From: an uncultured Pelagibacteraceae bacterium
GTDB taxonomy: Bacteria > Pseudomonadota > Alphaproteobacteria > Pelagibacterales > Pelagibacteraceae
NCBI GenBank assembly: GCA_902632275.1
Contig: CACPBW010000005.1
Location: 1 to 45,675 of the forward strand
Length of the DNA stretch: 45,675 nucleotides
Direction: 5' to 3'
Shown: in pieces, positions 1-45,675 of the stretch
How the letters are laid out: every line of letters begins with the position of its first letter
Position numbering within the stretch: position 1 is the stretch's first letter
Notes under the pieces: generated by a model
Told to the model about the DNA's origin: nothing
Database searches by the model: none
What the model saw: the letters and a program-made list of their open reading frames with translations, nothing else
Program-made: the position numbers and the translations under genes

Positions 1-702
1 AAAGGCATTAACTTTGTTGATCTTAAGGATGCAGGAGATCCAGTAGAACAAGCAAAAATTTATAGCGACGGTGGTGCTGATGAAATTTGTTTTTTAGACA
101 TAACAGCTTCAAACGAAAATAGAGATACCATTTATGATGTTGTAGAGAAAACCTCTAAGAAATGTTTTGTCCCTCTAACAGTTGGCGGAGGAGTAAGGAG
201 CGTTGAAGATATTAGTAAATTACTTAACTGTGGTGCCGATAAAGTTTCAATAAATACAGCTGCTGTAAATGATAAGCAGATTGTTGTTGATAGCTCTAAA
301 AAGTTTGGTTCCCAATGTATCGTTGTTGCAATAGATGCAAAAAAAAATGGAGATATATGGGAGATCTATACTCATGGTGGAAGAAATAAAACAGGTATTG
401 ATGCACTTAAATTTTCAAAAGAAATGGAAAAAAGTGGTGCAGGGGAATTACTCGTAACATCAATGGATAGAGATGGTACACAGGTCGGATATGATATTGA
501 TCTCATGTCGAATATTACATCTGCTGTAAATATTCCTGTTATTGCTTCTGGTGGAGTTGGTACTTTAGATCATTTAGTAGATGGTATTAAATTAGGTAAT
601 GCGAGTGCAGTGCTAGCAGCTTCAATCTTTCACTACGGTAAATATTCAGTAAAACAGGCAAAGGAATATTTGGATTCAAAGGGAATTCCAGTTAGAATTT
701 AA
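1..702 (+). CDS. hisF: Imidazole glycerol phosphate synthase cyclase subunit HisF (5' truncated by window edge)
   Basis: Frame 1 is open from base 1 ([37 protein letters not shown]... TVGGGVRS... [13 protein letters not shown]); the ORF track lists only the part from an internal Met at 424. Confidence 0.95.
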
Positions 703-703
703 T

Positions 704-988
704 ATGCTTAAAACTTTAGAAGATTTAATAAAAGTAATAAGAGAGAGAAAATCCTCATCAGATGGTAGCTCTTACACATCAAAGTTACTGAAAGATAAAT
801 CTTTGTCTTTAGAAAAAGTCAAAGAGGAGATTGGTGAACTTATTGAAGCTGTAGAAAACAATTCAAATAAAGTTCATGAGGCAGCTGACGTTTTTTATCA
901 TTTATTAGTTTATCTAGAAGGAAATGGCGTCCGTATTGAGGATATCATGGATGAATTAGAAAAAAGGAAGAAAAAAAAAGAGTCTTAA
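704..988 (+). CDS. hisE: Phosphoribosyl-ATP pyrophosphohydrolase HisE
   Basis: Short protein with KVKEEIGELIEAVE...HEAADVFYHLLVYL pattern typical of PRA-PH; follows hisF. Confidence 0.9.
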   Translation: MLKTLEDLIKVIRERKSSSDGSSYTSKLLKDKSLSLEKVKEEIGELIEAVENNSNKVHEAADVFYHLLVYLEGNGVRIEDIMDELEKRKKKKES

Positions 989-1032
989 AAATACCAAATT
1001 AGTGTTAGCCTTCTAAAAATTTATATTCATTT

Positions 1033-1971
1033 ATGAGCCACAAATTTTATAAACCTGCATGGTCAAGACTTCAGAGAAGTGAATTAGCAGTCCCAGGTTC
1101 GTCGCCGAAAATGTTTGAAAAAGCTTTAAATTCAGACGCAGATTATGTTTTCTTAGATTTAGAAGATGCAGTTTCTCCGAATGATAAAGTTGCTGCGAGA
1201 GCAAATGTTGTTAAAGCACTAAATGAAATTAATTGGAGAGACAAAGGAAAAACTATTTCAGTCAGAATTAACAGTTTGGATACTCATTATATGTACAGTG
1301 ATTTAGTTGAGATTGTTGAGCAAGCAGGTAAAAATATTGATACAATACTTGTTCCAAAAGCAGGAACAGCAAGTGATGTTTACATGGTAGATTGTTTGCT
1401 AACTCAAATAGAAACAAACAAAAAAATTGAAAATAAAATTGGAATTGAGTGTTTGATCGAAACTGCATTAGGCATGTCCAATATTAAAGAAATTGCAAAA
1501 TCAAGTGAAAGATTAGAGGCATTACACTTCGGTGTAGCTGATTACGCCGCAAGTCTTAGAGCAAGAACTGTTGTGATAGGTGGATTAAATCCAGATTATC
1601 CAGGAGATCAGTGGCATCACGGATTATCAGAATTAGTTATGACGTGTAGAGCATATGGTCTAAGAGCTATAGACGGACCATTTGGAGATTTTAATGATCC
1701 AGATGCATATATTGCTTCAGCAAAAAGAGCTGCTGCTATCGGTATTGAGGGTAAGTGGGCAATACATCCATCGCAAATAGATTTAGCAAATAAAGTTTTT
1801 TCACCACCTGATGATGAAGTCAAAAAAGCAAAAAGGATTTTAGAAGAACTAGATAAAGCAGCAAAAGAAGGCAAAGGTGCAGCTCAATTAGATGGAAGAA
1901 TGATCGATGCAGCATCTGCACGAATGGCTGAAAATATTGTAAATATAAATAAAAAAATAGAGGAAAAATAA
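1033..1971 (+). CDS. mcl: L-malyl-CoA/beta-methylmalyl-CoA lyase (CitE-like)
   Basis: RSELAVPGSSPKMFEKA, DYVFLDLEDAVSPNDK, HFGVADYAASLRAR, GKWAIHPSQIDLAN motifs; followed by mtkA/mtkB. Confidence 0.88.
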   Translation: MSHKFYKPAWSRLQRSELAVPGSSPKMFEKALNSDADYVFLDLEDAVSPNDKVAARANVVKALNEINWRDKGKTISVRINSLDTHYMYSDLVEIVEQAGKNIDTILVPKAGTASDVYMVDCLLTQIETNKKIENKIGIECLIETALGMSNIKEIAKSSERLEALHFGVADYAASLRARTVVIGGLNPDYPGDQWHHGLSELVMTCRAYGLRAIDGPFGDFNDPDAYIASAKRAAAIGIEGKWAIHPSQIDLANKVFSPPDDEVKKAKRILEELDKAAKEGKGAAQLDGRMIDAASARMAENIVNINKKIEEK

Positions 1972-1972
1972 A

Positions 1973-3136
1973 ATGGATATTCACGAGTACCAAGCAAAAA
2001 AAATTCTTGCAGGATTTGGTGTTACTGTACCAAGAGGTGGGATAGTCTACAGTCCAGAAAATGCAGAGAATAAAGCTAGAGAACTTGGGGGATCCAAGTG
2101 GGTTGTAAAAGCACAAATCCACTCAGGAGCAAGAGGCAAGGCTGGTGGAATTATTGTTTGTAATAGCGAGTTAGAGGTTGCTCAAGCAACAGATAAACTT
2201 TTAGGAAAAAAACTAGTAACTAATCAAACTGGACCTGAAGGAAAAATTGTTAATAGAGTTTACATCGAGGAGGCAACCGATATTAAAAAAGAGCTTTATC
2301 TTGGACTTGTGTTTGATAGAAGCTCAGAATCAATTATGGTGGTAGCTTCTACCGAAGGAGGCATGAGCGTCGAGGAAATTTCAAAACAAAGACCAGAAAC
2401 AATTATCAGATCAAAAATTGAGGTGGCCGTTGGCATGCAACAATTTCAGGCAAGAGAAATTGCATTTGGCCTTGGAATTGAACCTAAGCTGATATCTAGA
2501 ATGGCTGAGGCAATAACTGGTTGTTATCGTGCATTTAGCGAATTAGACGCAACTATGGTTGAGGTAAATCCACTAGTAATTTCAAATCAAGAACAAATTT
2601 TAGCTTTAGACTGTAAAATGAGTTTTGATAATAACGCACTATTTAGGAGAAACCAAATTTCAGAGCTGAGAGATAAATCTCAAGAAAATGCAAGTGAAGT
2701 TTACGCATCTGATAGAGGTCTTAATTATGTAAGCTTAGATGGCAATATTGGAAATATTATAAATGGTGCTGGTTTAGCAATGGCTTCAATGGACATGATA
2801 AAACTTGCAGGTGGAGAACCAGCTAACTTCTTAGATGTTGGTGGTGGTGCAACACCTGAGAAAATTGTTAAAGCATTTAAGCTAATATCAATGGATAAAA
2901 AAGTAAAAGTTATTTTGGTAAATATTTTTGCTGGAATAAATCGATGTGACTGGGTGGCAGAGGGAATAGTTCAAGCACTTCAAAAAATTGAGATAAAAGT
3001 ACCATTAGTAATTCGGCTAGCAGGTACAAATGTAGAAAAGGGCAATCAAATATTAAAAGAAAGTAAAATTAATTATATTGAGGCCAATACATTAGAGGAT
3101 GCAGCAAACAAAGCTGTAAAAGCGCTAGGAAAATAG
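1973..3136 (+). CDS. mtkA: Malate--CoA ligase (malate thiokinase) beta subunit
   Basis: ATP-grasp SucC-like protein; VNIFAGINRCDWVAEG resembles malate thiokinase rather than the NIFGGIMRCDVIAEG of succinyl-CoA synthetase. Confidence 0.85.
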   Translation: MDIHEYQAKKILAGFGVTVPRGGIVYSPENAENKARELGGSKWVVKAQIHSGARGKAGGIIVCNSELEVAQATDKLLGKKLVTNQTGPEGKIVNRVYIEEATDIKKELYLGLVFDRSSESIMVVASTEGGMSVEEISKQRPETIIRSKIEVAVGMQQFQAREIAFGLGIEPKLISRMAEAITGCYRAFSELDATMVEVNPLVISNQEQILALDCKMSFDNNALFRRNQISELRDKSQENASEVYASDRGLNYVSLDGNIGNIINGAGLAMASMDMIKLAGGEPANFLDVGGGATPEKIVKAFKLISMDKKVKVILVNIFAGINRCDWVAEGIVQALQKIEIKVPLVIRLAGTNVEKGNQILKESKINYIEANTLEDAANKAVKALGK

Positions 3137-4024
3137 ATGTCAGTGTTAATTGATAAAAGTTCAAAAATATTAATCCAAGGATTTACCGGTAAGATGGGCA
3201 CTTTTCACGCAGAGGAAATGATAAAGTACGGTTCAAACGTGGTCGGCGGAGTAACTCCGGGTAAAGGAGGATCAAAGCATTTAAATTTACCAGTATTTAA
3301 CACAGTCAAAGAAGCTGTAGAAACAACAGGAGCATCAGCTTCAATATTATTTGTTCCACCAGCATTTGCTGCAGATTCAGCTATGGAAGCAGCTGACGCC
3401 GGCATAAAAACCTGTGTTGCAATAGTAGACGGGATACCCTCACACGACATGATAAGAATTAAAAGATATATGAGAAGATATTCAAGAGTACAAAAAATGA
3501 CATTGATCGGACCTAATTGTGCTGGAGTGATTAGTCCCGGTAAAGCTATGCTTGGTATAATGCCTGGACATATTTATAAAGAGGGAAAAGTTGGAATTAT
3601 TGGCAGATCAGGGACTCTTGGATACGAAGCAGCTCAGCAAATGAAAAATTTAGGAATTGGTATTTCTACAAGTGTTGGAATAGGAGGAGATCCTATAAAT
3701 GGTAGTTCATTCAAAGATATTTTAGAAAAATTTGAAGAAGATAACGAAACAGATGCGGTTTTGATGATAGGAGAAATTGGTGGGCCGCAAGAAGTTGCAG
3801 CTGGAAAGTTTGCAAAAGAAAATATGAAAAAACCAGTTATTGCATATATTGCAGGTTTAACAGCTCCTAAGGGCAGGGTAATGGGACATGCTGGAGCAAT
3901 TGTTTCAGCATATGGAGAAAGTGCTGTAGAAAAAGTTGAACTTTTAAAAGAGTGTGGAGTAACTATCTCTAAAAACCCCTCTGTAATGGGAGAAACTGTA
4001 AAATCGGTATTAGAAAAAAAATAA
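3137..4024 (+). CDS. mtkB: Malate--CoA ligase alpha subunit
   Basis: SucD-like; GSNVVGGVTPGKGG, GPNCAGVISPGKAMLGIMPGHIYKEGKVGIIGRSGTLGYEAAQQM; immediately after mtkA. Confidence 0.87.
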   Translation: MSVLIDKSSKILIQGFTGKMGTFHAEEMIKYGSNVVGGVTPGKGGSKHLNLPVFNTVKEAVETTGASASILFVPPAFAADSAMEAADAGIKTCVAIVDGIPSHDMIRIKRYMRRYSRVQKMTLIGPNCAGVISPGKAMLGIMPGHIYKEGKVGIIGRSGTLGYEAAQQMKNLGIGISTSVGIGGDPINGSSFKDILEKFEEDNETDAVLMIGEIGGPQEVAAGKFAKENMKKPVIAYIAGLTAPKGRVMGHAGAIVSAYGESAVEKVELLKECGVTISKNPSVMGETVKSVLEKK

Positions 4025-4025
4025 C

Positions 4026-4370
4026 ATGGGAAAAATTAAAATAATTGCTTTTATTATTCTGGCTTTCATCATTTATAAAGTTTTCGTTGCTGTAAAAAAT
4101 TTTGAAGTTGGATTAGATAAACAAGTTGCAGAAGTAGAAAAAATGGGTTTTGAGAAAGAGGACGAAGTAATTGGATTAATGATGTATTTAGGTGATGATG
4201 ATAATTTGGAATTGGTGGAACATTTATTGGTTAAAAATAGATCAAAATGCTTTCAAATGAAAGAAATAGCAGAGGAATCATCGAACGCATATTATGAATG
4301 TGCAAGAATTAAAGCAATGGTAAAGGAAGGAAAAATTTTAAGTGTTATAGAGGAGCTTGAAGTTTTATGA
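4026..4370 (+). CDS. Hypothetical protein with N-terminal hydrophobic segment
   Basis: ORF in tight operon context; one predicted TM helix (IIAFIILAFIIYKVFVAV). Confidence 0.6.
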   Translation: MGKIKIIAFIILAFIIYKVFVAVKNFEVGLDKQVAEVEKMGFEKEDEVIGLMMYLGDDDNLELVEHLLVKNRSKCFQMKEIAEESSNAYYECARIKAMVKEGKILSVIEELEVL

Positions 4371-4735
4371 TAAATTATGATGATCATAATATTTTTGCGA
4401 AAATTTTAAGGGGGGAGATACCTTGTAAGAAAATATATGAGGACGAATTCGTTCTGTCTTTCTATGATATAAATCCACAAAAAAAAATTCATGCACTTGT
4501 TATTCCAAAGGGCAAGTACGTTGATCTGGACGACTTTTGTAAAAATGCTTCACCAAAAGAAATGGTTGGGATGTTTAAAGGAATTGAAATAGTCTCAAAT
4601 AAACTTGGTATTTCATTGAGAAGTGGTAAAGGCTATAGGGCGCTAACAAATATCGGTAATGATGGAGGCCAAGAGGTGCCACATTTGCATTTTCATTTAT
4701 TTGGAGGTGAAAAAATTGGAAAGATGGTTTCATGA
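4367..4735 (+). CDS. HIT family (HinT-like) nucleotide-binding protein
   Basis: FAKILRGEIPCKKIYEDE...FYDINPQKKIHALVIPK...EVPHLHFHLFGG (HxHxH histidine triad). Confidence 0.93.
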   Translation: MINYDDHNIFAKILRGEIPCKKIYEDEFVLSFYDINPQKKIHALVIPKGKYVDLDDFCKNASPKEMVGMFKGIEIVSNKLGISLRSGKGYRALTNIGNDGGQEVPHLHFHLFGGEKIGKMVS

Positions 4736-5235
4736 TAGAAAAAATTGAGAGATTTTATTTAGAAATAAGTACTATTAATAACTTAAAAACTAAACCAATC
4801 TCATCTGAATGTTTTTCTCTAAAAGAGGCAAATAAAGATAATTTTGATTTAAACAAATTTTTTTATAAACAAATTGGAAAAAGACATCAGTGGGTCGATA
4901 GACTTATCTGGCAAGATAAGGATTGGTTAAAGTACATTTCAAACGAAAATTTAAGGACCTATATTTTAAAAAAAGAGAATGATCTTGTTGGTTACTTTGA
5001 ACTTATTTTTAATAATAATGATTGTGAAATAGCTTATTTTGGAATTTTAGAGGAATTTATTGGAAAAGGCTATGGAGGCTTTCTTCTCTCAGAAGCATTG
5101 AAAATTGGTTTTAAAAAAGCTAATAGAATTTGGGTGCATACATGCTCGTTAGACCATCCAAATGCGATAGAAAATTATAAGTCTAGAGGAATGAAAATTT
5201 TTAAAACAGAAATTTTGAAAAGAACAGCTATTTAG
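4732..5235 (+). CDS. GNAT family N-acetyltransferase
   Basis: YFGILEEFIGKGYGGFLLSEAL...ENYKSRGMKIFKTE typical GNAT acetyl-CoA-binding region. Confidence 0.8.
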   Translation: MIEKIERFYLEISTINNLKTKPISSECFSLKEANKDNFDLNKFFYKQIGKRHQWVDRLIWQDKDWLKYISNENLRTYILKKENDLVGYFELIFNNNDCEIAYFGILEEFIGKGYGGFLLSEALKIGFKKANRIWVHTCSLDHPNAIENYKSRGMKIFKTEILKRTAI

Positions 5236-5244
5236 GAGAGCTAT

Positions 5245-6078
5245 TTGATTATTTGGATTGCTTCATATCCTAAAAGCGGAAACACTTGGGTAAGGTCAAT
5301 AATTTCATCTTATTTTTTTTCAGAAAATGGAGATTTTGATTTTTCGTTATTAAAAAAAATATCTCTTTATCCAGGACCAAAATATTTTAAAAATAAAATC
5401 ACGAAGCCAGGTGAAGTTAGTTTATTTTGGGAATCATCACAAAAAAAAGTTATTAAAAATCAAAAACAAATTTTTCTTAAGACCCATAATGCTTTAATTT
5501 CTCTAAATAATAGAAACTTTACTACTGAAAAAACCACTTTAGGTGCAATTTATATAGTTAGAGATCCTAGAAATATACTTTCATCATTAAAAAATCATTA
5601 CGACCTTAAGGATTATGAAGAAACATTTGAATTTATGAAAAACAAAAAAAAATATATTTGGGATATTAGAAATCAAAATGATTTTAGTGGATTTCAATTT
5701 TTAGGATCGTGGTCAGACCATTATAAATCATGGATAAAAAATACAAAATTTAAAACTCTTATAATTAAGTACGAAGATCTTGAAAAAGATTGTTACACAA
5801 CCTCGCATAAATTGATTGAGTATATTTTACTTTTAAATGGGCAAAACAATAAGGTAAATGAAAGAAAACTTTTTAAATCTATTGAGACAACAAAATTTGA
5901 CATTTTACAAAGTAGAGAAAAAGAAACAGGTTTTGACGAAAGCATTAAAATTAACGAAAAAAATAAATCTTTCTTTTACTTAGGTCCAGAAAATAAGTGG
6001 CAAAAAACATTGCCAAAAGAAATTTTATCAAAAGTTGAAAAAGAGTTTAGGGATGATTTAAATTTTTTTAATTATTAG
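5245..6078 (+). CDS. Sulfotransferase domain protein (TTG start)
   Basis: YPKSGNTWVRS (5'-phosphosulfate binding) and YIVRDPRNILSS (3'-phosphate binding). Confidence 0.87.
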   Translation: MIIWIASYPKSGNTWVRSIISSYFFSENGDFDFSLLKKISLYPGPKYFKNKITKPGEVSLFWESSQKKVIKNQKQIFLKTHNALISLNNRNFTTEKTTLGAIYIVRDPRNILSSLKNHYDLKDYEETFEFMKNKKKYIWDIRNQNDFSGFQFLGSWSDHYKSWIKNTKFKTLIIKYEDLEKDCYTTSHKLIEYILLLNGQNNKVNERKLFKSIETTKFDILQSREKETGFDESIKINEKNKSFFYLGPENKWQKTLPKEILSKVEKEFRDDLNFFNY

Positions 6079-6634
6079 TTGGATTCGGCAGTCTAAATTG
6101 ATTTTTTCTTACGTTAATATTTTTTTTTAAATCGAATAAATATGTAATCACTAAATTTTGGTAGATATCAATATTTTGCCATCCAATAATATTATGGGAA
6201 AAAATGTCAAAAAAAATGTTTATTTGATATTCACCCTCAACAAATTTAAATCTTAAATACTTTTCATCTATAATATCACCGTCACTTTTTTTTATTTTTT
6301 CTAGTAAGAAATTTTTATCTAAAATTAAATTTAAAGCTGTTTTTTCTATTGGGTAGATATAATATTGATCATTTTTTAAATTTTGTATAACCAATTTCTT
6401 ACCATTCGAGACTAATATTTTTTTACTTTTTTCATATTTACAATAAATTTTTTTTGGATACTCAATTAAGCAATTACCTTCTTGGGTTTTATCACCTATA
6501 TGTTGTTTGAATTTAAATGAGAGACTTTCTGTATTATTTAAATTTTTAATAATATTACTTTTTGTAGAAGCAAGTAAATTGCACTGGGAAAAAACAAATA
6601 TAAAAAAAAAAAATGTTGTTACATATCGCATCAT
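6068..6634 (-). CDS. LolA-like outer membrane lipoprotein carrier family protein
   Basis: Signal peptide; LSFKFKQHIGDKTQEGNCLIEYPKKIYCKYEKSKKILVSNGKKLVIQN pattern; adjacent to ftsK as in many proteobacteria. Confidence 0.75.
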   Translation of the reverse strand: MMRYVTTFFFFIFVFSQCNLLASTKSNIIKNLNNTESLSFKFKQHIGDKTQEGNCLIEYPKKIYCKYEKSKKILVSNGKKLVIQNLKNDQYYIYPIEKTALNLILDKNFLLEKIKKSDGDIIDEKYLRFKFVEGEYQINIFFDIFSHNIIGWQNIDIYQNLVITYLFDLKKNINVRKNQFRLPNPTNN

Positions 6635-8706
6635 TTAATTACTTCTCTTTTTCCCACATGGTTTGCTTTACTTACAAAACCATCTGCTTCCATAGCATCA
6701 ATAATTCTAGCAGCTCTATTATAACCAATCTGAAGTTTTCTCTGTAAAAATGATGTTGAAGCTTTACCTTCTGTTCTTATTATTTCAACAGCAGTGTGGT
6801 ATAATTCGTCCTTCTCATCTACTTTATTAAAATCTTCTGATTTTTTTTGATCTCCAAAACTTAAAATTTCGTCAAAATACTCTGCTTCACCTTGAGATCT
6901 CAAGAAATCATTTACCTTCTTAATTTCTTTTTCAGATACAAAAGGTCCATGTATCCTAACAATTCTGTTGGCAGAAGTCATATAAAGCATATCTCCTTTT
7001 CCAAGAAGTTGTTCTGCGCCTTGTTCACCCAATATTGTTCTACTATCAATTTTTGAAGTTACCTGAAAAGATATTCGTGTAGGAAAATTAGCTTTAATAG
7101 TCCCTGTAATAACATCAACACTTGGTCTTTGAGTTGCCATTATAATGTGAATTCCAGCTGCTCTTGCCATCTGAGATAATTTTTGAATATAATTTTCGAT
7201 TTCTTTTCCAGCGACTAACATTAAATCTGACATTTCATCCACAATAACCACTATGTACGGCATAGGTAGAGAATGTTTTTCATTGTATCCATCAATATTC
7301 CTTACACCTTCTTTTGTCATTAGCCTATATCTACTTTCCATCTCTTTAACTACCCATCCTAATACCGATGCAGCTCTTTTAGGTTCAGTAATTACTGGAC
7401 ATAAAAGATGTGGAATTCTCTCGTAAGTCGATAACTCTAGCATCTTAGGATCAATTAAAATAAACTTACATTTATTTGGTGTTAGTTTGTAAAGTAAAGA
7501 TAAAATAATTGTATTAATACAAACAGATTTTCCAGATCCGGTAGTTCCAGCAATTAGCAAATGAGGCATTGAGGCTAGGTCCCCAATTATTGGAGTTCCT
7601 GAAATACTTTTACCTAATGCAATTGGTAATTTGATATCTTTTTTTCTAAATTCTTTGCTTGAAATTATTTCACTTAAATAGACGTTCTCTCTAATATTAT
7701 TGGGTAGCTCAATACCAATCGTGCTTCTTCCAGGTATTGTTGATATTCTTGCTGATTCAGAACTGGTATTTCTCGCTATATCCTCAGAAAGATTTATGAC
7801 TTTTGAAACCTTTATTCCAGCTGCAGGTTCGAATTCATTGAGAGTTACCACCGGTCCATGGCTCACTTTAGTTATATTCCCTTCGACACCGAAATCTAGC
7901 AATATTTTTTCTAAACTTTTTTGATCGTAATTACTTTTTAACATATCTTTTTGGATACTATTTTTTTGCTGGGTTTGAAGAAAATCTATAGCAGGTAATT
8001 TAATAATATTTTTTTTTTGATTTTTAGACTGAGAAAAATTATCAAATGTAAAATTTTCTTGCGTATCAGTTTCATTTTGGGGTAATTTAATTTCATTATT
8101 TTGATTATTAACTACTGTTTCATTTTTCAATTTTTTTTTAAAAAGAAGATCCTTAATAGTTACAAGATGATATAATTTAAAATTAATACTCAATAAAAAT
8201 AAAAGTATTAATATTAAAATGAAACTTAAACCAAAAATTTCTTCATTGGAGCTTACTAGCTCACTGATGAAACTATCTACTAAATAATTTCCAATAAAAC
8301 CGCCATTACCTCCAATTGATAAAAAAAAAGATTCTTTAAAAAAAAGAGATAAATATAGAGATCCTACTATTGAATATAAAACTATAAAAAATAAATTTTC
8401 AAATAAAATTAAAAGCTTTTTGCTAAAAAAGACATTCACACCTGTAATGACTACAGATAAAGGTATTAAAAAAGAAACTAAGCCTATTGCTTGAAAAAAA
8501 AAATCAGAAATTAAACTCCCTTTTAAACCTAATAAATTTTTAATTTCTTTATTTTCAGAAAATATAAAATTTGGATCGTTTGGTGAATAAGTAATTAAAG
8601 ATAAAAAGAATAATAAACCTAAAATAATTATACCTATACCAATTGTTTCAATAATTTTGTATAAAACTATATTTCTTGCGTTTATTAATAAATTTTTAAA
8701 ATCCAT
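6631..8706 (-). CDS. ftsK: DNA translocase FtsK/SpoIIIE
   Basis: N-terminal TM segments; GTTGSGKSVCINTIILSLLY Walker A; C-terminal winged-helix gamma domain (SFLQRKLQIGYNRAARIIDAMEADGFV). Confidence 0.96.
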   Translation of the reverse strand: MDFKNLLINARNIVLYKIIETIGIGIIILGLLFFLSLITYSPNDPNFIFSENKEIKNLLGLKGSLISDFFFQAIGLVSFLIPLSVVITGVNVFFSKKLLILFENLFFIVLYSIVGSLYLSLFFKESFFLSIGGNGGFIGNYLVDSFISELVSSNEEIFGLSFILILILLFLLSINFKLYHLVTIKDLLFKKKLKNETVVNNQNNEIKLPQNETDTQENFTFDNFSQSKNQKKNIIKLPAIDFLQTQQKNSIQKDMLKSNYDQKSLEKILLDFGVEGNITKVSHGPVVTLNEFEPAAGIKVSKVINLSEDIARNTSSESARISTIPGRSTIGIELPNNIRENVYLSEIISSKEFRKKDIKLPIALGKSISGTPIIGDLASMPHLLIAGTTGSGKSVCINTIILSLLYKLTPNKCKFILIDPKMLELSTYERIPHLLCPVITEPKRAASVLGWVVKEMESRYRLMTKEGVRNIDGYNEKHSLPMPYIVVIVDEMSDLMLVAGKEIENYIQKLSQMARAAGIHIIMATQRPSVDVITGTIKANFPTRISFQVTSKIDSRTILGEQGAEQLLGKGDMLYMTSANRIVRIHGPFVSEKEIKKVNDFLRSQGEAEYFDEILSFGDQKKSEDFNKVDEKDELYHTAVEIIRTEGKASTSFLQRKLQIGYNRAARIIDAMEADGFVSKANHVGKREVIK

Positions 8707-8773
8707 AAATTTAAAAAACTATATTTATCACTTTGTATCATTTAAAATTTGTTGTTAAAATTAAAAATTAAAT

Positions 8774-9862
8774 ATGAAAATTTGTATTATTGGTATGAAC
8801 CTGACGAGTCTAATTTTAGCAAAGGCTATGATAAATAATGGATTTATTGTTGATGTTATTGCCTCCCCCCAAAAAAAAAGGAATCTTTCAACCAGAACAA
8901 TAGGGGTTAGCAAGAGTAACATAGATTTTATAAACAATCATATTATTAATATAAAACCTAAACAATTCCACAATATCAAAAAAATTCGTATTCTATCAGA
9001 AAAAAAGAGAGAGATAATAAATTTCTATAATAAGGGTGAAAATTTATTTTCCTTAATTGAAGTAGATAAATTTTTTAAGATAATTTTTGAGAGTTTAAAA
9101 TTTAATAAACTTTTTAAATTAAAAAAATTCAATAATCAAAATTTTAAAATTGATACTTTAAAAGATCAATATAATCTGATTATTAACTGCGAGAAGAATA
9201 ATTTTATTTCTAAAAAATATTTTAGTAAAAAAATTCAAAAAAGTTATAATAGTACTGCTTATACTTCGCTTCTATATCATAAAACTATTAAAAATAACGA
9301 AGCAAAGCAATATTTTACAAATTTAGGCCCACTTGCTTTTTTACCAATATCACCAAAAATAACCTCTGTAGTATTGTCTGCGTATAAAAATAAAAAATTA
9401 AATCCAGATAGATTCAAAAATTTTGTAAATAATTTTAAAGATAATTTAAATGTAGTGAAATTTTCTGAGTTGCAACTAACAGAGTTAAATTTTTCAACAC
9501 CAAGAAACTATTACCACGATAACATTCTATTATTTGGTGATGGTTTGCATCAAATACACCCACTAGCAGGTCAAGGTTTCAATATGACATTAAGAGATTT
9601 GAAAATATTTTTAAATATTATTAATAATAAAATTGAAAACGGTTTAGAAGTGAATACATTTTGTCTTAAAGAATTTGAAAAATTAACAAAATCAAAAAAT
9701 TTTATTTTTTCAGAAGGAATAAATATCATTCAAGATATATTCAGGTTAAAAAATATTTTTGGAGAGAATAAGGTAAATAATATTATCGAAAAATTTGGAA
9801 AAAATAAGATATTGAAAAGTTTTTTTATAAAAACAGCTGATGAAGGTATATTTGTTTTTTGA
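8774..9862 (+). CDS. UbiH/Coq6-like FAD-dependent monooxygenase (divergent)
   Basis: NILLFGDGLHQIHPLAGQGFNMTLRDLK matches the second FAD motif of the UbiH/VisC family. Confidence 0.75.
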   Translation: MKICIIGMNLTSLILAKAMINNGFIVDVIASPQKKRNLSTRTIGVSKSNIDFINNHIINIKPKQFHNIKKIRILSEKKREIINFYNKGENLFSLIEVDKFFKIIFESLKFNKLFKLKKFNNQNFKIDTLKDQYNLIINCEKNNFISKKYFSKKIQKSYNSTAYTSLLYHKTIKNNEAKQYFTNLGPLAFLPISPKITSVVLSAYKNKKLNPDRFKNFVNNFKDNLNVVKFSELQLTELNFSTPRNYYHDNILLFGDGLHQIHPLAGQGFNMTLRDLKIFLNIINNKIENGLEVNTFCLKEFEKLTKSKNFIFSEGINIIQDIFRLKNIFGENKVNNIIEKFGKNKILKSFFIKTADEGIFVF

Positions 9863-10507
9863 TTATTGAATAGTTTTGTTGCTAAAATCGTCAAGGGTAT
9901 AAGTTTTTAATATTTGCTCTAATCTCAATTTTCTAGTGCTTAAATCTTTTGTTTCTAATAACGCTTGTTTTTCCTCTAAGGAAAAAGGAGATGCCATGGA
10001 TAAAGTATTTAACGTATTCGAAAAGTTTTGTTTTTTCAAGCTCGACCAATCGACCATGAAACCTTTTTTTTCAAAAAGGTTCTGCAAATCTTTGAATATT
10101 TTATCTAAATCTTTAATAGGATATTCTTCAATTTTATCTTCTAAATCTTTAATATAGTTTTGATAACTCACCTTACATGACCTGTAAAGGTTTTCAGATT
10201 TTATCTCCTCTTCAATTTTAAATCTACTAACACCATTTATAATTATTAAATATCGACCATCTTCAGTTTCATTAAAACTTGTAATTTTTCCTATACAGCC
10301 AATTTCATATAAATCAGGTTTTTTTAGTTCTCCACTTTTTTTTGGTTGAATCATACCAATCATTCTATGAGATTTCATACTATCGTTTATCATTTGTATA
10401 TATCTAGGTTCAAATATATTTAATGGTACTGTGGTATTTGGAAATATAATAAAGTTTGATAATGGAAATATAGGAATTATCGAAGGAAGTTTATTTTGCT
10501 TTTGCAT
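9863..10507 (-). CDS. LON peptidase substrate-binding domain protein
   Basis: PIFPLSNFIIFPNTTVPLNIFEPRYIQMI...GCIGKITSFNETEDGRYLIIINGVSRF. Confidence 0.88.
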   Translation of the reverse strand: MQKQNKLPSIIPIFPLSNFIIFPNTTVPLNIFEPRYIQMINDSMKSHRMIGMIQPKKSGELKKPDLYEIGCIGKITSFNETEDGRYLIIINGVSRFKIEEEIKSENLYRSCKVSYQNYIKDLEDKIEEYPIKDLDKIFKDLQNLFEKKGFMVDWSSLKKQNFSNTLNTLSMASPFSLEEKQALLETKDLSTRKLRLEQILKTYTLDDFSNKTIQ

Positions 10508-10629
10508 AATTAATTAACAATAAAAATTATAGTTTTATTTAAATATAATACATTTAATTAAATATAAAATTTCTATTTTGTCACTTGCTAAATTTTCAAA
10601 AAGCCTCTAATTTTATAAATAATAAACAT

Positions 10630-10704
10630 GCGGGCATAGCTCAGTGGTAGAGCGTCTCGTTGCCAACGAGAAGGTCGTGGGTTCAAGTCCCATTGCCCGC
10701 TCCA
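10630..10704 (+). tRNA. tRNA-Gly (anticodon GCC), CCA encoded
   Basis: Cloverleaf read by eye: acceptor GCGGGCA/TGCCCGC, anticodon arm TCTCG-TTGCCAA-CGAGA, T-arm GTGGG-TTCAAGT-CCCAT, 3' T-CCA. Confidence 0.96.
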
Positions 10705-10714
10705 AGGAGATATT

Positions 10715-11053
10715 ATGAACGAACTAGCGGATAAAAAATGTGTTCCCTGCGAAGGTGGAATACCAAGTTTTGATTTAGAAGAGATACATAAATATTTAAA
10801 AAAAGTAGATGGTTGGGACGTTAAAACTGATGACGATAAAACTTATTATCTAATTAAAGAGTTTCGATTTAAAAATTTTTTAGAAAGTCAAAACTTTGTG
10901 AATAAAGTGGGAAATATAGCAGAGGTTGAAGCTCATCATCCAGATATCTGGTTTGGATGGGGTTATGCAAAAATAAAGATTTTTACTCATGCTATCAATG
11001 GACTACACGAGAGTGATTTTGTTCTAGCTGCAAAAATTGACAAACTGTCTTAG
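10715..11053 (+). CDS. phhB: Pterin-4a-carbinolamine dehydratase
   Basis: FRFKNFLESQNFVNKVGNIAEVEAHHPDIWFGWGYAKIKIFTHAINGLHESDFVLAAKID. Confidence 0.92.
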   Translation: MNELADKKCVPCEGGIPSFDLEEIHKYLKKVDGWDVKTDDDKTYYLIKEFRFKNFLESQNFVNKVGNIAEVEAHHPDIWFGWGYAKIKIFTHAINGLHESDFVLAAKIDKLS

Positions 11054-12588
11054 TGTTTAAAGTGCCTTGTTTTGGAAAAAACGAGTATTGTTCCAGTTCT
11101 ATTTGCAAAATTAATTATCTCTTTATCTCTTATGGACCCGCTTGGCTGAATTATACCTGATACTCCATTTTGAACTAATTTTTCTACACCATCAATAAAT
11201 GGAAAAAAAGCATCAGACGCTGCTAAAACTTCTTTATGTGAAATATCCTGAAATTCATTCATTTTTTTAATTGCAATTTCACAACTATCTAATCTGCTTG
11301 GTTGTCCTGACCCAATCCCCACAGTTGACTTTTCATTAGTTAATACAATTGCATTAGATTTTACATATCTACAAACATTGAAAGCAAAAATTAAATTTTC
11401 AAATGTTTCTCTGCTTGGTCTTACTTTAGAAACAATTTTAAAGTCACTAATTGTAAATTTTTTATCATCTGGTGTTTGAGCTAAAGCAAAATGCATATTT
11501 GAAATCAAGTTGTTTTTACTGAAAATTTCGTAATTCTTGCTTTTAATTATACGAACATTTTTTTTCGTCTTAAGAATTGACAATGCATCTTTCTCAAAAT
11601 CATTACCTATTATTACCTCAAAAAATAACTTATTAAGTTTTATCGCTAAACTTCGATTTATCTTGAAGTTACATGAGACAATGCCACCAAAAGAACTTAT
11701 AGGGTCACATTTGTGAGCCATTAAAAAACTTTCATTATTATTTTTATGTATTGAAGCACCACAAGGATTACCATGTTTAACAATCACAGTTCCTTTATTA
11801 TTTGGGAAAGATTTAGATATTTGTAATGCAGAAAAAATATCAGCATAGTTATTATAGCTTAATTGTTTTCCATTTAATTTTTCAAGGCCCAAATTTTTAG
11901 ACGTAGTATAAATAGCTCCATTTTGATGTGGATTTTCGCCATATCTTAGTTTTTCAAATTTATTTAAACCTAAAATAATTTTTTTTGAATCCTCTTTTGG
12001 CGAAATATCCTTAAAATAGTTAAAGATTAATGATTCATAATATGCTGTTTCTCCGAATGCTTCTAAAGCAGCTTTTTTTCTAAATTCTAAAGATGTAGCA
12101 CCTTTGTTTTCATTTAAATTTTTTATTAATTCCTCATATTGTGAAATACTTGTTACTATAGTTACATAATTATAATTTTTTGCAGCTGCGCGGACTAAAG
12201 TTGGTCCACCTATGTCAATATTTTCTAAAATTTTTTCATGATTTTTACTTTGTTTTAAAGTTTTTTCAAAAGGATAAAAATTTACTATTACTAAATCAAT
12301 TTCATTATAATTATTTTTTTTTAAATCATTTTTGTGCGCTTTTAATTTTCTTTTAGATAATATTCCCGCATGTATTTTTGGATGTAGTGTCTTTACTCTC
12401 CCCGATAAAATTTCAGGGCTACTTGTATACTTTGAGACCTCTTCGCAGCTAAAACCCATTTTTTTGATCTCTTTATAAGTACCACCCGAGCTAATCAACT
12501 TAATTTGGTACTTATTTAAATTTTTTAATAAAAATTTCAAATTATCTTTGTCCGATACAGATATTAAAGCTCGTTTAATTTTTTTCAT
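11050..12588 (-). CDS. purH: Bifunctional AICAR formyltransferase/IMP cyclohydrolase
   Basis: ALISVSDKDNLKFLLKNL...ISSGGTYKEI...GRVKTLHPKIHAGIL...KHGNPCGASI...GIIQPSGSIRDKEII. Confidence 0.97.
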   Translation of the reverse strand: MKKIKRALISVSDKDNLKFLLKNLNKYQIKLISSGGTYKEIKKMGFSCEEVSKYTSSPEILSGRVKTLHPKIHAGILSKRKLKAHKNDLKKNNYNEIDLVIVNFYPFEKTLKQSKNHEKILENIDIGGPTLVRAAAKNYNYVTIVTSISQYEELIKNLNENKGATSLEFRKKAALEAFGETAYYESLIFNYFKDISPKEDSKKIILGLNKFEKLRYGENPHQNGAIYTTSKNLGLEKLNGKQLSYNNYADIFSALQISKSFPNNKGTVIVKHGNPCGASIHKNNNESFLMAHKCDPISSFGGIVSCNFKINRSLAIKLNKLFFEVIIGNDFEKDALSILKTKKNVRIIKSKNYEIFSKNNLISNMHFALAQTPDDKKFTISDFKIVSKVRPSRETFENLIFAFNVCRYVKSNAIVLTNEKSTVGIGSGQPSRLDSCEIAIKKMNEFQDISHKEVLAASDAFFPFIDGVEKLVQNGVSGIIQPSGSIRDKEIINFANRTGTILVFSKTRHFKH

Positions 12589-14216
12589 TTTATTTTTTCA
12601 ATTTCCCACCTTATTAATATTTCTTCTTTCGAAATATTTCCTGAAATCAATATATTTTGGTTTTCAACAAAGTTATTTTTATTTCCAAAGTATAACCCAG
12701 TTTCAAAGGAAATATTATTGTTAAAAGATGAAAACTTCCATCCTTCATTTTTTAAACCTATAAAAATTGAGCTGCCATCTAGAGTTTTCATTACTTTGGC
12801 ATCTGGGTCTAAGTGGAAACGAATTTCATAATTTGAACCTTTAAAATTATTTTTTTTTAAAATTTTATCTTCACCTAAAAGTTTTGAAACATCATGAAAA
12901 AATTCAACTTTTCTATGATGTGTAATCCCAAATTTTTTAATATATCCATTATGAGACGCTTCAAAACACCAGTAGTTATTTTTGTTTACAATATTTTTGT
13001 TAAATATTTTTAAAGGACTATTAATTTTATTTATGCCAGATGGATGTTTTAAAAAACTTACAGATGAAGTGTTTTCTATATTTAAACAGCTATGACATGC
13101 GGTAGATTTTGATATTAGATTAAGTTGATGTTTGTAGTTTTGGAAATATCCAGAATTACAAATTATTTTATTATTATTGCTAGCAAATTCAAATGATAAA
13201 GCACCTGATTGATAATCTTTAGAAAATTCCTTTTCTGGAGGTATCCCTAAATCTGCAGCAAGACAGTACTTTTTATCTTTAAGAAAAATATATCCTCCAG
13301 CCTCAAAGCTTTCATTTTTAAAATTATAACCTAATCTTTTAAGATAGTTATCAAAGCCTGAATTTTCATTTATGTGGTTTCCATTAAATAAAAAATTATG
13401 TTGTAGATTTTTATGCACTAAGACATATGACTGACCTAAATAAAAAATAATTTCGTTTAAATATTCAGGAATTTCATTTTGAGATTCTTTTAACCATTCT
13501 CTTATCAGCACGAAATATTTTATATAAAAAACAAGTTGTCGGATATTTCTTGATTTTGGAAATCCTTCTTTATCAAAAGACATTTTTATAATTCTTTGTA
13601 ACAGCTTAAAACCATACTCTAGAAAGTTTTTGTCATTATAAGAAATACCAGCCAAAACTATGGCAGAACATCCTATCATTTTATCGTCAACCCATGTTGA
13701 TCTGTTTATCTCATTAATGAGATGGTTTATTTGTTTTTTAATAATTTCGTTAAATTTATTTTTATATTTCTCATCACTATTTTCATATGTTATTTTAGAG
13801 TTTGATATCCATGAAATAATTCTCTTTGAAAGAATATCTATATCCCAACTTGAAATATTGTAATCATTATATTTTTCAATCCATTTAAGAATTACAGATT
13901 GAACATCTTGCTTTGAGGATTTTAAATCTAAAGAGAATAACCAAAAAAAACTATGAAGATTTTTATAGTTCTTTAAAGAAATATTTTCTTTTTTCCAAAT
14001 ATCATTAAATAAAAAATCATTTATATTTTTTTTCTCCTTTTTGTACTTAATTAAGCATTCCAACAAACTTGGGCTAGGTTTATATTGTAAATTATTGAAG
14101 CTAACTTTAGAAATTTTCTTATTATATAAACTTGAATTTAAATAATATTGTCTTATGCGGTCGTTTAAGAAAGTAAAAAATTCATTTAGATAGTTGAATG
14201 AGTTTTTTAAAATCAT
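12585..14216 (-). CDS. Heparinase II/III-like family protein
   Basis: Large all-helical N-terminal half plus C-terminal region (GGYIFLKDKKYCLAADLG..., HHRKVEFF, RFHLDPDAKV); known purH/rpe neighbourhood partner in alphaproteobacteria. Confidence 0.78.
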   Translation of the reverse strand: MILKNSFNYLNEFFTFLNDRIRQYYLNSSLYNKKISKVSFNNLQYKPSPSLLECLIKYKKEKKNINDFLFNDIWKKENISLKNYKNLHSFFWLFSLDLKSSKQDVQSVILKWIEKYNDYNISSWDIDILSKRIISWISNSKITYENSDEKYKNKFNEIIKKQINHLINEINRSTWVDDKMIGCSAIVLAGISYNDKNFLEYGFKLLQRIIKMSFDKEGFPKSRNIRQLVFYIKYFVLIREWLKESQNEIPEYLNEIIFYLGQSYVLVHKNLQHNFLFNGNHINENSGFDNYLKRLGYNFKNESFEAGGYIFLKDKKYCLAADLGIPPEKEFSKDYQSGALSFEFASNNNKIICNSGYFQNYKHQLNLISKSTACHSCLNIENTSSVSFLKHPSGINKINSPLKIFNKNIVNKNNYWCFEASHNGYIKKFGITHHRKVEFFHDVSKLLGEDKILKKNNFKGSNYEIRFHLDPDAKVMKTLDGSSIFIGLKNEGWKFSSFNNNISFETGLYFGNKNNFVENQNILISGNISKEEILIRWEIEKIK

Positions 14217-14221
14217 TTAAA

Positions 14222-14878
14222 TTACTTTCTAAGTAATTGAATATTTTTTTTTATATCTCCATTATTGTCTTTAAAAATAGTAGTTCCGGATACAAGAATA
14301 TTAGCTCCTGCATTTATTACCATATTGTTATTTTCAAAATTAATTCCTCCATCTACCTCGATGTCAAATTTAAATTTTTTTTCATCTTTTATTTTTTTGA
14401 GATTTTTAATTTTTTCTAATATTTTGGATATAAATTTTTGTCCTCCAAATCCAGGATATACCGTCATCACAAGAACAAGATTTATCTCTTCAAAATAATT
14501 TTCTATTATCTCAATTGGAGTATCAGGGTTAAGAGATAATCCAACTTTTTTACCTAAGCTTTTGATAAGATCAATTGAATCTTTTACATCTTCTGTTGCC
14601 TCTGGGTGAATTGTAATAATATCAGATCCCGCGTCTGAAAAATTCTTAATGTATTTGTGAACTGGCGATATCATCAGATGCACATCAAAAGGCAAATTCG
14701 TGTATTTACGTAAAGATTTAATCACTGGAGGCCCAATCGTTAAATTTGGAACAAAATGTCCATCCATTACATCAACATGAATCATGTCCGCTCCACCTTG
14801 TTCTAATCTTTTAATCTCCGATCCAAGATTACTAAAATCCCCTGCTAGTATTGACGGCGAAATTTGTATTTTTTTCAT
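14222..14878 (-). CDS. rpe: Ribulose-phosphate 3-epimerase
   Basis: ISPSILAGDFSNLGSEIKRLEQGGADMIHVDVMDGHFVPNLTIGPPVIKSLRK...MTVYPGFGGQKFI...EVDGGIN. Confidence 0.97.
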   Translation of the reverse strand: MKKIQISPSILAGDFSNLGSEIKRLEQGGADMIHVDVMDGHFVPNLTIGPPVIKSLRKYTNLPFDVHLMISPVHKYIKNFSDAGSDIITIHPEATEDVKDSIDLIKSLGKKVGLSLNPDTPIEIIENYFEEINLVLVMTVYPGFGGQKFISKILEKIKNLKKIKDEKKFKFDIEVDGGINFENNNMVINAGANILVSGTTIFKDNNGDIKKNIQLLRK

Positions 14879-14922
14879 CGGATGTGTTTACTAAGTAGTA
14901 TCAATTTTATTAAAAAATAAAA

Positions 14923-15267
14923 TTATTTTTTACCAAATATGTCGTAAATCAGTCTAGAAATTTCACTATCGAGTGGAAATGACAACATCCCCATTTCTCC
15001 ATACCCAAGCATTACTGGCAATAAATAGAATCTAACCATAAAAATGAACCATGCAATATACAGAGGTACAACAGCCCTAATAAGGAAGCTTGGAGTCATA
15101 AATTTAAATAAATCTAAAATAGGATTTGTTAATTTAACAAATGCTTTCATAAAAAAAAACTCAGAATCTTCTTTTTGGAAGATATTCATCGCTGATCTGC
15201 CAATTAAAGTATACATAACAACTCCAAGTATGTAATCGATGATATACACGTAAATTGGTATTTCCAT
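14923..15267 (-). CDS. Conserved membrane protein, YggT-like topology
   Basis: Several hydrophobic helices with LTNPILDLFKFMTPSFLIRAVVPLYIAWFIFMVRFYLLPVML; downstream of symporter. Confidence 0.55.
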   Translation of the reverse strand: MEIPIYVYIIDYILGVVMYTLIGRSAMNIFQKEDSEFFFMKAFVKLTNPILDLFKFMTPSFLIRAVVPLYIAWFIFMVRFYLLPVMLGYGEMGMLSFPLDSEISRLIYDIFGKK

Positions 15268-15293
15268 AATTTCAGATGGGATTTAAGTTATTA

Positions 15294-15318
15294 GAAGGGG
15301 CGATAGTTTCGCCCCTTC
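15294..15318 (-). terminator. GC-rich hairpin between symporter and downstream membrane-protein gene
   Basis: Perfect 10-bp stem GAAGGGGCGA-TAGTT-TCGCCCCTTC; poor T-tract on the minus strand, so attenuation or 3'-end stabilisation is possible. Confidence 0.65.
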
Positions 15319-15330
15319 AAAATTAATTAC

Positions 15331-17169
15331 TTAGTGTTGTTTACCAAGTATAGTTTTACCCGTAGGTACACGAACTTCGTCTATCATTTTTTGAGTAGAG
15401 CTGTCTGGTGCTGGTGTCATTAAACTAACAACTACCATTACCACTAGACATACACTAGCCCCAATAATACCGAAACGTAAGTGGTCAATACCTAACCATG
15501 CTGGATTACCCATAAATTTAGGATAAACATAGATTAGATAAGCCGTACCTGACGCTAGACCTGTTATCATACCTGCTATTGCACCTTCTCTTGTTGCTCT
15601 CTTCCACCATACTCCTAGAACAAGTGGGAAGAACAACCCTGACATTGCAAAGTCAAATGCCCACGCTACAGCACCAAGGATACTTGTAATCCTCATTGAT
15701 GCAATGTAAGCACCTGCAGCTCCGATAACTATTAAAAGTCCTCTAGCTACTAGCAATCTTTTTCTTACATCCGCTTTTGGATCAATGATTTTGTAATAAA
15801 CATCATGTGATAAAGCATTTGCAATTGCTAAAATCAATCCGTCAGCTGTTGACATCGCTGCAGCCATTCCTCCAGCAGCAACTAGTCCAGAAATTACATA
15901 TGGTAATCCTGCAACTTCAGGAGTTGATAATACAACAACATCACCTCTCATAAACCATTCATTCAACTGAAGAACTCCGTCTCCATTAAAGTCAGCTATG
16001 AAAGCTTGTTTCTGAGCAGTCCATGCTTGTACCCAATCAATTGACATTACAGCAGAAATATCTTTTCCGATAATTCCTGTTGATAAATTTGGATCCATTA
16101 ATGAAAGCTTAGATAGTGTTGCTAGCATTGGCGCAGAAGTATAAAGCAATGCAATAAAGAATAGTGACCAAGCCACTGATTTTCTTGCAGCTTTAACGCT
16201 AGGCGTTGTGAAGTATCTCATTAAGATATGTGGTAAAGAAGCTGTTCCAACCATCATACAGATTACTAATGAAATGAACTTCCAAGCAGCCATTCCGCCT
16301 GCTGGCACCTCCGAGTGAGGTAATGAAATTGATTTCAATCCTCCAGGAACGCCCGCAGCTTTAACATCTGCAGCAGCATTTTTGACTAAACCAAATTGAG
16401 CTTCTAGTTCGCCTAATCTTGCAACTTCTTCTCCCAACATTAAATGTGGGAAGAATCCGTAGCCACCTTTATTACTTATCCAGAATATTGGTAGCAAGTA
16501 AGCTATGATCAACACAATGTATTGAGCAACTTGTGTCCAAGTAACCGCTCTCATTCCACCTAACATTGAACATAATAAAATACTTACTAAACCAACCCAT
16601 ACTCCAAGTTCAAAAGGAATAGCAAGCGCTCTAGCAGCAATTGTTCCAGTTGCGTTAATTTGTGCAGTCACATAAGTGAATGACGCCAAAGTTAAAACAA
16701 CTACAGCACAGAACCTTGCGAAGTTTCCGCCGTATCTTGTTCCAATAAAGTCTGGCACTGTGTAACATCCAAATTTTCTTAAGTAAGGTGCAAGCAATGA
16801 TGATACTAATATGTATCCTCCAGTCCACCCGATCAAGAATGCCATGTATGTATATCCACCGAAGTAAATTCCTCCTGCCATAGCAACAAACGAAGCACCT
16901 GACATCCAGTCAGCTGCAGTCGCCATACCATTAAATACAGTTGGAACTGATCTTCCTGCAACATAGTACGCATCAACTTGTACAGTTCTTGACATCCATC
17001 CAATAAATGCATAGATGCAAACTGTAAAAGCAACGAACAATATACCTATTGTTTTCGCAGTCATACCAGCTTGTTCTGCAATAGCCATCAGAATGATGAA
17101 TACTAAAAAACCACCAGTATAAGTTCCGTAAATTTTAGGTAAGTTGTCGATAAATTTTCCTTTAAACAT
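15331..17169 (-). CDS. Sodium:solute symporter family protein (acetate permease/VC_2705-like)
   Basis: SSS topology; AAAMSTADGLILAIANALSHDVYYK; paired with DUF4212 gene. Start placed at MFKGKF (17169), not at the track's 17202, because it gives the TAATG overlap with the upstream gene. Confidence 0.9.
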   Translation of the reverse strand: MFKGKFIDNLPKIYGTYTGGFLVFIILMAIAEQAGMTAKTIGILFVAFTVCIYAFIGWMSRTVQVDAYYVAGRSVPTVFNGMATAADWMSGASFVAMAGGIYFGGYTYMAFLIGWTGGYILVSSLLAPYLRKFGCYTVPDFIGTRYGGNFARFCAVVVLTLASFTYVTAQINATGTIAARALAIPFELGVWVGLVSILLCSMLGGMRAVTWTQVAQYIVLIIAYLLPIFWISNKGGYGFFPHLMLGEEVARLGELEAQFGLVKNAAADVKAAGVPGGLKSISLPHSEVPAGGMAAWKFISLVICMMVGTASLPHILMRYFTTPSVKAARKSVAWSLFFIALLYTSAPMLATLSKLSLMDPNLSTGIIGKDISAVMSIDWVQAWTAQKQAFIADFNGDGVLQLNEWFMRGDVVVLSTPEVAGLPYVISGLVAAGGMAAAMSTADGLILAIANALSHDVYYKIIDPKADVRKRLLVARGLLIVIGAAGAYIASMRITSILGAVAWAFDFAMSGLFFPLVLGVWWKRATREGAIAGMITGLASGTAYLIYVYPKFMGNPAWLGIDHLRFGIIGASVCLVVMVVVSLMTPAPDSSTQKMIDEVRVPTGKTILGKQH

Positions 17170-17429
17170 TAATCGTCCTCCCCTCGTTCGGCAAAGCCGC
17201 ATTCTTCATCTATTTTTTCTTGTCTATTAGCTGACCAGAATAGGATGATCACGAAAGCCACAATCGATCCTTGTGCACACATATAGTAAGCTAAAGGGTA
17301 TCCAAGAAAACTAGCTGAGTTTAAACTTTCACCAAACATGAAGATTATGTAACCGAAGAAAAACCAAAGTGCTAATGTAAGAAACATATTTCCCTTTGTT
17401 TTTTCCCAGTGTTTTTCTTTGTTTGACAT
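17169..17429 (-). CDS. DUF4212 domain protein (small subunit partner of sodium symporter)
   Basis: Two-TM small protein (KHWEKTKGNMFLTLALWFFFGYII...LGYPLAYYMCAQGSIVAFVIILFWSANR) directly upstream of symporter. Confidence 0.87.
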   Translation of the reverse strand: MSNKEKHWEKTKGNMFLTLALWFFFGYIIFMFGESLNSASFLGYPLAYYMCAQGSIVAFVIILFWSANRQEKIDEECGFAERGEDD

Positions 17430-17537
17430 TTTTTTCCCTCCCTATAGGTTAAAAACAGGAATCATACTCATTTACTAGTTGAATGGAACCCCTAAAAATT
17501 ATCACATCTGCAACAAATAAGGTGATATAACAGTTTT

Positions 17538-18164
17538 ATGAGCTCTAAATACAAGCTGAAGTTGAAAGACCTTAAGTTAGATTACATAAAGGAATATGTT
17601 GCCCCAATATTCAATTTCTTAAAGCCAAAAAAAAAGATAACAAATATCAACGATCTAAAAAATTTTGTACAAAGAAAGTCTGCCTGGGTAAGCCAAGAAA
17701 CTCTCTATGGATATTTGAAGACTCGAATGGGAACTAAATATGTTCTTATGTTTGAGGATGAAATATTTTTAGAGTCCATAAACAAGGCTAAATGGAATAT
17801 TTATTCAGAGTGTTTACAAGATCTCACCTTGTATTGCCTTTCATACTTAAAAAATAAATATAACTTTGATCAAGTCAATCAAGCACAAATTATCATTGAG
17901 AATATTTTCACTGAAGAAAAATCAAATGGAATGCCAGATGAAGTTATAGAAAAATCTAAATCTAACTTTGCAAATAGAATTGATAAAGTGAATTGGTCAG
18001 AATATCATAGCAATTCACCTTTCGAAAACAGTGGTTATGCATTATACAAATGGGCTCCAATCGCAGAGGAATTAAAAAAATTAGATAAAAAAATAGTTTT
18101 AAATTCAATACATTTAAAATGGGAAAATATAAAAAAAGAATTTTCTAATTTAATAAATCTCTAA
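17538..18164 (+). CDS. Conserved hypothetical protein
   Basis: ORF with own divergent promoter region; no domain I recognise. Confidence 0.6.
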
Positions 18165-20206
18165 ACATTCTTTCTATTATCTACTAATGAAGATACAACA
18201 GATGGGTCAGCAAGTGTAGTTGTATCCCCAAGCTGTTCATGTTCATTAGCTGCAATTTTTCTTAAAATTCTTCTCATTATTTTTCCAGATCTAGTTTTGG
18301 GCAATCCAGGAGCAAACTGAATAAAATCTGGTGTAGCAATTGGCCCTATTTGTTTTCTTACCCATAGCTTAAGATCTCGTTCTAAGTCTCCATCTGGATT
18401 CTCTCCCGCATTAAGAGTTACATAACAGTATAAACCATTACCCTTTATGTCATGCGGGTAACCAACTACTGCAGCCTCAGCAACTTTTGGATGTGCAACA
18501 AACGCACTTTCTATTTCTGCGGTACCAAGATTATGACCTGAAACAATAATAACATCATCTACTCGACCAGTAATCCAGTAATAACCATCTTTATCCCTTC
18601 TGCATCCATCACCAGTAAAATATTTTCCGTCAAATTGAGAAAAATATGTATTAATGAATCTTTGATGATCTCCATATACTGTTCGCATTTGACCTGGCCA
18701 TGATTGAGCAATACACAATCTACCTTTTGCTTCACCTTTTAGAACTTTACCTTCTTGATCAACGATCACTGGCCTAATCCCATAAAAAGGTTTAGTTGCT
18801 GATCCTGGTTTAAGATCTATGGCTCCTGTTTGTGGACTAATTAAAATACCACCAGTCTCAGTTTGCCACCAAGTGTCTACTATAGGGCATTTAGACTCCC
18901 CGACAGTTTTATAATACCATTGCCAAGCTTCAGGATTAATAGGTTCACCAACAGTTCCTAATAACTTTAGAGATTTCCTAGATGTTTTTTTAACAGGTCC
19001 ATCACCCTCTCTCATTAGAGCTCTTATTGCAGTTGGAGCAGTATAAAATATGTTTACTTTATATTTATCAACTATTTGCCACCATCTTGATGTGTCAGGA
19101 TAAGTTGGTATTCCTTCAAACATAATTGTTGTGGCACCGTTTGCAAGTGGGCCATAAATTATATAGCTATGACCAGTTATCCAACCTATGTCGGCAGTGC
19201 ACCAGTAGATATCTTTTGGTTTGTAGTTAAAAATATATTGGTGCGTCATTGATGCGTAAACCATGTACCCGCCAGTAGTATGAAGTACGCCTTTTGGTTT
19301 TCCGGTTGACCCCGAAGTGTATAAGATAAATAAAGGATCTTCAGCGTTCATCTCCTCTGGTTCACAAACTGGAGATGCTTTTTTAATTATTTCGTTGTAC
19401 CAAACATCTCTACTTTCATCCCAATTAATTCTATTTCCTGTTCTTTTGACAACAATACATTTCTTTACATTTGGACAATGAATCAGGGCTTCATCTGTAA
19501 TTGATTTTAAGGGTATAGTTTTGCCACCTCTTAAACCCTCGTCAGCAGTAATAACATAATCTGATTTACAATCATTAATTCTACCCGCAATACTATCGGG
19601 AGAAAAACCACCAAAAATAATCGAATGTATAGCGCCTATACGTGCGCAAGCTAACATAGTATAAGCTAACTCAGGTATCATAGTTAAATAAATGGTAACC
19701 CTATCACCTTTCTTAATACCTAAATCTTTTAAAGCGTTAGCAGTTTTTGAAACTTCTTGATGTAGCTGCTTATAACTAATTTTTTTCTGGATTTTAGGAT
19801 CATCCCCCACCCATATAATAGCAGTCTTATCTTTATTTTTTCTTAAATGTCGGTCTATACAATTTGCAGAAGCATTTAGAGTTCCATCATAATACCATTT
19901 TATATTAACATCTGTCTTGCTGTATTTTACATCCTTAATTTTTGTATACGGTTTAATCCAATTAATTCTTTTACCTTCCTTTTTCCAAAAATCTTCATTA
20001 TGTTTAATTGAGTCATTGTATTTTTTTTCATATTGTTTTTTATTAACTAAAGCTTTTTTTTGCCAATCGGATTTAATTTTTATTAAATTATTATCTTTAA
20101 CCTTTTCTTTAGAATGTATTAATTTTTTTTTCTTCAAAGAAACTTTTTTTGATTTTTTTTTACTTTTTTTTACTTTTTTCTTTTTTTTTTTGGCTCTTTT
20201 TTTCAT
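18161..20206 (-). CDS. acs: Acetyl-CoA synthetase with lysine-rich N-terminal extension
   Basis: [89 protein letters not shown]. Confidence 0.95.
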
Positions 20207-20217
20207 AAAAATGATAT

Positions 20218-20640
20218 TTATTTTCTAATATTACTAATCTTATTAATAATTTTCCAGCTTTTAGTGTCTATAGGCATAACCGATAATCTGCTTTGTTTTA
20301 CTAGCGAAAGTTCTTTCAAATAAGGATGTTTTTTGATTGAGTTTAATGAAACTGGTTTGGTAAAAGTTTTTTTATGCTTTACTCTTACAGCAACAAAATA
20401 TTTTTTTTTATCAGTTGGGTCTTGAAATGACTCTTTTATAACTTGAACAATACCTACTATTTCTTTCCCAATGTTTGAGTGATAAAAAAAACATAAATCA
20501 CCCTTTCGCATTTTTTTTAAATTGTTTGTAGCTTGATAGTTTCTTACACCATCCCATATCGCACCTTTTTCTCCAGCTTTTTTCTGACTGTTGATAGACC
20601 ACACATTAGGCTCAGATTTTAATAACCAATATTTAGTCAT
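20218..20640 (-). CDS. EVE domain-containing protein
   Basis: [13 protein letters not shown]...[29 protein letters not shown]. Start set to 20640 (ATGA overlap with tsaD stop) rather than 20691. Confidence 0.9.
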
Positions 20641-21710
20641 AATTTTACACCTGCTCCTTTTAAAAAAGCAGCACTTTCGTCTAATTGCCATCTTGGCTTT
20701 GCAGGAGAGTTTAATTTACTAAATTGTTTTAACTTAAATTTTTCTAAGCCTACCATCGCAATCATCGCTGCGTTATCTCCACATAAATTCATTGGGGGAA
20801 AAATAGGTATAAATTTTTCCTCAAAACTCAATTTTTCTAATTTATTTCTAATATTATTATTTGCCGCTACTCCACCTGCTATTACAAAGAAGTTATTTTT
20901 TGTTCGACATATTTTTTTAAATTCATCAAAAGCAATTCTAGTTTTCTTAACAAGTATTTCTTCAATCGTTTTTTGAAATGATGCTGCCAGGTCGTATTTA
21001 TCTTGATTATTTTTAATTGATTTTGAAATTTTAAGAACAGCAGTTTTAAGACCAGCCAAAGACAAATTACAACCGCCTCTATTAATAATCGGTTTTGGAA
21101 GATCAAATCTATTTTTATTGCCTTTAGCAGCAAATTTTTCAATGAAAGGTCCACCAGGAAATTTTATACCTAACAACTTCGCGGTTTTATCAAAAGCTTC
21201 TCCCACAGCATCATCTATTGTTGTTCCAAGTCTTTTATACTTGCCCAATTTTTTAACAGCTAAATACTGAGAATGACCACCAGAAATTAGCAGAAGTAAA
21301 TACGGATAGTTTAAATCTGTAATGAGTTTAGGACTTAAAGCATGACCCTCCAGATGGTTCACAACAATTAATGGTTTTTTTAAAGTCATTGCTAAAGCTT
21401 TTGCAAAATTTAAACCCACTGATAAACATACTATTAAACCAGGTCCACTAGTGACTGCGATAGCATCTATGTCTTTTAATTTTCTTCTGCTTTTTTTCAA
21501 AGCTGCATTTACAATAAGATCAATTTTTTCAATATGAGATCTAGCTGCTAATTCAGGAACAACACCTCCAAATTTTTTATGTATTTTCTCTTGGCTAGAA
21601 ACTATATTTGACAGTAAATTGGGTATTGTTCCAGCGCTTTCCTCTAACACTGCAGCTGCAGTTTCATCACAGCTCGTCTCAATTCCTAAAATTAAAGCTT
21701 TTTTTTTCAT
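20637..21710 (-). CDS. tsaD: tRNA N6-adenosine threonylcarbamoyltransferase
   Basis: LGIETSCDETAAAVLE, VVPELAARSHIEKI, VNHLEGHALSP, LLISGGHSQYLAVK, VAGGVAANNNIR-type motif. Confidence 0.97.
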   Translation of the reverse strand: MKKKALILGIETSCDETAAAVLEESAGTIPNLLSNIVSSQEKIHKKFGGVVPELAARSHIEKIDLIVNAALKKSRRKLKDIDAIAVTSGPGLIVCLSVGLNFAKALAMTLKKPLIVVNHLEGHALSPKLITDLNYPYLLLLISGGHSQYLAVKKLGKYKRLGTTIDDAVGEAFDKTAKLLGIKFPGGPFIEKFAAKGNKNRFDLPKPIINRGGCNLSLAGLKTAVLKISKSIKNNQDKYDLAASFQKTIEEILVKKTRIAFDEFKKICRTKNNFFVIAGGVAANNNIRNKLEKLSFEEKFIPIFPPMNLCGDNAAMIAMVGLEKFKLKQFSKLNSPAKPRWQLDESAAFLKGAGVKL

Positions 21711-21767
21711 TAAAATTCTTTTTATAAATTATAGATTTCCAATATAAAATTAATTGAAATTAATTCT

Positions 21768-22694
21768 ATGAAAAAAAAAATTATTATAGGAACAAGAGGA
21801 AGCAAATTGGCTCTGATTTACGCTAAAATTGCTGAAAAAAATATTAATAAATTTAAATCAAGATTTTCAATAAAATCTGTGAGTATCAAAAAAGTTATTA
21901 CAAAGGGAGACAGAATTCAAAATAAAAGACTTTCTGACGTTGGTGGAAAAGGTTTATTTACAAAAAAAATAGAGAATGAACTTTCAAACAAAAAAATAGA
22001 TATTGCGGTTCATGCATTAAAAGATATTCCATCAAAAGTATCTAAAAAATTTTATACTAATTGTTTTCTTAAAAGAAATGATCCAAGAGAAGTTTTGATA
22101 ACTAGAAAAAAACAGAAATTTAAAAATCTTCCAAAAAATTCTATAGTAGGCACATCATCTTTTAGAAGAGAATATCAGCTTAAAAGAATAAGGAAAGACT
22201 TAGTTTATAAATTGATAAGAGGAAATGTTGATACAAGAATCAAAAAATTAAATAATAAAATTTATGATGCAATAATTTTATCATACGCAGGTTTAAAAAG
22301 TTTAAAAATGCAGAAAAAAATATCCCAAGTATTTTCATTGTCAGAAATAATTCCTAGTGCTGGTCAGGGCGCTATTGCCTTACAGTGTAGAAAAAATGAC
22401 TTTGGAATGATAAAATTACTCAAAGCTATTAATCATAGGCAAACCAATATTTGCGTAAATGCTGAAAGAGATGTTCTTAAAGTATTAGATGGAGATTGCG
22501 AAACACCTGTTGGGGTAAATGCGAAGATCCAAAATAATAAATTAAAAATTGTTACAGAATTATTTTCTTTAGATGGAAAGAAAAGATTCTATCTTAAGTC
22601 TTCAAAAAAATTACATTTAGCACATTTAGCTGGAAAAGAACTTGGTGAAAAAATACAAAAAAGATCTAAAAATCTCTATAAGAAAAAAATATAA
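21768..22694 (+). CDS. hemC: Porphobilinogen deaminase
   Basis: IIIGTRGSKLALIYA, GGKGLFTKKIENEL, VHALKDIPS, VLDGDCETPVGVNA (cofactor-attachment Cys). Confidence 0.96.
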   Translation: MKKKIIIGTRGSKLALIYAKIAEKNINKFKSRFSIKSVSIKKVITKGDRIQNKRLSDVGGKGLFTKKIENELSNKKIDIAVHALKDIPSKVSKKFYTNCFLKRNDPREVLITRKKQKFKNLPKNSIVGTSSFRREYQLKRIRKDLVYKLIRGNVDTRIKKLNNKIYDAIILSYAGLKSLKMQKKISQVFSLSEIIPSAGQGAIALQCRKNDFGMIKLLKAINHRQTNICVNAERDVLKVLDGDCETPVGVNAKIQNNKLKIVTELFSLDGKKRFYLKSSKKLHLAHLAGKELGEKIQKRSKNLYKKKI

Positions 22695-23393
22695 ATGCAT
22701 ATTTTATTTACTAGACCATTTGATGATTGCCATGAATTAATGTTAAGATTTAGATCCTTGGGACATATGGTTTCGCATATACCTGTCATTAGTATTCAAA
22801 AAATAATTTATGAAAGTTTAGATTTTTCTCTTTTTAAAGGCATTATATTTACAAGCACTAACGCTATTAAATTTTTAGATACGCAAAAAATTGACAAAAA
22901 AATAAAATGCTTCTGTGTAGGAAATGCTACTGAAAAAGTAGCTAAAATTAAAGGATTTCAAAACATATATGTAGCTGGTGGCAATGTTGAAAATTTAAAA
23001 GAGATTATTTTTCAAAATTTTGAAGTTTCTGATGGAAATTTAATTTACGTCACAGGGCAGACAATATCTTCAGACCTAGATAAAAAATTAATCTCCGAGG
23101 GTTATAATTTAAAAAGAATAATTAATTATAAGGCCATTGCGCAAGAAAAGTTTAATAACGACGAGATTGAAAAACTTAAAGTTCAAATACCTGACATAGT
23201 TTATGTTTATTCACAAAATAGTGCGCTAAGTTTTTTAAATATGATAAAAAATTACAATCTCCAAAATTCTTGGATGAATACCAATTTAATGTGTATAAGT
23301 GAGAAAACCTCTACAGTTTTAAATGAAATAAAATGGAAAAAAATATTTCTTTTTAATCCTGGAGAAGAAGAATTTTTACTGTATAAAATTTGA
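22695..23393 (+). CDS. hemD: Uroporphyrinogen-III synthase
   Basis: ILFTRPFDDC...GIIFTSTNAIKF...FCVGNATEKVA; follows hemC. Confidence 0.85.
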   Translation: MHILFTRPFDDCHELMLRFRSLGHMVSHIPVISIQKIIYESLDFSLFKGIIFTSTNAIKFLDTQKIDKKIKCFCVGNATEKVAKIKGFQNIYVAGGNVENLKEIIFQNFEVSDGNLIYVTGQTISSDLDKKLISEGYNLKRIINYKAIAQEKFNNDEIEKLKVQIPDIVYVYSQNSALSFLNMIKNYNLQNSWMNTNLMCISEKTSTVLNEIKWKKIFLFNPGEEEFLLYKI

Positions 23394-24481
23394 TTATGGA
23401 AATATTTGATAATTTTAAAGATTTATTTTTGTCTGTTTGGAACAGAGGAATTTTAGGAATTGATATTTTTGAGATTTTGATTGGGTTAGGTATTTTCCTA
23501 ATTTTTTTAATTTTTAGAGGACTAATAAGTAAGTTAATAATTAAAAAATTAGAGATCATCTCTCAAAGAACTACAAATAAGTTAGACGATACTTTTGTTA
23601 AAGCGATGGTAGGTCCAGCGAGATTTTTACCAATTGTCCTAGGATTTTTTATTGCAAGTTATTATATGTCATTTTCAGAGGATACTAGATCGTTTGTAGA
23701 TAATCTTAATAGAACATTAATAACAATTCTACTATTTTGGATCATCCACCAGATAATTGAACCTATATCATATATACTTAGTGGATTAGGAAAAATTTTA
23801 ACAAGAGAATTGATTGGATGGATAATTAAGTCATTAAAAATATTAATTTTTATTTTAGGAGCTGCAGCAGTTCTAGAACTATGGGGAATTAAAATTGGCC
23901 CAATAATTGCAGGTCTCGGTCTATTTGGTGTTGCAGTTGCCTTAGGCGCCCAAGATCTATTTAAAAATTTGATTTCGGGTATATTAGTTTTAGTTGAAAA
24001 ACGTTTTAAAATGGGTGACTGGATTTTGGTTGAGGGGATCATAGAAGGTATAGTAGAAAAAATTGGATTTAGATCTACCACTATAAGAAAATTTGATAAA
24101 TCGCTCGCAATAATTCCAAATTTTCAATTTGCAGAGAATGCTGTTATTAACATTAGTCAAACAACAAATTGGATAATAAGTTGGATAATAAATCTTCAAT
24201 ACGATACTACTGTAGATCAACTTAAAAAAATTAGAGATGAAATTGAGGATTACATTAAAAAACACGAAGATTTTAATACTGAACTTGGTTATGCGGTAAG
24301 AATTGATAAATTCGCCGAAAGCTCCATAGATATGTATGTACGATGTTTCACAAAAACTGATGAATGGGAAAAATGGCTTTCAGTTAAAGAAAGATTAGCA
24401 ATACAAATTAAACAAATAGTAGAAAAAAATGGCGCAGCATTTGCATTCCCAAGTCAATCTATATATGTAGAAAAAAAATGA
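23390..24481 (+). CDS. Mechanosensitive ion channel (MscS family)
   Basis: GLGLFGVAVALGAQDLFKNLISGILVLVEKRFKMGDWILVEGIIEGIVEKIGFRSTTIRKFDKSLAIIPN. Confidence 0.93.
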   Translation: MIMEIFDNFKDLFLSVWNRGILGIDIFEILIGLGIFLIFLIFRGLISKLIIKKLEIISQRTTNKLDDTFVKAMVGPARFLPIVLGFFIASYYMSFSEDTRSFVDNLNRTLITILLFWIIHQIIEPISYILSGLGKILTRELIGWIIKSLKILIFILGAAAVLELWGIKIGPIIAGLGLFGVAVALGAQDLFKNLISGILVLVEKRFKMGDWILVEGIIEGIVEKIGFRSTTIRKFDKSLAIIPNFQFAENAVINISQTTNWIISWIINLQYDTTVDQLKKIRDEIEDYIKKHEDFNTELGYAVRIDKFAESSIDMYVRCFTKTDEWEKWLSVKERLAIQIKQIVEKNGAAFAFPSQSIYVEKK

Positions 24482-24771
24482 TTGCATTATTCTATTTGGT
24501 GCTTCAAGTTTTAAAACTTTATACTTACGTAGTTATCGCTAATGTAGTTATAAGTTGGCTAGTTGCTTTTAATGTCTTAAACACCTCAAATAGATTTGTT
24601 TATTTAGTTTTAGATTTTACATATCGACTTACAGAACCTTTATTAATGTATATAAGGCGTTTTTTACCCAATCTGGGTGCTTTCGATATTTCTCCTATTA
24701 TCCTTCTTTTGTTGATATGGTTTGTAGAAGTGTGTATGAAACTATATTTAGCACCTATTTTATTTAGCTAA
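24478..24771 (+). CDS. YggT family membrane protein
   Basis: VISWLVAFNVLNTSNRFVYLVLDFTYRLTEPLLMYIRRFLPNLGAFDISPIILLLLI. Confidence 0.9.
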   Translation: MIALFYLVLQVLKLYTYVVIANVVISWLVAFNVLNTSNRFVYLVLDFTYRLTEPLLMYIRRFLPNLGAFDISPIILLLLIWFVEVCMKLYLAPILFS

Positions 24772-24773
24772 TT

Positions 24774-25619
24774 ATGATTTTAATTGACGGAAAAAAAGAA
24801 GCAGCAAACCTAAGAGAAGAATTAAAAAAAGAAGTTTCCCAGTTAAAAACGAAATATAATAAAGTACCTGGTCTTACCGTAATTTTAATTGGAGATTTTA
24901 CTCCAAGCCAAATTTATGTGAGAAATAAAGAAAAATCTGCAAAAGAGGTTGGATTGAAATCTGAGGTAATTAAGTATCCAGATAGAGTTGAAGAAACTAC
25001 AATTTTAAACAAAATCCACGAGCTAAATAAAGACGAGACAGTATCTGGGATTTTAGTTCAATTACCATTACCCAGGCATATAAATAAAAAAAAAGTGATA
25101 GAAGCTATTATTCCCGAGAAGGATGTTGATGGTTTTCATCCTATGAATGTTGGAAATCTTTCATCAGGATACGAAAGTTCGGTTCCTTGCACTCCTTTAG
25201 GTTGTTACTTGTTAATTAAAAAAGTTGAGCCTAATTTGTCAGGAAAAAAAGCTGTAGTAATTGGTAGGTCAAACTTAAATGGTAAACCAATGACACAACT
25301 ACTTTTGAAAGAGAATTGTACAGTAACAATAACACATTCGAAAACTAAGGATCTAAAAGGTGAGTGTTTAAAAGGTGATATAGTTGTGGCTGCAGTTGGT
25401 ATACCAGAGCTAGTAAAAGGTGACTGGATTAAAAAAGATTCAATTGTAATAGATGTAGGAATTAATAAAACTGAAAAAGGTATTGTTGGGGATGTTGCTT
25501 TTGACGAAGTTTCAAAGATTGCAAAAGCTATAACACCAGTTCCAGGGGGAGTAGGACCAATGACTATTGCTTGTTTATTAAAGAATACTATTGAGTGCTT
25601 TAAAAGATCACAAAGTTAA
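24774..25619 (+). CDS. folD: Methylenetetrahydrofolate dehydrogenase/cyclohydrolase
   Basis: VSGILVQLPLPRHINK, PEKDVDGFHPMNVGNL, VVIGRSNLNGKPMTQLLL, TPVPGGVGPMTIACLL. Confidence 0.97.
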   Translation: MILIDGKKEAANLREELKKEVSQLKTKYNKVPGLTVILIGDFTPSQIYVRNKEKSAKEVGLKSEVIKYPDRVEETTILNKIHELNKDETVSGILVQLPLPRHINKKKVIEAIIPEKDVDGFHPMNVGNLSSGYESSVPCTPLGCYLLIKKVEPNLSGKKAVVIGRSNLNGKPMTQLLLKENCTVTITHSKTKDLKGECLKGDIVVAAVGIPELVKGDWIKKDSIVIDVGINKTEKGIVGDVAFDEVSKIAKAITPVPGGVGPMTIACLLKNTIECFKRSQS

Positions 25620-26831
25620 TTATCTCAACTTCTTTTTATGGAAATTAATAAATCGTTCTACATTTTTTTTATTAAAACTTTTATTTTCTTCAAAAGAAAC
25701 ATTTTTAAGCGAATAAGCTTTACTATTAGTAACTCTTGAAACAATTGTTGTATTTCCTTTATAAAGTTTAAGTTTAATGGAGCCATTAACTTTATTTCTT
25801 TTTAAATCTATAATTTTTTGTAATTTAAATCTTTCTTTTGAAAACCAATAACCGTTATAAATTAACTCAGCGTATCTTGGCATAATATTTTCTTTCAAAT
25901 GCATTGTTGACTTATCTAATGAAACTGACTCAATTGCACGATGTGCAATCATTAACAACGTTCCACCTGGAGTTTCATAAACACCCCGAGATTTTATTCC
26001 TAAAAATCTATTTTCAACTAAATCCACTCGTCCTATACCATTAGTTCCAGCTAGATGATTTAGTCTCTTTAATAGTATTGAAGGAGATAATTTTTTCCCG
26101 TTCAAACCCATCGGATCACCTTTTTTAAAATTTACCGTTACATAAGTTGGTTTGTTTGGAGCCTTTTCAGGTGAGACAGTTCTTTGGAATATAAATTCTG
26201 GTGCTTGATTTTTTGGATTTTCTAAAACTTTTCCTTCAGTTGATGTGTGAAATAAATTATCATCAATCGAAAAAGGCGGTTCACCTTTTTTGTCTTTTGG
26301 TATTGGAATTTTATTTTTTTTAGCATATTTGATGAGATCAGTTCTAGAATTTAAATTCCAAATACGCCAAGGAGCAATTACTTTGATTTTTGGATTAAAA
26401 AAGTAGTAGCCAAGTTCAAATCTTACTTGATCGTTTCCTTTTCCTGTAGATCCATGTGATACAGCGTAAGCTTTAAATTTTTTAGCAACCCTAATTTGTG
26501 CTTTTGCTATCAATGGTCTGGCTATAGACGTCCCCAATAAATATACACCTTCATAAACAGCGTGACCTCTAATCATTGGGAAAACATATTCTTTAACAAA
26601 CTCGTCTTGTAAATCCTCAATTATTATATTTTTTACACCCAAATTTTTAGCATTATATACAATTTTTTTTTTATTTATTTCTTGCCCAATATCAGCCGTG
26701 AAAGCGATTACTTCAGCGTTAAAATTTTCTTGAAGCCATTTTAAAATGATAGAAGTATCAAGACCACCAGAATAGGCTAAAACAATTTTTTTTTTATGCT
26801 TTTTTTTAGCTGCAGCTTTTTTTTGCTTCAT
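25620..26831 (-). CDS. argG: Argininosuccinate synthase
   Basis: KKIVLAYSGGLDTSIILKWL, GTSIARPLIAK, SHGSTGKGNDQVRFE, VTVNFKKGDP. Confidence 0.97.
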   Translation of the reverse strand: MKQKKAAAKKKHKKKIVLAYSGGLDTSIILKWLQENFNAEVIAFTADIGQEINKKKIVYNAKNLGVKNIIIEDLQDEFVKEYVFPMIRGHAVYEGVYLLGTSIARPLIAKAQIRVAKKFKAYAVSHGSTGKGNDQVRFELGYYFFNPKIKVIAPWRIWNLNSRTDLIKYAKKNKIPIPKDKKGEPPFSIDDNLFHTSTEGKVLENPKNQAPEFIFQRTVSPEKAPNKPTYVTVNFKKGDPMGLNGKKLSPSILLKRLNHLAGTNGIGRVDLVENRFLGIKSRGVYETPGGTLLMIAHRAIESVSLDKSTMHLKENIMPRYAELIYNGYWFSKERFKLQKIIDLKRNKVNGSIKLKLYKGNTTIVSRVTNSKAYSLKNVSFEENKSFNKKNVERFINFHKKKLR

Positions 26832-27312
26832 TATAAGCTTTTGTAAAACCTAGTAATGAATAATGATCAATTGTTTGTGAGCCTGACGAGTTATATCCTG
26901 AAACCATTATTCTAGATCCTTTTTTCATTGTTCTAATCATTTTTTTTTCAACTTTATTATCAGCAATCCATGCAAAATTTTCTTGTGAAATATCAAATTT
27001 GTATTTGAACTTACCTGACTTTGCAGTTATTGAATTTTGTTTATTGAATTCATATCCAGCAGTAAGACTAATTTCATCTACAATTTTTTCATTAGGTCTG
27101 AAAGTAACAAATAATCTCGAATCCCGCTTATTTGTTTTAGGCGACTGAAGCACAGGTTTTGATTGAGCAAAGCAAACAATGCCATCAGATTTTGTTAAAA
27201 CCATAGTTTCCCAGTCTTTAAACTTACCAACCTTCTTAACTTCTTCGGCCATTAAGCTGAAAGGAAAAAATATTAAGATTACACTTATAATAGTTTTGTT
27301 AATTATGGACAT
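26806..27312 (-). CDS. Invasion associated locus B (IalB) family protein
   Basis: Signal peptide; KFKDWETMVLTKSDGIVCFAQSKP...SLTAGYEF...GYNSSGSQTIDHYSLLGFTKAYNEAKKSC. Confidence 0.82.
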   Translation of the reverse strand: MSIINKTIISVILIFFPFSLMAEEVKKVGKFKDWETMVLTKSDGIVCFAQSKPVLQSPKTNKRDSRLFVTFRPNEKIVDEISLTAGYEFNKQNSITAKSGKFKYKFDISQENFAWIADNKVEKKMIRTMKKGSRIMVSGYNSSGSQTIDHYSLLGFTKAYNEAKKSCS

Positions 27313-28340
27313 GGATTTGGATATAATTTTTGAACATTGTTTATACTTTTTAAAATTTCCTCAGAAAGATTAACATTTACACTTTCTATGTTAGTTTTCA
27401 ACTGCTGCATAGTCGTTGCTCCAATTATTACGCTAGTTACAAATGGTTGAATTTCGCAAAATTTAAGTGACATTTGTGCCATATCTAAATTATATTTTTT
27501 AGAAATCTTGTAATATTCCTCCACAGCATTTTCTCGGTTTGGTTTATTGTATCTAGTCCAAAAATTATCATTATGATCTAATCTAGATTTTTTTGGTTTT
27601 TTATTATTTCTGTATTTTCCTGTTAAATGACCAATAGCTAGTGGGGAATATGCTAAAAGTCCTATTTTATCCCTAATGGAAATTTCAGCTAGCCCAACTT
27701 CATATGATCTGTTAAGCAGATTGTAAGGGTTCTGAATTGACATCATTCTAGGAAGTTTTTTTTCCTTTGATATCTCAAGAAATTTATTTACGCCCCAAGG
27801 AGTTTCGTTTGATAGACCGATGTATCTTATTTTTCCAGCTTCAATAAATTTTTGTAAACTTTCTAAAATTTCCTCAAATTTATTCCAATTCTCATCGTCA
27901 GAGTGCTTATAACCAAGTGTCCCAAACATATTAGTATTTCTTTCAGGCCAGTGTAATTGATATAGGTCTATATAATCTGTTTGAAGTCTTTTTAGACTTC
28001 CTTCAATTGCATCTGTTAAGTTTTTTTTACCATATTGGTTTCCACCACCACGTACATAAGATCTCATCGGACCACAAACTTTTGTAGCTAGAATTACATC
28101 TTTTCTTTTTTTAGATTTTTTAAACCAGTTACCTATAATAATTTCAGTGTGCCCAAAAGTTTCTTCTTTGGGAGGTATTGAGTATAATTCTGCTGTATCC
28201 CAAAAATTAACTCCCTGATCAATTGCATAGTCCATTTGATGGAACCCTTCATCTTGTGAATTTTGCTCACCCCAAGTCATCGTACCGAGACATATTGTGC
28301 TAACTTTTAAGTCAGTATTACCTAGTTTTTTATAGTTCAT
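27303..28340 (-). CDS. Aldo/keto reductase (Tas-like)
   Basis: YKKLGNTDLKVSTICLGTMTWGEQNSQDEGFHQMDYAIDQGVNFWDTAELYS...TDYIDLYQLHWPER. Confidence 0.93.
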   Translation of the reverse strand: MNYKKLGNTDLKVSTICLGTMTWGEQNSQDEGFHQMDYAIDQGVNFWDTAELYSIPPKEETFGHTEIIIGNWFKKSKKRKDVILATKVCGPMRSYVRGGGNQYGKKNLTDAIEGSLKRLQTDYIDLYQLHWPERNTNMFGTLGYKHSDDENWNKFEEILESLQKFIEAGKIRYIGLSNETPWGVNKFLEISKEKKLPRMMSIQNPYNLLNRSYEVGLAEISIRDKIGLLAYSPLAIGHLTGKYRNNKKPKKSRLDHNDNFWTRYNKPNRENAVEEYYKISKKYNLDMAQMSLKFCEIQPFVTSVIIGATTMQQLKTNIESVNVNLSEEILKSINNVQKLYPNPCP

Positions 28341-28393
28341 TACTATTAAGACTTCTTGAAAATATTTTAAAAAATTACTATATATACATTCAT

Positions 28394-29149
28394 ATGAACT
28401 TTAATAGACAAAACATTTTTCAAGCAACAGCTGCAAAAAAAACAGTTGTTTGGGATGCTGGACTAAGATCTTACATGCTCAAAATTTACAACTATATGGC
28501 AACTGGTGTTTTGTTAACGGGAATTATAGCACTATTATCTTTTAAACTTTCAGTAGAGACAGGTTCAAATGGAGCAATAACTGGATTTACACCAATGGGT
28601 GAAGCTTTATTTTTTTCAGGACTTAAGTGGGTGGTTATGTTGGCTCCTCTTGGAGTAGTGTTTTATATGAGCTTTGGTATAAATAAAATGAGTTCAGCAA
28701 AAGCCCAAACAGTGTTTTGGATTTTTGCGGCATTGATGGGATTATCTTTATCCTGGATATTGCTAGTTTATACAGGTGTGAGTGTTGCGAGAGTTTTCTT
28801 TATAACTTCTGCAACCTTCGGTGCGATGAGTATTTACGGATACACAACTAAAAGAGATTTAACAAAGCTAGGTTCTTTTTTAATGATGGGTTTAATTGGA
28901 ATAATAATTGCATCATTAGTAAATATTTTTCTTAAGTCAGCCATGATGTACTTCATAGTATCTATTTTAGGTGTATTAATATTTGTAGGATTAACTGCTT
29001 ACGACACACAAAAAATAAAAAACATGTATTCAGCATCTGACAGTGGAGAAATTATAGGCAAAAAAGCTGTAATGGGTGCATTAACTCTTTACTTAGATTT
29101 TATAAATTTATTTATAATGTTATTGAGATTGTTCGGCCAAAGAAGATAA
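28394..29149 (+). CDS. Bax inhibitor-1/YccA family membrane protein
   Basis: Seven-TM; LYLDFINLFIMLLRLFGQRR C-terminus and TAYDTQKIKNMY typical of BI-1 family. Confidence 0.93.
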   Translation: MNFNRQNIFQATAAKKTVVWDAGLRSYMLKIYNYMATGVLLTGIIALLSFKLSVETGSNGAITGFTPMGEALFFSGLKWVVMLAPLGVVFYMSFGINKMSSAKAQTVFWIFAALMGLSLSWILLVYTGVSVARVFFITSATFGAMSIYGYTTKRDLTKLGSFLMMGLIGIIIASLVNIFLKSAMMYFIVSILGVLIFVGLTAYDTQKIKNMYSASDSGEIIGKKAVMGALTLYLDFINLFIMLLRLFGQRR

Positions 29150-29154
29150 ATTTA

Positions 29155-29493
29155 TTATTTAATTTTTTTCCACTTCGTTCTCAAAATAAGATTTTCTAAA
29201 CTCGCAGAGTTATTTATAATCTTGCCATTTGAATCTGTTATTGAGTATTTCAAGTTTTGATTTATTGGTTTAAAAGTTTTACAAATTTTATAGACAGCAT
29301 TTTCGGCTGCATTCTTAAAAACACTAAATGTAACTTTTTTGCTGGAAATAGCCAAGCCATAGTCTTTCCAGGATCCATTTGAAACCATTTTTGCATATAA
29401 ATTTAGAATTGATTTAAGTTCATCTTTTTCAAAAAAATAATTCTTCTCTTTTTTGAACGTATTATTAACAACTAATTTTAAATTCCTATTCAT
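29155..29493 (-). CDS. DUF2794 family protein
   Basis: FEKDELKSILNLYAKMVSNGSWKDYGLAISSKKVTFSVFKNAAENAVYKICKT. Confidence 0.8.
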   Translation of the reverse strand: MNRNLKLVVNNTFKKEKNYFFEKDELKSILNLYAKMVSNGSWKDYGLAISSKKVTFSVFKNAAENAVYKICKTFKPINQNLKYSITDSNGKIINNSASLENLILRTKWKKIK

Positions 29494-30037
29494 CTATTTT
29501 ATACTTATTTATTATATTGAATTGAAAAGCTGTGAAAATAAAAGTTATTGGAAGCATACCCCAGACTTTAAAATTTACCCAAAACTCCTCCGATTGAGTC
29601 CTCCATATAATTTCATTTAAAATCGCCAAACCCATAAAAAATAATGCCCATCTTTTATTTAAAATCTTCCATCCATCGTCTTGGAGTTTCAATGCATTTC
29701 CTAAAAGTTTTTTAAGAACTGGTTCTTGGGTAAAAAATTTTCCAAAAATTAATCCAAGAGCAAATAAAATATTTATTATTGTTGGTTTCATATATATGAA
29801 AATTGGATTTTTAAAATATATTGTTAATCCACCAAAAAGCGTAATCAGAATTCCGCCAAGCAAAGGCACCATCGGAACTTTTTTCTCTATTCTCCAAACA
29901 ATAGCTAAGGCAATTAATGTTGCCAAAATAAAAGGAGGGATTGCAATTTCTAAATTTTTTCCATTTTTGTAATAAAATGTAAAGAATACTAATAAAGGGC
30001 CAAAATCTGTGACAAATTTGTAAAAGGATTTATTCAC
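29486..30037 (-). CDS. yciB: Septation protein A / YciB family inner-membrane protein
   Basis: FVTDFGPLLVFFTFYYKNG...WRIEKKVPMVPLLGGILITLFGGLTIYFKNPIFIYMKPTIINILFALGLIFG. Confidence 0.93.
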   Translation of the reverse strand: MNKSFYKFVTDFGPLLVFFTFYYKNGKNLEIAIPPFILATLIALAIVWRIEKKVPMVPLLGGILITLFGGLTIYFKNPIFIYMKPTIINILFALGLIFGKFFTQEPVLKKLLGNALKLQDDGWKILNKRWALFFMGLAILNEIIWRTQSEEFWVNFKVWGMLPITFIFTAFQFNIINKYKIDE

Positions 30038-30115
30038 ATCAAGATATTAACAGATTTAAAAATTAATAATATTTTTTTTATTGATTTTATTATTTAAATA
30101 CCCATATTTATTAGT

Positions 30116-30436
30116 ATGACAATTCAAAAAGCAAAATTTTCAATAGGTGACGTAGTTAAACACAAGCACTTCGATTTTCGAGGCGTGATATATGATGTTG
30201 ATTTTAAATTTAATAATTCTGAGGAGTGGTATCAGTCTATTCCAAAAAACGTTAGACCTAGAAAAGATCAACCCTTTTACCATCTGCTCGCTGAAAATGA
30301 TGATCTTACTTATGAAGCGTATGTATCTGAGCAGAATTTGTTGTTTGACGACTCAGAAGAGCCAATAAAGCATCCTCTAATAAATGAGATTTTTTCGGGA
30401 AAAAGGGGATCTAGTTATTTTAAGCAATCTAATTAA
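30116..30436 (+). CDS. hspQ: Heat shock protein HspQ (hemimethylated-DNA-binding domain)
   Basis: AKFSIGDVVKHKHFDFRGVIYDVDFKFNNSEEWYQS...RPRKDQPFYHLLAENDDLTYEAYVSEQNLL. Confidence 0.92.
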   Translation: MTIQKAKFSIGDVVKHKHFDFRGVIYDVDFKFNNSEEWYQSIPKNVRPRKDQPFYHLLAENDDLTYEAYVSEQNLLFDDSEEPIKHPLINEIFSGKRGSSYFKQSN

Positions 30437-30502
30437 TAGATCTTTTTTCAAACACAATTGGTACAAATGTTGGTCACACAAAATAAGTATATTTAAGGTA
30501 TA

Positions 30503-30562
30503 TTCTGATCAAGAGTGTAAACGTTTCCCTTAAGATTATCTCCCTCACATTCTTGATCAGAA
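30503..30562. other. Intergenic inverted repeat / candidate structured RNA element
   Basis: Perfect 12-bp arms TTCTGATCAAGA (30503-30514) and TCTTGATCAGAA (30551-30562), extendable by G-U plus 3 bp; 28-nt loop; inside a 186-nt intergenic gap. Confidence 0.6.
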
Positions 30563-30567
30563 GACCC

Positions 30568-30587
30568 TTTATCTCACTTTATCTCAC
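30568..30587. repeat. Perfect tandem 10-mer TTTATCTCAC x2
   Basis: Read directly: TTTATCTCACTTTATCTCAC, followed by TTT. Confidence 0.9.
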
Positions 30588-30622
30588 TTTGAAAAATAAA
30601 AATTTCAAATATAAATACAAAA

Positions 30623-31324
30623 ATGAATTTTATAAAAAACTATCAATTTAGCTTAGTGCGGAAAAGTCAAAAGATTGTTTTGTATTTATTTTTAATTGTC
30701 CTGATGCTTGGTTTATTTGAAGCTTTGATACTATCTCCTGAAGATTATCTCCAAGGTGACTCCGTTAGAATAATGTATGTCCATGTTCCATCAGCATGGA
30801 TTTCACTTGGAATATTTTCTTTAATGGCAACTCTATCGATTATGGTAATTATTTTTAAGAATAAAGTATTTTTTTTAATTGCAAAAAGTTTAGCTCCCTC
30901 TGGATTTGTCTTTAGCTTGGTAGCTTTAGTTACTGGATCGATCTGGGGCAAACCAACCTGGGGAACTTGGTGGGCCTGGGATGCCAGAATAACTTCGATG
31001 TTAATATTATGTATCTTTTATTTGATGTACTTATTAGCATGGAGGATTTTTGAGAATAAAGATTATGTAACTAAAATAACTTCATTTATAGCAATTTTAG
31101 GATTTATAAATATCCCAATTATAAAGTTTTCAGTTGATTGGTGGTCAACTTTGCACCAACCATCATCTGTAAATATATTCTCTAAAACTACTATACATAC
31201 TACAATGCTAATACCTTTGGGCATCATGACTGCGGCATTTGCCCTATTTTCGTTGCTAATTTTTTTAATGAAATATAATACAGAATTGATAAAAATTAAA
31301 AATAAAGGCTTAGACAGATTATGA
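30623..31324 (+). CDS. ccmC: Heme exporter protein CcmC
   Basis: YVHVPSAWISLGIF...WGKPTWGTWWAWDARITSMLILCIFYLMYL; TLHQPSSV. Confidence 0.96.
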   Translation: MNFIKNYQFSLVRKSQKIVLYLFLIVLMLGLFEALILSPEDYLQGDSVRIMYVHVPSAWISLGIFSLMATLSIMVIIFKNKVFFLIAKSLAPSGFVFSLVALVTGSIWGKPTWGTWWAWDARITSMLILCIFYLMYLLAWRIFENKDYVTKITSFIAILGFINIPIIKFSVDWWSTLHQPSSVNIFSKTTIHTTMLIPLGIMTAAFALFSLLIFLMKYNTELIKIKNKGLDRL

Positions 31325-31554
31325 TTTCAGAATTTTTTTATATGAATGGTTATGGTTATTACGTTCTATCGTCATTCTTGTTCACGCTAGTTTGTTTTCT
31401 TGGACTTTACATAATAACAAAATCACAACTTACAAAAGAGCAAAATAAATTTAATGTTAAATTTGGTGAATTAAACTCTGAACAAGTAAAAGAAGCTAAA
31501 AAACAAAAAATTTACAAAGAAATAATAGCAACAGAGATATTTTCTAAAATTTAA
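31321..31554 (+). CDS. ccmD: Heme exporter protein CcmD
   Basis: Short one-TM protein YMNGYGYYVLSSFLFTLVCFLGLYII between ccmC and ccmE. Confidence 0.8.
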   Translation: MISEFFYMNGYGYYVLSSFLFTLVCFLGLYIITKSQLTKEQNKFNVKFGELNSEQVKEAKKQKIYKEIIATEIFSKI

Positions 31555-31557
31555 CTT

Positions 31558-31983
31558 TTGAATATGTATAACAAAAAAGTTAAGTTAAGAGCTTTATTTC
31601 TATTTCTTTCTATTGCAACATTAATATTAACTATTTTTTTGGTTCTAAAAGCATTAGAAGAAAATGTCGTTTATTTTCTATCTCCAACAGAAATCAAAAA
31701 TTTAAATGAAACAACAACAGAGAAAATTAGACTAGGTGGAATGGTAAAAGATCAATCTATTAAAATTAACTCTGATAAAATAAACTTTATCATTACTGAT
31801 TTTAAAAATGAAATTAATGTTACTTATTCGGGTATAGTTCCAAATCTATTTCAAGAAGGCAAGGGTGTTGTTGCCGAAGGTATTCTTAGAGATAAAAATT
31901 ATTTTAAAGCAGAAAAGATACTGGCCAAACACGATGAGAATTATATTCCCCCTGAGGTTAAAGCCAGTTTAGGAGAAAAGTAA
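31558..31983 (+). CDS. ccmE: Cytochrome c-type biogenesis protein CcmE (TTG at 31558 or ATG at 31564)
   Basis: RLGGMVKD...[21 protein letters not shown]...[12 protein letters not shown] heme-binding motif. Confidence 0.95.
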
Positions 31984-31984
31984 A

Positions 31985-33877
31985 TTGATTTTAAATTATT
32001 TAGGTAACTTTGCACTCTTATTTTGTTTAATAATTTCACTAGTAATATTTATTACCTCAATATCAAGTTTAAACAACAAAAATTCTTTTTTAAAAAAAAA
32101 CTTAAATGAATTACTTTTTTTTAAATTTTTTTTTGCTGTTCTAAGTTTTTCAAGTCTTATAATTTTATTTGTTATCTCTGAGTTTAGTAATGAAACTGTT
32201 CTAAATAACTCACATATTTCAAAACCTTTGTTTTATAAAATATCAGGTACATGGGGTAATCATGAAGGCAGTCTACTTCTCTGGCTACTAGTTTTAACTT
32301 TTTTTGCCTTTTTTTACTACTTGAATTCTAAAAATAGGCCGATAGATGAAAGATTATTAACAATATTGTTTCAAGAAGTAATAATTTTAGGTTTTCTATT
32401 TTTTTTATTAAAAGCTTCTAATCCTTTCAATATTATTTACCCTGTACCAAAAGAAGGTTTAGGTCTGAATCCAATCTTACAAGATCCATTATTAGCTATT
32501 CATCCTCCTGTTCTTTATTTAGGATACGTAACTACTTCAATAGTATTTTCCTCTTCATTAGCTGGATTGATAAAGGGAAATATAAATAATTTGTGGGCTA
32601 AAGATATAAAAAAGTGGGTTTTTATATCCTGGACATTTTTAACTTTAGGTATTCTCCTTGGATCCATTTGGGCTTACTATGAACTAGGTTGGGGAGGTTT
32701 TTGGTTTTGGGACCCTGTTGAAAATATTTCTCTAATGCCTTGGTTAAGTCTTACTGCGCTTGTCCATTGTGTGTTAGCTTTGGAAAAAAGATCAATTTTA
32801 CATTCGTGGACTGTCATACTTTCTATTATTACCTTTACACTAGGTATTTGTGGAACTTTTCTTGTTCGATCCGGAATATTAAATTCAGTCCACACTTTTG
32901 CAAATGATCCGGAAAGAGGATTATACATATTATTCTTTTTATTTTTCTTAATTTTTTTATCAGTTTTTATTTATTTTATTTATGAAGATAAATTTGAATT
33001 GAATAATAAAAATTTAAATCTTTATACTAAAGAAACTTCAATAATTCTAAATAACTGGTTTGTAATGTATTTTTTGTCGGTTATTTTGATTGGCACGGTA
33101 TATCCTATTTTTCTAGAAGTTTTATCTAATGAAAAGATTTCAGTAGGCCCACCATTTTTCAATAAATTAATAATTCCTTTTTTAATTCCATTTTTAATTT
33201 TTATGTCAATTGGTCCAAATTTAAAATGGATAAAAAATAACTATTTCTCAAAAAAGTTAAAATTGATAATTATATTTATTTTGAGCATTATTTTATCAAT
33301 ACTAGTCTCGAAATTTTTTGGAAATACCGCATTAAATATAACAATATTATTAGCGGCAAGCCTTTATCTTTTTATTATTACTATCAAAGATTTAATTAAA
33401 AAAGGTTTTAAAAATTATTCACAAACAATTTCTCATTTTGGTTTTAGTTTGTTAGTTTTAAGTATATTGTTAAATAGCATTTTCTCTAGCGAGATAACCT
33501 CAAACATGCGTGTTGGTGATGAAATAAAGTTCTCCAATAAAATAATAAAATTACAAAAACTCGAAAACACTACAGAAGCAAACTTTTTAAAGTTAATTGC
33601 TTATTTTAAAATTGAGGAAAAAAATAAAACAGAATTAGTTTTAGAACCAGAAATAAGAATTTACGATAAACCAGAGACAATAACAAGTGAGGCAGCAATT
33701 AAGACAGATGTTTTTAAAGATAGATTTTTAGTTATCAATCTTGTCAAAGAAAATGAATACTTGAATGTAAGATATCAAGAAAAACCTTTTATGTTATGGA
33801 TTTGGATTTCAGCAATTATAATTTCTTTAGGGGGAATTATAAATATTTTTAAAAAAAATGAAAAACAGATATTATAA
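31985..33877 (+). CDS. ccmF: Cytochrome c heme lyase subunit CcmF (TTG start)
   Basis: WGNHEGSLLLWLL, HPPVLYLGYV, ELGWGGFWFWDPVENISLMPWL, GICGTFLVRSGILNSVHTFA. Confidence 0.96.
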   Translation: MILNYLGNFALLFCLIISLVIFITSISSLNNKNSFLKKNLNELLFFKFFFAVLSFSSLIILFVISEFSNETVLNNSHISKPLFYKISGTWGNHEGSLLLWLLVLTFFAFFYYLNSKNRPIDERLLTILFQEVIILGFLFFLLKASNPFNIIYPVPKEGLGLNPILQDPLLAIHPPVLYLGYVTTSIVFSSSLAGLIKGNINNLWAKDIKKWVFISWTFLTLGILLGSIWAYYELGWGGFWFWDPVENISLMPWLSLTALVHCVLALEKRSILHSWTVILSIITFTLGICGTFLVRSGILNSVHTFANDPERGLYILFFLFFLIFLSVFIYFIYEDKFELNNKNLNLYTKETSIILNNWFVMYFLSVILIGTVYPIFLEVLSNEKISVGPPFFNKLIIPFLIPFLIFMSIGPNLKWIKNNYFSKKLKLIIIFILSIILSILVSKFFGNTALNITILLAASLYLFIITIKDLIKKGFKNYSQTISHFGFSLLVLSILLNSIFSSEITSNMRVGDEIKFSNKIIKLQKLENTTEANFLKLIAYFKIEEKNKTELVLEPEIRIYDKPETITSEAAIKTDVFKDRFLVINLVKENEYLNVRYQEKPFMLWIWISAIIISLGGIINIFKKNEKQIL

Positions 33878-34382
33878 ATACTCAATTGTAATTTTTCTTA
33901 TATTTACATTTTTTATTTTTTATTATGGATTAAAAGAAAAAAATATTTATACACCAGATGATATAAAAACTAAAAAGTTTCCAAATTTAATTCTTAATGA
34001 CTTTTATACTAATAGCGAAACCTCGTTTGACGATATTTTGATAGGAAGCAATTATTATCTTGTAAATATTTGGGCCTCTTGGTGCTTACCATGCAGGGAA
34101 GAGCATCCGTATTTAGTTCAGCTAAAAAAAAATTCATCTATTAAAATTATTGGTATTAACTATAAGGATAAAAGAGATAATGCGTTAAAATTTCTTGATG
34201 AATATGAGAATCCATATTTAATTATATTGACTGACAATAATGGAATGGCTTCTATTGAAATTGGAGCATATGGAGTTCCAGAAAGTTTTATTTTAAATAA
34301 AGAAAAAAAAATTATTAAAAAAATTATTGGTCCAATTGATAAAAAAAAATTTAATGAAATTAAAGAACTAATAAAAAAATGA
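33858..34382 (+). CDS. ccmG: Thiol:disulfide interchange protein CcmG/DsbE
   Basis: LVNIWASWCLPCREEHPYL thioredoxin motif; GAYGVPESFILNKE. Confidence 0.93.
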   Translation: MKNRYYKYSIVIFLIFTFFIFYYGLKEKNIYTPDDIKTKKFPNLILNDFYTNSETSFDDILIGSNYYLVNIWASWCLPCREEHPYLVQLKKNSSIKIIGINYKDKRDNALKFLDEYENPYLIILTDNNGMASIEIGAYGVPESFILNKEKKIIKKIIGPIDKKKFNEIKELIKK

Positions 34383-34753
34383 AAACTAGAATAATATTAT
34401 ATATAATTTTTTTATTATTAGCTTTTTCTAAATCTTCATTTTCTAATGATCAAAAATTAGAAAATAAAATTAATAAAAATTTAAGATGCTTAATTTGTCA
34501 AGGGCAATCTATTTATGACTCACAATCCGACTTCGCTGAAAGCATGAAATTAGTAGTAAAGCAAAAGATAGAATCTGGTATGAGTGAAGAGGAAATATAT
34601 TCATTTTTCAAAATACAATATGGTGAGTGGATATTGTACGATCCGCAGTTTAATACTAAAAATTTTGCCCTTTGGTTGCTTCCAATTCTTGTTTTTTTGG
34701 TAGGAGGAATAGTAATTTTGAAAAAATTTAGAGTTTCAAAGAAAAGATTATAA
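34379..34753 (+). CDS. ccmH: Cytochrome c-type biogenesis protein CcmH
   Basis: LRCLICQGQSIYDSQSDFAESMK...YGEWILYDPQFNTKNFALWLLP. Confidence 0.95.
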   Translation: MKTRIILYIIFLLLAFSKSSFSNDQKLENKINKNLRCLICQGQSIYDSQSDFAESMKLVVKQKIESGMSEEEIYSFFKIQYGEWILYDPQFNTKNFALWLLPILVFLVGGIVILKKFRVSKKRL

Positions 34754-34775
34754 GTTATATTAAGTTTATAAATTT

Positions 34776-35297
34776 ATGAAAAATAAAAATTTAAATTTTT
34801 TTTGCTTTGTTTTAATTATTATTTTTTTGACAACATCACTTAAAAGTGATGAGGTAAAAAAATTAATTGATCCTCATGAGTATAATTTTTTTACTGGAAT
34901 GTTTGATTTTAGCGATGAAGGAAAAAAATCTACTTTAGTAGGAATTCAGCATCAAAACGAAAATTTATTTAAGGATACTTTTTTAGGAACACTCTCACCT
35001 GTTACAGGATTTTTAGTAACTGGAGATGCTGCAACATATCTATATACAGGTGTTCAAGCAGAATATAATTTAGGTAAGATTAATCTTACACCAAGCTTTA
35101 CACCCGGATTGTATGGGCAAGGTGACGGTAAAGATTTAGGTCACATTGTTGAGTTCAAAAGCGAATTACAACTATCATTCGATTTATTTAAAGATTCTGA
35201 ATTAGGTTTTTCATATAATCATATTTCTAATGCTAGTATTGGGGAAAAGAATCCTGGGGCAAATAGTTATATGTTTAATTTCATGAAAAAATTTTAA
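34776..35297 (+). CDS. PagL-like acyloxyacyl hydrolase (lipid A 3-O-deacylase family)
   Basis: Signal peptide; beta-barrel-like pattern; C-terminal LGFSYNHISNASIGEKNPGANSYMFNFMKKF (HxSN motif). Confidence 0.8.
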   Translation: MKNKNLNFFCFVLIIIFLTTSLKSDEVKKLIDPHEYNFFTGMFDFSDEGKKSTLVGIQHQNENLFKDTFLGTLSPVTGFLVTGDAATYLYTGVQAEYNLGKINLTPSFTPGLYGQGDGKDLGHIVEFKSELQLSFDLFKDSELGFSYNHISNASIGEKNPGANSYMFNFMKKF

Positions 35298-35306
35298 TTT
35301 TTACTC

Positions 35307-36458
35307 ATGAGATTAAAAGATTGCCATAACTTTCAAGATTTTAGAAAATTAGCAGAAAAAAAACTTCCAAGTCCAATATTTCACTACATTGATGGAGCCG
35401 CAGATGATGAAATTACTTACAGTCGCAATACATCAGCTTTTAACGATGTAGATCTTGTGCCAAATGTTTTAAGAGGAGTAGAAAATGTTGATTTATCAAC
35501 TACGATTTTTGGAAAAAAAATTGATTTACCTTTTTATTGTTCACCTACAGCCTTACAAAGACTTTTTCACTATGATGGTGAAAGAGCAGTAGGTAAAGCA
35601 GCAAAAAAATTTAATACTATGTTTGGAGTATCAGCTCTTGCTACAGTTAGTGTAGAGGAAATATCCTCTATGATTGATACTCCTAAAATGTTTCAGTTTT
35701 ATTTTCACAAAGATAGAGGTTTAAATGACTCTTGTTTAGAGCGTGCTAAAGCGGCAAAGTTTGATGTTATGGCTCTAACAGTTGATACAATTACAGGAGG
35801 TAATAGAGAAAGGGACCTTAGAACTGGTTTTACATCTCCTCCAAAATTAACTTTAGCAAGCTTGTTTAGTTTTGCTACAAAACCAATGTGGGGAATAAAC
35901 TATATTACTAAAGGGAAATTTGAATTACCTCATTTACAAGATTACGTAAAAGAAGGCACTAGCACAAATACATCTATTGGTAATTATTTTTCTACAATGT
36001 TAGACCAATCAATGAATTGGAAAGATGCAGAGAAATTATGTGCTCAGTGGAATGGTCATTTTGCACTTAAAGGAGTGATGAGTGTTGAAGATGCAAAAAA
36101 AGCAGTCGATATTGGATGCACTGGTATAATGGTTTCAAATCACGGAGGGAGACAACTTGATGGTTCAAGATCTCCATTCGATCAGTTGGCGGAAATTGTT
36201 GATGCTGTTGGTGATAAAATTGATGTAATTTGTGAAGGTGGATTTCAAAGGGGTACTCATATGTTGAAAGCTTTATCACTTGGCGCAAAGGCATGCGCAG
36301 GTGGAAGATTATATTTATATGCATTGGCAGCTGCTGGACAAGCTGGCGTCGAGAGAGCTTTAGGTCAATACAAAGCTGAACTAGAGAGAGATATGAAACT
36401 TATGGGATGTACTAAGATAAGTGATCTCAGCAGGAAAAATTTAAGATTTAGAGTTTAA
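35307..36458 (+). CDS. FMN-dependent alpha-hydroxy-acid dehydrogenase, copy 1
   Basis: LPSPIFHYIDGAADDE, LTVDT, ALKGVMSVEDAKKAVDIGCTGIMVSNHGGRQLDGSRSPFDQ. Confidence 0.94.
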   Translation: MRLKDCHNFQDFRKLAEKKLPSPIFHYIDGAADDEITYSRNTSAFNDVDLVPNVLRGVENVDLSTTIFGKKIDLPFYCSPTALQRLFHYDGERAVGKAAKKFNTMFGVSALATVSVEEISSMIDTPKMFQFYFHKDRGLNDSCLERAKAAKFDVMALTVDTITGGNRERDLRTGFTSPPKLTLASLFSFATKPMWGINYITKGKFELPHLQDYVKEGTSTNTSIGNYFSTMLDQSMNWKDAEKLCAQWNGHFALKGVMSVEDAKKAVDIGCTGIMVSNHGGRQLDGSRSPFDQLAEIVDAVGDKIDVICEGGFQRGTHMLKALSLGAKACAGGRLYLYALAAAGQAGVERALGQYKAELERDMKLMGCTKISDLSRKNLRFRV

Positions 36459-37609
36459 TGAATATTTCTGATTGCAGAAATTTTAAAGATTTTAGAAAAC
36501 TTGCAAAAAAAAAACTTCCAGCACCTATTTTTCATTATATAGATGGTGGCGCTGACGATGAAGTTACATTAAGAAGAAATACTAGCGCATTTGATGATTG
36601 TGATTTAATACCAAATATTTTAGCGAGTGTTGGCAAGCCAGATCTATCTACAACAATTTTTGGCAGAAAAATAGATTTACCTATTTTTCTTTCCCCAACT
36701 GCAATGCAAAGATTGTACCATCCAGATGGAGATAAGGCTTCGGCGAGAGCTGCTGAGAAATTTGGAACATTTTACAGCATGTCAACAATGGCAAACAATT
36801 CAATCGAGGAAATATCAAATATTTCAAGTGGTCCGAAATTGTTTCAGCTTTATGTACATAAAGATAAATCTATTACAGACGATTTATTAGATAGATGTAA
36901 AAGATCAAGATTTGACGGCATGTGTCTTACCGTAGATACTTTAGTTGCAGGAAATAGAGAAAAAGATTACAGAACTGGTTTTACAACACCTCCAAAGCTA
37001 ACTTTAAATAGTTTGTTTAGCTTTGCATTAAAACCATCATGGGTACTAAGTTATCTAACAAATAAAAAATTTGAATTATCAAATGTTGTAAAAAAGACTG
37101 ATAAAGGAACAAATATTGCTAAATCAGTAATAGATTATATTAACGAACAATACGATCCAAAGATGAATTGGAAAGATGCTGAGTATTGTGTAAAAAAATG
37201 GAATGGTCCATTTGCGTTAAAGGGTGTCATGTCTGTAGAGGATGCGAAACGTGCTATTGATATTGGATGTACTGCTATAATGGTATCCAACCATGGAGGA
37301 AGACAATTAGATGGTTCGCGTTCTCCGTTTGATCAAATAAAAGCTATTTCAGATGCAGTTGGAGATAAGTTAGAGATAATACTTGATGGAGGTATAAGGA
37401 GAGGAACACATGTTCTCAAGGCCTTGGCAGCTGGTGCAAAAGCTTGTAGTTTCGGTAAAATGTTTCTGTTTTCCTTGAGCGCAGGTGGCCAACAAGGCGT
37501 TGAACATTTATTAAAAATGATGCATGATGAAATAAATAGAAATATGATTTTGATGGGTTGTAAAAATTTATCAGAGTTAAATAGTTCAAAAATAATTTAT
37601 AGAAAGTAG
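36458..37609 (+). CDS. FMN-dependent alpha-hydroxy-acid dehydrogenase, copy 2
   Basis: LPAPIFHYIDGGADDE, SPTAMQRLYHPDGD, SNHGGRQLDGSRSPFDQ, LDGGIRRGTHVLKAL; same length (383 aa) as copy 1, TAATG overlap. Confidence 0.94.
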   Translation: MNISDCRNFKDFRKLAKKKLPAPIFHYIDGGADDEVTLRRNTSAFDDCDLIPNILASVGKPDLSTTIFGRKIDLPIFLSPTAMQRLYHPDGDKASARAAEKFGTFYSMSTMANNSIEEISNISSGPKLFQLYVHKDKSITDDLLDRCKRSRFDGMCLTVDTLVAGNREKDYRTGFTTPPKLTLNSLFSFALKPSWVLSYLTNKKFELSNVVKKTDKGTNIAKSVIDYINEQYDPKMNWKDAEYCVKKWNGPFALKGVMSVEDAKRAIDIGCTAIMVSNHGGRQLDGSRSPFDQIKAISDAVGDKLEIILDGGIRRGTHVLKALAAGAKACSFGKMFLFSLSAGGQQGVEHLLKMMHDEINRNMILMGCKNLSELNSSKIIYRK

Positions 37610-37623
37610 ATTGGAGATTTTAA

Positions 37624-38787
37624 ATGAAGTTAGCAAAAAGTTTAGATAGATTAGGAACAGAAACAGCATTTAGCGTTCTCGCAGAGGCTAAAAAGTTAGA
37701 AGCACAGGGCAAACCTATGATTCACTTAGGATTAGGTCAGCCAGATTTTAAAACTCCAAAACATGTTGTTGATGCTGCTAAAAAAGCTTTGGATGACGGT
37801 CATCATGGATATGTGATGTCAAATGGTATTCCTGAATGTAGACAAGCTGTAACTAGATGGATTAAAAAAAGATATAATGCAGATGTAAGTGCTGAAAGAA
37901 TATTAATTATGCCAGGGGGAAAACCTACCATGACATATGCAATTCAATGTTTTGGTGAGCCAGGAGCTGAAATTATCAATCCAACTCCAGCTTTCCCAAT
38001 TTATGAGTCTATGATAAATTATACAGGAGCAACTTCTGTGAAATATGATTTAACTGAGGATAAAGATCTTAAATTTAGTGCTGATAAAATTCTTTCATTA
38101 ATAACTGCTAAAACGAGACTATTGGTTTTAATAAACCCTAATAATCCAACAGGAAGTTTTGTTGAAAAACAAGAAATTGACAAACTAGCTGAAGGTTTAA
38201 AAAAACATCCACATGTAACTATTTTAAGTGACGAGATTTATAGTCGACAAATATTTGATGGAAAAGAAATGCCATCTTTTTTCAACTATCCTGAATTAAG
38301 AGATAGATTAATTGTTTTAGAAGGATGGAGTAAAGCTTACTCGATGACTGGTTGGAGATTAGGTTGGAGTTTTTGGCCTGAACACCTAGTTGAGCATGTA
38401 AATAAATTATTAATTAATAGTGTATCTTGTGTGAATGCTGCTGCTCAATTTGCTGGCATTGCTGCTCTTGATGGACCGGATGACTCTATCCATGAAATGA
38501 TGGAAAAATTTACCGCTAGACGAAAACTTATTCATGAAGGATTAAATAGTTTGCCTGGTGTTGAATGTAGTTTGCCTGGAGGTGCTTTTTATGCTTTTCC
38601 AAAAGTAAGCGGAACAGGCATGAACGGAGCTGAATTCTGCAAAAAAGCTATGCATGAGGCAGGAGTTGCAATTGTACCTGGAACTGCATTTGGAAAAAGC
38701 TGTAATGATTATGTAAGATTTAGTTTTGCAGCATCAAGAGATAATATTTCTCAAGCTCTTGACAATGTTAAAAAAATGCTAGGATAA
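37624..38787 (+). CDS. PLP-dependent aminotransferase class I/II (aspartate aminotransferase-like)
   Basis: IHLGLGQPDFKTPKHV, LINPNNPTGSFV, LSDEIYSRQIFD, GWSKAYSMTGWRLGW. Confidence 0.94.
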   Translation: MKLAKSLDRLGTETAFSVLAEAKKLEAQGKPMIHLGLGQPDFKTPKHVVDAAKKALDDGHHGYVMSNGIPECRQAVTRWIKKRYNADVSAERILIMPGGKPTMTYAIQCFGEPGAEIINPTPAFPIYESMINYTGATSVKYDLTEDKDLKFSADKILSLITAKTRLLVLINPNNPTGSFVEKQEIDKLAEGLKKHPHVTILSDEIYSRQIFDGKEMPSFFNYPELRDRLIVLEGWSKAYSMTGWRLGWSFWPEHLVEHVNKLLINSVSCVNAAAQFAGIAALDGPDDSIHEMMEKFTARRKLIHEGLNSLPGVECSLPGGAFYAFPKVSGTGMNGAEFCKKAMHEAGVAIVPGTAFGKSCNDYVRFSFAASRDNISQALDNVKKMLG

Positions 38788-38823
38788 GTATATTTTTGTT
38801 AATAGGCTTGTTATACTAATTTA

Positions 38824-40200
38824 ATGAACAACCCTTCTTTAAAACAAGAACTTACAAGTTTATTGAAAGATAGATTTTCTTTATCTCAATCAACTAGAGC
38901 AAATTATGCTAGAGGTGAAGACACATACGATCCTATTCTCTCACAGGCAGTAGTATTCCCAGAAACAAATGAAGAAGTTTCTGAAATTTTAAAACTTTGT
39001 AATGATCACAAAGTTCCTGTAGTGCCTTTCGGAACAGGAACTTCCTTAGAAGGTAACGTAGTTGGTAATGATAAGGGAATAACAATTTCTTTAGAAAAAA
39101 TGGATAAAATTTTAAGCGTTAATGCAGCAGATTTTGATTGCAGGGTTCAAGCAAATGTAACAAGAGAAAAATTAAATGAATATTTAAGAGAGGATGGAGT
39201 ATTTTTCCCTATAGATCCAGGTGCTAATGCTGCAATAGGTGGGATGGCATCGACATCAGCCTCTGGAACAATGGCTGTAAAATATGGAACTATGAAAACA
39301 GTAATTACTGGTTTGACTGTAGTTTTGCCAAGTGGAGAAATAATAAAAACAGGCACAAGAACAAAAAAAACTTCAGCAGGATATAATCTTACAAATTTAT
39401 TTATTGGTTCAGAGGGTACACTTGGGATTATAACTGAAGTTCAACTTAGATTATCTCCAATACCAGAAAGCATGATGAGCGCCATATGTCATTTTAATAC
39501 TTTGGAGGAGGCTGTTCAGACAGCTCAAGAAACAATTCAGTATGGTGTTCCGATCGCAAGGATTGAAATGCTTAATAAAGATCAAATGGATATAAGTATT
39601 AATTACTCAAAACTTAAAGATATTAAAACTTTACCTACATTGTTTTTTGAATTTCATGGAACTGAGATTTCTAATAAAGAATCAATTAAAATTGTAGAGG
39701 AAATTTCAAAGAATAATAATGGTAGTGCTTTTAAATGGGCTGATACGTTAGAGGAAAGAAACCATCTGTGGCGAGCAAGATGGGATGTTTACTACTCAGT
39801 AAAAGCATTAGTAGATAACGGAAGAGTTTATTCAACAGACGTATGTGTGCCAATATCAAAAATAACAGAATGCGTTAAATTTGCTGAAGAAGAAGTTAAA
39901 AAGTTTGGTCTTAGAGCGCCAATGGTTGGCCATCTAGGAGATGGAAACTTCCACGTTTTATTCCCTTATGATCCAAACGATAAATCTGTTTATAAAAAAA
40001 TCAGAGAATTTAGCGATTTGTTAATCGATAAAACTTTAGACCTTGAGGGCACAATTACAGGAGAACATGGAGTAGGTCTTCATAAAAAAAGTTACTTGTT
40101 AAAAGAACATCCAGATAATATACCTGTCATGAAAACTATTAAAAGAAGCTTGGACCCAAATAATATTATGAATCCTGGAAAAATTTTCGACATTAATTAA
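38824..40200 (+). CDS. FAD-binding oxidase, D-lactate dehydrogenase (LDHD/GlcD-like)
   Basis: VPFGTGTSLEGNVVG, GGMASTSASGTMAVKYGTMK, GYNLTNLFIGSEGTLGIITE, GEHGVGLHKK; no glcE/glcF neighbours. Confidence 0.92.
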   Translation: MNNPSLKQELTSLLKDRFSLSQSTRANYARGEDTYDPILSQAVVFPETNEEVSEILKLCNDHKVPVVPFGTGTSLEGNVVGNDKGITISLEKMDKILSVNAADFDCRVQANVTREKLNEYLREDGVFFPIDPGANAAIGGMASTSASGTMAVKYGTMKTVITGLTVVLPSGEIIKTGTRTKKTSAGYNLTNLFIGSEGTLGIITEVQLRLSPIPESMMSAICHFNTLEEAVQTAQETIQYGVPIARIEMLNKDQMDISINYSKLKDIKTLPTLFFEFHGTEISNKESIKIVEEISKNNNGSAFKWADTLEERNHLWRARWDVYYSVKALVDNGRVYSTDVCVPISKITECVKFAEEEVKKFGLRAPMVGHLGDGNFHVLFPYDPNDKSVYKKIREFSDLLIDKTLDLEGTITGEHGVGLHKKSYLLKEHPDNIPVMKTIKRSLDPNNIMNPGKIFDIN

Positions 40201-40203
40201 AAT

Positions 40204-41157
40204 ATGAAAAAAATTCTTGTTACACGAAGACTTTTAAGATCCAATGAAGACAGAATAAAAGAGCTATATGATGCTAACTTAAATTTAAATGATGAACTCT
40301 ACTCTCAGGATAAGCTTATAGAGTTGAGCCATGGATGTGATGGGGTATTATCTGCTTTAACAGATAAGTTAGACGAGAAAACAATAAATCGCTTACCTGA
40401 TAGTGTAAAAATTTTATCAAATTTTGCCGTAGGATTTGGAAATATAGATTTAGAGGCAGCAAAAAAAAGAAATATAATTGTTACAAACACGCCAGAAGTT
40501 TTGACAGATGCAACAGCTGAAATTGGTGTTCTTTTAATACTTGGAGCATGTAGAAGAGCATCTGAGGGTATTCAAGGCGCAAGAGACGCGGACTGGAAAT
40601 GGTCAGCAGATTATCTGATTGGAAAGCAATTAACTGGTGCGAGACTTGGAATTCTGGGTATGGGAAGAATTGGACAAAAGATAGCAAAAATTGCGAAGTC
40701 TTTAGGAATGATAGTTCATTATCATAATCGATCTAAACTTAGCTCTGATAAAGAAAATGGATCAATCTACCATGACAATCTCAAAAGTTTAATGGAGGTA
40801 TCAGATGTACTCTCAGTTTGTTGTCCTGCCTCAAAAGAAACTATAAATTTAATTAATAAAGAGACTTTGGAGTATTTACCAAAAGGCGCTGTAGTAACTA
40901 ATGTTGCTAGAGGAGATATTGTTGACGACGAAGCTCTTATTGATGCTCTTGATAGAAGAAAAGTTTATGCAGTTGGTTTAGATGTTTATAAAGGAGAGCC
41001 AAATCTAAACCCAGGATATTTAAAACATAAGAGTGCTTTTATTTTACCTCACTTAGGTAGCGCAACAAAAGAGACTAGAACAGCGATGGCGAACCTAGCT
41101 ATAGATAATTTAGAAGAATTCTTCAAATCGGGAAGCTGTAAAAATAAAGTTAATTAA
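40204..41157 (+). CDS. NAD(P)-dependent D-2-hydroxyacid dehydrogenase (glyoxylate/hydroxypyruvate reductase-like)
   Basis: ARLGILGMGRIGQKIAKIAKSLGM, VTNVARGDIVDDEALIDAL, LPHLGSATKETRTAM. Confidence 0.93.
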   Translation: MKKILVTRRLLRSNEDRIKELYDANLNLNDELYSQDKLIELSHGCDGVLSALTDKLDEKTINRLPDSVKILSNFAVGFGNIDLEAAKKRNIIVTNTPEVLTDATAEIGVLLILGACRRASEGIQGARDADWKWSADYLIGKQLTGARLGILGMGRIGQKIAKIAKSLGMIVHYHNRSKLSSDKENGSIYHDNLKSLMEVSDVLSVCCPASKETINLINKETLEYLPKGAVVTNVARGDIVDDEALIDALDRRKVYAVGLDVYKGEPNLNPGYLKHKSAFILPHLGSATKETRTAMANLAIDNLEEFFKSGSCKNKVN

Positions 41158-41274
41158 AAGTATAAAATTCTACTCAAAGTTGTAAATAATTTTGAATAGG
41201 TCTATTTAGCAAAAGACTCTTACAACCATTTGTGCTTAAATTATTACAAGTTAATTAACTAAAGAGGAGAAATA

Positions 41275-42420
41275 ATGATTAAAGAAAAAAAATCATTGAA
41301 GGGAAAAACGCCTTCAAGACGTAAGTTCTTTAAGACTGCGGCTATGGCCGGAGCAGCTGCTGTTGCAATGCCTTATGTTAACTTAGGCGCTGCACAAACT
41401 TTAAAAATGCAAGCTGCATGGCCAAGTGGAGCTAACATCTTTTTTGAAATGGCAGGAGATTACTGCAAGATGGTAAGCGACATGTCTGGTGGATCTTTAA
41501 AAATTGATCTTCAACCAGTTGGAGCAGTTGTTAAGACTAGTGAAATTGGTCAAGCAGTTAGCTCAGGTGCCGTTGATATGGGTCACTGGGTAACAGCTTA
41601 CTGGTACGGTAAAAATGCTGCGGCATCTTTATTCGGAACAGGACCTTCATACGGTATGTCATCTCAAGAAGTAATGGGATGGATGGAATACGGTGGAGGA
41701 AGAGCACTTTATGAAGAAACTGTTAAAAAAGTAGGTTTCGACTACACAGGTGTTTTTCATATGCCTATGCCAGCACAACCGTTTGGATGGTTTAAGAAAA
41801 ATGTAACTAAAGTATCTGATGTTAAAGGTATGAAGTATAGAACAGTTGGTCTTGCTACTAACGTTCTTACTGCGATGGGAATGGTCGTTAGACAATTACC
41901 AGGTGGTGAAATTCAACCAGCTATGAAAACTGGATTGATTGAAGCTGCTGAGTTTAACAACCCAACTTCAGACTCACAGTTTGGTATGCAAGACGTTTCT
42001 AAGCACTATCACTTAGGAAGTTTCCACCAATCGCAAGAGATGTTTGAAATACCTATCAACAACAAAACATTTAACGGTCTGTCTCCAGCTAACCAAGCAA
42101 TATTAAAAAATGCTGCGTATGCTGCGAACACAGATAACTATTTCAAAGCATTAGTTAGATATTCAGCTGATTTATCTAAATTAATGAATGAACACAAAGT
42201 TAATGTTTACCAAACGTCTGATGCAATTTTAGCTCAACAATTAAAAGGTTGGGATAAAGTTATCGGTGATTTCAATAAGAAAGATCCTTTCTTTAAGAAA
42301 ATCGTTGATTCTCAAAAAGCATACGCTAAGAGAGTGATGAAGTACTTGCTGATGAACCAGCCTAATTACAAATTAGCATATGAAAATGAGTTCGGACCTA
42401 TTGCGAAAGTTAAGATATAA
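41275..42420 (+). CDS. TRAP transporter substrate-binding protein (DctP/TakP-like) with Tat signal
   Basis: N-terminal SRRKFFKTAAMAGAAAVAMPYV; WPSGANIFFEMAGDYCKMVSDMSGGSLKIDLQPVGAVV; upstream of dctQ/dctM; strong SD aaagaggaga. Confidence 0.95.
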   Translation: MIKEKKSLKGKTPSRRKFFKTAAMAGAAAVAMPYVNLGAAQTLKMQAAWPSGANIFFEMAGDYCKMVSDMSGGSLKIDLQPVGAVVKTSEIGQAVSSGAVDMGHWVTAYWYGKNAAASLFGTGPSYGMSSQEVMGWMEYGGGRALYEETVKKVGFDYTGVFHMPMPAQPFGWFKKNVTKVSDVKGMKYRTVGLATNVLTAMGMVVRQLPGGEIQPAMKTGLIEAAEFNNPTSDSQFGMQDVSKHYHLGSFHQSQEMFEIPINNKTFNGLSPANQAILKNAAYAANTDNYFKALVRYSADLSKLMNEHKVNVYQTSDAILAQQLKGWDKVIGDFNKKDPFFKKIVDSQKAYAKRVMKYLLMNQPNYKLAYENEFGPIAKVKI

Positions 42421-42440
42421 TTATTAACATCAATATTTAA

Positions 42441-42470
42441 AAAGGGGACCATTTGGTCCCCTTTTTTTTG
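42441..42470 (+). terminator. Intrinsic terminator-like hairpin between TRAP SBP and permease genes
   Basis: AAAGGGGACC-ATTT-GGTCCCC followed by a run of 8 T. Confidence 0.9.
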
Positions 42471-42507
42471 TTTGCTTTAATTACACATTTTAACATAAGG
42501 TACGGAA

Positions 42508-43095
42508 ATGAAATCTTTCATAAAATTTGCTGACACACTAAGCGCATCAATGGGTAAAGCATTTTCTTGGTGTATTGTAATTCTTATGGGGGGTACTTGC
42601 TATGAAGTTATCATGGCATACGCATTTAATAGCCCAACATTATGGAACTTCGATTTTAGTTTACAAATGTACGGAGCTATTTTTATGATGGCGGGAGCAT
42701 ACACCTTATCAACTGAGGCTCATGTAAGAGGTGATGTTATTTATAGATTATTTCCAACCAGAGTACAGGGTTGGATTGATCTTATTTTATATTTTATATT
42801 TTTCTTTCCTGGAATTTTAGCTTTAGCATTTTATGGATATGAATACGCTGCTTTAGCTTGGAAAATAAAAGAAACAAGCTGGAATAGCCCAGCACAAATA
42901 CAGATTTATATGGCCAAATCTTTAATTCCATTGTCAGGAATATTATTAACTATACAAGGTGTTAGTGAAGTATGTAGAGCAATTATTTGTATTAGAACTG
43001 GTCATTGGCCTGTAAGAGCGTCGGCAGATGCTGAGGAAACTGAAAAAGTATTAATGAGAACTTCACAAAAGGACGATCAAGCAGATGTTATTTGA
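42508..43095 (+). CDS. TRAP transporter small permease (DctQ)
   Basis: Four-TM protein, MMAGAYTLSTEAHVRGDVIYRLFP, SLIPLSGILLTIQGVSEVCRAI. Confidence 0.93.
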   Translation: MKSFIKFADTLSASMGKAFSWCIVILMGGTCYEVIMAYAFNSPTLWNFDFSLQMYGAIFMMAGAYTLSTEAHVRGDVIYRLFPTRVQGWIDLILYFIFFFPGILALAFYGYEYAALAWKIKETSWNSPAQIQIYMAKSLIPLSGILLTIQGVSEVCRAIICIRTGHWPVRASADAEETEKVLMRTSQKDDQADVI

Positions 43096-44446
43096 ACTAA
43101 CAAATCCAGAAATTGCAATTCTAATGATGAGTTTGTTTCTGTTCGCAGTTTTATTAGGTTTTCCAATTGCATTTACATTACTAGCAATGGGAGTGGGTTT
43201 TGGTTATTACGCTTATTTTGATCCAACTAGGATGGATCATTTATTTGATAACCGTATATTTTCTTTATTAGTCTCTAATACCTATACGATAATGGATAAT
43301 ACCGTTTTAACCGCTGTCCCTTTATTTTTATTCATGGGTTATCTAGTTGAAAGAGCAGGGATCGTAGCAAAGCTATTTTTTGCAATAAGACTTGCATCTC
43401 ACAGACTTCCCGCTTCTATGGCTGTTGCAGCACTTGTTACATGCGCATTATTTTCTACCGCAACTGGAATTATTGGTGCCGTAGTTACACTTATGGGTCT
43501 TCTTGCTTGGCCGGCGATGATAAGAGCAGGATACGATAAAAAATTTGCATCGGGCGTAATTTGCTCCGGTGGATGCTTAGGAATCTTAATTCCACCAAGT
43601 ATCATGCTTATTGTTTATGCTGTAATAGCCCAACTATCACCATTAAGACTTTTTGCTGCAGCTATATTTCCTGGTCTAATGTTGGCCGGATTGTACATAC
43701 TTTATGTAATTATTAGAGCATACTTTAATCCATCTTTAGCTCCAAAACCTGCTGCAGAGGAAATTCCTCCACGTTCGGAGATTTTAAAAGAAGTTTTGGT
43801 TTCGTTTGTTCCATTATTTTCATTGATCATTTTAGTACTTGGGACAATTCTAGCTGGTTTAGCCACACCAGCTGAGGCAGCCGCAGTTGGAGCCTTTGGT
43901 GCCTTAATTCTCTCTTACTTTTATAAGTCATTAAAATGGAAAAATTTTAAAGAGTCTGTATTTTTAACTGCGAAAACAAGTGCTATGATTATGTGGTTAT
44001 TTGTAGGCTCTTGGACCTTTGCATCTGTATTTTCTTATTTAGGTGGACATGAGGTATTTGAACATTTTTTCAAATCAATGGATATTCAGCCATGGCAATT
44101 TTTAGTTATAACTCAAATAATAATTTTCCTTTTAGGCTGGCCACTAGAATGGACTGAAATACTAATTATTTTTGTACCAATCTTTTTACCACTTGTAGAA
44201 TTTTTTGGTGTGAATCCATATTTCTTTGCAATGTTAATAGCATTAAATTTACAAACATCCTTTTTGACACCACCAATGGCCATGTCAGCATACTATTTAA
44301 AAGGAGTTCAAAGCAGAAATGTTCAGTTAATGGAAATCTTTAGAGGAATTATGCCTTTCCTTGGAATTGTTATACTTGCAATGGTACTGATGTACATTTT
44401 TCCTGGTATAGCATTATGGTTACCTGATACTTTGTTTGCAGAATAA
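43085..44446 (+). CDS. TRAP transporter large permease (DctM)
   Basis: LLGFPIAFTLLAMGVGF, AVPLFLFMGYLVERAGI, GILIPPSIMLIVYAVIAQLS, FVPIFLPLVEFFGVNP, QTSFLTPPMAMSAYYLKGV. Confidence 0.96.
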   Translation: MLFELTNPEIAILMMSLFLFAVLLGFPIAFTLLAMGVGFGYYAYFDPTRMDHLFDNRIFSLLVSNTYTIMDNTVLTAVPLFLFMGYLVERAGIVAKLFFAIRLASHRLPASMAVAALVTCALFSTATGIIGAVVTLMGLLAWPAMIRAGYDKKFASGVICSGGCLGILIPPSIMLIVYAVIAQLSPLRLFAAAIFPGLMLAGLYILYVIIRAYFNPSLAPKPAAEEIPPRSEILKEVLVSFVPLFSLIILVLGTILAGLATPAEAAAVGAFGALILSYFYKSLKWKNFKESVFLTAKTSAMIMWLFVGSWTFASVFSYLGGHEVFEHFFKSMDIQPWQFLVITQIIIFLLGWPLEWTEILIIFVPIFLPLVEFFGVNPYFFAMLIALNLQTSFLTPPMAMSAYYLKGVQSRNVQLMEIFRGIMPFLGIVILAMVLMYIFPGIALWLPDTLFAE

Positions 44447-44452
44447 TTTTAA

Positions 44453-45675
44453 ATGACTAATGTCTTTTCTTTACCGATATCTAAAATTGCAGAAAAGATT
44501 AGAAAATCTGAAATAACCTGTTTAGAGCTTTGTCAAAATTATATTTCCCAAATAGAAAAGTATGAAAAAGACGTTAAAGCTTGGGCATTTTTTGATAAAA
44601 AACTTTTGATAGAAAAAGCTGAAGAAGCTGACACGTATAGAAAATCTGGAAAACCCATGGGTATATTGCATGGTATTCCTGTAGCATTAAAAGATATTAT
44701 TGGAACTTATGATATGCCAACTGAATGTGGCACAGTATTGAGAAAAGGTAAAACGCAATCCCAAAATTCTGAAATTGTAGATCTTCTTAAATCTGAGGGA
44801 GCAATTATAATGGGGAAAACTGCAACATCAGAATTGGCTTATCTTGGTCCACCAGATACAAGAAATCCTCATGATTATTCAAGGACACCAGGAGGATCTT
44901 CAAGTGGATCAGCAGCTGTAATTGCAACCCATATGGCTCCGCTATCAATAGGATCTCAAACTGGAGGATCAGTTATAAGACCAGCATCTTATTGTGGAGT
45001 AGTCGGGTATAAACCTAGCTATGGATTAATATCAAGAAATGGAGTTTTAAGAACATCCTATCATCTAGACCATATGGGAGTTTTTGGAAAAACAGTAGAG
45101 GATGTAGCTTTACTTGCTAAAGTTTTAATTAAAAAAGATCAATATGACGAAGCAACCATACATTATTCATCAGAATTTATGGTGGATGAATGTTTAAAGG
45201 GACCAATGTTTGAACCTAAGTTTATATTTTATAAAACAGAAAGTTGGAAAAAAATTGACAAGAGATCTCGCGAGTCGTTTGAGTTCTTTATTAAATCTTT
45301 TAAAAAAAATATTGAAGTATTTGATACTCCATCTTATTTCAAAGATATTGACAAGTACCATAGAGTAATTCATGAAACAGACTTAGCTAATAATTTTCAG
45401 ACATATTACAAGAAATCAAAAAATAAACTTTCAAAGGAGATGCAGTCCGCAATTAGTAGAGGAATGAAATATTCTGCAAAAGAATATTTAGATGCTGTAG
45501 ATTTTATGAAAAGAAGTTATGAGTCTTACAAAGAGGTATTTGAGGATTATCATGGTGTATTAAGTCCATGTTCCACAGGAGTTGCAGACAAAGGATTAAA
45601 AAGTACAGGAAGCGCAGATTTTAATCGAGTTTGGTCTTATATGCATACACCAGCAATTTCTCTACCTTTACTTCA
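44453..45675 (+). CDS. Amidase signature family protein (3' truncated by window edge)
   Basis: Open frame from ATG 44453 to the end: GILHGIPVALKDIIGTYDMPTECGT, GKTATSELAYLGPPDTRNPHDYSRTPGGSSSGSAAVIA, IGSQTGGSVIRPASYCGVVGYKPSYGLI; absent from ORF track because no stop is reached. Confidence 0.94.
   Translation, partial: MTNVFSLPISKIAEKIRKSEITCLELCQNYISQIEKYEKDVKAWAFFDKKLLIEKAEEADTYRKSGKPMGILHGIPVALKDIIGTYDMPTECGTVLRKGKTQSQNSEIVDLLKSEGAIIMGKTATSELAYLGPPDTRNPHDYSRTPGGSSSGSAAVIATHMAPLSIGSQTGGSVIRPASYCGVVGYKPSYGLISRNGVLRTSYHLDHMGVFGKTVEDVALLAKVLIKKDQYDEATIHYSSEFMVDECLKGPMFEPKFIFYKTESWKKIDKRSRESFEFFIKSFKKNIEVFDTPSYFKDIDKYHRVIHETDLANNFQTYYKKSKNKLSKEMQSAISRGMKYSAKEYLDAVDFMKRSYESYKEVFEDYHGVLSPCSTGVADKGLKSTGSADFNRVWSYMHTPAISLPLL

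Follow-up and report, generated by a model that had tools for sequence, protein, structure and literature searches.

The window analysed here, a 45,675-nucleotide stretch of DNA from an uncultured Pelagibacteraceae bacterium of the SAR11 group, contains a gap of 186 nt between hspQ (30116-30436; Pfam YccV-like) and ccmC (30623-31324; Cytochrom_C_asm). SAR11 bacteria are among the most abundant bacterial groups and have very short intergenic spacers. Within the gap lie two inverted-repeat arms, TTCTGATCAAGA at 30503-30514 and TCTTGATCAGAA at 30551-30562, which extend to a 16-bp stem with one G-U pair (30503-30518 with 30547-30562) enclosing a 28-nt loop (30519-30546). The original prediction had described this gap, its 12-bp inverted repeat, the extension to about 16 bp and the loop, and all of its coordinates proved exact. 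The features of the gap are as follows.

30451..30478, + strand: upstream block AACACAATTnnnnCAAAnCTTnGACAnA (AACACAATTGGTACAAATGTTGGTCACA in the window), near-invariant columns in 143 sequences, read as a putative promoter or activator element
30488..30493, + strand: -10-like TATATT, from the anchored profile (positions 37-38), with a putative promoter role
30503..30518, + strand: hairpin 5' arm TTCTGATCAAGAGTGT, based on covariation within the genus and across 14 genera against a tree-aware null
30519..30546, + strand: hairpin loop AAACGTTTCCCTTAAGATTATCTCCCTC, 28 nt, variable in length with a conserved 3' part
30536..30546, + strand: conserved loop motif UUAUCUCCCUC, anti-Shine-Dalgarno-like, family core UCUCCCU
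30547..30562, + strand: hairpin 3' arm ACATTCTTGATCAGAA, on the same basis as the 5' arm
30569..30588, + strand: tandem 10-mer TTATCTCACT, two copies, a private duplication outside the element, single-copy in close relatives

Folding of the whole gap was more stable than that of shuffled sequences (z -2.5), and the hairpin alone gave z -5.4. Hairpins from all 14 genera examined below were likewise predicted to be single-stem folds, with z values between -4.6 and -8.0 relative to mononucleotide shuffles. The sequence TTATCTC occurs in the gap at 30536, 30569 and 30579, the last two positions falling within the perfect tandem 10-mer, and its repetition had been proposed as a motif of the element. 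The tandem is private to the window genome, with one copy in the nearest relatives (L002/L174, L175, L176 and L004), so the repetition is a coincidence and irrelevant to the element; the only conserved copy of TTATCTC is that in the loop, within UUAUCUCCCUC.

The distribution of the element was examined in single-cell genomes and metagenome-assembled genomes of Pelagibacteraceae. A match to CcmC was found in 47 of 61 related genomes, and every same-genus locus with hspQ on the contig (26/26) carries the hairpin in a gap of 169-212 nt, with the loop motif TATCTCCCTC in all except one, which has TGTCTCCCTC. A covariance model (R1) built from 23 of these 26 loci returned one strong copy per genome in most genomes of the window's genus. 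Five near-complete genomes had no R1 match and also lacked hspQ, probably because a contig is missing. Weak second R1 matches (L084-L091, L094-L096), which have no hspQ context, were taken as chance.

The element is also present downstream of hspQ in other genera (g5 to g17), with completely different letters in the stem; one g8 contig (L162) ends too early to be judged. In total the hairpin was found in all 143 distinct regions downstream of hspQ (143/143), from 14 genera of Pelagibacteraceae, with hspQ as the constant upstream neighbour, and no copy without hspQ was seen in the family. Within the same order, the sister family yielded no copy, and there the next gene directly follows hspQ. 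A class-wide search of 289 alphaproteobacterial genomes gave as its sole other match a Pelagibacter-like contig (L256, G603:C48), which has hspQ and ccmC alongside and lies in a bin of another family; it was rejected as likely contamination, which leaves about 285 other alphaproteobacteria without the element. The element pattern was absent from IMG/VR viral contigs. At one locus (L081, ~2010-2170, genome G089) a partial tandem duplication of the element repeats the hairpin's 3' half, from the loop motif through the 3' arm to the spacer downstream.

Within the window's genus, 97.0% of cells were paired and both sides had changed at 9 of the 16 pairs, and none of 500 shuffles was as good on any measure. 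In an alignment of 32 sequences spanning the 14 genera (A3), 98.2% of cells were paired and compensatory double changes were present at 12 of 12 core pairs. The covariation score of A3 was 0.79, compared with 0.42 when shuffled and no more than 0.25 when slid, and 0 of 500 shuffles reached it. As shuffles ignore relatedness, a tree-aware null was added in which the substitutions of each column were re-placed randomly on a FastTree hspQ tree, with 2,000 simulations per pair. Under the joint criterion of mutual information and pairing, P was ≤0.0065 for every pair (0/2,000 for ten of the twelve), and both sides of a pair had changed on the same branch on 34 branches of the hspQ tree. The covariation thus extends beyond phylogeny, and the outcomes named beforehand as refuting the original prediction were not seen. 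Read on the + strand, 50 cells were G-U and 2 were A-C, and this large excess of G-U indicates that selection acts on a + strand RNA.

No Rfam 15 family reached its gathering threshold in the gap; the only match over threshold in the window was a tRNA-Gly at 10630, and the best weak match in the gap was a chance microRNA model on the opposite strand. The idea of a candidate non-coding RNA is strongly supported, the element being conserved, covarying, on the + strand and without an Rfam match. With its stem rewritten pair by pair across 14 genera and its loop and upstream block fixed, the hairpin is, as judged from these alignments, a real functional RNA, and the element almost certainly defines a structured RNA family that is new and confined to Pelagibacteraceae.

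Loop lengths fall mostly between 17 and 38 nt and do not change in steps of three, but the 3' part is fixed, (U)AUCUCCCU(C/U). Within the family core UCUCCCU, the T, C, C and T of TnCCT are invariant in 143/143 sequences, and many loops carry an additional C-run farther 5' (CCC in 79/143). Since loop lengths fall in all three phases, the loop is not coding, and a conserved small ORF was ruled out.

A profile of the upstream region was made from 143 sequences (about 64 effective) anchored on the block AACACAATTnnnnCAAAnCTTnGACAnA. It shows, in order, a near-invariant block of ~28 nt, nine uninformative bases, a T (93%) and an A (97%), and AT-rich sequence as far as the stem. At its match level the full block is found a single time in each genome, the remaining matches carrying three mismatches. 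The -35 hexamer is non-canonical, and inspection by eye gave no clear match to sigma-54 or sigma-32 promoters. The fixed block and the -10-like TA at constant spacing suggest that the hairpin has its own promoter, with a start at the base of the stem.

Beyond the observed structure, strand, conservation, loop, upstream block and independence of ccmC (below), we infer a promoter, a discrete transcript and pairing with mRNA. In this model a small structured + strand RNA would be transcribed from a promoter of its own immediately after hspQ, starting near 30500 at the stem base, to give a hairpin RNA of about 60-75 nt. The hairpin would present the single-stranded C-rich loop UUAUCUCCCUC, which could pair in trans with G-rich Shine-Dalgarno regions (GGAG, GGGAGA) and lower translation of the mRNA, as the loops of alphaproteobacterial anti-Shine-Dalgarno sRNAs do. 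We favour such an independent, trans-acting small RNA tentatively, at a little short of an even chance.

Alternatively, the element could serve the downstream operon as its 5' leader, the block being the operon promoter and the hairpin a 5'-terminal element that affects stability or translation through a protein on the C-rich loop. The gene after the element is ccmC in 136/143 regions and PagL in 6/143; it is co-directional in 142/143 and mostly within ~100 nt, so that read-through into it is possible. No Rho-independent terminator was scored after the stem, and T-runs there barely exceed background (64 versus 45 of 143); with its 28-nt loop the hairpin does not resemble a simple terminator, as had been anticipated, and the lack of one fits a leader. 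In g6, g9 and g11 (L152, L153, L155, L078, L081 and L082) a PagL-like gene, not ccmC, adjoins the element, which thus still precedes the next same-strand gene and has hairpin, loop and upstream block all intact. In the window the PagL-like gene sits past the ccm cluster (34776), and it is this cluster that is missing between hspQ and PagL in the three genera. Retention of the element without an adjacent ccmC makes a ccm-specific leader, and hence a ccm-specific function, appear unlikely; of the regulatory leader originally proposed for the ccm genes, only a general downstream leader survives. Against the latter, the genes that follow are unrelated to each other (haem handling versus lipid A deacylation), and the spacer from stem to start codon shows neither conservation nor a visible expression platform. 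Moreover, a G-rich partner (GGGAG/GAGGG) is absent within 120 nt downstream in 142/143 regions, leaving no obvious cis partner for the loop. We consider an operon leader possible, if somewhat unlikely. Around the ccmC start of the window, a 16-nt inverted repeat (94%; 30607-30622 and 30678-30693) could fold over the start.

Complementarity of the loop to ribosome-binding sites was tested in two genomes of different genera, one of them complete and the other covered to about two thirds. Among 608 ortholog pairs, loop complements of at least 7 nt at such sites shared by orthologs numbered 1, whereas decoy loops that keep the CUCC core averaged 2.8, so complementary sites are not in excess. One common 8-nt match precedes an ATP-synthase-b-like gene (A1033/B513), a single post hoc case. 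Ribosome sites with GGGAG precede 11 genes in one genome and 9 in another, and the two sets have no orthologs in common. Those of G012 include two ammonium transporters, proteorhodopsin, an FMO-like monooxygenase and ABC transporter components; GGGAG was not conserved among orthologs of the first of these ammonium transporters. That the element is an Hfq-free, family-wide and independently promoted RNA controlling translation of nutrient-uptake or energy genes, such as ammonium transporters and proteorhodopsin, via its C-rich loop is a speculative proposal that we regard as improbable. Perfect 11-mer complements of the loop (GAGGGAGATAA, 46 genomes) were rejected as targets, as most of those inspected beyond the element itself are within coding sequence (Glu-Gly-Asp codons). 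An iron-binding-protein-like gene in two g7 genomes (L089/L090) begins with GAGGGAGATAAATG, which is perfectly complementary to the loop of g1; the loops of g7 are slightly different (UUACUCCCUCC, UUAACUCCCUCC). This gene start was discarded as a target, a general pattern not being found.

Hfq (PF17209) gave no match in 18 SAR11 genomes, including G000, from Pelagibacteraceae and the sister family, and the same search was positive in five control genomes (E. coli, Caulobacter and others); an Hfq-dependent mechanism of the canonical type is therefore unlikely. The missing Hfq match, the pyrimidine-rich loop and the negative antisense target test are all consistent with the loop serving as a sponge or binding site for RNA-binding proteins such as cold-shock CspE/CspL, rather than as an antisense seed. 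A role in post-transcriptional regulation has been proposed for CspE/CspL in Ca. P. ubique (PMC2864753). This reading, which concerns mechanism and overlaps the others, we consider possible but rather unlikely.

A third reading places the element in the 3' UTR of hspQ, either as a 3'-end stabiliser or as an sRNA cut from the hspQ mRNA. In its favour, hspQ always lies upstream of the Pelagibacteraceae copies, and alphaproteobacteria commonly make sRNAs from 3' UTRs (cf. PMC8625941). However, the fixed block and its constantly spaced -10-like TA are most easily read as a promoter, no U-tract follows the stem, and an intrinsic terminator would not have loops as large as 17-38 nt, so a 3' UTR origin is decidedly unlikely. 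A DNA-level inverted repeat, such as the operator that the palindromic TGATCA inside the window's 12-bp arms might suggest, is extremely improbable, as a protein would need conserved letters whereas pairing persists here while the stem letters are wholly rewritten, with G-U 25 times as common as A-C.

In SAR11 the coupling between proteome and transcriptome is reportedly poor (PMC2864753), implying post-transcriptional control. An RNA kept wherever hspQ is found in Pelagibacteraceae, a lineage without detected Hfq, is a testable candidate for such control. It resembles the structured RNAs, single hairpins among them, proposed in long intergenic regions of Ca. Pelagibacter ubique (Meyer et al., 2009; PMC2704228). 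The text of that survey mentions neither hspQ nor ccmC, and the element is absent from Rfam.

The nearest design is that of the alphaproteobacterial anti-Shine-Dalgarno sRNAs NfeR1 and AbcR. In alpha-r14/NfeR1, the 'cuckoo' RNAs of Rhizobiales, a C-rich anti-Shine-Dalgarno motif is kept in unpaired hairpin loops as the stems diverge (PMC10746234), and the RNA described here similarly has a fixed C-rich loop on diverging stems. Unlike alpha-r14/NfeR1, with three hairpins and the motif CCUCCUCCC, the SAR11 element is a single hairpin with UCUCCCU, has no Rfam match and no confirmed targets, and occurs where Hfq was not found; as its loop core is UCUCCCU and its hairpin is not repeated, we do not assign it to the alpha-r14/cuckoo group. 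AbcR1/2 (alpha-r15) also carry CUCCC in a hairpin loop, and GUUUCCC in the window is similar to their M2 motif GUUCCC (PMC5461406). M1 is CUCCCA in AbcR and CUCCCU in the SAR11 element, M2 lies between hairpins in AbcR and in the same loop in the window, and the SAR11 element is a single hairpin with no sequence match, all of which set it apart from the AbcR family. The position of the element recalls the CcsR RNAs with CcaF1 (DUF1127) of Rhodobacter, in which an sRNA also lies downstream of the gene for a small stress-type protein (PMC10253847). Here, in contrast, hspQ (YccV-like) takes the place of DUF1127, one RNA is present and not four, and a promoter-like block stands directly before the hairpin.
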